Part shown: positions 1 to 64,000 of the stretch, piece by piece
Layout of the letters: each line of letters opens with the position of its first letter
Numbering within the stretch: position 1 is the stretch's first letter
Assembly (NCBI GenBank): GCA_958296035.1
Contig: OY282431.1
Span: forward strand, 496,001-560,000
Direction: 5' to 3'
DNA: 64,000 nucleotides
DNA from: Paracoccaceae bacterium
GTDB lineage: Bacteria; Pseudomonadota; Alphaproteobacteria; Rhodobacterales; Rhodobacteraceae
Program-made: the position numbers and the translations under genes
The notes under the pieces: generated by a model
Seen by the model: only the letters and a program-made list of their open reading frames with translations
Told to the model about the DNA's origin: nothing
The model's database searches: none

Positions 1-349
1 CCCATCGCAAGGTGAACCGGACCGCCGCCAGCCTGTGGTTGAAGAAGGGTGGCCCGGACGACCGCTGCATCGGACGCACAAGGGGTGGTCTGAACGCCAG
101 ACTGCATGCCGTCGTCGATGCCTGTGGCCGGCCTGTCCGGCTGCTCTTGACCGGTGGTCAGCACAGTGACCATAAGGGAGCCAGAGAGTTGGTCAAGGAC
201 CTGCCTGCGGCAGCCACCCGCATGCTGGCCGCTGCCGGTTATGACCGCGACTGGCTGCGTGCGGGGCTCAGGAACAGGGCATCGAGGCCTGCATTCGGCC
301 GGGTCCCTTGTCCTTGCGCAAGGTTTCATGCACGATTAGCGAGTCCTGA
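1..349 (+). pseudogene. IS5-family (IS427-type) transposase fragment, frameshifted
   Basis: The conserved core of an IS5/IS427-type DDE transposase is readable from the left edge: KKGGPD, IGRTRGGLNARLHAVVDA, LLLTGGQHSDHKGA and GYDRDWLRAGL. Near position 265 the frame breaks. The next part of the family (AQEQGIEACIRPGPLS) reads on in another frame and stops at 347-349. The C-terminal domain with the catalytic Glu is missing. The segment that normally reads ADKGYD is AAAGYD here, so the second catalytic Asp also appears lost. The 5' part lies outside the window. This is a dead remnant; no terminal inverted repeat or target duplication was recognised. Confidence 0.7.
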
Positions 350-903
350 CCTTAGCCCTGGCCTGAGCCTCATAAGAGAGCAATGATAATCAGGAAAGAA
401 CCCCTGATCATAAGAGTCTTGCAAGAGGCTTGTGATACAACCTTGCGTGCATCGTTCCGCGACGCCAAATCGACGTTGCCGTAAGGTTGCAGGCTGGAGA
501 CCGTAGGCCAAATCAGAGTCGAGTGATGTGCCGACAATTGACTCACCAAAAGGATGGAGGGCCTTGGTGTTTCCCGACTCCTGAAATGAAGCTGAATCAG
601 TTCGCGAAACAGCCCGGCAATTCCGCTGTACGACAACGTATCTGCATCCGTCGGATGTTGCCGAGGAAATACGCCAGACCGGACGCTCTCCGATCCTTCT
701 GAAACTGCACTCAGTGACCTTAGCGCAGGTGGACACTGGCCGGGATTGTCGATGGCTGTTATGAAATCACCGGGTGGGATAAGTACTTCTAGGTAGTCGG
801 CAACAATAATTGCGTTGGTCTGCGCCAGGTATTCGTCAGCCCCCGCCTTCCTCGGGCCCAATGACCTGCCTGATGTCAGCCTTGCATTTGAAGCGTCCGA
901 GAA
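350..903. other. Gene-poor stretch between the IS5 remnant and phaC
   Basis: Only overlapping short reading frames occur, with no recognisable protein family and no ribosome binding site. A small inverted repeat (ATCAGG, 8-nt loop, CCTGAT) lies near 390-410. I see no RNA gene. Confidence 0.5.
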
Positions 904-931
904 TTGAAGTGTGGGGCCTGAGTGCTATATA
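904..931 (+). promoter_or_regulatory. Candidate sigma-70 promoter of phaC
   Basis: A -35-like TTGAAG (904-909) is followed after 16 nt by a -10-like TATATA (926-931), about 40 nt before the phaC start. Each hexamer matches 4 of 6 consensus positions. This is a visual match only. Confidence 0.35.
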
Positions 932-971
932 GCCGCCTGCCAAACAGAGCTAGTTTGGAGGGATTCCTTGC

Positions 972-2759
972 ATGTCACAGAGCGATAGCCAGTCTGGACG
1001 CATCGCCGCCAATCTTTCCAGGGTCGAGGAATTGACGACGCGGCTGGCATCGGCGCTGGCCAGTCGCAAGCCAGGTAGTTCTGGTCTTGGTAAACCCGAC
1101 GGTTCAGTGTTCACTAGGGCTGCACAGGCTTACTTCGCCGATATGGTCGCTGACCCGTCCAAGGTATTTGCCCAGCAGGCCAGGTATTGGGGAGAATCGG
1201 TGTCGGCCTGGGTAGATGTCCAAAAGCAGATGCTAGATGCTGTTTCCGGTAACGGCGAAGGAGAGGTGTTGTCAGACAGTGATCGCAGGTTCAAGAATGA
1301 GCTTTGGCAGAAGTCACCCTACTTCAGAATGATCAAGGAACAGTATAAGGTGAACTCAAGGCTGGTTCAGCGTTCGCTCAACGAGCTCGAGGGCCTTGAC
1401 GAAGGTGAAAGACGTAGAATCGAGTTCTTTGTCGGGCAGGTCGTCGACATGATGAGTCCATCAAATTTCTTGCTGACCAATCCGGAAGCACTGGACAAGG
1501 CAGTGTCGACAGAAGGCCAGTCACTTGTTGACGGACTTGAGAACTTCGTCCGCGACATCGAAGCTGGTGACGGCGAGGTTCAGATAACCCTGACTGACAC
1601 CGATGCATTCGAGGTGGGTGGCAATCTGGCAACCACCAAGGGGTCAGTCGTATTTCGAAATGATCTGATCGAACTGATCCAGTACGCTCCGCTTACAGCT
1701 AAGGTGAAGGAGTTGCCTCTCGTCATCGTACCGCCCTGGATCAACAAGTACTACATTTTGGACCTCAAGCAAAAGAACAGCTTCATTCGCTGGACACTTG
1801 AACAGGGCTTTACGGTTTTTGTCGTCAGCTGGGTTAATCCTGACAAAAGACATCGGGATGTCGGTTTGGACGACTATGCCACCAGAGGGGCGATGGCCGC
1901 CATTGACGAGGCACTCAGAATTACCGGTGCAGAGCAGGTCAACACCATAGGCTACTGCATCGGCGGTACGCTGCTTGCCATGGTACTCGCCTATCTCAAT
2001 CGGCAGAGCGTCAAGTCAGTGCGATCGGCAACATTCTTCACAACATTCACCGACTTCAGCGACATCGGTGACTTTGGCATTTTCCTTGATGATGGCTTCA
2101 TCGACGGCATCAAATCCGAGATTTCTGCCAAGGGTTATTTCCCTTCGAAGTACATGTCTCGCACATTCTCCTATATGCGCGCCAACGACCTGGTCTATGG
2201 ACCGGCTGTCAGGAGCTATATGCTCGGTGAAGCGCCGCCCGCATTTGACTTGCTGTACTGGAACAGTGACGCGACCAACATGGCAGGAAAGATGACGCTG
2301 GAGTATTTTCAGGACTTGTGCATCGACAACAAGCTGATCAAGGGTGAACTTGAACTGTGCGGCGTTCCGATCTCGATCAGAGACATAAAGCAGCCGCTTA
2401 CGGTGGTCGCCTGTGAATCCGACCATCTCGTGAATTGGGAGAAATCTTTCGCCGGCATCAGCAAGGCTGCCAGCCCCAGCAAGAACCTGATCCTGGCCGA
2501 GTCCGGACACATAGCCGGAATCGTCAATCCACCGACCGGATCCAAATACGGTCACTATCAAAGAAGTGGCAGGTTTGTGGATGCCACTTCCTGGAAAAAA
2601 TCAGCCGAGTTTCACGACAACAGCTGGTGGCCCAAATGGGCAAAATGGCTAAGTAGAAGATCGGGCAAAATGATTGCGGCCCGCTCTCCGGGAGGGCCGG
2701 GCTGTTCCGAACTTTGCCCGGCTCCCGGCAATTATGTGTTGGTCAAGGCCGCCAAATGA
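972..2759 (+). CDS. phaC: Class I poly(3-hydroxyalkanoate) synthase PhaC
   Basis: Polymerises (R)-3-hydroxyacyl-CoA into polyhydroxyalkanoate at the granule surface. The 595 residues fit a class I synthase (about 590-600). The N-terminal PhaC_N region covers roughly residues 90-260, followed by an alpha/beta-hydrolase fold. The modified lipase box GYCIGGT puts the catalytic Cys at 329, with Asp484 (ESDHLVNW) and His513 (SGHIAGIVNPP) completing the triad at the expected spacing. The start is an ATG preceded by GGAGG at 957-961. phaR follows 168 bp downstream on the same strand, which is a common pairing. No phasin or phaAB genes are visible here, so the monomer-supplying genes must lie elsewhere. 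Confidence 0.95.
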   Translation: MSQSDSQSGRIAANLSRVEELTTRLASALASRKPGSSGLGKPDGSVFTRAAQAYFADMVADPSKVFAQQARYWGESVSAWVDVQKQMLDAVSGNGEGEVLSDSDRRFKNELWQKSPYFRMIKEQYKVNSRLVQRSLNELEGLDEGERRRIEFFVGQVVDMMSPSNFLLTNPEALDKAVSTEGQSLVDGLENFVRDIEAGDGEVQITLTDTDAFEVGGNLATTKGSVVFRNDLIELIQYAPLTAKVKELPLVIVPPWINKYYILDLKQKNSFIRWTLEQGFTVFVVSWVNPDKRHRDVGLDDYATRGAMAAIDEALRITGAEQVNTIGYCIGGTLLAMVLAYLNRQSVKSVRSATFFTTFTDFSDIGDFGIFLDDGFIDGIKSEISAKGYFPSKYMSRTFSYMRANDLVYGPAVRSYMLGEAPPAFDLLYWNSDATNMAGKMTLEYFQDLCIDNKLIKGELELCGVPISIRDIKQPLTVVACESDHLVNWEKSFAGISKAASPSKNLILAESGHIAGIVNPPTGSKYGHYQRSGRFVDATSWKKSAEFHDNSWWPKWAKWLSRRSGKMIAARSPGGPGCSELCPAPGNYVLVKAAK

Positions 2760-2927
2760 CGGCAGTCTTCGACAAGGCTTCAGGCCGACTGTCGGATGTC
2801 CGGGCTAGCCCGAATGGACCACGTGGCTGTCCCGGGAGTGAGACTCTTCTGGTCCGCATCGTGGCTTTGTGTCGGGAGCAAGGTGCTAGTGCACCGCATT
2901 TCTTGCCGGTCCAGGCTGGAACCTGCC

Positions 2928-3440
2928 ATGGCTGATCAGCTCGGTCCGTTGCTTATCAAGAAATATGCCAGTCGCCGCCTCTACAACAGGGAAACTAGCG
3001 AATACATAACCCTTGGCGAGATAAGGAGTATCATCCGTTCGGGTCGCGAGGTCAAGATTGTCGATGGATCAACGGGAGAGGATCTGACGCGACAGTACCT
3101 GTTGCAGATTATCGCTGATCTCGAATCGAAGGGCGAGCCTATATTCCCGGTAGACATGCTGACGGAGGTCGTTCGCACCTACAGCCATGCGACACGTCAG
3201 GCATTGCCGAGATTTCTAGACGAGTCCTTCCGTGTATTCCGGGAAAACCAGGAACAGTTCATGGACAGCTTCAAGACTTTCGGTTCTTCTGCGGAGACGT
3301 TTCGCGCCATGCAGCAGCAGAACGAGGATAATCTGTCGAAATGGATGGCGATCTGGACTGTCGAAAATAAGGGCAATACGGCCTCAAAGACCGAGGAAGC
3401 GGATTCAAGCCCGGCTTCCAAACCTTCGGACAGCAAGTAG
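2928..3440 (+). CDS. phaR: Polyhydroxyalkanoate synthesis repressor PhaR
   Basis: A 170-residue DNA-binding regulator of PHA accumulation. The family's N-terminal PHA_gran_rgn domain is plain at residues 5-65: LLIKKYASRRLYN, TSEYITLGEI and VKIVDGSTGEDLTR. A helical middle part (DESFRVFRENQEQFMDSF) and a charged, low-complexity tail (KTEEADSSPASKPSDSK) follow. The frame is open upstream to 2796, but homology starts at the Met at 2928 (MADQLGPLLIKKYA), so that start is used. Known PhaR proteins bind phasin and phaR promoters and are titrated by PHA granules. Placement directly after phaC supports the assignment. Confidence 0.92.
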   Translation: MADQLGPLLIKKYASRRLYNRETSEYITLGEIRSIIRSGREVKIVDGSTGEDLTRQYLLQIIADLESKGEPIFPVDMLTEVVRTYSHATRQALPRFLDESFRVFRENQEQFMDSFKTFGSSAETFRAMQQQNEDNLSKWMAIWTVENKGNTASKTEEADSSPASKPSDSK

Positions 3441-3759
3441 GCTCCAATTCGTGCGATCGGTTCAGGCGACAGTCCAGCCTCCGGACCGCGTGCTGTCGAA
3501 TGCCTTGCACGTTTCAGCAGGAATGGCTCAACAGCAATAGTCACAAACGTTCCGGGCAAGCTGCAGGCACCGACACCTCACAGCCAATCGACCAGGTGAA
3601 GGACGTTTAGACAGCCACGGTTGATTGCCGGAATCATGGTCCGATCGCCCCGGATGAACCTGGTAGCAGTGCTTGTGGTTCTTGAATCGAACTTGGCCAG
3701 GGATCGAATCCCGTTGGTCGAACGCTTTGAACCGCGGGATGTGAGTAATTTGGCCCATT
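3441..3759. other. Convergent gap between phaR and the amidotransferase gene
   Basis: No family-like reading frame and no clear terminator are visible. A sequence resembling a tRNA T-arm around 3700 lacks a cloverleaf. Confidence 0.4.
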
Positions 3760-4452
3760 TCATGTCATGGGCTGGTGGCTCTCGAAAAACCTTCTGAACA
3801 TTTCTGCCATCAAATTGCCATGCAATGGTGTCCCGAGACGCAACTCTGCACCCTCAAGGAGTTCGTCAGGTACAAGTCCGCGGCCCCGCTCGCGAATCAG
3901 GCCTGCAATGAATGCATGACTGAATTCCGGATGGGCCTGAACACCGATTGCCGACTTCGAAAACCTGACCATGGCGTATCGGCAGGTCTGTGAAGATCCG
4001 ACGGCACTGGCACCGTCCGGCAATCGAACAACCTGGTCCCTGTGCCAGGCATTGAGCATGATCTGCCTGTCCTCGAATAGATAGGGCTGTACGCCTACCG
4101 TCCAGCCGCCCGAATACTGCTCGACTACACCTCCGAGTGCCTTGGCAATGAGTTGGTGTCCGAAGCAGATGCCGACAACAGGGGTTTGCTGCTCACCGCA
4201 ACCACGGACCAGCCTTTCCAGACGCGGTATCCATGGCAGCGGATCGTTGACGCCATGACGTGAACCGGTAATCAGCCATCCCTGACAATCATCTTCAGCA
4301 CCGGGAAATTCTCCGTCCACAACGTTCCAGGTCCTGAATTCATACTGCCCACATGCAAGGAATGCCTTGAACATGGAAGCGTAATCACCGTGTTCGTTTG
4401 CCAGGTTGTCAGGGGCGTGTCCGGCTTGCAGGATTCCGATCACAATTCTCAT
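3760..4452 (-). CDS. Class I glutamine amidotransferase domain protein
   Basis: A 230-residue stand-alone GATase1 protein, similar to the glutaminase half of GMP synthase. The nucleophile elbow GICFGHQ places Cys96, and VQAHPEFS supplies His174 and Glu176, so the Cys-His-Glu triad is complete. ITGSRHGVNDPLPWIPRL near residue 61 is typical of the stand-alone family that includes gamma-glutamyl-polyamine and gamma-glutamyl-peptide hydrolases. The start (MRIVIGILQAG) is chosen from homology and a purine-rich AGGGGG about 7 nt upstream; the frame extends 13 codons further. The substrate cannot be told from sequence. It is transcribed convergently with phaR and shows no operon partner. Confidence 0.85.
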   Translation of the reverse strand: MRIVIGILQAGHAPDNLANEHGDYASMFKAFLACGQYEFRTWNVVDGEFPGAEDDCQGWLITGSRHGVNDPLPWIPRLERLVRGCGEQQTPVVGICFGHQLIAKALGGVVEQYSGGWTVGVQPYLFEDRQIMLNAWHRDQVVRLPDGASAVGSSQTCRYAMVRFSKSAIGVQAHPEFSHAFIAGLIRERGRGLVPDELLEGAELRLGTPLHGNLMAEMFRRFFESHQPMT

Positions 4453-5546
4453 TGGCAGCCCCCTGTTTGCCGATTTGGAACTATCCCGCATAGTCCGAGC
4501 CTTCCTTACCGCGCCGCTAGCTTGTTTGAAACCTGTCCTTCAACAAGGTCTGCCGTCCGCATGCGTTGCGTTTGGACGCCTTGCCAACGACGCGACCACT
4601 ACGCGGAATGCACACCAACTCGGCAGTTGTTTGATGCCCCGGAGGGCTTGATTTTGGCCAATGGGATTTCAACTCTCGTATTTCCATGTACTTGGGCAGA
4701 TGACAGCACTCCCCGGTTTGCTATCGAAAGACCCATTTGGGGCCGCCGGTAGTATCATGCCAATCCGTTAGTGGATGCAAACCACTTGATGCCCAACCAG
4801 GAAAAGGATGAACTGGAGCTTCGAGAAAGACGCGCAGATCCGGAAGACAATGCAATTGTCGCTGCCCGTCGGATTGAATTGCATTCACTGCCGGATCCCC
4901 TACCTACGAAGATCTTGTCCAAACGCTGGCAGGTCAATGCATGCCTGGGCGATATTGGAATCTGCCGACGCAAAATGCAGCCATCTGCGCTTTGAGCCAA
5001 CCCGCTAGCCTTGCAATGCGCGGGTAGATGTGCCCGGCGAACGTGGTGCAGGTGCGCAAGTTAAACGAGTGCAACCGCTACCCGGTCGAGATCGAGCCTA
5101 CCGGCCAGGACGCGAACAAGGCCAAGGATCATGTCAACAACTCAAAGGCAACAACATCGTCTGAATTTGGCAGGAAGCACGGAGGGGCCGGTTTCAGTTG
5201 CATATATGTGACCATCCGATTTGGGCCAGATGATCGGCAACAGCATGGCAAAAACCGTGCCTGATGTCCCGTGCTGAAAAGTCTTCGGCCGAGGGACTAT
5301 GTGCGTCCGGCACTCGACATGAATTGGTTCACTCTCCCTTCAAAATGGCAAAATTCTTGCGTTGCGGACGAAAACGGCCGTTCTCGGGACACAATCGGGC
5401 GAATTTGCGAACAATTCCAGTTCCAGTTCGCAAGAGCGGAAGGCAAAATGCTCCAAGGCGCTTGCATTCTGGTTGATTCAGCTACAGGATTCGGCATCCA
5501 GTGCAAAATCCCAGACACACACTGACAGGTCAGGGTTGGGGGAATC
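4453..5546. other. About 1.1 kb without a supportable gene
   Basis: Several overlapping frames of 60-165 codons occur on both strands, but none shows a known domain, a believable start with ribosome binding site, or a consistent codon pattern. I cannot identify a pseudogene or RNA gene. The promoter for the downstream aminotransferase presumably lies in the last few hundred bases. Confidence 0.4.
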
Positions 5547-6659
5547 ATGCCCAGATTTACACCGCTTGCAGCCAGTCTCCCTCGAACCGTTCCATTTGTC
5601 GGGCCAGAGGCTCAGGAGCGCGCTATCGGTACCAGGTTTGAGGCTCGAATCGGCGCCAATGAAAACGTGTTTGGCCCATCGCCAAGGGCGCTGCGTGCCA
5701 TGCGCCAAGCGGCCGCTGAAAGCTGGCAATATGGCGACCCGGAAAACCACGATTTGCGCCGCGCCCTGTCCGGAAAGTTTGGGATCGGTTACGACAATGT
5801 TGTCGTCGGAGAGGGCATTGACGGCCTGCTGGGTTACCTGGTCCGATTGCTGGTAGCGCCTGGGGTGACCGTTGTAACCTCGAAAGGAGCCTATCCTACC
5901 TTCAATTATCACGTGCAGGGATTTGGTGGCCGCCTGGTTCAGATTCCATATGTCTCTGACAGGGAAGACCCCGAACTACTGGTCAATGCTGCAAACGGTG
6001 AACAGGCAGCGCTCGTCTACCTGGCAAATCCTGACAATCCGATGGGCACCTACAACACGTCCCGCTCGATTGTGGCTGCACTGGACAGGCTGAGAGAAGA
6101 TTGCGTCATGGTCGTTGACGAAGCCTATGTGGAATGTGCTCCCCAGGACGCTGCCCTTCCGGTCGATGTCGAGCGGCCAAATCTTGTCATAATGAGGACG
6201 TTCTCGAAGGTGTATGGCATGGCGGGCGCCAGGGTCGGTTACGCCATGGGCAACGAGAATCTCATTGGTGCATTCGATAAGGTCCGCAATCACTTCGGCA
6301 TGAGCCGGATGGGTCAGGCTGCAGCCCTGACTGCTCTAAAGGATGAAGACCACTTGCATCAGGTTGTGGAGTGGATCAGTTGTGCCAGAGAACGCATCTG
6401 CAGGATTGCTGCCAGCTCCGGTTTGCAAACAGTTCCGTCGGCTGCCAATTTCGTGGCAATCGACTGCGGAAGCAGCGCCCAATTTGCTGGGGAAGTCCTC
6501 AAGGCATTGGTCAGACGTGGCATCTTTGTCCGTATGCCCTTTGTGTGGCCCCAGAGCAGATGTATTCGGGTTTCGGCCGGGCGCGAATCCGATCTCGACC
6601 TTTTCGAAAAAACATTACCACTCGCGCTGGAAGATGCGGCGCGTCATTGCGAATCCTGA
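5547..6659 (+). CDS. hisC: Histidinol-phosphate aminotransferase-like PLP enzyme
   Basis: A fold-type I pyridoxal-phosphate aminotransferase of 370 residues, the usual HisC length. Visible elements are the N-terminal ANENVFGPSP substrate segment, VGEGIDGLLGYLVR near residue 90, LANPDNPMGTY (the Asn/Asp pocket), VVDEAYVE, the Schiff-base Lys221 in TFSKVYGMAGARVGY, and a C-terminal IRVSAG arginine segment. HisC transfers an amino group from glutamate to imidazole-acetol phosphate. Close relatives act on aromatic amino acids, and this gene stands apart from any his operon, so the exact substrate is uncertain. Its 3' end converges on the TerB-like gene. Confidence 0.85.
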   Translation: MPRFTPLAASLPRTVPFVGPEAQERAIGTRFEARIGANENVFGPSPRALRAMRQAAAESWQYGDPENHDLRRALSGKFGIGYDNVVVGEGIDGLLGYLVRLLVAPGVTVVTSKGAYPTFNYHVQGFGGRLVQIPYVSDREDPELLVNAANGEQAALVYLANPDNPMGTYNTSRSIVAALDRLREDCVMVVDEAYVECAPQDAALPVDVERPNLVIMRTFSKVYGMAGARVGYAMGNENLIGAFDKVRNHFGMSRMGQAAALTALKDEDHLHQVVEWISCARERICRIAASSGLQTVPSAANFVAIDCGSSAQFAGEVLKALVRRGIFVRMPFVWPQSRCIRVSAGRESDLDLFEKTLPLALEDAARHCES

Positions 6660-6739
6660 CGGAAATTACGCCGCGTTTTTCGGCGCAGCCCTCGAACAGG
6701 CCCGCCACACAGCCGAACGGCCAATCTTTGACTTGCTGC

Positions 6740-7210
6740 TCAGTCTGCGGCTGAATTTTCTGCCTTTATTCTCGCAGATGCTCGTTGCCGCGCAAATGCA
6801 CTGTCCCTGCCGGTAACATAGAGCAGATCGGCAATCAGCCGCATGTATGAGTCTTCACGATAGTCTCTATTGTCATCGGCGAGGACAAGACTCCACAAGG
6901 ATTCCAGAAGCTTGACGCGATCCTCTATTGGAACGGCGTCCTTGAGAATACGGGTAAACCGAACGGTGTCCGTGGCTCTTGCTTCGACATGCTCAGCTTC
7001 CGTACGCATGGCTCTTGCCTGGCTGCCCGACAGGTCGTAGCTCTCCTGAAGAACCCGCTCAATCTGCAGTTTTTCGACCGCAGAATAATCGTGGTCCGAC
7101 CTGGCAATACGAACCATCAGGGCGGCCAGAGCTATCCTCGAATCGACCGCAGACAGACGCTCGCAAGAAGGTGGCACCGGACCGCGCCTCAGAAACCTCA
7201 GCAGAGACAT
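6740..7210 (-). CDS. TerB-like domain protein
   Basis: A 156-residue soluble helical protein resembling the TerB family, associated with tellurite resistance and metal stress. Two internal motifs typical of the fold are present: ALMVRIARSDHDYSAVEK in the first half and LESLWSLVLADDNRDYREDSY in the second, each with acidic residues that bind metal in TerB. There is no signal peptide. It lies about 200 bp downstream of the DUF2842 gene on the same strand. No other ter genes are present, so a role in tellurite resistance should not be assumed. Confidence 0.75.
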   Translation of the reverse strand: MSLLRFLRRGPVPPSCERLSAVDSRIALAALMVRIARSDHDYSAVEKLQIERVLQESYDLSGSQARAMRTEAEHVEARATDTVRFTRILKDAVPIEDRVKLLESLWSLVLADDNRDYREDSYMRLIADLLYVTGRDSAFARQRASARIKAENSAAD

Positions 7211-7416
7211 CGGACTAGATCCCGGATTATTTCACGATCCTGTATTTGGAGAAGCAGAATGTCGAAACGATCGCCGGTCGCCACCAATTCTCGCCTCGCT
7301 AGGATACCAGGCACGTTAAACACAGGAATGACTCCCGCGTGCAAGACTTCGGCATCATACCGATCGGGCCTCCAATGCTCATTTCATTTCCTGCCAGTCT
7401 CATCAAGCTGCACAGA

Positions 7417-7629
7417 CTAATCCGGGTTCGGCTTGCCAATTCCGATAAACAGCGAACGAAGTGGAAACACCCACGCAATTCCGGCAATCACATAAACGAT
7501 CAACTCAAGAAGTGCCGGCAATCGATCGAACATATTCATGACATTCACAACTACAATCACATAGATCGGCAACACGACAACCAGTACCAGCACCGCCAGA
7601 ATTCGTCTGCTCCTGTAGGATAATCGCAT
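7417..7629 (-). CDS. DUF2842 family small membrane protein
   Basis: A 70-residue protein with two predicted transmembrane segments (residues ~10-30 and ~42-62) separated by a short loop, the layout of the alphaproteobacterial DUF2842 family. Its ATG overlaps the purA stop codon in an ATGA arrangement, so translation is probably coupled to purA. The frame is open further upstream inside purA, but the Met in MRLSYRSRRI is the only sensible start. Function is unknown. Confidence 0.75.
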   Translation of the reverse strand: MRLSYRSRRILAVLVLVVVLPIYVIVVVNVMNMFDRLPALLELIVYVIAGIAWVFPLRSLFIGIGKPNPD

Positions 7630-8924
7630 CAGCTGGGAGGTCCGTCCGAATAGCGAATTATGTCGTTCCTTTCCGGCGAAGTCGACAGCAGAGTTACCGG
7701 GCACTCAATGAGTTCCTCTATGCGGTCAATATAGGCCCTCGCCTCTTTCGGCAGGTTTGACTTCTTCCTGACACCAGCAGTTGGCTGGGTCCAACCCGGG
7801 AATGTTTCGTATAGCGGCACTACTTTCGACTGTGCATCTGTGCAGGATGGAAGATGATCCAGGTATTGGCCCATAAGTCTGTAGCCTGAACAGACTTTCA
7901 ATTCGTCAAACCCGTCTAGAACGTCCAATTTGGTGATGACGACCCCTTCAACGCCCGAGATGGCACAGGCCTGGCGAACCATTACGGCGTCTAGCCATCC
8001 ACACCGACGCGGTCGTGAGGTAATCGTCCCTATCTCAACGCCGACCCGCCTCAGTTTGCCACCAGTTGAATTCAGCTGTTCGGTAGGAAACGGACCGTTG
8101 CCAACTCGCGTTTGATATGCCTTGCAAACACCAACTACGGATTCGATGTCCTTTGGTCCGACACCGGATCCACAAAGAGCGCTTCCAGAAACCGTAGAGG
8201 ACGACGTCACATACGGGTATGTACCGTGCTCAACATCAAGGAATGTACCCTGGGCACCTTCGAACAGCACGGTTTTGTTCTGGTGCAGGCTCTCCCTCAG
8301 GAACTTCCACACCGGTCTTACAAATGGTAGCAAATGTGGCGCGTAGTCAAGCAGGTCTCCGTGGACAGACTTGGCTTGAATGTCCAGGCCATTGTAACCC
8401 TGGCGAATTTTGTTGTGATGCCTGACGAGGCCCTTGACGACGGTGTCTAGACGATCCGGGTTGGCCATGTCACAAACGCGCACGGCCCGTCGTCCGACCT
8501 TGTCCTCGTAAGCGGGCCCGATACCCATGAGAGTCGTTCCAATCTCTGACTTGCTGTCTGACGGGCCCTCGCGAAAGATATCCAGATGCTTGTGAGCTCC
8601 CAGCACTAGCGAAGCATTTTCGGCGATCATGAAATTTGTGTTATCAACTCGAAAACCCCTATCTCGCAAATGCCGGATCTCGTGGATAAGGCTTTCCGGA
8701 TCTATTACGACGCCGCTGCCGAGAACCGCGACCGTTCCATGGCGAAGAATTCCGGACGGCAGGAGTGAAAGCGTGAAGGTTTCGTCACCTACAACAATCG
8801 TATGGCCAGCGTTTTGCCCGCCCTGGAATCTCACCACAATGTCGGCAGATTCGGCGAGCCAGTCGACAACCTTGCCCTTTCCCTCATCACCCCATTGCAA
8901 TCCGACAACGATCATGCCTGGCAC
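7629..8924 (-). CDS. purA: Adenylosuccinate synthetase PurA
   Basis: Makes adenylosuccinate from IMP, aspartate and GTP, the first committed step to AMP. The GTP-binding start VVGLQWGDEGKGKVVDW carries catalytic Asp13, and QGGQNAGHT carries His41. Further family motifs are TTLMGIGPAYEDKVGRR, FEGAQGTFLDVEHGTYPYVTSS and the C-terminal RIEELIECPV. I prefer the GTG at 8924 (protein MPGMIVVGLQ) because GGAG lies 9 nt upstream and it reproduces the family N-terminal length. An ATG at 8915 is the alternative. The length of 431 residues is normal. The gene is divergent from secG and coupled at its 3' end to the DUF2842 gene. Confidence 0.96.
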   Translation of the reverse strand: MPGMIVVGLQWGDEGKGKVVDWLAESADIVVRFQGGQNAGHTIVVGDETFTLSLLPSGILRHGTVAVLGSGVVIDPESLIHEIRHLRDRGFRVDNTNFMIAENASLVLGAHKHLDIFREGPSDSKSEIGTTLMGIGPAYEDKVGRRAVRVCDMANPDRLDTVVKGLVRHHNKIRQGYNGLDIQAKSVHGDLLDYAPHLLPFVRPVWKFLRESLHQNKTVLFEGAQGTFLDVEHGTYPYVTSSSTVSGSALCGSGVGPKDIESVVGVCKAYQTRVGNGPFPTEQLNSTGGKLRRVGVEIGTITSRPRRCGWLDAVMVRQACAISGVEGVVITKLDVLDGFDELKVCSGYRLMGQYLDHLPSCTDAQSKVVPLYETFPGWTQPTAGVRKKSNLPKEARAYIDRIEELIECPVTLLSTSPERNDIIRYSDGPPS

Positions 8925-9048
8925 GAATACATACTCCAATTTTCACGTTGGGCATCAAAGGCTCCCTGACAGACGTACAATATGAAGCACTCGCCCTGAA
9001 GACAACACGGACAGGCAAGCGAAAAGTCGGGGGAGTCCGACAAGATCA

Positions 9049-9077
9049 TTGAAATTACCCCTGGACTGAACTAACTT
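9049..9077 (+). promoter_or_regulatory. Candidate promoter of secG
   Basis: A TTGAAA -35 box (9049-9054) and TAACTT -10 box (9072-9077) are separated by 17 nt, in the purA/secG divergent gap. The -35 is a 5 of 6 match and the -10 is weak. Confidence 0.3.
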
Positions 9078-9122
9078 GGAAGGGCTGATGCGTGATTTGT
9101 TGAACGACTAGGTTCCTCTCCG

Positions 9123-9479
9123 ATGAGTAACGTTACCCTGGTTATACACCTGATACTGGCCCTGATCCTGATCGGAATTGTGCTGATTCAGCGCTCCGAA
9201 GGCGGAGGGCTAGGGATTGGTGGCAGCGGTAATCTTATGACCGGTCGGCAGGCCGCGACAGCGCTAGGAAAACTTACCTGGCTATTCGCCGTTGCATTCC
9301 TGGTTACCTCACTCACCTTGACCATTTTGTCGGCGCGCAAGTTGTCTACAGACAGTGTGGTTGAACGGCTAGGCGATGTGCTCACAAGCGAAGGCCCCAC
9401 CGATGCATTGGGACTTGGCAGCGACCTGCTCTTGCCAGAGGGCACAGACGAACCGGCATTACCACCAAAGGCCGAGTAG
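9123..9479 (+). CDS. secG: Protein translocase subunit SecG
   Basis: A small membrane subunit of the SecYEG translocon. The 118 residues contain two transmembrane helices (about 4-22 and 50-72) flanking the SecG signature: VLIQRSEGGGLGIGGSG followed by the LMTGRQAATALGKLTW segment. The C-terminal tail is acidic and proline-rich (LLLPEGTDEPALPP), as is usual in Alphaproteobacteria. pyrG follows about 150 bp downstream on the same strand, a common alphaproteobacterial order. Confidence 0.93.
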   Translation: MSNVTLVIHLILALILIGIVLIQRSEGGGLGIGGSGNLMTGRQAATALGKLTWLFAVAFLVTSLTLTILSARKLSTDSVVERLGDVLTSEGPTDALGLGSDLLLPEGTDEPALPPKAE

Positions 9480-9636
9480 TCTTGGCAGGCCTGGACGAGC
9501 ACCCAACCTTTTCTTTCAGCTTCCATAACTGTCACCGCCTAATCGCGAAGGCCGGGAAACATCAGGCTGAAAGCAGCAGGCATTTGACCGCACATGACCA
9601 CGGCTTTGCACAAGAATCGTGCATTGCGACCGAGGC

Positions 9637-11286
9637 GTGACACGGTTCATCTTTATCACTGGAGGAGTTGTATCCTCTCTAGGAAAGGGATTGACCGCCG
9701 CTGCACTCGGTGCGCTGCTGCAGGCACGAGGATATAGCGTCCGGCTTCGCAAGCTGGACCCGTACCTCAATGTCGACCCCGGTACGATGAGTCCCTATGA
9801 GCATGGGGAAGTATTTGTAACTGAAGATGGTGCCGAGACAGACCTCGATATTGGTCACTATGAACGGTTCACCGGTGTTTCTGCCCGACGGAATGATTCA
9901 ACATCATCAGGGCGAATCTATTCCAGCGTGCTCCAGAAAGAACGGATGGGAACCTATCTGGGTCAAACCATTCAGGTCATCCCTCATGTGACCAACGAGA
10001 TCAAGGCGTTTATCGGGAAGGCCGAAAACAGTGCGGATTTTGTCCTCTGCGAAATCGGCGGCACGATCGGGGATATAGAAGGTTTGCCCTTCTACGAGGC
10101 CATAAGACAGTTTGTGCTGGAACGCCCGGAACACCAATGCGCATTGGTTCACGTCACCCTTGTGCCCTATCTGGACGCCTGCCACGAACTCAAGACCAAG
10201 CCGACCCAGCACTCGGTCAAGGAACTGCAGTCGATTGGATTGACACCAGATGTTCTGGTTTGCCGTTCCAATCAGGAACTTCCCGATAAGGAGCGTCAAA
10301 AGATTGCATTGTTCTGCAATGTCCACTCGGACAGTGTGATTTCGGCGCCGAACCTCAGATCGATATACGACGCGCCTGTTTCTCTCCACCGGATGGGACT
10401 GGATCGCGCCGTTTTGAGGGCCTTCCAAATCGACCCCCTTCCGCCTCCCGATCTGTCGAAGTGGCACAATGTCATGGACTGCATCAGTAATCCGGAGGGC
10501 ACTGTGCGGGTGGCAGTTGTTGGCAAATATACGGGGCTTGACGACGCCTACAAATCGATAAACGAAGCGCTTATGCATGGCGGCATTGCCAACCGGGTCA
10601 GGGTAGAAATCTGCTGGATACCGGCAGAGGTTTTCGAAAGTGAGGACCCGAGATTACAGCTCGAAGGATGCCATGCGATCTTGATTCCCGGTGGCTTTGG
10701 CGAACGAGGATCGGAAGGCAAAGTCATGGCTGCAGGGTTTGCTCGCCGAATGAAAGTGCCCTTTTTTGGCGTTTGCCTCGGTATGCAAATGGCCGTTATC
10801 GAGGCGGTACGCAACCTGCTTGGTGTCTCCAATGCCGGTTCGGAAGAATTTATTTCGGAGTATGAGAATGCGGGTGAACAAATTGAACCGGTGGTCTTCT
10901 ATCTGAAGAAGTGGACTCAGAAAGGCAAAAATGTACAGCGCAGCAAGCGCGATGCCAAAGGGGCGACCATGCGCCTGGGTGCCTACCCGGCAATTCTGCG
11001 TCCGGGGAGTTTGGCTGCCCGAACATACGGGACCAGGAGAATTTCGGAACGTCATCGGCATCGTTACGAGATCGACATCAAGTATCGCGACCAGCTCGAG
11101 CAGCAGGGAATCCTGTTCTCGGGAATGTCGCCCGACGATATCCTGCCGGAAATTCTTGAGATTGTGGACCATCCCTGGTTTATAGGCGTACAGTTTCATC
11201 CTGAACTGAAGTCCAGACCCTACGATCCGCACCCTCTGTTTGCGGCATTCATAAGGGCAGCAATCAGGCAGTCTCGGCTAGTGTGA
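9637..11286 (+). CDS. pyrG: CTP synthase PyrG
   Basis: Converts UTP to CTP with ATP and glutamine-derived ammonia. The N-terminal amidoligase domain begins [20 protein letters not shown] (P-loop-like) and continues with [20 protein letters not shown]. The C-terminal class I amidotransferase domain has nucleophile Cys380 ([10 protein letters not shown]) and [11 protein letters not shown]. Homology begins at a GTG at 9637 (MTRFIF); an in-frame GTG at 9619 would add six unrelated residues, and neither has a strong Shine-Dalgarno. Between residues ~425 and 445 it carries a lysine-rich loop ([16 protein letters not shown]) that looks a little longer and more basic than usual. Length is about 549 residues. 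Confidence 0.95.
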
Positions 11287-11318
11287 AGGATGGCCTGTAT
11301 TGGCCGCTAATTCACACT
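11280..11318 (+). terminator. Inverted repeat at the end of pyrG, possible terminator
   Basis: AGTGTGAA (11280-11287) pairs with TTCACACT (11311-11318), and GGCC...GGCC can pair inside the loop. The repeat overlaps the pyrG stop codon and has no T-tract, so termination is only a guess. Confidence 0.3.
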
Positions 11319-11678
11319 GTAACTGGTCACAAGGTATGACAGTTTCATTGACGCGTCCGTTCTGTTGCCAGGCGAGAACCTGCAGGGGTGGACACAGCGT
11401 CTTGCCACATGTTGGCGGATCGTACATCAGGTCGAAGGAGCTGAGAATTTCTACAGTAGAGTTCCAGTTTGACTGCGCAACCACCCGGGCATCGGCAACT
11501 CTGTGCCAGGCGCCGGTCCCAAGTGGTACAATCCTGCCGATACACCAATCAATGCAGTCTGTGTTGAGTGGTCACAAGACAGCAACACCATGAATCCTGG
11601 AATAGCCAGTCGGCCTCAATCGCTGATGAAGTCCGCCGAGGAATGTTGCGGGCCGCATGACGAGCCTGGGAAATAGGA
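11319..11678. other. Gap between pyrG and thiamine pyrophosphokinase
   Basis: No supported gene. A 10-nt word (TGGTCACAAG) occurs twice, near 11325 and 11570. No tRNA or riboswitch fold was recognised. Confidence 0.35.
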
Positions 11679-12362
11679 ATGCGGGAATCTTCTGCCACGG
11701 CATTTACGATCGTTGGCGCCGGTGCTTGCACCAGGGAAGAATTGCGTCTGGCAATGTCCGTCGCTCCTGGACTGGTAGCTGCGGACGGTGGAGCCGCACG
11801 CATCACGAGCGAAGGATTGCAGGCAACCTCGGTCATAGGTGATTTTGATTCCTTGCCCAGATCCTTGCTGCCTTCTCTTGGCGACACGCGATTGCAACAG
11901 GTTGGGGAGCAGGACACTACGGATTTCGACAAATGTGTGCGCATGACAGAGGTCGATCTCCTTGTCGGTGTTGGCGTGCTGAGTCCGGCCCTGGATCACG
12001 CTCTTGCAGCGCTCCATGTCCTGCTTAAGTACCGCTGGCGCAAGATCATCCTGTTGCGAAAGCCGGACATATGCATGTTGTGCCCTCCCGAACTCACATT
12101 GCGACTGCCGGCTGACGAACGCGTATCACTGTTCCCGATGGCCGAGGTTCAAGGGCTTTCAAAAGGGCTTGCGTGGCCAATCGACGGCATTGACTTTTCG
12201 CCGCATACGCGTGTCGGCACTTCCAACCGGGTTTCAACCGGCCCTGTACGGCTGCGGTTTTCAAGCCCTGGCATGTTGATGATACTCTCCGACAAGTTCT
12301 TGGAAATTGTCGCCAAAGCACTCAGTCAAACATGCATGTGGCCACCAGAAGAGCCAGATTAG
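11679..12362 (+). CDS. thiN: Thiamine pyrophosphokinase
   Basis: Transfers pyrophosphate from ATP to thiamine, giving thiamine diphosphate. Family motifs appear in order: VAADGGAARITSEGLQ near residue 34, VIGDFDSLP (the metal-binding DFD at 55-57), QDTTDFDKCV (78-87), GVLSPALDHALAALHVL where the family has a GGRxDH-type segment, and a C-terminal beta domain ending VRLRFSSPGMLMIL. The 227 residues match the family. GVLSPALDH differs from the common glycine-rich form, a modest divergence. The start is an ATG just after a weak GGGAAATAGG. No other thiamine gene lies nearby. Confidence 0.85.
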   Translation: MRESSATAFTIVGAGACTREELRLAMSVAPGLVAADGGAARITSEGLQATSVIGDFDSLPRSLLPSLGDTRLQQVGEQDTTDFDKCVRMTEVDLLVGVGVLSPALDHALAALHVLLKYRWRKIILLRKPDICMLCPPELTLRLPADERVSLFPMAEVQGLSKGLAWPIDGIDFSPHTRVGTSNRVSTGPVRLRFSSPGMLMILSDKFLEIVAKALSQTCMWPPEEPD

Positions 12363-12711
12363 GCCACAAAAGTGCCAGCACGCTTTTCGATTTGTGATCC
12401 GCGCGTGGCAATTGGAACCGGGGAGTAGCTGGAGTCCAAAAGCAGTTTCGACTGACAGAGCGTGTTAAGTTCGAGCATTCGATTGGCCCGCGTGGCAGAA
12501 GCCTTACGCAGAATTCAAGAATCCAACTTGCGCTGTGTCCGGTCTCCCTGATGCACGAGACTGGTCGCACTGGAAGAAAATGATAAGAGCGGTAATTGAG
12601 GTAAGAAAGAATCCTGAAGAGTCCACGATCCGGTCGTACTCAGACAATTGGAACTATTAGACATCACAGCGTGCTCACCTGCCGACAACCGTTATCGGCT
12701 GTAATTGACAA
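12363..12711. other. Gap before the SNF2 helicase remnant
   Basis: No gene is supported. The sequence may include further unrecognisable decay of the helicase locus that follows. Confidence 0.35.
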
Positions 12712-13869
12712 GGCCGACTTCATGCGTGAAGAGAGTGCTGTTCTCGAAGAGCTTGAGACTACCATCACAGAGTAGCGCAACAGTTACCCGATTGAGGTCA
12801 TCGCCAAGATCCGGAAGCTGGTTGGCGGACGAAAGGTCGCACCTGCTCTTAGAGAGCTTAAGGAGATGCTGGAAGGATCGGATCAGAGGGTTGTGGTATT
12901 TGCGCATCACCATGATGTTGTTGATGCTCTGATGGAAGGTCTTAAACAATACAACCCTGTGCGCATCGACGGCCGCGTGGCCATGAAAAGGCGCAACGAA
13001 AATGTGGCGACTCTTAGGAAGATCCCCAATGCCGTGTTCTTGTCGGCAACATCAAGGCCGCCGGTGTGGGACTGACGCTTACAGCTGCTTACAATGTGTT
13101 CTTTGTAGAGTTGCCCTGGACGCCGGCCGAATTGATACAGGCTGAAGACCGGTGTCACTGCATAGGACAGCATTCAAGTGTAAACGTGAACATTCTTGCC
13201 ATTGAAGGCAGCATTAATAGCAGGATTGCCGAGTTGCTTGTTCACAAGGCACGTGTGGTTAACAAGACCATGGATCATGGATGCCGACAATCTTGCCAAG
13301 CCGAGACAAAGCATCATAAGCGAAGTGTTTCTGTCCAAGAGGCCTACTGACGAACCTTCGGAAACTGTGGCAAAGAACAGCGCCTTGATGCAGGCTGCTA
13401 TTGATGGGCTGCGACATATTGCCGCAATGGACGGTGACAAGGCAACATTCAGAAATGGCGTAGGGTTTTCCCGCTACACGTGGAAGACAGGCAACTGGCT
13501 TGCCGGACTGGATACGCTGACCGAAAGGCAACTCAAGACTGCCATCAACATCTGCAAATTTCACAGTCGTCAATTTCCCAAAGAAATAGGGGAGCGTTTT
13601 TCACGAGCAATAGATCGCCGACAGAGCTTTATGTTCTCAATCGTATGGTCAACACTTGGAACCTTCAGGCCGACAAAAGCATACCGTCTGTCGCCGATAA
13701 TATGAAGAAAATCATTTGGACGGGGATTCGTCCTGAGCGCTGCCCGGGGGATTTTACTGTGGAAGACCAAGAGCGTTACGATGCCCTTCTTGCCGGTTAC
13801 AGGAAATTGAATGACGAACTCGACGCAATGTTGAGGAAAATCCTTGGCGATGACGGCCAAGCTTCTTGA
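12712..13869 (+). pseudogene. Decayed SNF2-family helicase (C-terminal part)
   Basis: Remnant of a SMARCAL1/HARP-like or mobile-element-type SNF2 helicase. One frame reads ADFMREESAVLEELE, passes an in-frame TAG near 12774, then gives IEVIAKIRKLVGGRKVAPAL, VVVFAHHHDVVDAL and VRIDGRVAMKRR. A one-base shift near 13040 moves to VGNIKAAGVGLTLTAAYNV, PAELIQAEDRCHCIGQ and LAIEGSINSRIAELLVHKA, which are helicase motifs V and VI. Another shift near 13280 leads to AAMDGDKATFRNGVGFSRY and LDTLTERQLKTAINICKFHS, a C-terminal region seen in such helicases. A final frame ends near 13869. The ATPase half with Walker A/B is absent. Order and spacing fit one ancestral gene, now clearly non-functional. Confidence 0.75.
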
Positions 13870-14103
13870 TCCTCTCGGAGCGGACAACCAGACGGAATCT
13901 CCGCTGCCCAAACTCACTCCCGAGCTTACAAGGAAACTTGTCAAGGGCGTAGCCAACAAGACAAGAGCCGATGCCTAAAGGAAACGCTATGCCAGCGATC
14001 CCGAGTTCAGGGAAAAGGAAAAGAAGAGAAACCCTGCCTACTACCACCAGACAGGAAAGCAGAAAAGAAATGGATACTCTGAACCCCGGCTCCACAGGCT
14101 GTA
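13850..14103 (+). pseudogene. Small basic ORF with an in-frame stop after the helicase remnant
   Basis: An ATG at 13850 overlapping the last helicase frame opens 42 codons (MTAKLLDPLGADNQTESP and onward) to a TAA at 13976-13978. Past that stop the same frame continues as RKRYASDPEFREKEKKRN and AYYHQTGKQKRNGYSEP, ending near 14103. The overlap suggests an old operon with the helicase. The basic character hints at nucleic-acid binding, but I do not recognise the family. Confidence 0.35.
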
Positions 14104-14146
14104 ACGTTGCCGCCCGATTGACCAGTAGTGAACAGACGGGGTCAAG

Positions 14147-14175
14147 TTGACGCTGAGCTAACGGTTAGGATATTC
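14147..14175 (+). promoter_or_regulatory. Candidate promoter of the Sel1-repeat gene
   Basis: TTGACG (14147-14152) with GATATT (14169-14174) at 16-nt spacing, about 170 nt before the ATG. This is a visual match only. Confidence 0.25.
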
Positions 14176-14343
14176 CCGATCCCTGGAAATTGGAATTTCA
14201 CATACGGAGGTAGCCAATGTAGCTAAAGGGCGGCTACCACCCGTTGTGTATCAGGTCGTGCCTATATGCTTCGGGGACCCGACGGCATTCAGCACTACGG
14301 AGGGTGAGGGTTTGATACCCCTGAGGCGAGAATCGGTAGAGTC

Positions 14344-15534
14344 ATGATCATTCGGGCTGTCTTGGTTGGCACATTTATCTTGTTTGGAGTCGCAGTTTGT
14401 GCGGCCAGCTTTAGAGTTGAGGACTTCCAGCCGGAAGAAATGGTTGCTGTGCAAGAATGGGCCAAACGGGGTGATGCTGTGGCGCAGTTCACTCTGGCGA
14501 CAATGTACTGTTACGGGGCGGGCGTTCCGAAAAACTACCGAGAGGCCGCGAAGTGGTTCAGCCTTGCGGCTGAACAAGGCCAAATCTACGCGCAGCATGA
14601 TCTGGGTTTCATGTACTCCTACGGCGAGGATGGTCGGCAGGATTGCCGAGAGGTTATGAGGCTGCTCCGCCTGGGGGCAGAGCAGGGCCGTGCTTCGGCA
14701 CAGTAATTTCTGGGCCAAAGTTACTTCTATGGTAACGGTGTTCGGCAGGATAACAGAGAGGCCGCGAAATGGTTCCGCCTGGCGGCTGAACAAGGCGAAA
14801 CCTACGCGCAGCATGATCTGGGTTTAATGCACGTACGCGGTTTGGGTGTTCCGCAGGATTACAATGAGGCTGTGAAGTGGTTCCGCCTGGGGGCAGAGCA
14901 AGGCCATGCAGGGGCGCAGTCTAATCTGGGTGTGAAGTACTACCGCGGCGAGGGTGTACCGCAGGATTACCGAGAGGCTGTGAAGTGGTACCGACTGGCG
15001 GCTGAGCAAGGCCATGCCAGGGCGCAGTTCTATCTGGGTAACATGTACGGCCGCGGCGAGGGTGTACCGCAGGATTACCGAGAGGGCGAGCAGTGGATTC
15101 GCTTGGCGGCAATGCAGGGCTTCGTAGAAGCTCAGTACACAATGGGACAACTGCACGGTTACGGCTACGGAATTCCCGTGGATTGGGTGCATGCACACGC
15201 TTGGTCAAATCTTGCAGCTGCGCAGGGTCATGAGGAGGCCAGAGAGTATCGGGATGAATTGCAAGATCTCATGACAAGAGAACAGGTGATCAGGGCTCAG
15301 CGGATGGCGAGTGAATGGGTGCCCAATTCACCGCTTCCACTCGGCAATGGAACGGCATTCGTCCAGCGAGCCTTATACAGTCTGGATTATGAACCCGGTC
15401 CCATTGACGGTCGCATCGGTCCTCGAACTCGGGCAGCAATTCGTTCGTACCAACACGATCATGGTCTGCCGGTTGATGGTCAGATCTCCAGCATATTGCA
15501 AGATGCGCTGTGGGACGAATTGGCGAACAGGTGA
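14344..15534 (+). pseudogene. Sel1-repeat / peptidoglycan-binding protein gene with one in-frame stop
   Basis: One continuous frame of 396 codons is split by a TAA at codon 121 (14704-14706). It encodes an N-terminal hydrophobic signal peptide (residues 1-21), seven Sel1-like repeats of about 36 residues (pattern AQxxLGxMYxxGxGVPQDYREAxKWxxLAAEQG), and a C-terminal PG_binding_1 domain (QRALYSLDYEPGPIDGRIG, then TRAAIRSYQHDHGLPVDG). The stop replaces the aromatic or His residue after AQ in repeat 3 and could come from TAT or TAC by one base change. The rest of the frame is intact, so the mutation looks recent. Reinitiation at 14827 could still make a 235-residue C-terminal piece without signal peptide. 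Periplasmic Sel1/PG-binding proteins usually act in envelope assembly or host interaction. Confidence 0.8.
14725..15120 (+). repeat. 108-bp tandem repeats inside the Sel1 gene
   Basis: The Sel1 units are also repeated at the DNA level. GGTGTACCGCAGGATTACCG recurs at about 14951 and 15059, exactly one 108-bp period apart, and weaker copies lie upstream near 14735 and 14843. Near identity points to recent duplication or gene conversion and makes the locus prone to copy-number change. Confidence 0.7.
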
Positions 15535-16762
15535 TTGGGTTAGTGAAGCAGGTGTAGCTGTTGGGGACACCGGCCTGTCTCCGCATGATAGGATTGCGAT
15601 TAGAGAGCAATGAATGCAGCCAAGGCTGTGATGAGGTGTTGTGAGTTCGGGACGTTACGCCACGGTTTGCGAAGTTGGCCTAGAAACAATCGGAAAGTTT
15701 TGCCGGGCACATGGCGGCTGAGGAAAGTAACTGAGGCCGGGTGGCGAGATTGCAACCGACTGCAGCGCACGTACAAGTTAACCATATATTGACAACTCGT
15801 TTGGTTGGCGCTGGCAAAATAGCTTTTGGGGAGAGAGAGAATCAGGCCCTAACCAAAGCGATGAAGCCAGACTGTACTCTGTCGTCATGGCCCAGGGGCC
15901 GCAATCTTGAGGCAACGACCTCGCTGGGCAGGCCTTGCACCACAACAAGAGTTGCAGCGTTCATGATCGGTAATGCGCAGTTGGCTATTGTGTCTGATCT
16001 GCAGACCAGTTTCACGCCACCATACAGCGCTGAGCTTGATCTCGATCGCGGCAAGGAAATTGGCACCCGCGACTGCCAGCCCGAAGGCTGATGTCCGGTC
16101 AGTCATGCAAAATCAGGGGTGGATAGCTTTCTCGCGATCGGGAGCAAGGGTCTTCGCAATTGGCCCCGACGCTTCGTTACAATCACTGGTCGTTCCGGGA
16201 ATACATCACCATGAACAGAAACCAGCCGCAGACGCCCGATATTGACATTCATCAATTGTCCAATTCGGGGCAATTGTTATTTCACAGTTCCAGCCGCTGG
16301 CAAGTCTGGACCGGAGTTTTCTGTTTGTCGAAAATGTCGGTCTGGCAATTCAGTGTAATGCGATCCGTTTGACCAGCACCTGGATAGGGGAACCAGGTGT
16401 TGGGAGACCGATATTCTCTGGTTGGGCACCAAGTTATCAGGTGTGGCCGTCAAGCTTGCCTCCCGTGGTATTGAACTGCAAGGTCGGTTTTTGGTTGCTG
16501 CCCAGAGACCAATATGGATTGCCCGCGCATTCGCTTACTGTCCCCATTTTCGCGAGCTCCAAAGCCGTTAAGTGAGTCCTGCTGTATTCTGACGATTGCC
16601 TGACTTTTCTATCGCCTCCGAAGACATGCGACAATTTCGGCACCGTCGGCATTCAGCCTGCACACTATGCAGTTTGTAAACTAAGAGTATTCGGTATTCG
16701 GATCGCGCCTTAATTCATTCGACACGCGATCCCTGCTCACACGCAAGACCAGGAGGACCGCC
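15535..16762. other. About 1.2 kb without a supportable gene
   Basis: Short frames occur on both strands, but none has a known domain or a good start. A perfect TTGACA at 15789-15794 has only a poor -10 (CAAAAT, 20 nt away). I saw no Pho-box-like direct repeat before phnA. The last bases hold the phnA ribosome binding site AGGAGG (16749-16755). Confidence 0.4.
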
Positions 16763-18019
16763 ATGGCAACCGGCACGCTGAATGTAAACGGCACAGCCTA
16801 CCGCTGGCCACAGAACCCGATTGTGGTGGTTTGTATCGATGGAGGCGACCCTGCCTATATCAAGCACGGCCTGGCAAACGGGATCATCCCCACGATCGAA
16901 CGCTGGATACGCACAGGGTTCCATACCCTGGCAAGAGCCACAATGCCGAGTTTCACTTGTCCCAACAACATGTCCATCGCGACCGGGTGTCCGGCGTCAG
17001 TTCATGGCATCTCGGGCAATTTCTACCTTGATCGGAAGACGCGGAAACCAGTTGTCATGACCGGGCCCGATTTGCTCCGGGTCAATTCAGTGATGAGCGA
17101 ATTCTCGCGCCGTGGTGCACGCGTGGTTTCGGTTACCGCCAAAGACAAGCTCCGCCGTCAGCTCCAGAAAAACATGGATCTTTCAAACGGCTCAGCCAGT
17201 TTTTCTTCCCAGCACGCTGATTGCTGCACATTGGAGGAAAACGGAATCGAGACCACACTGGACTTTGTCGGGGAGCCTCTTCCGGACATGTACTCCGCGG
17301 AGCTTTCGCTGTTCGTGCTCAATGCAGGTCTCAAGTTGCTCAAAGTGCGCCGCCCCGAGATTCTCTATCTTTCGCTTACCGATTTCATCCAGCATGCCCA
17401 TGCACCAGGCCATCCCGCGGCCAATCACTTCTACGCGGAAATGGACACACTCCTTGGCAAATTTGAAGAATTGGGCGCCATCGTGGCACTCGCCGCGGAC
17501 CACGGCATGAATGACAAGTCGAACGACGACGGGACGCCGTGCGTTGTATGGCTCCAGAGTATCCTCGACGACGAGTTTGGCCGCGGGTCACTCACGGTCA
17601 TCTGTCCGATAACTGATGCTTTCGTAGGCCACCACGGAGCGCTCGGCGGCTTTGTGCGCGTGTACTTCAATGATGATATCCGTCCTGAGCGAGTAAAGGA
17701 GACGATTTCCGACGTGCCAGGCGTGGACTGCGTGTTGTCGCGCATGGATGTGGTTCGGGAGTACAACTTGCCGGCCGGGCCCGAGGGGGATTTGGCGGTG
17801 TTCGGTGACCTGCATACCGTCATCGGCACTCGCGAGGTTGACCACGATTTGCATGGTCTAAAAGGTCAAAGGCTCCGAACGCATGGCAGCGTTTATGAGG
17901 CTGACGTGCCGTTTATCATAAGCCGACCGGTCAGTAACGAGTATGCGCGCCGTGCTGAAGATGCACGTTTACACAGCTATGAGACATTCGACTACGTGCT
18001 CAACGGCATCACTGTTTGA
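16763..18019 (+). CDS. phnA: Phosphonoacetate hydrolase PhnA
   Basis: Hydrolyses phosphonoacetate to acetate and phosphate (alkaline-phosphatase superfamily, two zinc ions). The 418 residues match the characterised enzyme. Metal and catalytic elements are VVVCIDGGDP (Asp26), nucleophile Thr65 in ATMPSFTCPNNMSIA, LSLTDFIQHAHAPG (Asp and His ligands), LAADHGMND (Asp-His) and LRTHGSVYEADVP (His). The start is an ATG after a strong AGGAGG. It heads a cassette with a phosphonate-type alcohol dehydrogenase and an aldehyde dehydrogenase, consistent with being the terminal C-P bond cleavage step. No phnW, phnX or ABC phosphonate transporter is in the window. Confidence 0.92.
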   Translation: MATGTLNVNGTAYRWPQNPIVVVCIDGGDPAYIKHGLANGIIPTIERWIRTGFHTLARATMPSFTCPNNMSIATGCPASVHGISGNFYLDRKTRKPVVMTGPDLLRVNSVMSEFSRRGARVVSVTAKDKLRRQLQKNMDLSNGSASFSSQHADCCTLEENGIETTLDFVGEPLPDMYSAELSLFVLNAGLKLLKVRRPEILYLSLTDFIQHAHAPGHPAANHFYAEMDTLLGKFEELGAIVALAADHGMNDKSNDDGTPCVVWLQSILDDEFGRGSLTVICPITDAFVGHHGALGGFVRVYFNDDIRPERVKETISDVPGVDCVLSRMDVVREYNLPAGPEGDLAVFGDLHTVIGTREVDHDLHGLKGQRLRTHGSVYEADVPFIISRPVSNEYARRAEDARLHSYETFDYVLNGITV

Positions 18020-18119
18020 CACCTATTGTTGAGGCATTCGGAATCGCCCAACGGGTCTTCTAGCCGGGCATCAGGGTTCGAATCGCAGCGATCGGAGTGG
18101 AGAAACCAAGGACAAGTCT

Positions 18120-19214
18120 ATGAGCAGGATCGGTCGTGCCGTGGTCTACCCGGCGCCCAATGCACCATTTGAAATGCGCCAATATCCTGTGCGCGACGTT
18201 CATGCCGGTGAAGTCTTGGTAAGAATCACAATGTCCACTATCTGCCGGTCGGATATCCACTCCTATGAGGGCCGGCGCTCCAATCCGTTTCCCGGCATTC
18301 TGGGACACGAAATAATTGGCGTAATCGAGCAAATGGGCGAATGTGTGGGCAACGACCTGCGCGGCGACTCGCTCGCTCCGGGCGACCGTGTCACCTGGAC
18401 CGAATTCTTCACCGATGGCCCGTCGTATTATCGTGACGTGCTTGACATGCCGCAAAAAGCGCCGGGGCTGCGCAAGTATGGTCACGATCATGTCGACGAC
18501 GAACCCCATTTCTTGGGCGGTTTTGCCGACTATTGCTATATCCAGCCTGGCACCGGTATTCTCAAGCTTCCCGATGAGATCACCGATGAAGAGGCTACCC
18601 CGCTAAACTGTGGCATTGCGACAATGATCGCGGCAACGGAAGCTGCTGATATCTCAGTCGGTGAGACGGTTGTGGTTCAGGGTCTGGGTTTGCTGGGAAT
18701 TTACGGATGCGCCATTGCAAAGTCCCGGGGTGCAGCGCGAATTATCGGACTCGACAAGAATTGTTCACGGCGCCGTAAGGCAAGACTGTTTGGTGCCGAC
18801 CTGACCTTTGACGTCGAGACGATGAGCGATGATGAACTGGTGGTGGCTGTCCGCGACGCGTCACCCCCGGATGGACCGGACGTTGTACTGGAAGTGTGTG
18901 GAGTTTCCTCGGTAATTCCGGGTGGCGTGCGCATGCTGCGCATTGGCGGGCGATATGTTCTGGCCGGACTGATTAATCCAGGTTCGACGTTTGAGCTTGA
19001 CGGTAGCGAACTTGTCCACAAATGGATCACCTTGAAAGGCATCCACAACTACCATCCACGCCATCTTGTTCAGGCACTCGACTTCGTCATGGCCAACCGG
19101 GACAGGTATCCGTTCGCAGAGATCGTAGACGCGCGTTTCAACCTCGATCAGCTTGACACTGCATTTGAAATGGCTGCCAAGCACCGCGTGCTGCGTGCTG
19201 CCATCGTGCCATAA
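18120..19214 (+). CDS. Zinc-type alcohol dehydrogenase associated with phosphonate catabolism (HpnZ-like)
   Basis: A 364-residue medium-chain dehydrogenase. Catalytic zinc residues are seen at Cys42 (TICRSDIHSYEG) and His63-Glu64 (LGHE), with Cys in LNCGIAT as a further ligand; the Rossmann motif is VVVQGLGLLGIYGCAIAKS. The family is the one proposed from genome context to act on phosphonates. The structural-zinc lobe is unusual: where homologs read CGxCxxC...KC, this protein has DGPSYYRDVLDMPQKA, with all four cysteines replaced. A likely reaction is oxidation of 2-hydroxyethylphosphonate to phosphonoacetaldehyde (inference). It sits 100 bp after phnA and 52 bp before the aldehyde dehydrogenase, so an operon is probable. 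Confidence 0.82.
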   Translation: MSRIGRAVVYPAPNAPFEMRQYPVRDVHAGEVLVRITMSTICRSDIHSYEGRRSNPFPGILGHEIIGVIEQMGECVGNDLRGDSLAPGDRVTWTEFFTDGPSYYRDVLDMPQKAPGLRKYGHDHVDDEPHFLGGFADYCYIQPGTGILKLPDEITDEEATPLNCGIATMIAATEAADISVGETVVVQGLGLLGIYGCAIAKSRGAARIIGLDKNCSRRRKARLFGADLTFDVETMSDDELVVAVRDASPPDGPDVVLEVCGVSSVIPGGVRMLRIGGRYVLAGLINPGSTFELDGSELVHKWITLKGIHNYHPRHLVQALDFVMANRDRYPFAEIVDARFNLDQLDTAFEMAAKHRVLRAAIVP

Positions 19215-19266
19215 CAAGTTGCCCAAATCACCAATTTCTGCACCAGACAAATACCAGGAGACGACC

Positions 19267-20721
19267 ATGATCGGACCGGAACTGAATTTCACGCCGCGCG
19301 GGCTTTTCATTGGTGGAGAGTGGCAGGAAGCGACGGAAGGCAGGAGATTCGAGTCGATCAACCCTTCGACAGGGGAAAGCTTGGGCGAGTTGCCGACCGC
19401 GACCGCGACTGACGTCGACCGAGCAATGCGCGCTGGCCGCGCGGCGTTCGAGTCAGAGTGGGGCTTAATGCCGATCCGCGAGCGCGCAGCCTGTCTGGAG
19501 AATCTTGCTGATCGGCTTCATGAGCACCGACACGAGCTCGCACTGATGGACTGCGTTGACGGGGGCAACGCTTATTCCGGGATGGTAGGCGACGTGAACT
19601 GGACGGTGGCGACACTGCGCTATTTTGCGGGACTGGTCACCGAGGTCAAGGGTGAGACATCCTCCTATGGTCCGAGACACCTGAATTTTACTCGACGCCA
19701 GCCCTACGGGGTTGTGGCAAAGATTAATCCCTTCAACCACCCTCTTCGTTTCTGTGCGGAAAAGTCGGCGGCCGCTCTGGCTGCAGGCAATACGGTGGTT
19801 GTCAAGGCTGCGGAACAGGCACCATTGTCGAGTCTGCGTTTTGGGGAATTATGCGAAGGAGTGCTTCCTCCAGGGGTCGTGAACGTGGTTACTGGCGGTG
19901 CCAAAACCGGATCGGCCATGGTACGCCATCCGCTTGTCGAACGCATCGGCTTCGTGGGGTCGGTCGAGACTGGTCGCATCATCGCCCGGGAGGCGGCAGA
20001 GGGGTTGAAGGAGGTCACACTGGAGCTCGGTGGAAAAAACCCAATTATAATATTTCCTGATGCCGATCCCGTGAAGGCCGCGAAGGCCGCAATCAAAGGC
20101 ATGAACATGAACCGTCAGGGACAGTCATGCAGTTCGACCTCTCGGGTATTCGTTCACGAAACACTCCACGACGAAGTGCTGGCCGCGCTGGTGGTTGAGG
20201 CGGAAGCGCTTCAGGTGGGCTTCCCCTGGGAAGAAGTAAACGAGCTTGGTCCCATCGTATCTGCCCGGCAATACGAGCGGGTAATGGGCTTTATTGCTTC
20301 GGGAATTGAAGAGGGCGCGCGTCTTGTTACAGGGGGTAAGCGACCCGATGCCCCCGCACTCAGCAACGGTTTTTTTGTTTGTCCTACAGTGTTCGATGGT
20401 GTCGATGATTCGATGCGCATTGCGCGCCACGAGATTTTCGGCCCGGTTATGTCTGTGTTTGCCTGGTCTGACCTTGAGGAGGTGCTGGCAAGGGCGAATG
20501 CGCTGCAATACGGTCTTACAGCAGCTATCGTGACCAATGACCTTGAAATGGCCATGGAAACCGCCGATCGCGTTGAAGCTGGCTACGTTTGGATAAACTC
20601 CACTGGCCGCTACATTGGTGCTCCCTATGGAGGCTGGAAACAGAGTGGCTCGGGTCGCGAGGAGTGCATGGAAGAGCTATTGAGCTACACGCGCATCAAG
20701 AACGTAAATCTGCGCTGGTGA
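19267..20721 (+). CDS. phnY: Aldehyde dehydrogenase, probable phosphonoacetaldehyde dehydrogenase
   Basis: An NAD(P)-dependent aldehyde dehydrogenase of 484 residues. Catalytic Cys288 lies in NRQGQSCSSTSRVFVH, the general base Glu253 in VTLELGGKNP, and the oxyanion Asn in AKINPFNHPL; EIFGPVMSVFAW and WINSTG are typical C-terminal motifs. The start is the ATG at 19267 with AGGAG 8-12 nt upstream; the open frame reaches back to 19153 without homology. Context with phosphonoacetate hydrolase points to oxidation of phosphonoacetaldehyde to phosphonoacetate, as PhnY does in Sinorhizobium, but the ALDH superfamily is broad and the substrate is inferred. Confidence 0.78.
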   Translation: MIGPELNFTPRGLFIGGEWQEATEGRRFESINPSTGESLGELPTATATDVDRAMRAGRAAFESEWGLMPIRERAACLENLADRLHEHRHELALMDCVDGGNAYSGMVGDVNWTVATLRYFAGLVTEVKGETSSYGPRHLNFTRRQPYGVVAKINPFNHPLRFCAEKSAAALAAGNTVVVKAAEQAPLSSLRFGELCEGVLPPGVVNVVTGGAKTGSAMVRHPLVERIGFVGSVETGRIIAREAAEGLKEVTLELGGKNPIIIFPDADPVKAAKAAIKGMNMNRQGQSCSSTSRVFVHETLHDEVLAALVVEAEALQVGFPWEEVNELGPIVSARQYERVMGFIASGIEEGARLVTGGKRPDAPALSNGFFVCPTVFDGVDDSMRIARHEIFGPVMSVFAWSDLEEVLARANALQYGLTAAIVTNDLEMAMETADRVEAGYVWINSTGRYIGAPYGGWKQSGSGREECMEELLSYTRIKNVNLRW

Positions 20722-20978
20722 GTTGGGTTAGAGGGAGGGTTACGGGCTGTGTTAACAAGGAGAGCTCAATTCATTGTCTGAAATCGTGTTAGCAGTCAAG
20801 CGCACCCGTGAAAGCTATATTTGAGTACATTATGGAAGACACACAAAACGTCTTTGGTGAGATATCCAGGTTGAACGCCTCGACCTCGAAATATAGCCTC
20901 GCGACATCCACGAGCACATCATGATTCCCTTCGCAATAGTCCTGGTTCCAACATCGTCACGCGTCATCAACGATCTTC

Positions 20979-20996
20979 CAGTTCATGCATGAACTG
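20979..20996. promoter_or_regulatory. Perfect 18-bp palindrome over the helicase start codon
   Basis: CAGTTCATGCATGAACTG is identical to its reverse complement and contains the ATG used by the helicase gene (20985). With no spacer it looks more like a dimeric operator than an RNA hairpin. Role unproven. Confidence 0.4.
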
Positions 20997-23900
20997 ATTG
21001 GCACTGCAACCGCCGAGCTTGCACACATTCTAACGATTCACCTGCCTGCCCTTGGCGAGAGTTGGTGGAAGACGCACGTCGCAGACCGGCTGAGCTTCCA
21101 GCAACAGCGCATCGCGGAGGAACGCGGGCTCACCAGGCTGGAACAGCTGGATTTTGCCTCCCTGCTTCGAATCGTCGACCAGAATTGGTACGAACTCTCC
21201 GAGGCACTCAATCTGCCGCGCGAGGGGCGCACCTTGGTCAGGGAATTGCAGTCCGTGCGCAATCGGTGGGCGCACCGGTCGGCGGTGCCGGTTCCTGCAG
21301 AGGATCAGTACCGCGATGCCGACACCCTGGCCCGTGTTCTGGGTATGCTTGGTGCCAAGCCGGCGTCAGTCGAGGCGGCAGAATCGGCGAAGAGACGCGC
21401 CCTTTCCGACTTGGTGGCACCATCCGACGCGCCCTCGAATGCCAAGCTTGATCCTGCCAGTATCGGTCTGCTAACCGCACGTCCAGGCGACCCTACAATC
21501 TGCGCCGTCGCTTCACACGCTGCATCGACGATGTTCAAGGTCGGCGATCTCGTAGCGCTGCGCTCCGATCCGAACACCAAAGTGGCGATCATTGGTGTCA
21601 CGGTCGGCACCGCCGAGACCCGCTACCAGGTGTTCCAGGATCAACGTTCGGTCTCTTACTACGAGAGCCAGCTTCGTCCCATCAAGCCCGCCGACGCACA
21701 CTCCCTACTCAGCGCCGGCGACCTGCGTGCCCATCTGACCAGCCTGCATCTGCTATCGCCGTCTACCGCTAACCTGTATTCGCTGCGATCCGGGCGCGTT
21801 CACTATGTGCCTTATCAGTATCGCCCCGTCTTGAGATTGATCCGGGCTGACCGGCCGCGCCTGTTGATCGCCGACGAGGTGGGCGTGGGCAAGACGATTG
21901 AGGCCGGACTGATCATCAAGGAGTTGCGGGCCCGGACGGACATCTCTTCGGTGCTGATCATCTGTCCAAAGGCGCTCGTGACCGAACGCAAATGGGTCGT
22001 CGAGATGAAGCGATTCGACGAGCACTTCGAGGCGCTCGACGGCCGGACGCTCCGTCACTGTCTGCATGAAACCGACCTGGAAGGCGAATGGCCCGACAGC
22101 TATGCTAAGGCCATCATCCCGTTCTCCCTGTTCGATTCAGACCTGCTCTTCGGCAAAAGGAGAAGAGGGTCGCGGGCCAACGGAGGGTTACTCGGCCTTG
22201 ATCCGCCGCCCAGGTTCGATCTCGTGATCGTCGACGAGGCGCACCACATCCGCAACGCGGAGACTTATCTCCATCAGGCGGTGCGCTATTTCTGCGATAA
22301 TGCCCAGGCCGCCGTCTTTCTAACCGCCACTCCGGTCCAACTCGGCAGCGAAGACCTCTTTACCTTGTTGAACGTATTGCGACCGGACCTCGTCATCGAC
22401 CACCTGAGTTTTGAGCTGATGGCTGCGCCCAATAAGTTCATCAACGCGGCCGTGAGCCATTGCCGCACCAGTGCGGAATGCTGGCAGGTCGAAGCCCGGG
22501 CCTGCTTGGTTCAGGTCGCGCAGACCGAGTGGGGCCGCCTCTTCCTACGAGAATCGCCGGCCTTCCAGGACATCTACGATCGGTTAGCAGAGGAGCAGAT
22601 TGACGACGCCATCCGCATCCGCATCATTCGGTCACTGGAGGAGCTTTATACCTTCAGCCCGATGATCAACCGGACCCGCCGCCGGGATATCGGGGAATTT
22701 ACGACCCGCCGTCCCGAAACGCTCACGGTCGAGTTCACGTCCTTTCAACGCCGATTTCATGACGATCTGCTCGACGTCGTAAGCCGCATCCTGGCTCGCA
22801 CCCACGGCGAGCAGAACGTTAAGTTCATGATGACCACGATCCGCCGGCAGGCGGCGAGTTGCCTCTATGGCCTCGCCCCCCTGTTGCGCGACATGCTTGC
22901 CGGAAAACTGGACAGCCTTGAAGCCATGGACGGAGCCATTGGCGAAGCCCCTGTCGATGGCGCCTTCCTTGCCAAGATCCGGGCCGATATTAAGGCACTT
23001 CTGGCGAGGGCCAACGATCTTGATCCCCTCGACCCCAAGGTGCAGGCCCTTGTCGGTGTCCTGCGGGACAAGGACCGAATGGCCAACAACAAGTCGCTGG
23101 TTTTCAGCACCTTTCGGCACACACTCGCCTATATCGAGAAACACGTTGCGGATGCGGGGTTGCGCTACGGCCTCGTACACGGTGGCGTCAGGGACGACCA
23201 CCGTGCCGAGCTGCGCCGTCGGTTCGCCTTGCCGAAGGATGACCCGGAGGCACTGGACATCCTGCTATCCTCCGAGGTAGGCGGCGAGGGCCTTGACTTC
23301 CAGTTCTGCGACCTGCTGGTCAACTACGACCTGCCGTGGAACCCCATGCGTATCGAACAGCGTATCGGGCGTATCGACCGCTACGGCCAACAGAGCGAGA
23401 GCGTTGCCATCGTCAACCTGATTACGCCCGGCACGGTCGACGCGGACATATACGAACGCTGCCTGGTGCGTATCGGCGTGTTTCATCACGCGGTCGGAGG
23501 CAGCGAAGAGATTCTTGGCGAGATTACGCGGGAGATCCACAACATCGCCGATAGCTTCACGCTGACTCCCGAACAGCGTGCCGAGCGCCTGCAACAACTC
23601 GGCGACAACAAGATTGGCCAGGTTCAGGAAGAAACCGCGCTTGAGGAGGAGCAGGCCGAGCTATTCGGCTTGACGGTCCCCAAGCAGTCCTGGCGTGAGG
23701 AAATCGCGGAGGCCGAAAGCTTTTGGCTGTCTCCGGAAGCACTGCAAAGGTGCGTTTCTGCCTATCTGGAGAGCGTCTCGGAGACCGATAGAGCTTATTT
23801 GCTCGGTGACAGGCCCCTCAAGACTCTGCGTCTCAACCAGAAGATGCGGGCCAAGCTGCTCGACGACTACCGCTGCAAGCCACGACCCACCGATCCGGTC

Positions 23901-24581
23901 ACCCGGCATTGGGAGAAGTGGCTTAAGGGTACCGACCCGTTGCTTCGGGTAACCTTCGTCCAGAATACCGCCGCCGCCGACCCGAAGACCGTCTATATCA
24001 ACGTCCTGCATCCCCTGGTCAGGCAAGCGGCGCGGCACCTGGAACGCTCCCAAGCGGCGCAGGTAAGTCTGATCGCCTCAAGCGAAGCTGTCCCACCGGG
24101 CGAATATCCGTTCGCCCTCTACCAGTGGCGCCATGTCGGCATTCGCTCCGATGACAAGCTGATGGCGGTCACCTCAGACCCCGAGTTGGACAGCGCGGTG
24201 ATGTCTCTATTGGAAGTCGCAGCCGACGCGCCCGCCGGCACCGCACCCGACGAAGTTGCAATCGAACAGCTCGATAAGAGGCACCACGTCAAATGGCGCG
24301 CTGCACGCGCAAACCATATGGCGGAGAACCGGGGACTCGTTCAACACCGGCAGCAAAGCCTGAGGACCAGCCACGGGGCCCGATGCAAGTTGCTGGAGGA
24401 CCAGATCGGCAACACGACAAACGACAATATTCGCCGGATGAAGGAGAGCGAATTGGCACGCGCTAAGTGTGATTATGATTTCAGGGTTGCCGAGTTGGAG
24501 AGGCTGGCGGAAAGCGCCGACATCCACGCCACGCTACGGGTCAAGGGCATGCTTCGAATCACGCGGGTAGACGTGGCATGA
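20985..24581 (+). CDS. SNF2/DEAH-type helicase with N-terminal HEPN-like domain, candidate defence protein
   Basis: A 1198-residue protein. Residues 1-110 resemble a Swt1-type HEPN domain, with VRNRWAHRSA giving an Rx4H signature (Arg92, His97) like HEPN RNases. A beta-rich linker follows (about 185-250). The helicase core has Walker A ADEVGVGKTIEAG (Lys303), DEAH box VIVDEAHHI (417-420), motif III FLTATPVQ, motif V SSEVGGEGLDFQFC, and motif VI MRIEQRIGRIDRYGQ (Arg796, Arg799). The last 300 residues are helical and charged. Its TGA overlaps the ATG of the GHKL ATPase gene by 4 bp, so the two are translationally coupled. This architecture is typical of phage-defence islands, but I do not match it to a named system. 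No good Shine-Dalgarno precedes the ATG. It appears intact. Confidence 0.85.
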   Translation: MHELIGTATAELAHILTIHLPALGESWWKTHVADRLSFQQQRIAEERGLTRLEQLDFASLLRIVDQNWYELSEALNLPREGRTLVRELQSVRNRWAHRSAVPVPAEDQYRDADTLARVLGMLGAKPASVEAAESAKRRALSDLVAPSDAPSNAKLDPASIGLLTARPGDPTICAVASHAASTMFKVGDLVALRSDPNTKVAIIGVTVGTAETRYQVFQDQRSVSYYESQLRPIKPADAHSLLSAGDLRAHLTSLHLLSPSTANLYSLRSGRVHYVPYQYRPVLRLIRADRPRLLIADEVGVGKTIEAGLIIKELRARTDISSVLIICPKALVTERKWVVEMKRFDEHFEALDGRTLRHCLHETDLEGEWPDSYAKAIIPFSLFDSDLLFGKRRRGSRANGGLLGLDPPPRFDLVIVDEAHHIRNAETYLHQAVRYFCDNAQAAVFLTATPVQLGSEDLFTLLNVLRPDLVIDHLSFELMAAPNKFINAAVSHCRTSAECWQVEARACLVQVAQTEWGRLFLRESPAFQDIYDRLAEEQIDDAIRIRIIRSLEELYTFSPMINRTRRRDIGEFTTRRPETLTVEFTSFQRRFHDDLLDVVSRILARTHGEQNVKFMMTTIRRQAASCLYGLAPLLRDMLAGKLDSLEAMDGAIGEAPVDGAFLAKIRADIKALLARANDLDPLDPKVQALVGVLRDKDRMANNKSLVFSTFRHTLAYIEKHVADAGLRYGLVHGGVRDDHRAELRRRFALPKDDPEALDILLSSEVGGEGLDFQFCDLLVNYDLPWNPMRIEQRIGRIDRYGQQSESVAIVNLITPGTVDADIYERCLVRIGVFHHAVGGSEEILGEITREIHNIADSFTLTPEQRAERLQQLGDNKIGQVQEETALEEEQAELFGLTVPKQSWREEIAEAESFWLSPEALQRCVSAYLESVSETDRAYLLGDRPLKTLRLNQKMRAKLLDDYRCKPRPTDPVTRHWEKWLKGTDPLLRVTFVQNTAAADPKTVYINVLHPLVRQAARHLERSQAAQVSLIASSEAVPPGEYPFALYQWRHVGIRSDDKLMAVTSDPELDSAVMSLLEVAADAPAGTAPDEVAIEQLDKRHHVKWRAARANHMAENRGLVQHRQQSLRTSHGARCKLLEDQIGNTTNDNIRRMKESELARAKCDYDFRVAELERLAESADIHATLRVKGMLRITRVDVA

Positions 24582-27406
24582 CCGTCATTGAGAGGATTCA
24601 CCAGGATCACCGGGACCTTGCCCGCGTCCTGAAAAAGCATGCAGGCATCCGCAGGGTAGTCGAAGACCTCTATCCGAATACCGCGCATTTCATATACGAG
24701 CTGCTCCAGAATGCCGAGGACACAGGGGCAACCGAGGCTGCATTCGTCCTTACCGCGGACAAGCTCGTGTTCGAGCACGACGGCCGCGCGTTCAACGAAG
24801 CTGACATCCGGGCCATCACCGATATCGGGGAGGGAACCAAGACGGAGGACAACGAGCAGATCGGCCGCTTCGGCATCGGCTTTAAGGCTGTGTTCGCCTA
24901 CACGGAGACGCCGCGCATCTGGTCGCCGAGCTATTCCTTCAAGATTTCCGAAATGGTGCTCCCGTCGGAGATTCCATCGGTCTCAAACCTACGCAAACGC
25001 ACGCGCTTCGAGTTCCCGTTCAACTCTCGAAAGATGCACCAAGCCCAGGCCTTCTCTGAGGTGAAGGCCGGCCTGGAAGAGATTTCCGACAACACGCTGC
25101 TTTTCCTCTCCAACATCGAAATGATTCATTGGCGGATCGACGGAGTTCGGGAAGGCCGGCTGCTCCGGATTCAGCATTCGGATCATCACATCGGGATTCT
25201 TCGAGAGAATGACGACAGGCCGACCGAAAGCACAAATTTCCTCCGATTCACTGAACCGGTCGACGGATTCGAGTGCCAGCATGCTGCCGTCGCCTTCGAA
25301 CTTGAGCCGATCCTCAGAGACGACCCTTCAATTGGGTCCACACCCTTAGAAGAGCAGTTTCGGATTTCGCCCTCGAAACGTGGATGCGTCGCCGTCTACT
25401 TTACGGCAGCGAAGGAAACTTCGAATCTACGCTTCCATCTCCACGCGCCATTCGTCCCGGATCTCAGCCGCTCAAGCATCAAGGACACGCCGGCAAACCT
25501 ACCGCTCTTCAAACAACTCGCCGGGATTGCGGCAAAATCGCTGTCGTCAATCCGCGATCTCGGCTTGCTGGATCGAGAGTTTCTCGCCGTATTGCCGAAC
25601 AGCCAGGATGAAGTCTCCACCCAGTATGCAGACATACGCGACGCCATCGTCGATGCGATGAACAAACGGGCGCTTACTCCCACACACGCCGGCGGCCATG
25701 AACCGGCCGGCCGATTGCTGCAGGCGGAGGCCGGATTGAAGAGCCTGCTTGATCACGATGATATCAATTTCCTGTTCGACACCACCAATCACCGGCGAGA
25801 CTGGGCGATTACTGCGAGGCAAAGAAACAGCCGCGAGGACCGCTTTCTCAGCGATCTCGATATCAAGCGATGGGGTGTCGAGCAGTTCGTGAAGGAATTG
25901 GACAAGCGTTTGTCCAATAAAAGCCGATTCTGCTTTTCGACCACTTCTTGGAAGCAAGGACCCGACGGACCGTTTCTCGGCTGGATATGCCGGAAACCAG
26001 CTGAGTGGCATCGGGCACTGTATGCCCTTTTTTATCGGGAGCTGGAAAACAAGCTGAATCTCTTCAAACAAATCTGTATCGTCAGGTGCTCGGACGGCGA
26101 GTATAGAATTGGCAGCCACACCTATTTCCCGACCCCTGAAACCCGAGAAGACACCATCCATCCCCGCGTCGCAGAAGAGACGTATACAGGCGGGGGAACC
26201 AAAACCGAGCAGAAGCGCGCCAGGGCGTTTCTGGACGGCGTCGGTGTCTGCGAGGTGGGAGAATACGAGCAGATTGAGGCTATTCTCAAACGGCGATATG
26301 CGGCTCCCGCCAGCGTCCCGCCTTGGCAGACCCATCAATCCGACCTGAGGCGCTTCATTGCCCTCGTGGAGGATAAACCGAGTACGAGCAGCCTCTTCAA
26401 GGATTATTTCATCATTGAGGGCTCAAACCATCTCTGGTCCCGACCAGGCGGTCTGTATCTTGATGAGCCATATCTCAAAACTGGACTGAAAGCCTACTAC
26501 GAACCCCTCGCGTCAGGGGCTAACCGCACGGCATTGTCTGACGCCTATAGCGACTTCGACATGCTGCCGCAGCTTATCGAGTTCGCGCAGTCGTGCGGCG
26601 TTGCCGACCGGCTGGCGATTGCGGAGGTCAGTTGCCGCGACAACCCCGAAAAGAAAGAACTACTCAGCGCTCCAGGGTCAGTTCTTACCGAAACCGGGAT
26701 CGACACCGACTTTGCAATTCCCGAGCTCGAAGCCTTGTTTGAGACACCGAATCCGGCTCTTTCCCATCTCGTCTGGCAGACCCTTTGTGTCCGATCGGAC
26801 GACAAGAGAATCCTGAAGGCCACCTATCAAAAAAACAAATCCAATTACCCGCGCTATGCCGATTCACAGTTGGTTCACCAATTGCGCAACGCCGCTTGGG
26901 TTCCCCAACAGGACGCCACGTTCGTCCGCCCTGCCGAGGCCTCGAGTGATCTGCTGCCCAAAGTCTTTCCTTTCGATCCCGGTTGGGCATGGATTACTAA
27001 GATCTACTTCGGCGAGGAGACCGAAACGCTGATTCAGGGATTCGCTGACGCACTCGGCTTTGGCGACGACGAGCTCGCGGTGTTCAGGCGATTTGTGGAT
27101 CTGGCGCCAGATATCCGAAAGGGACTCCTAGAGGGTGTGAGCCAGGTCGACTTGCCCGTTAACAAACCTAATAATCCTGACCGAAGGGCCAGGTCAGTTC
27201 GGAAAAATGCCCGCCAAGCGCCTGAGCGCAAAACCGAGCAGCGTAAGCGGTTGGTGTCTGTCAATCGCGACCGAATCAAGAGAGAAAAAGCAACGCCCTA
27301 TCTGCGGGAACTCTATACCAACGCAGACGGCGTAACCTTCTGTCAAGCGTGCAAGGATAGCCTCCAGGGCGATTCAAAAGTCCTGCGTTTTCTGATTGCC
27401 ATGTAA
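24578..27406 (+). pseudogene. Sacsin-type GHKL ATPase gene, 3' end cut off by an IS element
   Basis: The interrupted reading frame gives 942 residues: 929 native plus 13 encoded by the IS end. The N-terminal Bergerat ATP-binding fold is complete: HFIYELLQNAEDTGATE (Glu41, Asn45), FEHDGRAFNEADIRAI (Asp68-x-Gly), and IGEGTK with IGRFGIGFKAVFAYTE (glycine-rich lid, 96-103). This is the sacsin/MORC-like HATPase type. The long middle region is unfamiliar. Before the insertion the C-terminus reads PYLRELYTNADGVTFCQACK, with a CxxC at 922/925. The rest of that domain lies beyond the IS at 29560-29835, and rejoining gives one frame of 1020 residues. The truncated product may be made but lacks its zinc-binding C-terminus. 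It forms an operon with the upstream helicase (ATGA overlap). Confidence 0.85.
27355..27364. repeat. Left target site duplication (10 bp)
   Basis: GGATAGCCTC here is repeated exactly at 29550-29559, bracketing the IS. Ten bp fits the ISAs1 family. Confidence 0.9.
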
Positions 27407-29549
27407 TGTGGTTTCTGTGTGTCAGCCAGGCCATTATTTTGCCGGATTTATTGACCTCAGTACCGTAAGCCTGCTGGCCATTCATATGTCATGATGCTAT
27501 GGGGCCAGGCATCATGACTGTATCTGCTTCAGAGACTGATATTCCGCTTCGTGAGGTCGAGGTCCACCTCGTGCGCAGCATGGATGCGAAGAGGCGCTGG
27601 GATGCGCTGGTCCGGGCCCATCATTACCTGCCCTGGCAGCGGCTTTTCGGCAAGGCCCTGCATCATGTTGCCGTCCATGACGGCCGCTGGCTGGCTCTGA
27701 TTGGCTGGCAGGGCGGGGCCTTCAAGGTCGGTGTCCGCGACCGCTGGATCGGCTGGTCCCCGCACCAGCAGTTCGCCCGCCTGCATCTGGTTGCCAACAA
27801 CGCCCGCTATGTCCTGCTCGGGCCGAGGCGCCCCCGCAACCTGGCCTCGCGGGTGCTGGCCCTCAGCCTGGCACGCCTGTCTGCCGACATGCAGCACATG
27901 CATGGCTACCCGGTCTACCTGGCCGAAACATTCGTCGATACGGCCCGTTTCCACGGCACCTGCTACCGGGCCGCCAACTGGCGCTCGCTCGGCCTCACCC
28001 GCGGGTTTGCCCGCCGGCCGGGCCGATCACCCCGCTGGCACCACCATGGACAACCCAAGGAGGTCTTTGTGTATCCCTTGCATGCCGAGGCCCGGCAGAA
28101 CCTGTGCGCTGATTCGGCCCCCCACGCCATGAAGGGTGACAAGGCGGCCGCACTCCCCGATGCCCGGACCCTGGGCAGCCTCCATGACCACCTTGCCGGC
28201 ATGCCCGATTTTCGCCGCGCCCGGGGACAACGCTACGCCCTGGCCTGCTACTTCACCATCATGATCGCCGCCCGGCTCTGTGGCTATCGGGGCTATACCG
28301 CCTGTGCCGAATTCGCCGCCCGGCTCGACCAGGACCAACGCGCCGCCATCGGCGCCTTCCGAAGCCCGAAGCAGCAACGCTTCACCGTGCCGGTGGCCGC
28401 CTCCTTCCACAACATCCTGCGTGGGATGCCGCCCGATACCCTCGATACGGTGTTTCGAGAATATTGCTTGTCGCGTAGCGACAGTCAGGCTGCCCTGGCC
28501 ATCGATGGCAAGACCATGCGCGGCGCCTCCCGGCAACGCCCGGACAATGCGAACATCATCACCCTCGCCGCCATCGAACACGGTACCGGTCTGGTCGTCG
28601 GTCAGAACCGGGTTGCCGAGGGCAGCAACGAAATCCCGGCCCTGCGTGACCTTGTCGCTCGGGTCGGCGCCCGACAACGGGTCTTCACGGCTGACGCCAT
28701 GCATGTCCAGCAGGAGACCGCATCGGCTGTCGTTGATGCCGGGGGCCACTACGTTCTGACGGCGGTCAAGGACAACCAGAAAACAATGCACGATCAGCTG
28801 CGCCGCTTCGGTGGCTGGAGCGAGGCCGAAACAGTCCAGGACGACATCGACAAGCAGCATGGCCGCATCGAACAGCGCAGCTGTACGGTGGTCGATCTCT
28901 CCGACAAGACAGGGGACAGCTTCTGTCCCCTGTATGGCCGGCGCCAGGCCTTCCGCATCGAACGCTATCGTGAACAGGTCAAGACCGGCAAGATCAGCAC
29001 CGAAACCATCTACGGCCTGACCTCGCTGGCCCCCGGAGAGGCCGGCCCCCGGGAGATCGCCGATCATGTCAGGTCCCACTGGCAGATCGAGAACCGGCTC
29101 CACTATGTCCGCGATTTCACCTTCGACGAGGATCGCTGCCGGGCCCACACACAGAACATCCCCCAGAACCTGGCGGCCATCTCCAACATGGCCATCTCGC
29201 TCATCAGGCTTGACAGCCGCTTCGCATACATACCGCCAGCCAACCGGCATTTTGGTGCCAATCCCCAGGAGGCCCTTGATGCCGTCATGACATGACGGTT
29301 GCGTGTTGCCCCCCCGGTCAGGGTGGCACACGGGTCATCCTTCTGACCGCGTTTTCTGCGATCGTGACCTCTGGCGGGGCCTGCAGAGCCATGGGGTTCG
29401 GCACCTGTCCGATGCTGTCTGTGGATGGACATTGCCGCTGTCGGGCCGGACCTGCCCGCCAATCACACGACATGACAGCCAGATGATGGTTGAAGTTCAG
29501 AAACGAAGACTGGAATTAGGGCATGACCACTGACTATTGAATAGGCCTG
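27365..29549 (+). mobile_element. ISAs1-family insertion sequence with DruA-fused transposase
   Basis: A 2185-bp element with ends defined by inverted repeats. The left end CAGGGCGATTCAAAAGTC and the right end (reverse complement) CAGGCCTATTCAATAGTC agree at 15 of 18 positions. It is flanked by an exact 10-bp duplication and carries one large gene that appears intact. It interrupts codon 929/930 of a GHKL ATPase gene. Perfect flanks and an open transposase frame indicate a recent insertion, and the element may still be active. Confidence 0.92.
27499..29295 (+). CDS. ISAs1-family transposase with N-terminal DruA/DUF4338 domain
   Basis: A 598-residue fusion. Residues ~10-195 match the DUF4338 (DruA) domain: HHYLPWQRLFGKALHHVAV, RDRWIGWSPHQQFARLHLV, NNARYVLLG, NLASRVLALSLARL, AETFVDTARFHGTCYRAANW and KEVFVYPLHAEAR. 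Residues ~215-590 are an ISAs1 DDE transposase: LGSLHDHLAGMPDFRRARGQ, AIDGKTMRGASRQR (first Asp), VFTADAMHVQQETASAV (second Asp), YVLTAVKDNQKTM, and HWQIENRLHYVRDFTFDEDR (catalytic Glu). The start may instead be the ATG at 27514. DruA alone is known from Druantia anti-phage systems. Here the domain is part of a transposase, so the gene itself should not be called Druantia. Confidence 0.9.
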   Translation: MGPGIMTVSASETDIPLREVEVHLVRSMDAKRRWDALVRAHHYLPWQRLFGKALHHVAVHDGRWLALIGWQGGAFKVGVRDRWIGWSPHQQFARLHLVANNARYVLLGPRRPRNLASRVLALSLARLSADMQHMHGYPVYLAETFVDTARFHGTCYRAANWRSLGLTRGFARRPGRSPRWHHHGQPKEVFVYPLHAEARQNLCADSAPHAMKGDKAAALPDARTLGSLHDHLAGMPDFRRARGQRYALACYFTIMIAARLCGYRGYTACAEFAARLDQDQRAAIGAFRSPKQQRFTVPVAASFHNILRGMPPDTLDTVFREYCLSRSDSQAALAIDGKTMRGASRQRPDNANIITLAAIEHGTGLVVGQNRVAEGSNEIPALRDLVARVGARQRVFTADAMHVQQETASAVVDAGGHYVLTAVKDNQKTMHDQLRRFGGWSEAETVQDDIDKQHGRIEQRSCTVVDLSDKTGDSFCPLYGRRQAFRIERYREQVKTGKISTETIYGLTSLAPGEAGPREIADHVRSHWQIENRLHYVRDFTFDEDRCRAHTQNIPQNLAAISNMAISLIRLDSRFAYIPPANRHFGANPQEALDAVMT

Positions 29550-29559
29550 GGATAGCCTC
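29550..29559. repeat. Right target site duplication (10 bp)
   Basis: An exact copy of GGATAGCCTC from 27355-27364. Removing one copy with the IS restores the ATPase reading frame. Confidence 0.9.
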
Positions 29560-29835
29560 CCCTTCAAGCTCAATGGTCACTACTTCTTCGAAGCCGTGGA
29601 ATTCCTCCTGGACCTGAAGCGACACCACTATCAGAACTACCTCGCCCTATGCCCGAATCATGCAGCGATGTTCATGCACGCCAACCCCTTGAAGGAAGAA
29701 ATGAGGGACAGGTTTCGCGGCCTGGAGGGCAATGAACTGGCGTTGACTCTCGCCGACCAACCAGTGACCCTCTATCTCACCGGCAAACATATCCTGGACG
29801 TCAGGACCGTCATCGAAGTCGATGACAAAGAGTAA
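29560..29835 (+). pseudogene. Severed 3' end of the GHKL ATPase gene
   Basis: Encodes the missing 91 C-terminal residues, starting PFKLNGHYFFEAVEFLLDLK and ending TVIEVDDKE. LALCPNHAAMFMHAN supplies CPxH, which with the CxxC before the IS forms a plausible zinc-binding module resembling the HNH/zinc-ribbon layout (CxxC ... FFEAVEF ... CPNHAAMFMHA). The usual HNH catalytic His pair is not evident (EAVEF where HNH proteins have EVHHL), so nuclease activity is doubtful. The fragment has no ribosome binding site of its own and is unlikely to be translated separately. Confidence 0.8.
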
Positions 29836-30120
29836 CGCCATTTCCCGCCTGCTCCTGTCGGAGTGCCGAGGATGTCAATGGGGTAATAATCTGAAACTGC
29901 GACAACGTAATCTCAAATTGACCCTTACATTCTACACCTATAAGGCACTTTTCAACGTAACATAGGCTTCTTCGTGGGTGTTGATCCGTACAGCAGGCGG
30001 GATCACAACGCGCCTGTTGATCAGTGCCTTATCGGTATACGCACAACGCGCGTTACTATTTCAGCCTATGGCAACATCGCGGGGCGCAACTGCCAACCCC
30101 TTAGCTGAGAGCACGCCGTG
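29836..30120. other. Gap after the defence operon
   Basis: No gene is supported. The sequence around 29880-29945, read on the minus strand (GGGTCAATTTGAGATTACG), resembles ends of IS21-type elements, but this is too weak to call. Confidence 0.3.
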
Positions 30121-30426
30121 TCAATGCGACGCATTCCAGTGACGCAGCAGGCCGCCCGGAGCCCAACTCCAGCGCTCGGAATAATGGCTCTCGATCATTG
30201 AGGCAAAACGATGCCGATCGGCCGTCTCGACCTCCTTGAGGCACAACTGGCCGAGTTCAACCACCGTGTAGGACAACTCCTTGCCGAAATAGTTAGGGCA
30301 TCACTCTGCGCGCCGAGGCGAGGTCGGGCTGCCGGTGGTTGTCGAGCGGGAGTGCGCACCTTGCTCACAGGTTGACTTGAACCATTTCAAGGTATCAGCG
30401 GAAAACTGTCGAAGACCTATTTGCAT
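30121..30426 (-). pseudogene. N-terminal remnant of a DruA/DUF4338-type transposase-associated gene
   Basis: The minus strand reads MQIGLRQFSADTLKWFKSTC followed by EQGAHSRSTT, which resembles the start of DUF4338 proteins linked to IS4-like transposases. After a TGA near 30301 a second segment reads VELGQLCLKEVETADRHRF, then ASMIESHYSERWSWAPGGLL and RHW, like the beginning of the DruA domain proper, and stops at 30121-30123. The middle is scrambled and the downstream catalytic part is gone. Family recognition is from memory of the conserved N-terminus, so it is moderate. Confidence 0.5.
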
Positions 30427-30760
30427 AATCTCCGAACTTGGCACAGACACTTGGCTATGTTGAGTGTGAGACGTTGAACGGCCGCTATCGGCCCGGCAGT
30501 AATTTGTGGCCGACGGGGAATGCCCGTGTTGCGCCCGACTCTCCTGGTTTCCCTTGCGCCAGAAAGGAAGAGTTTTCAGCCCAAAAAGGGCGACAAAGAC
30601 GTCGAATTGCAGTTAGGCTGGCAACAAGGCAAACCAATCATGCCCGTACGGTATTGCGAACAGGGCCGGATCAAACTAGCGAACCAACTCGACAGCCCGA
30701 CAAGTTGCCCCTTTCGCGTACCAGAAGGGAATGGTGTCGAATTCAATGGCCTTTTCAGAA
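30427..30760. other. Gap with unassigned short frames
   Basis: A plus-strand frame of 98 codons (30520-30816) overlaps the 3' end of the following minus-strand gene and shows no family. I see nothing else. Confidence 0.35.
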
Positions 30761-32887
30761 TTAACCGACTCGGCGCAGATCTCGGTTTCTTGATACGCGT
30801 ACCCTGTCCACCGTGATTGCACCGTCGGCGACCAGAAGACCGATCCCGCCCGCGGCAAGACTGGTAATCGAGCTATCGTCGGCGACGAGATCTTTGTTGC
30901 CTGCGCTTGCTGAAATGCGTTTGCCGCACAGTTTCATCGAAAGGGGAACCAGTTCGTCGAGGTGCCAGTGGAAATCAGTTTGGGCAAGAACCACACGTTC
31001 ATCGTCGCGAACTCGAAGAATCTGGAATTTTCGATCGCGGCTCAGTGTTGCAGCATAGAACCGATGCAGCCCATCGACACGCGCTGCCAACCCGGCATAG
31101 CTGGCAAGATGGATCGTCATCCCGACATCTACTCTGTAGTCAGTCCACTGGCGCGTCCCCTGGATGATCAGGCCTTCGCCCTGGTCCTGAGCAATTCGTA
31201 ATCTTGCATTGTATCCCGTGAAGTTGTCAGCTGAACTCACCCAGGCGCGATGCCAGAAACTTCCCTTTTCATCCGGAGGGCGAAGTTCCAATTCAGGAAC
31301 ACCGCTCCAGCCCAGGCGGTCAAGCAGAATCTTGCCGCTTACGTCGGAATCGGTGGTTGTGACAGAGAGGCCGACCTCGGCAATCGGTTGGGATGCACAA
31401 TCCGGGAGAATCCAGGAAAGATCTCCGGACTGACCGGGTGCAAGCATCGCTACTGGTCCACTGATGTCGACCAGACGGTCGCTGTTCCCGTAGCGGCGAA
31501 TGAGTAGCTGGGCCGCGATTGCAACGGTATTCTCCTTGGGCGCGATGAGTGTGGCCGTTAATTCCTGACCTGGATAGATGAGGGGAGAGGCCGTCAACTC
31601 GTAGGTCCGCATGCGCAGGACGTTGCTGGTTGTGAAGGTCGGCGTGGTCACCACGACAGACCGACCACATCCTATGGATTCAAAGCCGATCGACAGGAGG
31701 TTCCTGCCTTCGTGGGGTACGCCCGCGACCCGGGCTCCGGTTGAAGGGTCGGTTCCGCTGGAGATACGGAATCCCTGGGTTGACCCAGGCAGAGAGAAAT
31801 GAAATTGCGCCCCGCCCTTGGGAGCAACGGGAGGTGGCGAATTATTCAACCTGTGGCCGAGACCGGTTATGTAGTCGGTCATTCGAACCGCATCGTTGAT
31901 TGCAAAGCCTCCATCAGCGGAGGAAATCAGCATGCGGTCTGCCAGTGGACCTCGCCAGTCCGGCCCTGAGTTCAGGCCATCAAGCCCGTGCATTAGGCCG
32001 AGAAGGCATCCGACGTTGCCGGCATTGCAATCCGTGTCCCAACCGGAGGTGTTCACGATCTTCTGAGCCCGGCTGAAATCATCAGATGCGTAAAGGATGG
32101 CCATGATCATCAGCGCGTGATTAGGGATCACATGACAGATTCCAGTATACCTGTCATAGCCATAAAGTGCCGCGATTTGCCGGCGGGTATCCCGCCAGTC
32201 CGGATAGGTCCGGTGCCAGGCTCGAACGTCCTCGATAAGGCGAGCAATTCCGCAGTCGGCGGGAATGACCGACAATCCCGTTTCAACCAGGGTATCAATG
32301 TCCGCAGTCACGAATGCCCTTGCTTCCATCGCTGCCCACAGCATCGCGGCGTGGACGGCCTCTCCGTCATGGCTGACTCGGGCTGCATCGCGGGCTAACC
32401 TTGCGGCGAGCTCCGGATTTCCCGGGACAACCATGGGCCAGGCGTCAATGAAGATCTGTGCACCGATTTGTTCAGCAAGTGTCTTGCCGTTGGTTGCAAT
32501 CGAACCACTATCGGGTGCGGTGATACCCCTCTTCAGATTGAGCCAGGCCGTGTGTTCGGTAAAAACTCCATTCCCTTCCCAACAGAGTATGGAACGCTTC
32601 TCGACAATGTAGTTCAGCCAGGTCTTGCCGATTGCCTCCGATGAAATGTCTGATGCCCGGGTGCAGTCCTCAAGCGCACGGACAAAGGTGAATGTTCCCG
32701 AAATATCGTCGTCTGTCACAACAAGCGGGTCGCCCAATCGATCGTGGACATAGTACTCGATTTCCCCGAGCTGGCACATGATTCGTTCGTAGGTCCAGCC
32801 CTCAAAGGGACGGCCCAGGTAAACGCCGATCAATTTGCCAAGAATTCCAGCGTATACACGCTCTTCATAATCTTGAGGAAGCGCCAT
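30761..32887 (-). CDS. ADP-ribosylglycohydrolase-family protein with long C-terminal domain
   Basis: A 708-residue protein. The first ~330 residues are an ADP-ribosylglycohydrolase (DraG-like) fold: YAGILGKLIGVYLGRPFEGW, the metal-binding VTDDDISGTFTFV, and the second metal site NTSGWDTDCNAGNVGCLLGL. The remaining ~350 residues are beta-rich and look like carbohydrate-binding or LamG-like sandwich modules (RQWTDYRVDVGMTIHLASYA, GLAARVDGLHRFYAATLSRD). No signal peptide is visible. Family members remove ADP-ribose from proteins or small molecules, and some are nucleoside or sugar hydrolases; the extended architecture suggests the latter is possible. ATG at 32887 is preferred because GGGA precedes it; a start four codons earlier is possible. 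Confidence 0.8.
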   Translation of the reverse strand: MALPQDYEERVYAGILGKLIGVYLGRPFEGWTYERIMCQLGEIEYYVHDRLGDPLVVTDDDISGTFTFVRALEDCTRASDISSEAIGKTWLNYIVEKRSILCWEGNGVFTEHTAWLNLKRGITAPDSGSIATNGKTLAEQIGAQIFIDAWPMVVPGNPELAARLARDAARVSHDGEAVHAAMLWAAMEARAFVTADIDTLVETGLSVIPADCGIARLIEDVRAWHRTYPDWRDTRRQIAALYGYDRYTGICHVIPNHALMIMAILYASDDFSRAQKIVNTSGWDTDCNAGNVGCLLGLMHGLDGLNSGPDWRGPLADRMLISSADGGFAINDAVRMTDYITGLGHRLNNSPPPVAPKGGAQFHFSLPGSTQGFRISSGTDPSTGARVAGVPHEGRNLLSIGFESIGCGRSVVVTTPTFTTSNVLRMRTYELTASPLIYPGQELTATLIAPKENTVAIAAQLLIRRYGNSDRLVDISGPVAMLAPGQSGDLSWILPDCASQPIAEVGLSVTTTDSDVSGKILLDRLGWSGVPELELRPPDEKGSFWHRAWVSSADNFTGYNARLRIAQDQGEGLIIQGTRQWTDYRVDVGMTIHLASYAGLAARVDGLHRFYAATLSRDRKFQILRVRDDERVVLAQTDFHWHLDELVPLSMKLCGKRISASAGNKDLVADDSSITSLAAGGIGLLVADGAITVDRVRVSRNRDLRRVG

Positions 32888-33415
32888 GGTCGTTCCCATT
32901 GAGAATTATCTGTCCCTGCGAATGGTATACTGATCCCCAAACCCGGCGAAACGTCGATTTGCAACAACTAGCTGCATAACCGCAAGAGGATCGGTCGGGA
33001 ATTGGGAAAGGGTCACGCAGTCGAAAGCGGATTGCGACACGGCCGGCTGCCTCCGGGAAGCAATGCACTAATGGGGTTTGCCGCCCCAGGCTAATCCCCG
33101 GCCAGTAGAGCAACATCAGGGAATCTGAACCGGCTGCAGGGACATCGAGAACTCCGTTGTTCAGTCCAGTCGCTGGCCGGCCAGGGTGAATGCCAGGGGA
33201 TACATTCAGCTTGCAGCCAAAGGTAACCAGGCGACGCGACGCAGCCCCGGCCTCACCCCGCAACCACATTCTGGCACATGGACTCCGCTGTCCCGATTCT
33301 GCCAGTGCAGCAAGGGCACGGATTTGCGATGCTGCAGCAATGGCCGTGTCGAATCCTGGTAGCCGCTGCCGGCCCGCCAGCAGGCGGGGAAGTAAGACTG
33401 CGTGCGACGGTCAGA
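32888..33415. other. Gap upstream of the ADP-ribosylglycohydrolase gene
   Basis: Just over 500 bp between sdaA and the next minus-strand gene. No family-like frame, RNA gene or clear promoter was recognised. Confidence 0.4.
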
Positions 33416-34786
33416 TCAACAGTTGGGAATGTTGACTGCCAGGCCGCCGAGCGACGTCTCCTTATAGCGCACATTCATGTCGAGCCCCGTTTGCCGCAGG
33501 CTTTCAATACACGCATCCAGTGAAACCACGTGATCGCCATCCCCTCTCAACGCAAGCGAGGCCGCTGCGACGGCCTTGATTGCGCCCATTCCGTTGCGTT
33601 CGATACAGGGAATCTGGACAAGACCGCGAACCGGATCACAGGTCATGCCGAGGTGGTGCTCGAGCGAAATTTCGGCGGCATTTTCAGCCTGCCCGGGGGT
33701 TCCTCCCAAAACAGCACACAATCCGGCAGCAGCCATTGCGGACGCCGAGCCGACCTCGGCCTGACAGCCGAGCTCTGCTCCCGAAATCGATGCGTTTGAC
33801 TTGATCAGCCCTCCGATTGCAGCAGCTGTCAGCAAGAAGTCCGCAACCAATTCACTCTCGGCACCGGGAATGTGCTCAAGATAGTATTTGAGCGTCGCAG
33901 GCACGACGCCGGCCGCACCATTGGTCGGAGCGGTGACGATCTGACCTCCCATTGCGTTCTCTTCGTTGACCGCCATCGCATAGACTGAAATCCAGTCGTT
34001 GTAAGCATGCGGATAGGCGAGATTGGCGCGTCGTTCCTGGGTCAAGCGTGCATGAATGGAACTGGCACGACGGCGCACGTTAAGACCACCGGGCAAAATA
34101 CCATCAGCTTCGATTCCTCGCCTGATGGATGCATCCATGCGGTCCCAGATATGATTCAGGCCCGCAGAAATCTGATGCTGCGTCCGATGCGCTCTCTCGT
34201 TGGCTAGCATCAGCTCGGCAATACTCAGGTCAAATTGCCGGGCCAGCTTGAGCATGGCCGTGGCACAATCGAATTCATAGGGCACATCAATACGCCGGTC
34301 GGCTTCCGGATTCGCCAATTCGGCTTCGGTCACGACGGTTCCACCGCCGATCGAATAGTATGTTTCTGCAAACAGGGACCCGCCTTCGGAATCCACAGCA
34401 GTTATGCGGAGGCCATTAACATGGCCCGGAAGCAGGTTTTCGAAGTCGAAGACGAGGTCGGTTTCAGGATTGAAGTTGAAAATCGGCAGCAATGGGACAT
34501 TGATCTGGCCGGTGGCGGCAATGTCCGCGAGAAGCTGTTGGGCCTCGATCTTGTCATAACTACCCGGAAGTACACCGGCGAGGCCCAGGGTGACCGCTCG
34601 GTCGGTGGCATGCCCTCGGCCGGTAAATGCAAGTGAGCCGTGCAGCGAAACCTTGACAGCAAAGGCATTGATCCTGTTAAGGCGCAGGCTGTCGAGAAAC
34701 CGTCCGCCGGCAACCATAGGGCCGATCGTGTGTGAACTGGACGGTCCGATGCCAATCTTGAAGATATCGAAAACGCTGACGAACAT
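33416..34786 (-). CDS. sdaA: L-serine ammonia-lyase, iron-sulfur type
   Basis: Deaminates L-serine to pyruvate using a [4Fe-4S] cluster. The single-chain form carries both the beta-domain start (SVFDIFKIGIGPSSSHTIGP) and the alpha catalytic domain. Cluster cysteines are in ELGCQAEVGSASAMAAAGLC and HLGMTCDPVRGLVQIPC. MGGQIVTAPTNGAAGVVPAT is the family signature. The start is the ATG at 34786 (MFVSVFDIF); the frame reaches a TTG five codons earlier. Length is 456 residues, normal for the family. It is divergent from rpiA with about 190 bp between them. Confidence 0.94.
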   Translation of the reverse strand: MFVSVFDIFKIGIGPSSSHTIGPMVAGGRFLDSLRLNRINAFAVKVSLHGSLAFTGRGHATDRAVTLGLAGVLPGSYDKIEAQQLLADIAATGQINVPLLPIFNFNPETDLVFDFENLLPGHVNGLRITAVDSEGGSLFAETYYSIGGGTVVTEAELANPEADRRIDVPYEFDCATAMLKLARQFDLSIAELMLANERAHRTQHQISAGLNHIWDRMDASIRRGIEADGILPGGLNVRRRASSIHARLTQERRANLAYPHAYNDWISVYAMAVNEENAMGGQIVTAPTNGAAGVVPATLKYYLEHIPGAESELVADFLLTAAAIGGLIKSNASISGAELGCQAEVGSASAMAAAGLCAVLGGTPGQAENAAEISLEHHLGMTCDPVRGLVQIPCIERNGMGAIKAVAAASLALRGDGDHVVSLDACIESLRQTGLDMNVRYKETSLGGLAVNIPNC

Positions 34787-34974
34787 GGCTAATTCTTTCA
34801 ATTTGCTTGGACTCTGCCAACATCCATAACGCAGTAGCAGATTCCCATAAGCAAGAATTAATCATTTGTGTTGAAAAAAGTGCTGTCGGTGTACCTCTTC
34901 GGTTCAATTTTCCCTGTGAATAGAGCATACATCCGGCAATATCGACAGGAACTTCCTGCTGGAGGCAAGCTACA

Positions 34975-35697
34975 GTGAATGTTGCCAAGATGGCTGCTGC
35001 CAGACACGCCCTGGCTCTGGTTGAGGACGGAATGAAACTTGGACTGGGTACGGGCTCGACGTCGGCCCTGTTTGTACGCCTTCTGGCTGATTATGTGAAC
35101 TCCAGAGAACTCGAAATCGTTGCCGTTGCGACTTCACAGCGTACGCAGCAACTGGCTGAACAATGCAGGATTGCAATCAGCGAACTCGATGAGATAGGCC
35201 TGCTCGATCTGACCATTGACGGTGCAGATGAGATTGACGGTCATCTGAACCTCATAAAGGGAGGCGGCGGCGCCCTGCTGCGCGAACGAATCGTTGCCCA
35301 CGCCTCGACCAGGATGGTGGCAATTGCCGACGACTCAAAACTGGTCAAGTGCCTCGGAAAATACGATCTGCCGGTGGAAATCGTGCGGTTTGGAGCCGCC
35401 ACGACTCTGGACAGAATTGGCGAGTATCTGGCAGATTCCGGCTACGGCCAAGTTGAAGGAGTGGTAAGAATGAACGGCGACCGACCATTCCTGAGTGACG
35501 AGGGAAACCTCATAACCGACTGGCCGCTCCTCTGTATCGATCAACCGGCTCAAACGCATTGCGGTCTCAAGGGACTGACCGGCGTGGTAGAGACCGGACT
35601 GTTCACGCACATCTGTGTCAGTGCAATTCTGGGACATGATGACGACACAACAACAGTTCTTGCGGCACCTGGCACGAGTAAGGATGGTGATGCATGA
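34975..35697 (+). CDS. rpiA: Ribose-5-phosphate isomerase A
   Basis: Interconverts ribose-5-phosphate and ribulose-5-phosphate in the pentose phosphate pathway. Family motifs are KLGLGTGSTSALFV (phosphate loop), DLTIDGADEIDGHLNLIKGG with the following GGALLRERIVAHAS (catalytic Asp and Glu), and VEIVRFGA. The start is a GTG with GGAGG at 34961-34965, 9 nt upstream; an ATG two bases later is out of frame. The 240 residues are slightly longer than average. Its stop overlaps the gor start (ATGA), so the two are co-translated. Confidence 0.94.
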   Translation: MNVAKMAAARHALALVEDGMKLGLGTGSTSALFVRLLADYVNSRELEIVAVATSQRTQQLAEQCRIAISELDEIGLLDLTIDGADEIDGHLNLIKGGGGALLRERIVAHASTRMVAIADDSKLVKCLGKYDLPVEIVRFGAATTLDRIGEYLADSGYGQVEGVVRMNGDRPFLSDEGNLITDWPLLCIDQPAQTHCGLKGLTGVVETGLFTHICVSAILGHDDDTTTVLAAPGTSKDGDA

Positions 35698-37082
35698 CCG
35701 CCCGAGGAATTGATTTGACCTCAAAAGTGTTTGACTTTGACCTGTTTGTCGTAGGTGGCGGATCGGGCGGCATTCGGGCCTCACGCCTCGCCTCGCAGCT
35801 GGGTTTCAAGGTTGGTCTGGCTGAAATGGATCGGCTGGGAGGGACCTGTGTAATCCGGGGTTGCGTGCCAAAAAAGCTCATGGTTCTTGCAGCCGACTAT
35901 TCCTCCACATTTGACGGTGCAAGGGGTTTTGGCTGGCAATGCGGCGCGGGTGCGTTCAACCTTCAGGCGTTCCAGCATGCCAAGGACACGCAGATCGACC
36001 GGTTGGAAGGGATATACCGCAGCAACCTGCTGCGCGCCGGTGTCAAACTCTTCGAGGAACAAGCCGAGTTTGAAGATGCACATACCATGCGGCTTGCAAC
36101 CGGAACGACACTGACGGCTCGTCATATCCTGATTGCCACGGGCGGTACTCCCTTCCTTCCAGACATTCCCGGCATCGAATTCGCCATGACATCGAACGAT
36201 GTGTTCAAGATGCAGGAGCTACCACGTCGACTCCTTATTTGTGGCGGTGGCTATATCGCCTGTGAATTCGCCGGCATATTCAATGGTCTGGGTAGTGAGG
36301 TAACATTGTGCTATCGGGGGCCACAGGTGTTGCGCGGATTTGACGATGACATACGGCGTCACCTTTCGCTTGCCATGGCGGAGCGGGGAGTCAATGTGCA
36401 GCTAAACTCGAATGTGCGTTCGATTTCCAGGCAGAGCGGAGAACTGTGCGTGGTGACCGAAACCGGTGATGTATCGACACACGATGAAGTGCTTTTTGCT
36501 ACTGGCCGTCGCCCCAACACCGATTCACTGAACCTCAAGAACGCAACTGGCGTCAAGCTGGACCGATCTGGTGCCGTGGCAGTTGACAGTTTTTCGCAGT
36601 CTTCTGTGCCGTCCATCTTTGCGGTCGGTGATGTGACAAACCGCGTCAATCTGACTCCGGTGGCCATTCGCGAGGCGGTGGCGTTTGTCGATACGGTGTT
36701 TGCCAACAAGCCGACCTGCATGGATCATTCAAATATCCCAACCGCGGTCTTCACACGCCCCGAGATTGGAACGGTTGGCTTGACGGAGGCACAAGCTGCC
36801 GACCGGAGTCCGGTCAAGGTCTTCATGACGAAATTCAAGCCGCTTTCAAATACACTGGCCGGGCGTGACGAACAGTATCTCATGAAGCTGGTGGTTGACC
36901 GCGATTCGGACAGGGTGCTGGGGATACACATTGTCGGGGACAGCGCTGCCGAAATGATTCAAATAGCCGGAGTGGCGATCAAACTGGGTGCTAGCAAGGA
37001 AGATTTCGACCGAACAGTTGCCGTTCATCCGACTGCCGCCGAGGAACTGGTGACACTGCAACAGCCGGTACGCACAACTTGA
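35694..37082 (+). CDS. gor: Glutathione-disulfide reductase
   Basis: An FAD-dependent NADPH oxidoreductase that keeps glutathione reduced. LFVVGGGSGGIRASRLA binds FAD, GGTCVIRGCVPKKLM carries the redox pair Cys52/Cys57, LLICGGGYIACEFAGIFNGL is the NADPH Rossmann motif, FAVGDVTNRVNLTPVA is the second FAD motif, and the C-terminal VHPTAAEE supplies the active-site His-Glu. At 462 residues it matches the GR branch better than dihydrolipoamide or mercuric reductases. It follows rpiA with a 4-bp overlap, an arrangement common in Alphaproteobacteria that links NADPH supply to redox defence. Confidence 0.92.
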   Translation: MTARGIDLTSKVFDFDLFVVGGGSGGIRASRLASQLGFKVGLAEMDRLGGTCVIRGCVPKKLMVLAADYSSTFDGARGFGWQCGAGAFNLQAFQHAKDTQIDRLEGIYRSNLLRAGVKLFEEQAEFEDAHTMRLATGTTLTARHILIATGGTPFLPDIPGIEFAMTSNDVFKMQELPRRLLICGGGYIACEFAGIFNGLGSEVTLCYRGPQVLRGFDDDIRRHLSLAMAERGVNVQLNSNVRSISRQSGELCVVTETGDVSTHDEVLFATGRRPNTDSLNLKNATGVKLDRSGAVAVDSFSQSSVPSIFAVGDVTNRVNLTPVAIREAVAFVDTVFANKPTCMDHSNIPTAVFTRPEIGTVGLTEAQAADRSPVKVFMTKFKPLSNTLAGRDEQYLMKLVVDRDSDRVLGIHIVGDSAAEMIQIAGVAIKLGASKEDFDRTVAVHPTAAEELVTLQQPVRTT

Positions 37083-37156
37083 AAACCAGGTTCATTTGTA
37101 CCACTTCTAGCGCAACCAAGGGAACAGGTGCAACCTAAGGACAACAGGGAAACGAT

Positions 37157-38221
37157 ATGGCTGACGACAAAAGAGGAGGCCCCTGGGGCAACGGAGGCAG
37201 CGGACAGGGTCCGAATATTCCTGACATGGATGACTTTGTGAATCGTGGTCGTGACAGCCTCAAGAACATGATTGGCAAGCGCCCGGCTCGCAAGCCGCGG
37301 CGCAAGAGCGGCGGTAGGCAACAGTCGCCGAAAATGTTGATCGCGCTTGCCGTACTGGCAGCAATTGGCGGCTGGTGCTGGCTTTCGTTCTACACGGTGA
37401 AGCCGGAAGAGCGTTCGGTTGAGCTATTTCTCGGGTCCTATTCGTCCACCGGCCAGCCTGGTCTGAATGTCGCTCCCTGGCCTGTAATTTCGAAGGAAGT
37501 CCTGGCCGTGACGAGGGAACAAACCGAGGATATCGGCGTTGGTTCGGGTTCGAGGGTTGACGAAGGACTGATGTTGACCGGCGACGAGAACATTATCGAC
37601 GTCGATTTCCAGGTTGTATGGAACATATCTGATCCAGCCAAGTTCCTGTTTAACCTGGCGGATCCGCGCGAGACTATCCGAGCTGTTTCTGAATCTGCCA
37701 TGCGCGAGATCATGGCTCGGTCGGAACTCGCACCAATTCTGAACCGTGACCGTGGAATCGTGGCCTCAAACCTTCAGGAACTGATCCAGACAAACCTCGA
37801 CAATTACAATTCAGGCATGAACGTTGTGCGGGTAAATTTCGACAAGGCCGACCCGCCACGCGAGGTCATTAACAGCTTCCGCGAGGTGCAGGCGGCAGAA
37901 CAGGAACGAGACCGTCTTGAAAAGCAGGCTGATGCCTATGCAAACCGGGTGCTTGCTGCCGCCCGTGGTGAAGCGGCACAGCTCGAGCAGGAGGCAGAAG
38001 GATACCGGGCGCAGGTCATCAACCAGGCTGAAGGTGAAGCCAGCCGCTTCCTTGCCGTGCTTGATGAATATGCAAAGGCACCGCACGTGACCAGCAAGCG
38101 CCTGTATCTGGAGACTATGGGGACGGTCCTCGGTTCCATGGACAAGATCATCATGGATGGCAATACGGACGTTCTCCCTTATCTGCCGCTCAATGAACTC
38201 CGAAAGGGAGGTAGCAACTGA
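37157..38221 (+). CDS. hflK: FtsH protease modulator HflK
   Basis: A 354-residue inner-membrane SPFH/band-7 protein that, with HflC, forms a cage around the FtsH protease. It has a glycine-rich, basic cytoplasmic N-terminus (GPWGNGGSGQGPNIPDMDDF), one transmembrane helix (about 59-77), the band-7 domain (SFYTVKPEERSVELFLGSY onward) and a coiled coil rich in Ala, Glu and Arg (residues ~240-295). The stop overlaps the hflC start by one base (TGATG), giving translational coupling. Confidence 0.95.
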   Translation: MADDKRGGPWGNGGSGQGPNIPDMDDFVNRGRDSLKNMIGKRPARKPRRKSGGRQQSPKMLIALAVLAAIGGWCWLSFYTVKPEERSVELFLGSYSSTGQPGLNVAPWPVISKEVLAVTREQTEDIGVGSGSRVDEGLMLTGDENIIDVDFQVVWNISDPAKFLFNLADPRETIRAVSESAMREIMARSELAPILNRDRGIVASNLQELIQTNLDNYNSGMNVVRVNFDKADPPREVINSFREVQAAEQERDRLEKQADAYANRVLAAARGEAAQLEQEAEGYRAQVINQAEGEASRFLAVLDEYAKAPHVTSKRLYLETMGTVLGSMDKIIMDGNTDVLPYLPLNELRKGGSN

Positions 38222-39093
38222 TGAACAGGTCGACTCTGATACTGGCGATCGTCGCCGTCCTTGTAGCCGGCACGCTAAGTTCAATCTTTATAGTGGACGA
38301 ACGCCAGAAGGCTCTGGTCCTTCAGTTTGGGCAAGTCAAACGGGTCAAGGAAGATCCTGGTTTAGCTTTCAAGATTCCGATTATTCAAGAAGTCGTTCGC
38401 TATGACGACAGAATCTTGTCGCTGGATACACAGTCACTCGAGGTCACACCGCTAGACGACCGGCGCCTGGTTGTCGATGCCTTTGCACGGTATCGCATCA
38501 GCAATGTTGTCCAGTTCCGGGAGGCGGTTGGTGTCGGTGGTGTCAGGTCCGCAGAAAGTCGACTACAGCGAATCATAAATGCGGCTACCCGCGAAGTGCT
38601 CGGTTCCGTGGCTTCGAATACCATTCTTTCCGCAGACCGCGCCGCCTTGATGGGGCGCATACGTGACGCAGCCAAGGCCGAAGCCGAAAACCTGGGTGTG
38701 GAAGTTGTTGATGTGCGCTTGAAGCGAACCGACCTGCCAACCCAGAACCTGGAAGCGACGTTTGCCAGGATGCGAGCCGAGCGTGAACGGGAAGCTGCCG
38801 ACGAGATAGCCCGAGGCGAAGAAGCTGCCCAAAAGGTGCGCGCTCAGGCCGATCGTACCCAGGTTGAGATTGTATCCGATGCCCAGAAGAAAGCGGAAAT
38901 CATTCGAGGTGAAGCGGATGCCGAACGCAACGGGATATTTGCTGCTGCATATGGACAGGACCCGAAGTTCTTTGCATTCTATCGGTCCTTGAGTGCCTAT
39001 ATTGAAGCATTCAAGGGAGAAAACTCAAGCCTGGTCGTAGCACCCGACGGAGAGTTCTTCGAATACTTCAAGAGTTCGGTAAGCAGTGATTGA
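38221..39093 (+). CDS. hflC: FtsH protease modulator HflC
   Basis: A 290-residue SPFH partner of HflK with one N-terminal membrane helix (about 5-22), then FIVDERQKALVLQFGQVKRV, the hallmark of HflC. The band-7 domain and an Ala/Glu-rich coiled coil (EREREAADEIARGEEAAQKV) follow, and the end reads FFAFYRSLSAYIEAF, typical of the family. The downstream DUF2065 gene starts inside its last codons. Confidence 0.95.
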   Translation: MNRSTLILAIVAVLVAGTLSSIFIVDERQKALVLQFGQVKRVKEDPGLAFKIPIIQEVVRYDDRILSLDTQSLEVTPLDDRRLVVDAFARYRISNVVQFREAVGVGGVRSAESRLQRIINAATREVLGSVASNTILSADRAALMGRIRDAAKAEAENLGVEVVDVRLKRTDLPTQNLEATFARMRAEREREAADEIARGEEAAQKVRAQADRTQVEIVSDAQKKAEIIRGEADAERNGIFAAAYGQDPKFFAFYRSLSAYIEAFKGENSSLVVAPDGEFFEYFKSSVSSD

Positions 39094-39283
39094 TGACATA
39101 GTCCTGGCACTTGGACTTGCAGCGATTCTAGAAGGAACAGTTCTCGCCCTTCTACCCCGTCATTTGGAAAGTGTGCTGCGCTGGTTGGCAGGCACCACAC
39201 GAGAGGAGCGCCGAACTGTCGGCCTCCTCATCATGACCTTCGGCGTGATTCTCGCTTGGGTGGCGCGCTCCCTGTTGGCCTGA
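39086..39283 (+). CDS. DUF2065 family small membrane protein
   Basis: A 65-residue protein with two predicted transmembrane helices (about 3-23 and 45-63) and the LEGTVLALLPRHLESVLRWL core of the DUF2065/YjeT family. The GTG start overlaps the end of hflC by 8 bp. The hflK-hflC-DUF2065-protease order is frequent in Proteobacteria, suggesting a link to membrane protein quality control. Exact function is unknown. Confidence 0.82.
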   Translation: MIDDIVLALGLAAILEGTVLALLPRHLESVLRWLAGTTREERRTVGLLIMTFGVILAWVARSLLA

Positions 39284-39561
39284 ATGTTCTAGGGCCATGA
39301 AATGCCCAACAACTTGCAGGCGCACCTCTCTGTGCGGCGTCGAAGTCGAGTCTCCTGCTGAAGATCCTGTTGCCAGGACGGGTCCTGTCAATGTGACATT
39401 AATTGCCGCCAAAGTGACTGAATTGAGGCGGCCGGTGCCTTCAATTGACAGCGGCGCACAGTTCAAATTCATTAACAACAGGTTTATTCGCAAAATGAAC
39501 CGCGACGCGCCACATAGGAGTTCGCCAAGTATCCGTTATTGTGAATCGAGAGGAAATGCTC

Positions 39562-40956
39562 ATGTGGTCTAAATTGCAGAAAGATCAGAACCGGGGGGGC
39601 GGACTTGTTGCCAAAGTTGCAAGAACAGGAATGCTGTCGGTTCTGGCTATCTTTTGGTCTGTCGTTCATTCCCCGGCAACCGCACACGAGAATATTGCAG
39701 AACTGGTCGCCAGGATCCAGCCCGCGGTGGTCAGTATCCGGATTGAATTTACTGATACACAAAACCGAAGCGCCGTCGGCACACGGGGCTCAGGATTCCT
39801 GATATCCGGCGATGGCTGGGTTGTCACCAATGACCATGTAATTGACGGTGCCTCCGAGATTTATGTCGAACTTCAGTCAGGTGCTTCGTACGAGGCAGCT
39901 GTCAAGGGCACCGATCCCAATACAGATTTGGCATTGTTGCAAATAGAAGCAGAGAATGGCGAGGAATTTCCCTCGGTCAGTTTCGGTGACAGCAGCAAAG
40001 TCAGAGTTGGCGAGACAGTAATTGCGATTGGCAATCCCTTCGGGCTGGGTTTTTCTGTTTCTCGCGGGATCATTTCGGCCGGTAACCGGTATCTAGGTGG
40101 ACCATTCGACGATTACCTGCAGACTGATGCGGCGATCAATCAGGGAAACTCAGGCGGGCCTCTGTTCAATACCAAAGGCGAAGTGATTGGCGTTAACACG
40201 GCGATTATCCCGAGCAGCAGGGGACTGGTCCAGAACGAGCGCGACGTCGGCTCTCTGGGCATCGGCTTTTCCATGGCATCGAATGTCGTCCAGGATGTCG
40301 TGCAACACCTTATAGAACATGGTGAGGTTCGGCGTGGCTGGCTAGGCGTCGCCATTCAGAGTCTGACAGATGAGATCAGGGAGGCCATCGGTCTGGAAGA
40401 CATAGAAGGCACGCTGGTTGCCGACGTATTTGCGGGAACACCTGCCGAAAAAGCCGGTATCAAGGTCGGTGACATCATCACAGGTTTTAACGGTACGGCA
40501 ATCGAGTCAGCAGGCGACCTGCCGAAACTGGTTGGCCAGGCGGCGCCAGGTGAAGAGGCGTCAGTAACGATTCTGCGAGGTACTGAAGAGATTATGCTGA
40601 CCGTCGTGCTGGATTTGCGCGAAGTGGGCATAGAACGTGCCAGAAGCACAACCCAGAATTCCATACCGGGTGTGACGCTGGATGAAATTGACCCCGAAAC
40701 CCGACAAAAATTCAGTCTTGACGAGAGCGTGACCGGTGTCGTGATAAGCGATGTCCAAATGGACTCAGTGGCTTACGAACAAGGCATTCGGGCAGGAAAT
40801 ATCCTGAAGAGGATCAATCTGGTGGCCGTTAAGTCCATTGAAGATGTGGAAGCCGCAATTGCAGATGCCCGAGAGAAAGAGAACAATAACGTTCTCCTGC
40901 TAATCAAGGACTCTGAGCGAACGACCTTCATTGCTCTGAGCCTGACCGACGAATAG
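39562..40956 (+). CDS. degP: Periplasmic serine protease of the DegP/HtrA (Do) family
   Basis: A trypsin-like periplasmic protease/chaperone. A hydrophobic signal segment (TGMLSVLAIFWSVVHSPATA) is followed by the catalytic triad His92 (VTNDHVI), Asp122 (TDLALLQI) and Ser197 (NQGNSGGPLF). Two PDZ domains follow (starting near RRGWLGVAIQSL and GVTLDEIDPETRQKF). ATG at 39562 is preferred because AGAGGA lies about 8 nt upstream; in-frame GTG 39541 and ATG 39556 are alternatives. Length of about 464 residues fits DegP/DegQ. It follows hflKC, as in many Alphaproteobacteria. Confidence 0.93.
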   Translation: MWSKLQKDQNRGGGLVAKVARTGMLSVLAIFWSVVHSPATAHENIAELVARIQPAVVSIRIEFTDTQNRSAVGTRGSGFLISGDGWVVTNDHVIDGASEIYVELQSGASYEAAVKGTDPNTDLALLQIEAENGEEFPSVSFGDSSKVRVGETVIAIGNPFGLGFSVSRGIISAGNRYLGGPFDDYLQTDAAINQGNSGGPLFNTKGEVIGVNTAIIPSSRGLVQNERDVGSLGIGFSMASNVVQDVVQHLIEHGEVRRGWLGVAIQSLTDEIREAIGLEDIEGTLVADVFAGTPAEKAGIKVGDIITGFNGTAIESAGDLPKLVGQAAPGEEASVTILRGTEEIMLTVVLDLREVGIERARSTTQNSIPGVTLDEIDPETRQKFSLDESVTGVVISDVQMDSVAYEQGIRAGNILKRINLVAVKSIEDVEAAIADAREKENNNVLLLIKDSERTTFIALSLTDE

Positions 40957-40975
40957 CGTCGAATTCGAGCCAAGC

Positions 40976-41002
40976 AAGCGAAAGCCTCTCCGGCTTTCGC
41001 TT
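40976..41002. terminator. Hairpin between the convergent degP and potA genes
   Basis: A perfect 11-bp stem, AAGCGAAAGCC (40976-40986) with GGCTTTCGCTT (40992-41002), and a 5-nt loop. It lies 20 bp after the degP stop and 26 bp from the potA stop. Neither side has a long T-tract, but symmetry and position suit a bidirectional terminator. Confidence 0.65.
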
Positions 41003-41027
41003 CAGACTTGTTGCTTGTGGCGCATGG

Positions 41028-42131
41028 TCAGCTGAGGATCAGCACGGATTCCGAGCGCCAGCCGATGTCAGCCTTGTCGCCGGGTCCAAGCGTCCGACGA
41101 CCGGCCGTGTTCCTCATCGAGATGGTCACGGTCTTGTCACAGCCCTCAAGTTTGGCAGCGTAATAGGTCATGTCACCAAAGTACTGAATCTCTGTGACGG
41201 TACCGCTACAACATCGGTCTGCCGAGGCCCTGTCTTCGAACAGGATGGTAAACTGCTCAGGTCGCACACCTGCCACGATGTCTCCAACTAGCCCGCGTGG
41301 TGCCTGGTCCTCTTCGATTTCGACTATCCCCAGCCCTTCGACCTCAACGCGTCGGCGCGTGCCATGTTCCGAGAGCACGCTGACATTCAGAAAGTTCATG
41401 ACGCCGACGAAGTCTGCAACCTCTCGGCTGTTGGGCCGCCGATAGAGGATTTCGGGGCTGGCGACCTGGGCAATCTCCCCTCCAAAAATGACCGCAATTT
41501 GATCAGACATTGTCAATGCTTCTTCTTGATCGTGCGTCACCAGAACAAAGGTGATGCCGACGTTGCGCTGCAAATTCCGCAACTCCGATTGCATCTGTTC
41601 GCGCAGTTTCTTGTCGAGCGCCGACAAGGGTTCATCAAGCAACAGAACCTTGGGCTTGAGGACCAGTGCCCGGGCCAGGGCGACGCGCTGGCGCTGACCG
41701 CCTGACAGTGCATGTGAAGGCCGGTTCTGGTATCCAGCCAATCCCACCATTTCAAGAGCCTCGGCAACCAATGTCGCAATCCTGTCTGCCGGCGTCTTCT
41801 TGCTGCGCAGTCCGTAGGCGATGTTCTCGCCAACATTCATGTGGGGGAAAACCGCGTAACTCTGAAACACCATATTTGTAGGTCGCTTGTTGGCCGGAAC
41901 CCCCTCCATCGACTTGCCGTCGATAAATACCTGACCCCTTGTGGGTTGCTCGAATCCGGCCATGACACGCAGGAGTGTCGTCTTGCCACAACCGGACGGT
42001 CCAACCAGCGTAAAAAACTTGCCCTGCTCGATTTCGAGCGAAACCGAGCGCAATGCCTCTACACTGCCAAATGACTTGTCGACTGCGACAGTCCGGATGA
42101 TGGGAAGGGTCGGATTGACTGTTTCGGACAT
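41028..42131 (-). CDS. potA: Spermidine/putrescine-type ABC transporter ATPase PotA
   Basis: A 367-residue ABC ATPase. Walker A is LVGPSGCGKTTLLR, the Q-loop MVFQSYAVFPHM, the signature HALSGGQRQRVALARAL, Walker B VLLLDEPLSALD and the switch His VTHDQEEAL. A C-terminal TOBE-like domain (VAGVRPEQFTILFEDR) is as in PotA. It is the last gene of a minus-strand operon with potC and potB, 2 bp after potC, and energises import of a polyamine or related solute. Confidence 0.92.
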   Translation of the reverse strand: MSETVNPTLPIIRTVAVDKSFGSVEALRSVSLEIEQGKFFTLVGPSGCGKTTLLRVMAGFEQPTRGQVFIDGKSMEGVPANKRPTNMVFQSYAVFPHMNVGENIAYGLRSKKTPADRIATLVAEALEMVGLAGYQNRPSHALSGGQRQRVALARALVLKPKVLLLDEPLSALDKKLREQMQSELRNLQRNVGITFVLVTHDQEEALTMSDQIAVIFGGEIAQVASPEILYRRPNSREVADFVGVMNFLNVSVLSEHGTRRRVEVEGLGIVEIEEDQAPRGLVGDIVAGVRPEQFTILFEDRASADRCCSGTVTEIQYFGDMTYYAAKLEGCDKTVTISMRNTAGRRTLGPGDKADIGWRSESVLILS

Positions 42132-42133
42132 AG

Positions 42134-42952
42134 TCAGAACAACTCTCTTTGTTCACCTCGACCCATGTTTCTGGCTGCTCGTCGCCGAAAATACTCGGCA
42201 CACACCAGAAGCAGCAGCGAAACGACCAGCAGAATAGTTCCCAGTGCCATGAGTCCCGGAATTCGCTGCGGAAAACGCAACTGTCCCCAAATGTAGACAG
42301 GTAGCGTCGCCTCGGTGCCGGTAAGGAAGAAGGCGATTATGAATTCGTCAAGTGAAATCGTGAACGCAAGCAAGAGACTGGCGATGATGCCAGGCAGGAC
42401 AAGCGGCAACGTGATCAGCAGGAAGGTCGTCAGTCGGGTGCGACCAAGATCGATTGACGCTTCCTCGAGGCTGCGGTCAAGGCCTTGGAATGCTGCACCA
42501 AGGATAGCTGTACTGAACGGTGTGCAAATCAGCACATGGCCGAGAATTATCGTCATCAGAGAAAGCGACAGCCCGAGCTGCAAAACCACCACGAGCATCG
42601 AAACGCCAATTATGATCTCCGGTAGCACCATTGGCACCATAACCAGGCCCATCATTCCTCGTTTCCCCGGGAAACTGAACCGTGTGCCTGCCCGCGCCGC
42701 AAACACGCCGAGCGTAGTGGCAAACACAGCCGTAGAGACAGCAACAATGAGGCTGTTCCTCGTCGCTCGATGCAAGCTTTCGTTGTCGACTACAGTTGCG
42801 AACCACTGCCATGTGAATCCGGCCAGCGGAAACGAGATTACGGCGCTGTCGTTGAATGCAAACAGGGGCAACAAAATGGCTGGTGCATACAGAAACAGAA
42901 GAAACAGGCCGACATACACGATTAGCCAATTCGACATGCGCAATCCGGACAT
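42134..42952 (-). CDS. potC: Polyamine-type ABC transporter permease PotC
   Basis: A 272-residue permease with about six transmembrane helices. The binding-protein-dependent transport (EAA) loop is AAFQGLDRSLEEASIDLGRT, which contacts the ATPase. ATG at 42952 is chosen because it overlaps the potB stop codon by one base (TGATG), giving coupled translation; the frame is open 12 codons further inside potB. It forms the transmembrane pore with PotB. Confidence 0.9.
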   Translation of the reverse strand: MSGLRMSNWLIVYVGLFLLFLYAPAILLPLFAFNDSAVISFPLAGFTWQWFATVVDNESLHRATRNSLIVAVSTAVFATTLGVFAARAGTRFSFPGKRGMMGLVMVPMVLPEIIIGVSMLVVVLQLGLSLSLMTIILGHVLICTPFSTAILGAAFQGLDRSLEEASIDLGRTRLTTFLLITLPLVLPGIIASLLLAFTISLDEFIIAFFLTGTEATLPVYIWGQLRFPQRIPGLMALGTILLVVSLLLLVCAEYFRRRAARNMGRGEQRELF

Positions 42953-43833
42953 CACTGGTTTGCTCTCAGATACTTGCGGTTTGCCCACAGGAAAATCAGC
43001 GATATCACGGTCACAATGAACATGGCAGACAGCGCCAGCGCAGCTCCGAGCGGAGCGTTGTTTGCCTTTTTGAACTGCACTTCGATCATGTTGGCAATCA
43101 TCAAGCCGTTGGGCCCGCCGACCAACCGAGGAGTAACGTAGTCACCTATTGTCGGAATGAAAACGATTATGGTAGCAGCCATGATGCCGGGCATAGCCAG
43201 CGGTAGCGTGATGCGAATGAAGCGTCGAAATGGACTGTCGCCCAGGTCTTCAGCCGCTTCCAGCAATGATCGATCGATTTTGTCGAGTGCGACGTAGATC
43301 GGCAGAATGGCAAATGGCAACCATGCATGACACAGTGTCAGGACAACGGCCCCCTGGTTATAGAGTATGAATTTCAATGGCTCCTCGATCAGCCCAATAC
43401 CAATCAGGGATCCGTTGATAACGCCGTTGTAACCAAGGATGACTTTCCACAGGAAGATTCGAACCAGATAGCTGGTCCAGAACGGGATGGTTATGAGAAA
43501 CAGCCAGATCGGCTTGCGCCGGGGCGGCACAATGAAGGCGATATAATAGGCTATGGGAAAGCCGATTAGCACCGTGAACGCCGTCACCAGCAACGAAATC
43601 TTCACCGAACGGATCATGAGGGCCTGGTAGACAGGTTCCGTCCACGCCTTCACATAATTGGCAAGTGTGAAAGTGCGGTGCAGTTCAAGATAGTCCTGCG
43701 TCCAGAAACTCAAGAGGATGACGGCAGCAATCGGCGCTGCCAGCAGAACGAGAGCATACAAGAATGTAGGGCTGATTAGTGCCAGCCCGGAAACCGCTTC
43801 CGGATTGATGCTTCTGCGAAAACTGGATGCCAT
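42952..43833 (-). CDS. potB: Polyamine-type ABC transporter permease PotB
   Basis: A 293-residue permease with about six membrane helices starting with LALISPTFLYALVLLAAPIA. The EAA loop is ALDKIDRSLLEAAEDLGDSP. IPTIGDYVTPRLVGGPNGLM is characteristic of the PotB branch of polyamine permeases. It is coupled to potC by a one-base overlap. A gap of about 200 bp with no gene separates it from the binding-protein gene upstream. Confidence 0.92.
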   Translation of the reverse strand: MASSFRRSINPEAVSGLALISPTFLYALVLLAAPIAAVILLSFWTQDYLELHRTFTLANYVKAWTEPVYQALMIRSVKISLLVTAFTVLIGFPIAYYIAFIVPPRRKPIWLFLITIPFWTSYLVRIFLWKVILGYNGVINGSLIGIGLIEEPLKFILYNQGAVVLTLCHAWLPFAILPIYVALDKIDRSLLEAAEDLGDSPFRRFIRITLPLAMPGIMAATIIVFIPTIGDYVTPRLVGGPNGLMIANMIEVQFKKANNAPLGAALALSAMFIVTVISLIFLWANRKYLRANQ

Positions 43834-44037
43834 CAGGTATGATCAACCACAAATTGCCGTTGCCATCGCAAAGCGGATGCAGCGGCCATTGAGTTGTCAT
43901 GTGTCATGGAAGCGTCCCAGGGTGAAGCTACCATCTCAATACCATTGGGAGAGTTGGTGCACCGGCAACAAGTGCGGCGGGAATCAGGCGCCATTGCCTG
44001 CAGTAACCCGCCCACACCTGTTATCCTTCGGTGGTCG

Positions 44038-45096
44038 CTAGAATCCTGCCTTTATCAACTCGAACTCGGCAATCATTGCCTCGCGCAAATTGTGGTCGAG
44101 TGGCCCCTGGAAGAGCACGGGCACCTCGGTGACGGTCGTTAGATAGGCGTTGTTCAGCGCTTCCTGACCCAGAGACTCCATCTCGGCTGCGTTGCCGTGA
44201 CCGTATCCCCATGCATTGACGAGATAGTCGACGGTGCCAGGCTCGTTCCAAGCGTTGAAGAAGTCGTAGACCTTGGCATCATCATTCGGGCCATTGGCGA
44301 GGTCGACATAAGCGCAGAACCAGGCAGAAGATCCCTCCCTGGTCAATCGGTTGTAGCCAATGGGGTGCCCGTCAGCCTGCATTGTTATCGGTGTCTCGTT
44401 CCAGGCCCAGGCGATAACGACTTCGCCAGGCGCCATAAGCTGCGCCAGGCCGGTGCCATCAACCCAGTAATCACGCACATTGGCATGGGCTTCTCGCAAC
44501 CAGGCCGAGGCCTGTTCAAAGTCCTCCATTGTCGCATTGCGCCAGTCGGATATACCGATAGCAAGGAAAGCAAGCGCATAGGCGTCATCGACATTGTCCG
44601 CAATCGATATCTGTCCTGCATATTTGGGATCAACAAAAACAGACAATGTCTGCACATCTTCCTCGGGCACAAGGTCCGTCCGATAGGCAATTGCCGTGGC
44701 GCCCCAGTCAGCCGGCATGCCGTAATAGTTATCGCCAATCTTCAATGATTCCGCCATATCGCTGTTGACTTCGTCCCAGCGCTCAATCCTGTCAATTTGC
44801 AGCGGGTCGAGAAGACCGGCGTCGTACCACTTTTGAACAGACTGTGAACAGGGATGGGAAACATCTGCCGCGAAGCCAGAGCGCAACTTCTGGAATGCTT
44901 CCTCCTCTTCTCCAAACGGAGAATAAGTCGGTCCGTCGCCATGCTGTTCAATATATCCCTGATAGAACCCATCATCCTCGTAACCTGACCAATCGAGTAT
45001 TATCAGTTCCTCGTCTGCGGCAGTGGCCGGACTTCCAGCAACAAGAATTGCTGCGACGATCATGCCGATTATACTACCGACGCTATTTCTGTTCAT
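44038..45096 (-). CDS. potD: Periplasmic polyamine-type substrate-binding protein
   Basis: A 352-residue extracellular solute-binding protein of the PotD/PotF type. It has a signal peptide of about 26 residues ending SPATAADEE, then ELIILDWSGYEDDGFYQGYI. Typical features are LIILDWSGYE and VIAWAWNETPITMQADGHPI. GGAG lies 8 nt before the ATG. It is the first gene of the transporter operon (binding protein, potB, potC, potA). The natural ligand may be a polyamine or another cation. Confidence 0.88.
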   Translation of the reverse strand: MNRNSVGSIIGMIVAAILVAGSPATAADEELIILDWSGYEDDGFYQGYIEQHGDGPTYSPFGEEEEAFQKLRSGFAADVSHPCSQSVQKWYDAGLLDPLQIDRIERWDEVNSDMAESLKIGDNYYGMPADWGATAIAYRTDLVPEEDVQTLSVFVDPKYAGQISIADNVDDAYALAFLAIGISDWRNATMEDFEQASAWLREAHANVRDYWVDGTGLAQLMAPGEVVIAWAWNETPITMQADGHPIGYNRLTREGSSAWFCAYVDLANGPNDDAKVYDFFNAWNEPGTVDYLVNAWGYGHGNAAEMESLGQEALNNAYLTTVTEVPVLFQGPLDHNLREAMIAEFELIKAGF

Positions 45097-45157
45097 ATTC
45101 TGGTCTCCAGTTCAGGTTGTTGAAAAATCGCTTTGGACTATTTGGAATCTTGCTTGT

Positions 45158-45163
45158 TGTCAA
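45158..45163 (-). promoter_or_regulatory. Possible -35 box of the polyamine transporter operon
   Basis: A perfect TTGACA on the minus strand about 60 nt upstream of the binding-protein start. The -10 is not convincing (AATAGT at 15-nt spacing, or TAGTCC at 17). Confidence 0.25.
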
Positions 45164-45202
45164 AGCTCGACCAGCCCGAACCGGCTACCTTCGGTCTCCA
45201 TG

Positions 45203-45540
45203 CTATGGGATCACATCCGATGACAACACGTCATCCAGCATATGCGAAATGTCCTCGATTGTGTCGGCGATGACGTGGAGTACATCACCCTCCCGTTGCA
45301 CGCGGCCACCGACCCGCATCAGGCGAGCTGACATGATGGCCCGCCGATACTTCTCGAAAACGCGTTTCCAGACAATCACGTTTACCGAGCCGGTTTCATC
45401 CTCCAGGGTGATGAACACAACGCCCTTGGCGGTGCCGGGACGCTGCCTGACTTGCACCAGCCCGGCCACGCAAATGCAGGCCCCGTCTTCCGGCAGCGAC
45501 AGCATGGTGGCAGGAATGCATGACGGAGGCGTCGGATAAG
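45203..45540 (-). pseudogene. dnaE2: C-terminal remnant of error-prone DNA polymerase DnaE2
   Basis: About 110 codons match the extreme C-terminal OB-fold of DnaE2: VAGLVQVRQRPGTAKGVVFI, TLEDETGSVNVIVWKRVFEK and GGRVQREGDVLHVIAD. The full protein has over 1000 residues, and nothing of the PHP or polymerase domains is found upstream of 45553. No imuA or imuB gene is present. It is best read as the leftover of a deleted SOS mutagenesis cassette. An independent small OB-fold protein is less likely because the start is poor. Confidence 0.75.
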
Positions 45541-45553
45541 GCGCACTCATCAA

Positions 45554-47949
<2,396 letters not shown>

Positions 47950-48021
47950 TTGCGGCTCTAGTCCACCGTTAGTAAGGGGCAGCACAGTATTGTGGTACAA
48001 CGTCAACTGCGGGCCGGTTCA

Positions 48022-49728
48022 ATGGCAGACGAATCAGCTGGAATCTGGAAGTCAGGGCGCGGCAAGGGTCGCACCACGCCCAAGGGCCGGCAGCTTGACG
48101 ACAAGGCCCATTCCGAAATCTGCGAGTTGCTCGGCAAGAGACCCAGGCGACGAGACCTTGCAATAGAATTTCTACATCTGATTCAGGATCGATACGGATT
48201 TATTTCGGCCGCTCATCTACGGGCGCTGGCCGAGGAAATGAAGCTGGCCCAGGCCGAGCTATATGAGGTGGCCACCTTTTATGCTCACTTCGACGTGGTC
48301 AAGGAAGGTGAGATGCCACCACCTCCGTTGACGATTCGTGTTTGTGATTCCCTTTCCTGCGAGCTTGCTGGCGCTCAGGATTTGCTGTGCGATCTTCAGC
48401 GTGCGTGTGATCCGGCCAGGGTTCGGGTAGTGCGGGCCCCCTGCATGGGACGCTGCGATGCTGCACCGGCACTGGAAGTCGGCCATCGGCATGTGGACAG
48501 CGCAACCAGAGAGTCAACGCTCGCAACCATCAGAGGCGGAACTTTTTCGCCCATTGTGCCTCGCTATTCCACTCTCGGAGACTACCGTTCCAAGGGCGGT
48601 TACGCGTTTCTGGAGGGGCTGCAAACCGGCGCAATGACCCGCGACCGGTTACAGGAACAAATCCTTGCCAGCGGTTTGCGAGGCATGGGAGGTGCCGGAT
48701 TTCCCGCCGGTCGAAAATGGTCGTTTGTACGGGCGGAAGGAAATCCGCGCTTGATGGCGGTCAATGCCGATGAAGGAGAGCCAGGGACATTCAAGGACAG
48801 ATATTTTCTTGAACAACATCCACATTGGTTTCTGGAAGGCATGCTGATTGCGGCCTGGGCCGTCGAGGCAGAGACCGTCTACATTTATCTTCGCGACGAA
48901 TATCCCGCCGCACTCAAGATAATCCGTACTGAAGTTGAAGAGCTCGAGCAGTCAGGAATCGTGTCGGCAGGATACATCCAGGTCAGGCGCGGGGCAGGGG
49001 CATATATCTGCGGCGAAGAAAGTGCCATGATCGAGAGCATTGAAGGCAAGCGAGGTCTGCCGCGTCATCGCCCTCCATTTGTCGCCCAGAATGGCATATT
49101 CGGCCGCCCGACCCTGGTTCACAACGTTGAGACACTCTACTGGGTTGCACGGCTGTGTCGCGAGGGGACCAAACTCTTCACGTCGGTAACCGCCAACGGT
49201 CGGACCGGTCTGAGGTCCTACTCTGTCTCAGGACGTGTAAGCCGGCCTGGCGTATATATCCTGCCTGCCGGCTCAACAATCACCGATATAATCGCCGCCG
49301 CCGGAGGGATGGCGACAGGGCACGAGTTCAAGGCCTACCAGCCAGGCGGCCCTTCGTCAGGGCTGATCCCTGCGAGCATGGCGGACATTCCGATGGATTT
49401 CGATACCCTTCAACCATTCGGTTCGTTCATTGGATCTGCAGGTGTTGTTGTGCTCTCACAACAGGACAGTGCACGCGATGCGGCACTCAACATGTTGCGC
49501 TTTTTCGAGGACGAAAGTTGTGGCCAATGTACCCCATGCCGTGTCGGCTGCGAAAAGGCTGTGAAGTTGATGCAGGCCGACAACTGGGATATCAAGCTGC
49601 TTGAAGACCTTTGTCAGGTCATGGAGGATGCATCGATTTGCGGGCTCGGACAGGCAGCTCCCAACGCTATCCGCCTCACCGCACGGCATTTCAGTTCCGA
49701 GATACAGTCCAGCCCCTGGCAATCGTAA
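48022..49728 (+). CDS. NuoE-NuoF fusion, formate dehydrogenase beta-type diaphorase subunit
   Basis: A 568-residue protein. The first ~165 residues are NuoE-like with a [2Fe-2S] site (VCDSLSCELAG and APCMGRCDAAPAL). The rest is NuoF-like: FMN/NAD-binding GMGGAGFPAGRKW and GAYICGEESAMIESIEGKRG, and a [4Fe-4S] site ESCGQCTPCRVGCEKAV. This fusion is typical of the beta subunit of soluble NAD-dependent formate dehydrogenases or related NAD-linked oxidoreductases, where it passes electrons to NAD+. The molybdopterin alpha subunit normally follows, but here only a 470-bp empty gap and ftsY do. ATG at 48022 is preferred; GTG 47992 is possible. Confidence 0.85.
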   Translation: MADESAGIWKSGRGKGRTTPKGRQLDDKAHSEICELLGKRPRRRDLAIEFLHLIQDRYGFISAAHLRALAEEMKLAQAELYEVATFYAHFDVVKEGEMPPPPLTIRVCDSLSCELAGAQDLLCDLQRACDPARVRVVRAPCMGRCDAAPALEVGHRHVDSATRESTLATIRGGTFSPIVPRYSTLGDYRSKGGYAFLEGLQTGAMTRDRLQEQILASGLRGMGGAGFPAGRKWSFVRAEGNPRLMAVNADEGEPGTFKDRYFLEQHPHWFLEGMLIAAWAVEAETVYIYLRDEYPAALKIIRTEVEELEQSGIVSAGYIQVRRGAGAYICGEESAMIESIEGKRGLPRHRPPFVAQNGIFGRPTLVHNVETLYWVARLCREGTKLFTSVTANGRTGLRSYSVSGRVSRPGVYILPAGSTITDIIAAAGGMATGHEFKAYQPGGPSSGLIPASMADIPMDFDTLQPFGSFIGSAGVVVLSQQDSARDAALNMLRFFEDESCGQCTPCRVGCEKAVKLMQADNWDIKLLEDLCQVMEDASICGLGQAAPNAIRLTARHFSSEIQSSPWQS

Positions 49729-50200
49729 TCCCGAATTCCTTGGCCAGTCTCTCGAACTATTCGGAGGGCCGATTTGTTTCCAGTTGCCCGGGCAGGGGTG
49801 AACGTCGATCGAACGCATGCTTGAAACGTGACGGGTCGCTTGCGTCGATTGTCTGGCCGTTTCCATCTGCCGACCGGCATATGGGGGCGGGCAACCGAAA
49901 CCAGCGATTGCGGAAGCCACCATGGTTTACAACCACGTGCCTTTACTGGGGATCTGACCTGTACAGGACCCGGTCAAGCAGGGAATTCCTGGTGACTGTT
50001 CTGTCGGCATTGTGCTTGGAAAACACGCCAAAATACGCCAAGGAACCGGGCACCTGGTGGACCGCACTTTGTGATCGTCGTCACACCAGACCGTAGCCAC
50101 CACTTCAGACCGACACGCTGGTGTTTCAAGGGGTGTGTCGGTTGCGACCGGTCTGCGACTCCAGTTCAGACAGGTCACGTGTGTTTGCAGAGGATCATTA
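49729..50200. other. Gap between the NuoEF fusion and ftsY
   Basis: No gene or recognisable remnant of a formate dehydrogenase alpha subunit. A ribosome binding site AGAGGA precedes ftsY. Confidence 0.4.
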
Positions 50201-51226
50201 ATGTCATTCTTCAGAAAGCTGGTCAGTCGCCTCAAGCGATCCTCTTCTCGTCTACAAACCGGACTTGAGGAAATCGTCTCGGACACTGATGAGATCGAGC
50301 CACAGCCCCGTGAGCAGAAGGCTGTCACGACTCCCGGCCTGCTGAGAAGGTTGGCCGGACGTGGTCAGGCTGCCAGCACACGTCGCCTTGATGACGAAAT
50401 GCTGGAGGAGCTGGAAGACCTGCTCATCGCTTCTGATATGGGCGTCAACACGGCACAACGAATTACAGCAACGCTGGCCGAAGGAAGATTTGGCAAGAGG
50501 CTGTCGTCGGACGAAATTAAACTGTTACTGACCAGGGAGATTGCTGACGTCCTTGAATCTGTAGCCAGGCCGTTGCCGCTGCTGCCGCGGCAACCTCAGG
50601 TGATATTGATAGCCGGTGTCAATGGTTCCGGCAAGACAACAACAATCGGCAAACTGGCCAGCCAGTTTCATGCTGCTGGAAAGCAAGTTTGCATCGCAGC
50701 GGGAGATACATTCAGGGCGGCAGCGGTGGAACAGCTGGAGATTTGGGGGCAGCGGGCCGGGGTTCCGGTTTTCAAGGTCTCGGAGGGCGCTGACCCGGCG
50801 GCCCTGGCCTACAGTGCATTGTTGCAGGCACGAAGTGACAAAGCCGATTTGTTGATGATCGATACAGCTGGTCGACTTCAGCATCGCAAGGACCTAATGG
50901 CCGAGCTGGCAAAAATCATCCGTGTTCTGGCCAAGCTTGACGCGGAGGCACCGCACAGCACAATTCTTGTTCTGGACGCCACTACCGGGCAAAACACCTT
51001 GTCACAGGTTGAGGTCTTCAACGAGATTGCCAACCTGTCAGGTTTGATCATGACCAAGCTCGACGGCACGGCGAGGGGTGGCATTCTTGTTGCTCTCGCC
51101 GACAAGTTTGCCCTTCCCATTCATGCCATTGGTATTGGCGAGGGAATCGACGATCTTGCCCCGTTTGATCCCGAAGAATTTGCCAGGGCACTGACCGGGT
51201 TGGATGAGCGTATCGCACTGTCATAG
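50201..51226 (+). CDS. ftsY: Signal recognition particle receptor FtsY
   Basis: The SRP receptor GTPase for co-translational membrane targeting. The 341 residues contain a short basic N-terminal part (SFFRKLVSRLKRSSSRLQ) instead of a long acidic A domain, then the NG domain: ILIAGVNGSGKTTTIGKLAS (G1), AGDTFRAAAVEQL, LLMIDTAGRLQHR (G3), IMTKLDGTARGG (G4) and AIGIGEGIDDLAPFDPEEFA. ATG at 50201 is preceded by AGAGGA; 22 extra upstream codons in the open frame are not homologous. Followed by a DMT permease and yciB, an alphaproteobacterial neighbourhood. Confidence 0.95.
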   Translation: MSFFRKLVSRLKRSSSRLQTGLEEIVSDTDEIEPQPREQKAVTTPGLLRRLAGRGQAASTRRLDDEMLEELEDLLIASDMGVNTAQRITATLAEGRFGKRLSSDEIKLLLTREIADVLESVARPLPLLPRQPQVILIAGVNGSGKTTTIGKLASQFHAAGKQVCIAAGDTFRAAAVEQLEIWGQRAGVPVFKVSEGADPAALAYSALLQARSDKADLLMIDTAGRLQHRKDLMAELAKIIRVLAKLDAEAPHSTILVLDATTGQNTLSQVEVFNEIANLSGLIMTKLDGTARGGILVALADKFALPIHAIGIGEGIDDLAPFDPEEFARALTGLDERIALS

Positions 51227-51296
51227 AGTCAAGGGCAGTACCGCTTGATCAACTGTTCGCAGGACGGGTCAGGATGTATCAGTTCGAATTGCCAAG

Positions 51297-52217
51297 GTGA
51301 CAATTGGTGATCAGTTAGGAGCTTGGGTTGCGGCACTTGACGGAACCGAGGCCGGCCGTGACCTGGCACTGGTTCTCGTACTGAGTTGCGCGATTTTTCA
51401 CGCCATTGTTTCTGCTATGCAGAAGGGGCAATTTGACCCCTGGGTCGCACGCGCCTCCATAGACCTTTCCTACGGCATCTTGATGGTCCCGATCATACTG
51501 TTCGTTGTACCTCCTCCTGAAGCCGAAATTTTCCCAATTCTGTTCATGGCGCTAATTGCTCACAGCAGTTACAAGACACTTCAGGCACTGGCCTTTCAAC
51601 GCGGCAACTTCACGCTTGTTTATCCGGTGGTGCGGGGGACCGGACCACTGGTCACAGTTGTGGCTGCAGGGTTTGTATTCGGGGAGATCTTTACGGCCTG
51701 GCAGTGGGTCGGCGTATTGACGGTTACCGGCGGCATCTTTGGCCTGGCAATGTTCAACGTGATGGACAGCCCGGTCATGCGCAAGGAACTTCTGGTGGCC
51801 GTCGCACTTGCGGTATTGACAGGGTTTTCCGTTGCAGGGTATACGACGGTTGATGCCTATGGTGTCAGAGCTACGCCAAATCCATTCACATTTTTGGCGT
51901 GGCTGTTTTTTGTGGACGGTTTCTACATGCCAGTGATGTGGCTCGTCTTCTTTCGCGAGCCAGAGGTTCTCCGGCACTGGCGTAAGTTGATCGTGTTTGG
52001 CCTGGTTGGCGGCGTGCTGGCGGTAATAAGTTTCGGGTCCGTCATGCTTGCAACGCGGTTCGACCAGGTTGGTGAGGCGGCGGTTCTACGTGAAACGTCA
52101 ATCATTTTTGCAGCAATTATCGGATGGCTTTTCTTGCGTGAAACCGTCGGCGCGAAGCGATTCCTGCTGATTACAACCATAGCCGCCGGTGCGCTTTTTG
52201 TTGAACTTGGAAGTTAG
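51297..52217 (+). CDS. DMT-superfamily (EamA) permease
   Basis: A 306-residue membrane protein with about nine or ten hydrophobic helices in two EamA-like halves. The first half contains ALAFQRGNFTLVYPVVRGTG and the second FDQVGEAAVLRETSIIFAAI, both typical of drug/metabolite transporters. The GTG start has a weak AAGG upstream. It ends 8 bp before yciB, so the two are likely co-transcribed. Substrate unknown. Confidence 0.85.
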   Translation: MTIGDQLGAWVAALDGTEAGRDLALVLVLSCAIFHAIVSAMQKGQFDPWVARASIDLSYGILMVPIILFVVPPPEAEIFPILFMALIAHSSYKTLQALAFQRGNFTLVYPVVRGTGPLVTVVAAGFVFGEIFTAWQWVGVLTVTGGIFGLAMFNVMDSPVMRKELLVAVALAVLTGFSVAGYTTVDAYGVRATPNPFTFLAWLFFVDGFYMPVMWLVFFREPEVLRHWRKLIVFGLVGGVLAVISFGSVMLATRFDQVGEAAVLRETSIIFAAIIGWLFLRETVGAKRFLLITTIAAGALFVELGS

Positions 52218-52225
52218 GTAGGCAA

Positions 52226-52819
52226 ATGAAAGGAAGAAAGGATAGTCCCCTGTTGTGGTTCTTTATTGATATGGGGCCTGTTCTGCTCTTTTTCGCAGGT
52301 TATTTCCTTATCAAGGACAAGACATTTGTTGTCGGCGGGGAAGAGTATACGGGTTTTATCGCAATAACCGCGATTTTTGTTCCTTTAGTTATTCTCATGA
52401 CCCTCGTTACCTGGAAGTTAACTGGTCAGGTATCCCGCATGCAGATCATGACGGCAGTGTTGGTCACGGTTTTCGGCGGGTTGTCAATCTGGCTCAACGA
52501 TGAACGCTTCTTCAAGATCAAACCTACCATCATCTACCTCCTGTTTGCCGGTATATTGGGATTTGGATTGTTCAGAGGCAGGGCCTACCTTCAATACGTG
52601 CTGGAACATACTTCCCCGATGACACCGGAAGGATACAAGATCCTGTCCCGTCGATGCATGTACATGTGCATTGGGCTGGCCGGTGCGAATGAGATTGTGT
52701 GGCGATTCACTTCAACGGAAACCTGGGTTACGTTCAAGACATTCGGGCTGACCGGGTTGCTCATCACATTTTTTGTGGTCAACGGATTCCTGCTGCGCTA
52801 TCACTACATTCAACGGTGA
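52226..52819 (+). CDS. yciB: Septation/membrane-spanning protein YciB (IspZ)
   Basis: A 197-residue inner-membrane protein with five or six helices and the family motifs WFFIDMGPVLLFFAGYFL, VSRMQIMTAVLVTVFGGLSI, WLNDERFFKIKPTIIYLLF and YKILSRRCMYMCIGLAGANE. It takes part in cell-envelope synthesis and septation in enterobacteria. The neighbourhood with ftsY supports the identity. Confidence 0.94.
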   Translation: MKGRKDSPLLWFFIDMGPVLLFFAGYFLIKDKTFVVGGEEYTGFIAITAIFVPLVILMTLVTWKLTGQVSRMQIMTAVLVTVFGGLSIWLNDERFFKIKPTIIYLLFAGILGFGLFRGRAYLQYVLEHTSPMTPEGYKILSRRCMYMCIGLAGANEIVWRFTSTETWVTFKTFGLTGLLITFFVVNGFLLRYHYIQR

Positions 52820-52855
52820 TACAGGGTTGACCTAAACCATGACGTTAGGGCAGGC

Positions 52856-53572
52856 TCAATTGCCAGCTGTATCGGCAGTACGCTGGAACAGAATTTTCTG
52901 AGCTTCCTTGTCAGACCGGATGTCGGCACGAAATTCCGCTCCTACTTCACAGCCTGTAATGACCGCGGGTCTGTTACCGACGCGTTCAAGCCAATCTTGC
53001 ATGTGCGAGTATCCGGTAATATCCTGCTCCTGTCCTTTCCATAACTTGGCCCAGGGCCATATGGCCATATCGGCAATTGAGTAAGTTCCGGCAACAAAAT
53101 CACGGTCGGTCAGGCGATTGTTGAGGACGCCATAAAGCCTGGCAACCTCGTTTCGATAGCGGTCCTTTGCGTAAGGAATTTCTTCAGGAGGCTCCAGTGC
53201 TGGTGCGTAGGTCAGGAAGTGGTGGGCTTGACCGGCCATCGGGCCGACGCCACCAACCTGCCACATCAGCCATTGTTCGACTTCGATTCGCTCAAGTTCT
53301 GAACGCCCGCCAAAACGACCGAACTTGCGTGCCAAATACAGCAGGATGGCACCGGATTCGAAGATACTGACAGGTTGACCGCCCGGACCCTCGGGGTCGA
53401 CGATGGCAGGAATGCGATTGTTGGGTGCAATCCTGAGAAAATCGGGGTCGAACTGGTCACCCTGGCCAATATTGATCGGGTGCAGGTTGTAGGGAACCCC
53501 GAGTTCGGCGAGAGCAATGGTGATTTTCCAGCCGTTGGGGGTAGGCCAGTAGTAGAGATCGATTGCGTGCAT
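52856..53572 (-). CDS. Glutathione S-transferase (YfcG/Ure2p-like), first of a tandem pair
   Basis: A 238-residue protein with an N-terminal thioredoxin-like domain (IDLYYWPTPNGWKITIALAE, then IAPNNRIPAIVDPEG and SIFESGAILLYLARKFGRF) and a helical C-terminal domain (TYSIADMAIWPWAKLWK). The Asn in TPNGWK and the ES pair are typical of Nu-class disulfide-bond oxidoreductases that bind glutathione. The start (MHAIDLYYW) has AGGAG 7-8 nt upstream; 21 further in-frame codons are not homologous. A paralogue lies 139 bp upstream on the same strand. Confidence 0.9.
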   Translation of the reverse strand: MHAIDLYYWPTPNGWKITIALAELGVPYNLHPINIGQGDQFDPDFLRIAPNNRIPAIVDPEGPGGQPVSIFESGAILLYLARKFGRFGGRSELERIEVEQWLMWQVGGVGPMAGQAHHFLTYAPALEPPEEIPYAKDRYRNEVARLYGVLNNRLTDRDFVAGTYSIADMAIWPWAKLWKGQEQDITGYSHMQDWLERVGNRPAVITGCEVGAEFRADIRSDKEAQKILFQRTADTAGN

Positions 53573-53711
53573 CGGGTACTCCTGAAGCTGTTTTGACAGC
53601 TGGACTAACTCTTTTCCCGCCTGCATACGACTCAAAGCCTGGGCTGTGCCCGCTTGATTTCAATCGCGCTGGTCGCGGGCGTAGAGCGCTCGCAAGGCGT
53701 GACTGTGCCCG

Positions 53712-54350
53712 CTACGGTCGGGGAATTTCCCCTGCAAATTTCGGCACCTGATACCCTTTCTGAACGGCCGGACGATCTGCGATACGCAGATACCAGTCGC
53801 GAACGTTTGGAAACTCGGACAAGTCGATACGTTGCCATTCAAATCGAGAAACCCACGGCCAGCACGCTATATCGGCAATCGAATATGCGCCCTGTCCCTC
53901 GCCTGCAATGTAGTGCCGATCCTGCAGCCTGCCGTCCAGTACCCGGTAAAGGCGGCTCGTTTCAGTCAGGTAACGTTCCTGTGCATAGTCGGAAATGTCC
54001 GGATTAAATTGGGCAAAGTGATGTGCCTGACCAGCCATGGGACCCAGGCCTCCCATCTGCCACATCAGCCACTCGACGGTGCGCCAGTATTCGCTGCCCT
54101 GTGCAAGAAAACGCTTATGCTTGCTGGCCAGATACAGAAGAATTGCTCCCGACTCCATCAGGGACAACCCGCAAGCGTGATCGACGATTGCCGGAATGCG
54201 ATTGTTGGGAGCCACTTCCAGGAACTCTGCCTCGAACTGCTCTCCCTTGGAAATGTCCACGGCGACTACGTCATAGTCGGCCTGCAATTCCTCGAGCAGT
54301 ATGGAAGCCTTGCGCCCATTGGGCGTGGTCCAGGTATAGAGTGTGATCAT
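53712..54350 (-). CDS. Glutathione S-transferase (YfcG/Ure2p-like), second of a tandem pair
   Basis: A 212-residue paralogue of the downstream gene with the same landmarks: LYTWTTPNGRKASILLEEL, VAPNNRIPAIVDHACG, LMESGAILLYLASKHKRFL and GAYSIADIACWPWVSRF. AAGGAG lies a few bases before the ATG. The pair probably arose by duplication. Substrate is not predictable; likely a role in thiol redox or detoxification together with gor and gloB elsewhere in the window. Confidence 0.92.
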   Translation of the reverse strand: MITLYTWTTPNGRKASILLEELQADYDVVAVDISKGEQFEAEFLEVAPNNRIPAIVDHACGLSLMESGAILLYLASKHKRFLAQGSEYWRTVEWLMWQMGGLGPMAGQAHHFAQFNPDISDYAQERYLTETSRLYRVLDGRLQDRHYIAGEGQGAYSIADIACWPWVSRFEWQRIDLSEFPNVRDWYLRIADRPAVQKGYQVPKFAGEIPRP

Positions 54351-54553
54351 TGTATCTCCTTGATGGCTGTGTTTGGTTCGCTGAGCCCCTAGGGACAGGC
54401 ATCCGGTTGAATTGGATCGGTGTCTTTACGGAAAAGAACCCACGCAGCCCAGCCCTGCATCTACAACTGGCAAATACCAGAATCCAGGAGTCATAACTTG
54501 CGCCGACAGTCCATGGGTTCTGTTGACCGTCTGTCATCTAGAAGGAAGCAGGT

Positions 54554-54634
54554 CCTGAACGCCGGTCGGCTGTCGACAAGACCGAAACTGCACAGTTTCG
54601 GTAAGACAGGACAAGTCTGAAAGCCAAAATGCCT
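54554..54634. repeat. Intergenic repeat, copy A
   Basis: The 27-bp core at 54554-54580 matches 22 of 27 bases with copy B (55309-55335). The 3' end (GAAAGCCAAAATGCCT) matches GAAAGTCAACAATGCCT in copy B, at the same distance from the core within one base. Confidence 0.55.
54581..54602. repeat. Perfect 22-bp palindrome inside repeat copy A
   Basis: ACCGAAACTG and CAGTTTCGGT are exact reverse complements separated by CA (itself bridging the arms as CA). It could be an operator, a hairpin or part of a mobile repeat. Confidence 0.6.
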
Positions 54635-54769
54635 GCTGGGTCGCCGCAGTTACCATAGCGCTGCGAATTGCGCGGCTTCGGGAAGTCAAGCCAGGATGCT
54701 GAAAATGGCCTTCAGACTTTTGCAACATACCTGATTGTGACAGATGCTCCAGGTGCCCGGGCCTATGCC

Positions 54770-55213
54770 TCAACGGATGTGAACCAGAGCGGCTGTTATT
54801 AGCTTTGAGGGATAGCGTGCTCTGACAAGGATAACCAAAACGACCAAGATGGCCAGGGCAGTCCAGCATAATACCTTGAGCAAGCGGGGCACCTGACCCC
54901 GCACGCCAAATGTAAGCAGCCCGGCAGAGAAAGTCAGCAGGACGAGAGTTATTCCGCCAAAACCCCAGGCCCACATTATGTAGGCAGAAATTGGTTCCTT
55001 GGAGAATTCCTGCGGCGCCGCATCAAATGCAAAAGCCAAAATGCCAACGGAACCCAATAACGCAAGCGCTCCCAGGACCAGCGCGAAGCTCCGGCCAATC
55101 CACCGGAGACTTTTCAAGAAGACCGTCGCTTCTGCCGACCAGGGCCCGGGTGTATCAATTGCGTATCTGTGCTGTTCCTGATCTTGAAATTCTGGCGCTA
55201 GCGGAAATCGCAA
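54770..55213 (-). CDS. Hypothetical membrane protein
   Basis: A frame of 147 codons with four hydrophobic segments (about 43-65, 76-98, 92-110 and 112-132), for example FALVLGALALLGSVGILAFA and ALAILVVLVILVRA, and a soluble N-terminus with PGPWSAEATVFLKSLRWIGR. The start would be a TTG, with no clear ribosome binding site. No family is recognised. It is flanked on both sides by copies of an intergenic repeat. Membrane character and consistent frame make it a probable real gene, though not certain. Confidence 0.55.
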   Translation of the reverse strand: MRFPLAPEFQDQEQHRYAIDTPGPWSAEATVFLKSLRWIGRSFALVLGALALLGSVGILAFAFDAAPQEFSKEPISAYIMWAWGFGGITLVLLTFSAGLLTFGVRGQVPRLLKVLCWTALAILVVLVILVRARYPSKLITAALVHIR

Positions 55214-56050
55214 ACATGTTCAAACAGCAACAACCGCCCTTCGAAGCTCGCCAATCAAACCAGGTGGTTCATTGCGCCGGATGATGGTTTCATCCGTAAA
55301 GAAAATGTTCTGAACGCCGCCCGGCTGCCGACAAAGTGACACTTCAATAGACTGGTCGGATCGCGGAGGCGCAGAAAGTCAACAATGCCTCAATTCGCGA
55401 CCACAATATCCTGCTGCACGCTGACGCCATGGCCTCGGGAATCCGGGCCAAGCAGCAGACGAGGGAATTCGGGCGTCCACGACTTTGCCGGCCAGGGCAA
55501 ATTTGTGAGAGGATCGGGAAAATGATCCCTCACGCCAGATACAGGTGGAGCGACACCAATTGCAGTCAACGAAAGCGCAGCCCCGCCTGCGGTCTACCAA
55601 TATCGAGTTTAGCAAGACAAGAAGTCAGGAAGGCCCTTCTTCGAATTGCATCCAATCCCGTCACCGCAATTATTCCGGAGACAAGCATCAGCCAGAGCCC
55701 CATCAGAACGCGAGGGCCCGCAAATCCACCACATGTATTCCCCCGTGATTGGCGGATTCCCGGGCCAGGATTCGGAGTTAACGGTGGCATGACACTGTCG
55801 CCAATCTTCACGCCCTTCTACGCCCACAGAAGCGGCAACGATATTCAAGCTCGTACCCATTCCAAAACGCAATTCCCAGACCGCAACACAGTACTTCCGC
55901 AGTACCCAAATGTAACAGAAATCACGTCAACGCATTCCATCAAGTATTGACACGCGGATAACCCTCAGGTTGTGCCTTGGGCTGGGGCCCGAATGGATTC
56001 AATTGCGATTCCTGAAGTGCACGCCACGCTTTGCGACGAATGAGCGACGA
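55214..56050. other. About 840 bp without a supportable gene
   Basis: Contains repeat copy B. Short frames on both strands show no known domain and no convincing start. Confidence 0.4.
55309..55390. repeat. Intergenic repeat, copy B
   Basis: A diverged direct copy of 54554-54634. It carries a smaller inverted repeat (AAGTG-A-CACTT, 55334-55344) where copy A has the 22-bp palindrome. Confidence 0.55.
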
Positions 56051-56842
56051 TCAGAAATTGTCCTTGCGGGTCCGAATTGCAGCGAAGACCTCGACATTGG
56101 AAGCACTGGACATGCCAAGTCCCGTCTTGACCTCGGGCAGACAGGCGCGGATGAATGGATTGGTTTCCAGTTCCAGCGACAGAAGCGAAGGCACTGTCGG
56201 AAGGCCGGACCTGCGGCGAGCCTCTACTTCCTCGAACCGCTTCCGGAGGGCGGCATTGTCCGGTTCTATGGTCACGGCAAACCGGGCATTCGACAAGGTA
56301 TATTCGTGCCCGGAACAAATGAGAGTGTCGGAGGGCAACCTGGCCAACTTCTCCAGACTTTGCCACATCATTTCGAACGTCCCCTCAAAAACCTTGCCAC
56401 AACCAAGCGCCATCAGAGAATCAGCTGTGAAGGCAACACCGTCGCTGACAAAGGCGACGTGTCCAATCGTATGTCCCGATACGTCAAGTATGGAAAATTG
56501 CCGCCCGCAGACTGAAATTACATCGCCTTCTTCAACGGCATGGTCGAGCCGGGGCAGACGCCCACTGTCCCTGGCATGTCCGATGACTCTGGCACAGTAT
56601 TTCTTGCGCAGGGTATCCACACCCTGCACATGGTCCCAGTGGTGATGCGTAACCAGAATGCTTGCCAACTTCCAGTTGCGGTCGGCCAGAGCTGCTTCAA
56701 TCGGCGCGGCCGCGGGGGCGTCAACCAGTGCGGTTTCACCTGAGGACTCATTGTGAATGAGATAGGCATAGTTATCGGCCAGGCACGGTATTGTTACCAC
56801 GCTAATGGGCACGTCTCCGGACAGTCGGTTCGTACTTGTCAT
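56051..56842 (-). CDS. gloB: Hydroxyacylglutathione hydrolase (glyoxalase II)
   Basis: Hydrolyses S-lactoylglutathione to lactate and glutathione. The metallo-beta-lactamase fold shows THHHWDHVQG (zinc ligands), VSGHTIGHVAFVSD, AFTADSLMALGCGKVFEG and ICSGHEYTLSNARFA, then the glyoxalase II C-terminal domain ending SLELETNPFIRACLPEV. The 263-residue form starting MTSTNRLSGD is preferred; 11 more codons back to a TTG are possible. It is divergent from metZ. Confidence 0.94.
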   Translation of the reverse strand: MTSTNRLSGDVPISVVTIPCLADNYAYLIHNESSGETALVDAPAAAPIEAALADRNWKLASILVTHHHWDHVQGVDTLRKKYCARVIGHARDSGRLPRLDHAVEEGDVISVCGRQFSILDVSGHTIGHVAFVSDGVAFTADSLMALGCGKVFEGTFEMMWQSLEKLARLPSDTLICSGHEYTLSNARFAVTIEPDNAALRKRFEEVEARRRSGLPTVPSLLSLELETNPFIRACLPEVKTGLGMSSASNVEVFAAIRTRKDNF

Positions 56843-57154
56843 GAACAGGGATCCCGAATTGAATTTGGTTTGCAACTGTGAAGTCTCGATCTGCGGCCCA
56901 GCCTAGCAGATTTAGTGGCGTTTGTCCCAAGCACCAGCTCACCGGGCACACTGAAAACTGCCTGGTCGGCAACCCTGCTGCCGGAATGTTTTCCGGCATT
57001 CATCGTCTTGGAGGAAGAGGACGCATTCCGGGGATCAGCACATCCATTTGCGAAACCTTGGTGTAAGCTGGGTAGGTTTGAACATAGCACGACCCCGGTT
57101 GTAAGCTCGAACTGTGACAGAGCGCCGAAAATGGTGTAGTCCGGCAGTTAAATC
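56843..57154. other. Divergent gloB-metZ promoter region
   Basis: Two similar words, GTGTAAGCTGGGTAGGTT (near 57060) and GTTGTAAGCTCGAACT (near 57098), lie upstream of metZ. I looked for a SAM-II-like riboswitch, as often precedes metZ in Alphaproteobacteria, and could not assemble its conserved core. Confidence 0.35.
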
Positions 57155-58357
57155 ATGGTTGCTGCGAAAGTCCAAATGACCAACCGAAATGCGATCGCCA
57201 CCCGCGCCGTTCATGGAGGAACAATGCGCAGCGGATTCGGCGAAACATCCGAGGCCATTTTCCTCACACAGGGGTACGTCTACGATAACGCAGCACAAGC
57301 TGAGTCGAGGTTCGTCAAGGCAGCCCATGACGAGTTTACCTATTCGCGCTACGGCAATCCGACGGTTAGCATGTTTGAAACCAGAATTGCTGAAATGCAG
57401 GGAACCGAGGACGCTTTCGCTACGGCCTCTGGAATGGCTGCGGTTAATGCGGCATTGTTCTCGACACTCAAAGCAGGCGATCATGTTGTCTCAGCGCGCG
57501 CCCTGTTCGGGTCGTGCCGATACATTGTCGAGGACATACTGCCCAGGTTCGCTGTCGACGTTACGCTTGTTGATGGCGTATCAAGTGAGCAGTGGGAAGC
57601 GGCGGTTAAGCCTCATACCAAGGCTGTATTCCTGGAATCGGTTTCAAATCCTACCCTTGAGGTCATCGATCTGCAGTATGTCAGTGAATTGGCGCATGGC
57701 GTAGGTGCCACGGTATTTGTCGACAACGCCTTACCTTCTCCCCTGTTTTTCCCGGCCCCGGAGCTGGGGGCAGACGTAACCGTCTACTCGGCCACCAAGC
57801 ACATTGACGGACAAGGGCGTTGTCTTGGCGGCGTTGTGCTCGGCAGCAGGGACTATATCCGCGACACGCTGGAAACATATGTGAAGCATACAGGCGGCTC
57901 GATGAGCGCTTTCAATGCCTGGATCTTGCTCAAGGGTCTGGAAACGCTGTCTCTGCGTTGCAACGCACAGGCAGATACCGCCGAGCATCTTGCCAACAAG
58001 TTGAAGAATCACCCCAAATTACGCCGCACAATCTATCCACTGCTTTCGACCCATCCACAGTATGAATTGGCGAAGAAGCAGATGAGCAGGGGCGGGACTG
58101 TGCTTTCCATTGATATCGACGGGGGACGAGATGCCGCATTCCGCTTTCTCGATGCCCTGAAGATTGCTCGCATCTCCAACAACTTCGGTGACGCCAAAAG
58201 CCTGGTTACGCACCCGGCTACGACGACCCACCAGCGCCTGACGCCCGCCCAGAGGGATGAGCTAGGAATTTCGAATGGATTGGTGAGGATTTCGGCAGGT
58301 CTTGAAGACACCGAGGACCTGATGGACGACGTTGCTCAGGCACTCGACATGATCTGA
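57155..58357 (+). CDS. metZ: O-succinylhomoserine sulfhydrylase
   Basis: A PLP enzyme that makes homocysteine directly from O-succinylhomoserine and sulfide. The 400-residue Cys/Met-metabolism fold shows FTYSRYGNPTVSMFETRIAE, ATASGMAAVNAALFSTLKAG, VDNALPSPLFFPAPELGADV, PLP-binding Lys215 in VYSATKHIDGQGR and C-terminal LVTHPATTTHQRL. TKHIDGQGR with a downstream GGVVLG is typical of MetZ rather than cystathionine gamma-synthase. It begins at the ATG at 57155; an in-frame ATG seven codons later is also possible. Confidence 0.92.
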   Translation: MVAAKVQMTNRNAIATRAVHGGTMRSGFGETSEAIFLTQGYVYDNAAQAESRFVKAAHDEFTYSRYGNPTVSMFETRIAEMQGTEDAFATASGMAAVNAALFSTLKAGDHVVSARALFGSCRYIVEDILPRFAVDVTLVDGVSSEQWEAAVKPHTKAVFLESVSNPTLEVIDLQYVSELAHGVGATVFVDNALPSPLFFPAPELGADVTVYSATKHIDGQGRCLGGVVLGSRDYIRDTLETYVKHTGGSMSAFNAWILLKGLETLSLRCNAQADTAEHLANKLKNHPKLRRTIYPLLSTHPQYELAKKQMSRGGTVLSIDIDGGRDAAFRFLDALKIARISNNFGDAKSLVTHPATTTHQRLTPAQRDELGISNGLVRISAGLEDTEDLMDDVAQALDMI

Positions 58358-58462
58358 CATCGCCGCCATTCTCTCGCACGCTTCTCGCAAGGCGCTTTCG
58401 AATGTAACGGCGCGACCGCGTTGGGAAATATTTGGCAGATTTGAACTCTACAGGGAGTGGCA

Positions 58463-60118
58463 ATGAAGGACGGGTTTGGAAGCGGCAGTATGGGGCGAAA
58501 GGTCTCAACGACCTGCAGTCAGGCCCAAGAGTGGTTCGATCGCGGCCTGGGATGGGTTTACAGCTTCAATCATGATGAAGCTGTACGCTGTTTTGAAAAT
58601 GCGATTGAAGCAGACCCTGAATGCGCGATGGCCCATTGGGGTTTTGCCTATGCCATCGGTCCCAATTACAACAAGCTGTGGGATGCCTTTGAGCCTTACG
58701 AGATCGGGCCCGCGACCCGGGCGGCCTTCGACAGCGCCAGGCGTGCGATTCAGCTTTCGTCAAATTGCACAATTGTAGAAGAATCCCTGGTTCAGGCTCT
58801 TCAACTACGCTACCAGTCTGCGGAACCAGACCCGCATATGCAGACCTGGGATATTGACTATGCCGATGTGATGCGCGGCGTATATGCTTGCCATCAGGAC
58901 GATGTTGATGTTCAGATTCTGTTTGCAGAAGCCCTAATGATCATGACGCCCTGGGCCTTCTGGGATCGGCTTACGGGTCAGGTCGCGCCCGGCGCTGCAA
59001 CAATAGAAGCAAGGGAAGTACTTGAACTGGGCATCCGCCAGGGTGCGCGGCAGGGCAACTCTCCACATCCAGCCTTGCTTCACATGTACATTCACTTGCT
59101 GGAGGGTTCGCGTCGGCCCGAAGATGCACTGGAGGCCGCCGATACGCTTCGGACACGGGTACCTGATTCCGGGCATTTGCTGCATATGGCCAGCCATATC
59201 GATCTCCTGTGTGGGAGATATCTCGAGGCGTTCGATGCCAACTCCCGTGCGTTGGAGGTCGATCGCAAGTACTTCAGTGTCAGCAATCGGACCGAGTACC
59301 AGATCTTTTACTGGCTCCACAATTACCACTTCAAGGTCTACAGCGCGGCACTTCTTGCCCGGCGTCAGGAGGCACTGGACACTGCGGACGAGATCGTTGC
59401 ACTGCTCACGCCGGCGTTTCTGTCGATCAAGCGTCCGCCAATCGCAGATTGGCTGGAGTCCTTTGTGTCGATCAAGCTTCAGGTGCTGGTCAGATTCGGC
59501 ATGTGGCAAGATATCCTGGCACTGACATATCCTGAAGGCAGAGAACTCTACCGGTGCACAACCGTGACCATGCATTATGCCAAGGCTGTTGCCCATGCCG
59601 CTGGCGGCAATACGATCTCAGCCCGACGCGAGGCGGAACGTTTCGAAAAGAGTTTCAAACGGCTTCCCGCCAGTCGCAGGATGTTGGGTGACGAATATAG
59701 GGCCATTGCGGCCATCGAAAGGCAAGTCATGCTGGGTGAGATCGAGTTTCGCGAGGGTAACATAGAGTCTGCGTACACTCGCCTGCGACGTGCCGCGAAA
59801 ATGCAGGACAATCTGGAATACGAGCAAGGCTGGGCTCTGATCGTTCCGGCCCGCCATGCACTGGGGGCGCTGCTGTTGGAGCAAGACCGGGTTGCGGAGG
59901 CGTTTGAAGTCTACTCCGAGGATCTTGGCTTGTGCCATGGTTCGGGTCGTACTTGCCATCGTCCTGACAATGTCTGGAGCCTGAGCGGAATTGTCGAATG
60001 TCTTGATCGGATGTCGGACGGTGAAAGGGCTGACCAATTCCGACCGAAGCTTGAACGTGCGCTTGCCAGTGCCGATTTTCCAGTACATCACTCCTGCTGT
60101 TGTCGGAGACCGACATGA
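58463..60118 (+). CDS. Tetratricopeptide-repeat protein
   Basis: A 551-residue soluble protein made of helical TPR-like repeats, beginning CSQAQEWFDRGLGWVYSFNH and DEAVRCFENAIEADPECAMA. Internal landmarks HPALLHMYIHLLEGSRRPED and GHLLHMASHIDLLCGRYLEA belong to a conserved bacterial TPR family with histidines in HMYIHLLE and HMASHID, suggestive of metal or substrate binding. GGGAG precedes the ATG at 58463; a GTG two codons earlier is less likely. Function unknown. Confidence 0.82.
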   Translation: MKDGFGSGSMGRKVSTTCSQAQEWFDRGLGWVYSFNHDEAVRCFENAIEADPECAMAHWGFAYAIGPNYNKLWDAFEPYEIGPATRAAFDSARRAIQLSSNCTIVEESLVQALQLRYQSAEPDPHMQTWDIDYADVMRGVYACHQDDVDVQILFAEALMIMTPWAFWDRLTGQVAPGAATIEAREVLELGIRQGARQGNSPHPALLHMYIHLLEGSRRPEDALEAADTLRTRVPDSGHLLHMASHIDLLCGRYLEAFDANSRALEVDRKYFSVSNRTEYQIFYWLHNYHFKVYSAALLARRQEALDTADEIVALLTPAFLSIKRPPIADWLESFVSIKLQVLVRFGMWQDILALTYPEGRELYRCTTVTMHYAKAVAHAAGGNTISARREAERFEKSFKRLPASRRMLGDEYRAIAAIERQVMLGEIEFREGNIESAYTRLRRAAKMQDNLEYEQGWALIVPARHALGALLLEQDRVAEAFEVYSEDLGLCHGSGRTCHRPDNVWSLSGIVECLDRMSDGERADQFRPKLERALASADFPVHHSCCCRRPT

Positions 60119-60199
60119 TGGCTGGCAATGCTGGGACCGGTTGTCCGACAAGCGCTGGCGAATGCTCCAGATGGCATTGAGATCAAGTGGTTGTAGGTA

Positions 60200-60225
60200 A
60201 TGCCTCCATGACTTTGTCGAGGCAT
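60200..60225. terminator. Hairpin after the TPR gene
   Basis: ATGCCTC (60200-60206) pairs with GAGGCAT (60219-60225) across a 12-nt loop. No T-tract follows, so a terminator role is tentative. Confidence 0.3.
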
Positions 60226-60310
60226 AATCTGTTAACTGATGTCGAAGCGACATACAGTTGCCTCTTTGAACTCCATGTTGCGCAGTTGCGAATGGCGGTG
60301 CTAGCAGCCA

Positions 60311-61765
60311 ATGCCTGATTTTCGACCGGTAGGACTTGCCATTGGATGGCTCCTCGTCAGTCTGGGCATTCTGATGCTGTTCCCGTTGATCGTTGACCTT
60401 GCCCAGGGCACCGGAAACTGGCAAGCCTTTGCATTGTCGGCCGCTCTGACGTCCTTTGTAGGTGTCAGTCTGGTGTTTTCCACAACGGCAGGAGTGATCA
60501 GCACAGCAAGCACCAGCATGCGACAGACGATTGTGCTGATAGCTTGTGTCTACACGATTATACCGGCCTTTGGAGCCGTACCATTTGTTATAGGCGCCAC
60601 CGAGTCCCGCACACTCGACGCAGTGTTCGAGGCCATGTCCGGCTTTACAACAACAGGTGCCACTGTTCTGGATAACCTCGAAACTCTGCCCGAGGGACTG
60701 CTCCTGTGGCGGGGCATGCTCCAGTGGATTGGCGGGATTGCCATTGTCGTGATTGCCCTGTCAATTCTACCCGGGTTGAAGTTTGGTGGCATGGCACTGT
60801 TCATGCGCGACAATTACGACGCATTTTCTTCAGTAATTCCCCGGGCTGTAGCAACTGCGCGGGACATTTCCTTAATCTATTTTCTGATGACCCTGGCTTG
60901 TGCGATTTCCTACCTTGGCACTGGACTATCCATGTTCGATGCCAGTGTGCATGCCATGACCACAATAGCCACAGGGGGCTTCGCCAACTACGATGCCTCC
61001 TTCACGGAACTTGGGAAGTCTACCGAGTACGTGGCTGTCTTGTTCATGATTCTAGCTTCACTGCCTTTCTTCCGCTACGTCCAGCTTATGACCGGGTCCA
61101 TTCAGCCCCTTTTCCGGGACAGCCAGGTCCGCGCCTTCCTGGTAACGGTCTTGACCATATTCTTGGCACTCGTCATCTGGCAACGGTTGGCTGTCGAACA
61201 GCCACTGGAGCCGGCTGTTCGCAAGGCGTTGTTCAACGGTGTGTCAATTCTGACAGGAACCGGCTACGCCAGCACCGATTACAACCTTTGGGGGAGTTTC
61301 CCGGTTGCGGTGATGTTCCTGGCCGGCCTCATCGGGGGCTGCATGGGCTCTACAAGCTGCTCGATCAAGGTATTTCGATACCAGCTCATGTTAGCGTCAG
61401 TGGCCGCACAGATCAGAACGATTCACAATCCGCACGCCGTTATCATCCCGCGCTACCAAGGCCGTAATGTGCCCTCCGATATCGCCAGTTCGGTGCTAGT
61501 GTTTTTTGTGGTCTTTCTCGCCACGCTTGGCGGTGTGGCGCTGCTTCTCGGGATGGTTGGCCTCGATATGCTGACGGCGTTGTCGGGTGCCGCCGCAGCC
61601 CTGGCAAATGTTGGCCCTGGCTTAGGCCCGGAGATCGGCCCTGCAGGCAACTACGCCGGGCTACCAGATAGTGCCAAGCTCATACTGACCGCAGCGATGC
61701 TGATGGGTCGTATGGAACTGCTTGCGGTCTACGCTATAATGTCGGCGAGATTCTGGCAGGCATGA
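60311..61765 (+). CDS. trkH: Trk-type potassium uptake protein TrkH
   Basis: A 484-residue K+ transporter subunit with four membrane-pore-membrane repeats. Filter-like segments are EAMSGFTTTGATVLDN, TTIATGGFANYD, SILTGTGYASTDYNLWG and ANVGPGLGPEIGPAGNYAG. GGCMGSTSCSIKVFRYQLM is another family hallmark. It works with the cytoplasmic regulator TrkA, which is not in the window. Convergent with the sarcosine oxidase genes. Confidence 0.94.
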   Translation: MPDFRPVGLAIGWLLVSLGILMLFPLIVDLAQGTGNWQAFALSAALTSFVGVSLVFSTTAGVISTASTSMRQTIVLIACVYTIIPAFGAVPFVIGATESRTLDAVFEAMSGFTTTGATVLDNLETLPEGLLLWRGMLQWIGGIAIVVIALSILPGLKFGGMALFMRDNYDAFSSVIPRAVATARDISLIYFLMTLACAISYLGTGLSMFDASVHAMTTIATGGFANYDASFTELGKSTEYVAVLFMILASLPFFRYVQLMTGSIQPLFRDSQVRAFLVTVLTIFLALVIWQRLAVEQPLEPAVRKALFNGVSILTGTGYASTDYNLWGSFPVAVMFLAGLIGGCMGSTSCSIKVFRYQLMLASVAAQIRTIHNPHAVIIPRYQGRNVPSDIASSVLVFFVVFLATLGGVALLLGMVGLDMLTALSGAAAALANVGPGLGPEIGPAGNYAGLPDSAKLILTAAMLMGRMELLAVYAIMSARFWQA

Positions 61766-61829
61766 TACTGGCGTGCCGATGCACGGACTCCTCCTTTCCT
61801 GCCGGTACACAGACCGAAGTCAGGACCAT

Positions 61830-62435
61830 CTAGAGCGTGACATTGCGAAGCGACGTTTCGATTGCGTGCAGGAATGATTGCGCGGACGAACTCGTCGAAA
61901 GCAGAAGATACTGCTGACCATTCTCTCGGTGAATGACGGTATGGAGATGCTCAATCACGGTGCGCCCGACACTGCCAACAGGAAAACGCGAATCGTGCAG
62001 GTCCAGCGGACAGATTCGTTCGAGTGCCGGTATGACTTCAATGCCGGACAGACGTAGCGCACACCAATTGTCTGACTGGTCCGTATAGAATCCGGCATTG
62101 CGCGATAGACTACGCATGACCTCAACCGATAAGCTGCGTGCGCCCGCAGCAAACCCGCCGCCGTTGGAGCGGTTCTCCGATGCGACGGCAAGCAACTGGT
62201 CCGGCGCCATCCAGAACAATTTTACACGCCCGTCACTGGAAACTGTTGATTGTCCCGGCGCCGGCAGATTCAATCCCTCGCTTTCCTGTAACGCCTGTCC
62301 CAGTTCGTCCCTTCGGTTCTCCGCAAAGGAAACGGACACAAGCTCCAGACCGGTTACCTCTATGAGTTCGGATGATCCAAATCGCCGCCGCACTCCGCCG
62401 AGAAATGCCTCTCTTTGCAGCATCAGCTCAACCAC
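61830..62435 (-). CDS. soxG: Sarcosine oxidase gamma subunit
   Basis: A 201-residue subunit of heterotetrameric sarcosine oxidase. RVKLFWMAPDQLLAVASENR, VEVMRSLSRNAGFYTDQSDN and LRLSGIEVIPALERICPLDL match the SoxG fold (related to the aminomethyltransferase domain). Its start overlaps the end of soxA by 8 bp, so the two are coupled, as is normal for the soxBDAG operon. Confidence 0.9.
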   Translation of the reverse strand: MVELMLQREAFLGGVRRRFGSSELIEVTGLELVSVSFAENRRDELGQALQESEGLNLPAPGQSTVSSDGRVKLFWMAPDQLLAVASENRSNGGGFAAGARSLSVEVMRSLSRNAGFYTDQSDNWCALRLSGIEVIPALERICPLDLHDSRFPVGSVGRTVIEHLHTVIHRENGQQYLLLSTSSSAQSFLHAIETSLRNVTL

Positions 62436-64000
62436 GCTGGCGCCCTCCGTCCGGATCGTAGAAATGAGGTGAACAAATGGTTACGGAGACCTCGCTCTTA
62501 TGTATCGGGTTGACTGCGACAGCAGTCTCGCCGAACCGGTCGTGGCCTCGGTTGATAAATCCCAGTCCGAGATAGCAGCCGAAGGTCGGCGAATAGACAC
62601 AGGACGAAATCCAGCCTTCGCTGTTCTCGAGAGTGGGTTCAACTCCCTGGCGTAGCAGGTGGGCACCAGCTCGCAACACATCCTTCTTGTCCCTTGATCG
62701 CAAGCCGACAAGTCCGAGGGCATTGTCATCGACCAGGTGCGAGCGGCGGGCCAGTACGCTGCCCTGAAAATCCTTCTTGGTAGAGAGCATGCGGGATGCA
62801 CCGAGATTGAGGGCGGTCGTTTGCCCGGTCATTTCGTTGCCCGCAAAGTGACCCTTTTCGACTCTCATCACGCCAAGTGCCTCGGTTCCATAGGGTACGG
62901 CTTCGAATTCCTCGCCCGCCTTGATCAGTGTCTCCATCATGCTGTTCCCATATCGGGCCGGCACGGCGATTTCGTAGGCAAGCTCACCGGAAAACGAAAT
63001 TCGAAACAGCCGGGCGGGGAATCCGCCGCAAATGGTAATCTCGGCACAGCCCATGAAGGGAAAGCGCCTGTTGGAAATGTCAGTCTCTGGATCAACGACT
63101 TTCTGCAACAGACGGCGTGAATTTGGGCCGGCAACCGAAAACTGTGCCCAGCCATCGGTTGTGGAAATGATGTGAACATCAAGATCCGGATACAGGCATT
63201 GCCGGACAAATTCCATTTGACGGAAGACCAGCCCGGCATTGGCTGTGGTCGTCGTCATGACATAATGATTTTCGCCCAGGCGCGCTGTCGTTCCGTCGTC
63301 ATAGGCAATGCCATCTTCGCGCAACATCAGACCGTAACGGACTTTGCCGACGGCCAGTTTCGAAAAACCATTTGTATAGACATGGTTGAGCAGAGTTGTG
63401 GAACCGGCACCCTGGATATCGATTTTGCCCAAGGTTGTGACATCGCACACGCCGACCGAATTACGGGTAGCCTTAACCTCCCGATCAACACTTTGCCGCC
63501 AATGCGATTCACCTGGCCTTGCATACCATTGAGCCCGCAACCAGGCTCCGACTTCAACAAATACAGCGCCATGTTCCTTTGCCCAGCGATGGCTAGGAGT
63601 CTTTCGCACCGGGCGAAAAGCGGGCCCGCGTGAACGTCCGGCAAAGGCACCAATTGCTACCGGTGTATAAGGTGGGCGATAAACCGTTGTCCCCGTATCG
63701 GGAATGGATTTACCCGAAAGATCTGCCATGATGGCGATCGCTGGTATATTGCCCGCCTTGCCTTGGTCGGTGGCCATACCCAGCGTCGTATAACGCTTGA
63801 GATGTTCGACCGCCTGCATTCCTTCGGCATGCGACTGTTCGATATCCTTGGTGGTAACGTCATTCTGGAAATCGACCCAGGCACGCCGCCTTGACTTGAT
63901 ATGCCAAAGTGGTTCAATCCGATATGGCGTGTCGGCGGCCTCCTCCAATTGCAAGTCGACCTCGCCCAGGTCAAGCTCGTCAAGCACTGTTGACGCGACA
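62428..64000 (-). CDS. soxA: Sarcosine oxidase alpha subunit, 3' part (runs off the window)
   Basis: The frame is open through the right edge, so only the C-terminal ~520 of about 1000 residues are seen. WVDFQNDVTTKDIEQSHAEG and KRYTTLGMATDQGKAGNIPA link the NAD/FAD half to the aminomethyltransferase-like domain, which shows SVGVCDVTTLGKIDIQGAG, GLMLREDGIAYDDGTTARLG and RVEKGHFAGNEMTGQTT. This domain transfers the methylene group to tetrahydrofolate during sarcosine oxidation. The upstream soxB and soxD genes would lie beyond the window. Confidence 0.94.
   Translation of the reverse strand, partial: VASTVLDELDLGEVDLQLEEAADTPYRIEPLWHIKSRRRAWVDFQNDVTTKDIEQSHAEGMQAVEHLKRYTTLGMATDQGKAGNIPAIAIMADLSGKSIPDTGTTVYRPPYTPVAIGAFAGRSRGPAFRPVRKTPSHRWAKEHGAVFVEVGAWLRAQWYARPGESHWRQSVDREVKATRNSVGVCDVTTLGKIDIQGAGSTTLLNHVYTNGFSKLAVGKVRYGLMLREDGIAYDDGTTARLGENHYVMTTTTANAGLVFRQMEFVRQCLYPDLDVHIISTTDGWAQFSVAGPNSRRLLQKVVDPETDISNRRFPFMGCAEITICGGFPARLFRISFSGELAYEIAVPARYGNSMMETLIKAGEEFEAVPYGTEALGVMRVEKGHFAGNEMTGQTTALNLGASRMLSTKKDFQGSVLARRSHLVDDNALGLVGLRSRDKKDVLRAGAHLLRQGVEPTLENSEGWISSCVYSPTFGCYLGLGFINRGHDRFGETAVAVNPIHKSEVSVTICSPHFYDPDGGRQRG

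What the first reader, a model, noticed from the sequence alone, without database searches (positions are those of the whole stretch)
20985..29835. Two-gene candidate defence module: HEPN-helicase plus sacsin-type GHKL ATPase
Seen: an ATGA-coupled pair encoding a 1198-residue SNF2/DEAH helicase with an N-terminal Rx4H (RNRWAH) HEPN-like domain, and a large Bergerat-fold ATPase ending in a CxxC...CPxH module. Known: HEPN RNases, SNF2 helicases and sacsin/MORC-like ATPases recur in anti-phage systems such as DISARM- and Hma-like operons. Inference: the pair without methylase or nuclease partner may be an unnamed system, with the helicase sensing DNA and HEPN acting as an abortive RNase.
Basis: partly seen in the sequence, partly recalled or inferred. 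Interest (0 to 1): 0.78.

Follow-up and report, generated by a model that had tools for sequence, protein, structure and literature searches.

The report
Unnamed HEPN-helicase plus Hsp90-like ATPase module
Two neighbouring genes, one encoding a DNA motor protein with a built-in RNA-cutting domain and the other an Hsp90-like ATPase, are found side by side in many bacteria near known virus-defence genes, so they probably form an unnamed immune system, but the copy read here has been broken recently by a jumping gene.

Summary
Window 20985-24581 encodes a 1198-aa protein with a Swt1-type HEPN domain (Pfam E=2.3e-14, RNRWAH) and a RapA/DrmD-like SNF2 motor; it overlaps by ATGA with 24578-27406, a sacsin-type GHKL ATPase. 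An ISAs1-type element with a 10-bp target duplication, present in three identical copies in the genome, recently cut off the last ~95 codons of the ATPase gene. Intact copies exist elsewhere.

The helicase is tied to the ATPase: 72 of 77 assessable helicase loci have it immediately downstream, against 0 of 17 control helicases. The reverse is looser: GHKL relatives also occur without the helicase. HEPN residues R, N and H are each kept in 65 of 66 rows, but HEPN is optional (62 fused, 1 split, 14 absent, of 77). The ATPase tail is a McrA-type HNH fold without catalytic histidines (0 of 68). Neighbours are rich in defence genes, in one locus a BrxC-PglX-PglZ operon.

Best reading: a SNF2-GHKL DNA-surveillance core that switches on a HEPN RNase; defence is likely, the mechanism inferred. 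I found no name for it in the library searched. Its parts have known relatives, so: new variant of a known kind.

The parts
20985..24581 (+). HEPN-SNF2 helicase gene, 1198 aa
   Evidence: ORF; Pfam; RapA is the nearest solved structure by profile and by fold (model mean pLDDT 80.3)
21048..21344 (+). HEPN domain (Swt1-like), residues 22-120
   Evidence: PF18731 E=2.3e-14; all-helical in the model
21258..21275 (+). HEPN motif R92-N-R-W-A-H97
   Evidence: R92, N93 and H97 each in 65 of 66 rows; L083 lacks R and H, L088 lacks N
21531..21680 (+). beta-rich Tudor/SH3-like segment, residues about 183-232, after a disordered linker (145-179)
   Evidence: strands in the model; weak SH3 Pfam hit E=0.085; BrxHII and BREX-related helicases carry an N-terminal TUDOR (passages of PMC12839542); the assignment here is inference
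22233..22244 (+). DEAH box (D417 E418 A419 H420); Walker A K303-T304 lies upstream
   Evidence: D417, E418, H420, K303 and T304 invariant, A419 nearly invariant in the 58-row alignment A5
24578..27406 (+). sacsin-type GHKL ATPase gene, 942 aa as read, cut short by the insertion
   Evidence: ORF; SACS PF25794
24578..24581 (+). ATGA overlap of the two genes
24647..24931 (+). GHKL core, residues 24-118
   Evidence: E41 78/78, N45 77/78, G99 78/78 in the GHKL alignment
27341..27352 (+). CQxC (922-925), first half of the HNH-type zinc module
   Evidence: first C 69/69, second C 64/69; McrA HNH match E=7.8e-6 with the family profile
27356..27365 (.). left copy of the 10-bp target-site duplication
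27366..29550 (.). ISAs1-type insertion element
   Evidence: homology gap against L040; its 2101-base core occurs three times at 100% in the genome
27499..29295 (+). DruA-domain plus ISAs1 transposase ORF, 598 aa
   Evidence: NCBIfam transpos_ISAs1 207 bits; Pfam DruA, DDE_Tnp_1
29551..29560 (.). right copy of the target-site duplication
29551..29835 (+). cut-off 3' end of the ATPase gene (CPxH part and conserved C-terminal H)
   Evidence: translation; blastn to L040; profile match

Best explanation
A conserved two-gene immune module. Gene 1 is a RapA/DrmD-like SNF2 double-strand DNA translocase with an N-terminal HEPN RNase. Gene 2 is an Hsp90/MutL-like GHKL ATPase that ends in a catalytically dead McrA-type HNH zinc module. 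Proposed mechanism: (1) the two proteins form a complex on invading DNA or on a phage replication/transcription intermediate, the dead HNH module and the Tudor-like segment giving contacts; (2) SNF2 translocation and GHKL clamp opening and closing act as an ATP-driven check; (3) the conformational change frees the HEPN domain to cut RNA and stop translation or growth (abortive infection). HEPN is an exchangeable output: some versions lack it and may use a partner in trans, such as the RecD2-like gene. The GHKL protein is the more general part, since relatives occur without this helicase. Shown here: domains, conserved active sites, linkage, co-inheritance, defence-gene neighbourhood. Inferred: complex formation, trigger, RNase activation, protection. 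In this strain the truncated ATPase probably leaves the module impaired.
For: HEPN by profile, with R92, N93 and H97 each in 65/66 rows. One locus (L088) has HEPN as its own 141-aa gene abutting a HEPN-less helicase (Pfam 2e-15). GHKL immediately downstream in 72 of 77 assessable helicase loci (70 by ORF; L046 and L077 by tblastn) against 0 of 17 control SNF2 helicases. Helicase and GHKL distance matrices correlate at r=0.80 over 66 pairs; the largest of 2000 permutations was 0.165. GHKL active-site residues kept (E41 78/78, N45 77/78); Hsp90, GyrB, MutL and sacsin SR1 among the nearest folds (model of intact relative L040, pLDDT 87.7). HNH family match to McrA with H at 951/952 in 0 of 68 and at 973 in 1 of 68. 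97 neighbour proteins hit 139 PADLOC families at E<=1e-20 against 2 families for 97 proteins from random regions. BrxC, PglX and PglZ directly before the module in L111, PglZ in L116 and L164. The pair is also on contigs labelled viral (L165, L166, L168, L169; L164).
Against: I saw no phage test. HEPN is absent from 14 of 77 loci with an intact 5' end; tblastn found no hidden HEPN in them, so it cannot be the only effector in the family. Starting from the ATPase, 2 of 5 strong matches in the class lack the helicase (L205, L206), as do L120, L121, L122, L036 and L163. In the window itself the 10 ORFs scanned are metabolic or structural, not a defence island. L066, L081 and L088 have no GHKL downstream. 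One HEPN (L083) has lost R and H. The HEPN profile found no solved HEPN structure (best E=0.15), so the HEPN call rests on Pfam, the motif and helical content. One control (L129) also has a weak HEPN-like ORF (26.6 bits) at -1 of its helicase. No complex was modelled.
Confidence: 0.55

Rival explanations
1. The core works as a DNA-restriction or replication-blocking machine without abortive suicide. SNF2 and GHKL remodel or loop invading DNA, as proposed for MORC-helicase RM systems, and nucleases in trans or BREX/RM partners do the damage. HEPN is only a back-up.
For: HEPN-less pairs in 14 of 77 loci; RecD2-like gene at +2 in 9 loci; BREX and type III RM genes directly upstream in some loci. 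MORC/paraMORC-SFII helicase operons were described as RM-associated (passages of PMC2292703). BrxL is said to be often replaced by helicases in type 5/6 BREX (passages of PMC12839542).
Against: The HEPN active site is conserved almost without exception where the domain is present, which argues for a primary role there. The pair's own HNH looks dead, and no nuclease family recurs as a constant partner in the neighbour clustering.
Confidence: 0.3
2. A transcription or stress factor like RapA, not a defence system: the SNF2 protein remodels RNA polymerase and HEPN trims RNA under stress.
For: RapA is the nearest solved structure by profile and fold.
Against: Patchy distribution: 2 of 101 genomes (own and G005) carry a close helicase. 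Records from many phyla, defence-rich neighbours, and carriage on plasmids and virus-labelled contigs.
Confidence: 0.07
3. In this genome the locus is a decaying remnant and does nothing, whatever the family does.
For: The ATPase gene is cut by an insertion element present in three identical copies. The lost part carries half the zinc module and a C-terminal histidine kept in 67 of 67 rows.
Against: The helicase-HEPN ORF is intact over 1198 aa and the GHKL core is intact, so partial function is possible. The break looks recent.
Confidence: 0.5

Closest known systems
DISARM DrmD / BREX BrxHII / RapA (SNF2 helicases)
   Same: SNF2 motor; the best PADLOC hit of the window protein (2.2e-115) and of the 8 further members scanned is one DrmD model; RapA is the nearest solved structure.
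   Different: Below NCBI's DrmD cut-off (312.7 against 610 bits); HEPN at the N-terminus in most members; GHKL partner instead of DISARM partners.
Tiamat (TmtA) in PADLOC
   Same: 44 of the 44 GHKL proteins scanned match TmtA models. GHKL relatives without the helicase exist (L205, L206, L120, L121, L036), so the ATPase family and TmtA may be one continuum.
   Different: For L040 the best match covers residues 4-443 of 1029 and 43-487 of a 1486-position model. Here a helicase gene is directly upstream. That Tiamat is a single-gene system is recalled (the describing paper is not held).
MORC/paraMORC plus SF2 helicase RM systems
   Same: GHKL-S5 ATPase next to an SF2 helicase, including SWI2/SNF2, with HNH or other nucleases (passages of PMC2292703).
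   Different: Here the GHKL is of the sacsin type, the HNH is fused and looks dead, and methylase/nuclease genes are not constant partners. The MORC-specific motif was not tested.
HEPN-SWI2/SNF2 fusion noted in 2013 (WQE_15321)
   Same: A Swt1-like HEPN fused to a SWI2/SNF2 ATPase is listed as active (passages of PMC3710099).
   Different: In the passages read, no GHKL partner gene is mentioned for it and no system is named. I did not fetch that protein, so whether it is the same family is untested.
Hma / BREX-related DUF499 systems
   Same: HEPN and SNF2 helicase in one defence operon (passages of PMC12839542).
   Different: There HEPN sits on the DUF499 AAA+ ATPase and a methylase is core; here HEPN is on the helicase and the ATPase is GHKL.

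Membership tests
DISARM | DrmD helicase by the curated NCBIfam model | tested here: not met
   312.7 bits against cut-off 610
DISARM | DrmA/DrmB/DrmC and a DISARM methylase next to the helicase | tested here: not met
   None among the 10 window ORFs scanned with Pfam (not every ORF of the window was scanned). Four MZB/DUF1998-type hits lie elsewhere in the genome, none in the window. The feature list is recalled.
Tiamat | full-length match to a TmtA model | tested here: not met
   Best match 3-446 of 942, model 42-491 of 1486; L040 likewise
Tiamat | stand-alone single gene | tested here: not met
   In the window the helicase overlaps it, as at 72 of 77 helicase loci; but relatives of the ATPase do stand without the helicase. 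That Tiamat is single-gene is recalled.
BREX | BrxC, PglX and PglZ core in the locus | tested here: not met
   Absent among the 10 window ORFs scanned. Present beside some relatives: BrxC-PglX-PglZ in L111, PglZ in L116 and L164.
Hma | methylase and DUF499-type ATPase with the helicase | tested here: not met
   The partner is GHKL by Pfam; no methylase among the 10 ORFs scanned
HEPN superfamily (Swt1-like) | profile match and Rx4-6H motif | tested here: met
   PF18731 E=2.3e-14; motif residues in 65 of 66 rows
HEPN superfamily (Swt1-like) | RNase activity | not testable with these tools
   needs an assay
sacsin/GHKL ATPases | N-box E/N and G-box residues | tested here: met
   E41 78/78, N45 77/78, G99 78/78, G101 77/78; all four are present in the window protein
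HNH nucleases (McrA type) | catalytic histidines | tested here: not met
   Fold matches McrA, but H at 951/952 in 0 of 68, at 973 in 1 of 68 and at 978 in 27 of 68 rows. Which histidines are catalytic is recalled.

The most novel reading that the evidence does not exclude
A so far unnamed immune core in which a RapA-like translocase and a sacsin/Hsp90-like ATPase with a pseudo-nuclease tail form a portable infection checkpoint with interchangeable outputs: fused HEPN RNase, split HEPN, or a RecD2-like helicase gene in trans. The same core can be plugged into BREX behind PglZ (where I recall BrxL in type 1). It would be a bacterial case of a sacsin-type chaperone-like ATPase gating a HEPN effector, echoing the GHKL-HEPN pairing inside animal sacsin.
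Probability: 0.4. Interest if true: 0.78.

Novelty: new variant of a known kind. Interest (0 to 1): 0.6.

Why it matters
If true, it adds a widespread defence module that the PADLOC copy used here recognises only in pieces, as DrmD and TmtA relatives, and it gives a bacterial setting in which a sacsin-type GHKL ATPase and a HEPN domain work together, as both occur in one chain in animal sacsin (passages of PMC3710099). It makes a clear question testable: does a GHKL clamp plus an SNF2 motor decide when a HEPN RNase fires? The dead HNH tail would be a restriction nuclease turned into a binding part.

Tried and rejected
Rejected: (a) that the small gene before the HEPN-less rhizobial/sphingomonad helicases (176-210 aa, 6 loci) is a detached HEPN: Pfam gives no HEPN for two of them and tblastn finds none in these loci; by eye it looks like a sigma-type region, untested. 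(b) That the third gene is a universal partner: it lies at +2 in only 9 loci, plus upstream in L077. (c) That the pair is DISARM, Tiamat, BREX or Hma: see the membership test. (d) That the insertion is an assembly oddity: it has a 10-bp duplication and two further identical copies in the genome. (e) That the link is equally strict from both sides: it is not.

Led nowhere: a genome-contig scan with the window ATPase alone (24 pattern hits, none confirmed); a PDB profile search with the HEPN alignment (nothing below E=0.15); structural search of the full helicase model showed no HEPN entry among the 50 rows printed; the second structural library was not available; paper searches for TmtA with anti-phage, for HEPN with SNF2, GHKL and defense (2020 on), and for the Swt1-like HEPN names returned no paper. 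The describing paper for Tiamat is not held. The library holds open-licence papers only, so 'unnamed' means unnamed there and in the PADLOC, NCBIfam and Pfam copies used. The Halorubrum region was fetched only to look at an 'HNH' GHKL relative and gave no helicase.

Limits: ORFs were called mechanically. The 66 HEPN rows include the window, L014, L088 and a second L097 copy (64 distinct). The 68-row HNH count leaves out rows cut at the 3' end and the window. PADLOC neighbour counts are families, not proteins, and the control proteins are not matched by taxon; the 97 neighbour proteins were taken nearest-first from 323 candidates in 66 loci. In the helicase control set 3 of 20 regions gave no helicase ORF and were left out. 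In the HEPN tally (62 fused, 1 split, 14 without, of 77) three rows whose helicase starts at a contig edge (L062, L080, L086) were dropped. In the adjacency tally (also of 77) three rows without room downstream (L053, L084, L119) were dropped; the five others without an intact GHKL at +1 are L066, L081, L088 (none), L105 (broken remnant) and L112 (GHKL upstream).


Full report
What is there. Window 20985-24581 encodes a 1198-aa protein and 24578-27406 a 942-aa protein, overlapping by ATGA. The first has a Swt1-like HEPN domain at residues 22-120 (PF18731, E=2.3e-14), a SNF2-related domain and Helicase_C. The second has the sacsin GHKL domain (SACS PF25794, E=1.9e-19; NCBIfam P_loop_sacsin 95.4 bits over its cut-off of 50). 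The finding is right about both proteins.

The insertion. Homology with the intact relative L040 (84% helicase identity in the best segment) runs to window 27365 and resumes at 29551, with a 10-base overlap on L040. That makes a 10-bp target-site duplication around a 2185-bp element (27366-29550). It carries a 598-aa DruA-domain/ISAs1 transposase. A 2101-base core of the element occurs three times at 100% in this 3.64-Mb genome, so the event looks recent. It separates CQxC (27341-27352) from the CPxH half and from a C-terminal histidine kept in 67 of 67 rows. Intact copies exist in relatives such as L040, L041 and L061.

From the helicase, the pair is a unit. A scan of the genome collection with an alignment of five helicases returned 80 loci, the best of 525. 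GHKL is the next gene downstream on the same strand in 70 by ORF calling and in L046 and L077 by tblastn. Three loci have no room downstream (L053, L084, L119), so 72 of 77. The five others are L066, L081 and L088 (none), L105 (broken remnant) and L112 (GHKL upstream). As a control I took 20 regions around other, more distant SNF2 helicases from the unnamed relatives. A helicase ORF was recognised in 17. 0 of 17 have a GHKL gene at +1; 2 of 17 (L134, L142) have a much longer GHKL relative (2332 and 2468 aa) at -1; one (L129) has a weak HEPN-like ORF at -1. The -1 cases fit the general GHKL-helicase theme in print (passages of PMC2292703). Distances between helicases and between ATPases correlate at r=0.80 over 66 pairs; the largest of 2000 permutations was 0.165. 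Among IMG/VR contigs, 4 of the 6 close hits (L165, L166, L168, L169) carry the pair in order; L167 has a GHKL match on the other strand and L170 is cut off.

From the ATPase, the link is looser. A profile of 44 GHKL proteins run over 385 genomes of the class gave five matches above 450 bits, the window's included. The window's, G125 and G245 have the helicase at -1 (G245 without HEPN); G144 and G157 do not. GHKL relatives in L120, L121, L122, L036 and L163 also lack it. So the helicase needs the ATPase neighbour more than the reverse, and the ATPase family may grade into what PADLOC calls TmtA.

Spread. Record labels in the tree include Pseudomonadota, Planctomycetota, Actinomycetota, Bacillota, Bacteroidota, Spirochaetota, Cloacimonadota, Acidobacteriota, Myxococcota, Thermodesulfobacteriota, Nitrospirota, Armatimonadota, Fibrobacterota, Hydrogenedentes and an archaeal methanogen. 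Many are metagenome bins: near-identical rows with different phylum labels (L075 and L079) warn against trusting each label. Close relatives are rare in the window's own kin: the same pair was found in 2 of 101 genomes, counting its own.

HEPN. In 66 HEPN rows the motif residues R92, N93 and H97 are each kept in 65; L083 lacks R and H, L088 lacks N. 23 of 23 N-termini given match HEPN_Swt1. L088 has the domain as a separate 141-aa gene abutting a HEPN-less helicase. Of 77 loci with an intact helicase start, 62 have fused HEPN, 1 split and 14 none, and tblastn finds no hidden HEPN in the negatives. The tree needs 13 gains or losses of the label, though it still contains three cut rows scored as HEPN-less. 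So HEPN is an exchangeable output, not the core. A profile search against solved structures found no HEPN entry (best E=0.15).

The motor. The 8 family members scanned have the same DrmD model (PDLC02623) as best PADLOC hit, as does the window protein (2.2e-115), but the window protein scores 312.7 against NCBI's DrmD cut-off of 610. RapA is the nearest solved structure by profile (2.9e-50) and fold (top five rows; model pLDDT 80.3). The model shows HEPN helices, a disordered linker (145-179), a beta-rich segment and the motor.

The ATPase. A model of the intact L040 protein (pLDDT 87.7) resembles Hsp90, GyrB, MutL, MORC2 and sacsin SR1. GHKL residues are kept (E41 78/78, N45 77/78). The C-terminal stretch matches the HNH domain of McrA (6ghc, E=7.8e-6), keeping zinc ligands but with histidine at the two positions aligned with McrA's HH in 0 of 68, at the position after the second zinc pair in 1 of 68, and at the last HNH histidine in 27 of 68. 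It is therefore most likely a binding module, not a nuclease.

Neighbourhood. 97 neighbours (nearest first, from 323 candidates in 66 loci) hit 139 PADLOC families at E<=1e-20, against 2 families for 97 proteins from 20 random regions. L111 reads BrxC, PglX, PglZ, HEPN-helicase, GHKL, RecD2-like; PglZ also precedes the module in L116 and L164; L047 has type III Mod and Res directly before it. A 1211-1291-aa RecD2-like gene (AAA_30/AAA_19, UvrD_C_2; Pfam run on two members) is at +2 in 9 loci, of which L102 and L110 are cut by the contig end and L103 holds only a 121-aa fragment; its C-terminus looks like a PD-(D/E)xK nuclease by eye only. In the window the 10 ORFs scanned are metabolic or structural.

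Mechanism. Best supported: an ATP-driven checkpoint on foreign DNA (SNF2 motor, GHKL clamp, dead HNH contact) that releases HEPN RNase activity. Shown: anatomy, conserved active sites, linkage, context. Inferred: complex, trigger, RNA target, protection. The rival that the core restricts DNA with partners in trans is serious because HEPN-less pairs exist.

Prior art. A HEPN-SWI2/SNF2 fusion was listed in 2013 (WQE_15321, passages of PMC3710099), MORC/paraMORC-helicase RM operons in 2008 (passages of PMC2292703), BrxHII and BREX-related helicases with TUDOR in 2026 (passages of PMC12839542), and a GHKL-fused Shedu in 2025 (passages of PMC12137116). In-paper term searches found 0 occurrences of sacsin, GHKL and Hsp90 in PMC12839542 and PMC10853773, and 0 of GHKL, Hsp90, HEPN and DrmD in PMC12458937. 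Ten paper searches showed me no paper naming this pair; I judged most of the listed papers from titles and abstract beginnings only. Tiamat facts are recalled.

Noticed in passing
L111 102-20942; L116 7358-20817; L164 6369-15687: The module lies directly behind PglZ (33, 33 and 22 bases before the helicase ORF), in L111 in a BrxC-PglX-PglZ operon, and in L111 and L116 followed by a RecD2-like gene: a possible BREX variant.
   Followed up: partly
L033, L034, L039, L089, L090, L091, just before the helicase: A 176-210-aa gene, sigma-factor-like by eye, takes the place of HEPN before HEPN-less helicases of rhizobia and sphingomonads; Pfam finds no confident family in two of them.
   Followed up: partly
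window 27499-29295 and G000 C1 614567-616667, 691320-693420: DruA-domain fused to an ISAs1 transposase, three identical copies in the genome: a recently active element.
   Followed up: yes
L134, L142 (unnamed relatives): A different, very long GHKL protein (2332 and 2468 aa) stands directly upstream of another SNF2 helicase: perhaps a second GHKL-helicase class. L207 has a 1496-aa GHKL directly after a distant SNF2 helicase.
   Followed up: no
L205, L206, L120, L121: About 1060-1090-aa GHKL relatives without the helicase; in L121 the gene before it is an 898-aa UvrD-like helicase by eye.
   Followed up: partly
L097 9890-16742 and 18909-23496: Two copies of the helicase-GHKL pair in one locus of Phycicoccus elongatus, the second cut by the end of the stretch.
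   Followed up: no
L106 1-8614: GHKL genes on both sides of one helicase.
   Followed up: no
L036 9887-12949: A related GHKL gene without the helicase, between a NERD-domain gene and annotated qatABCD genes on a Sulfuricurvum plasmid.
   Followed up: no
window 30761-32899: A 712-aa ADP-ribosylglycohydrolase-domain gene downstream of the insertion, on the other strand.
   Followed up: no
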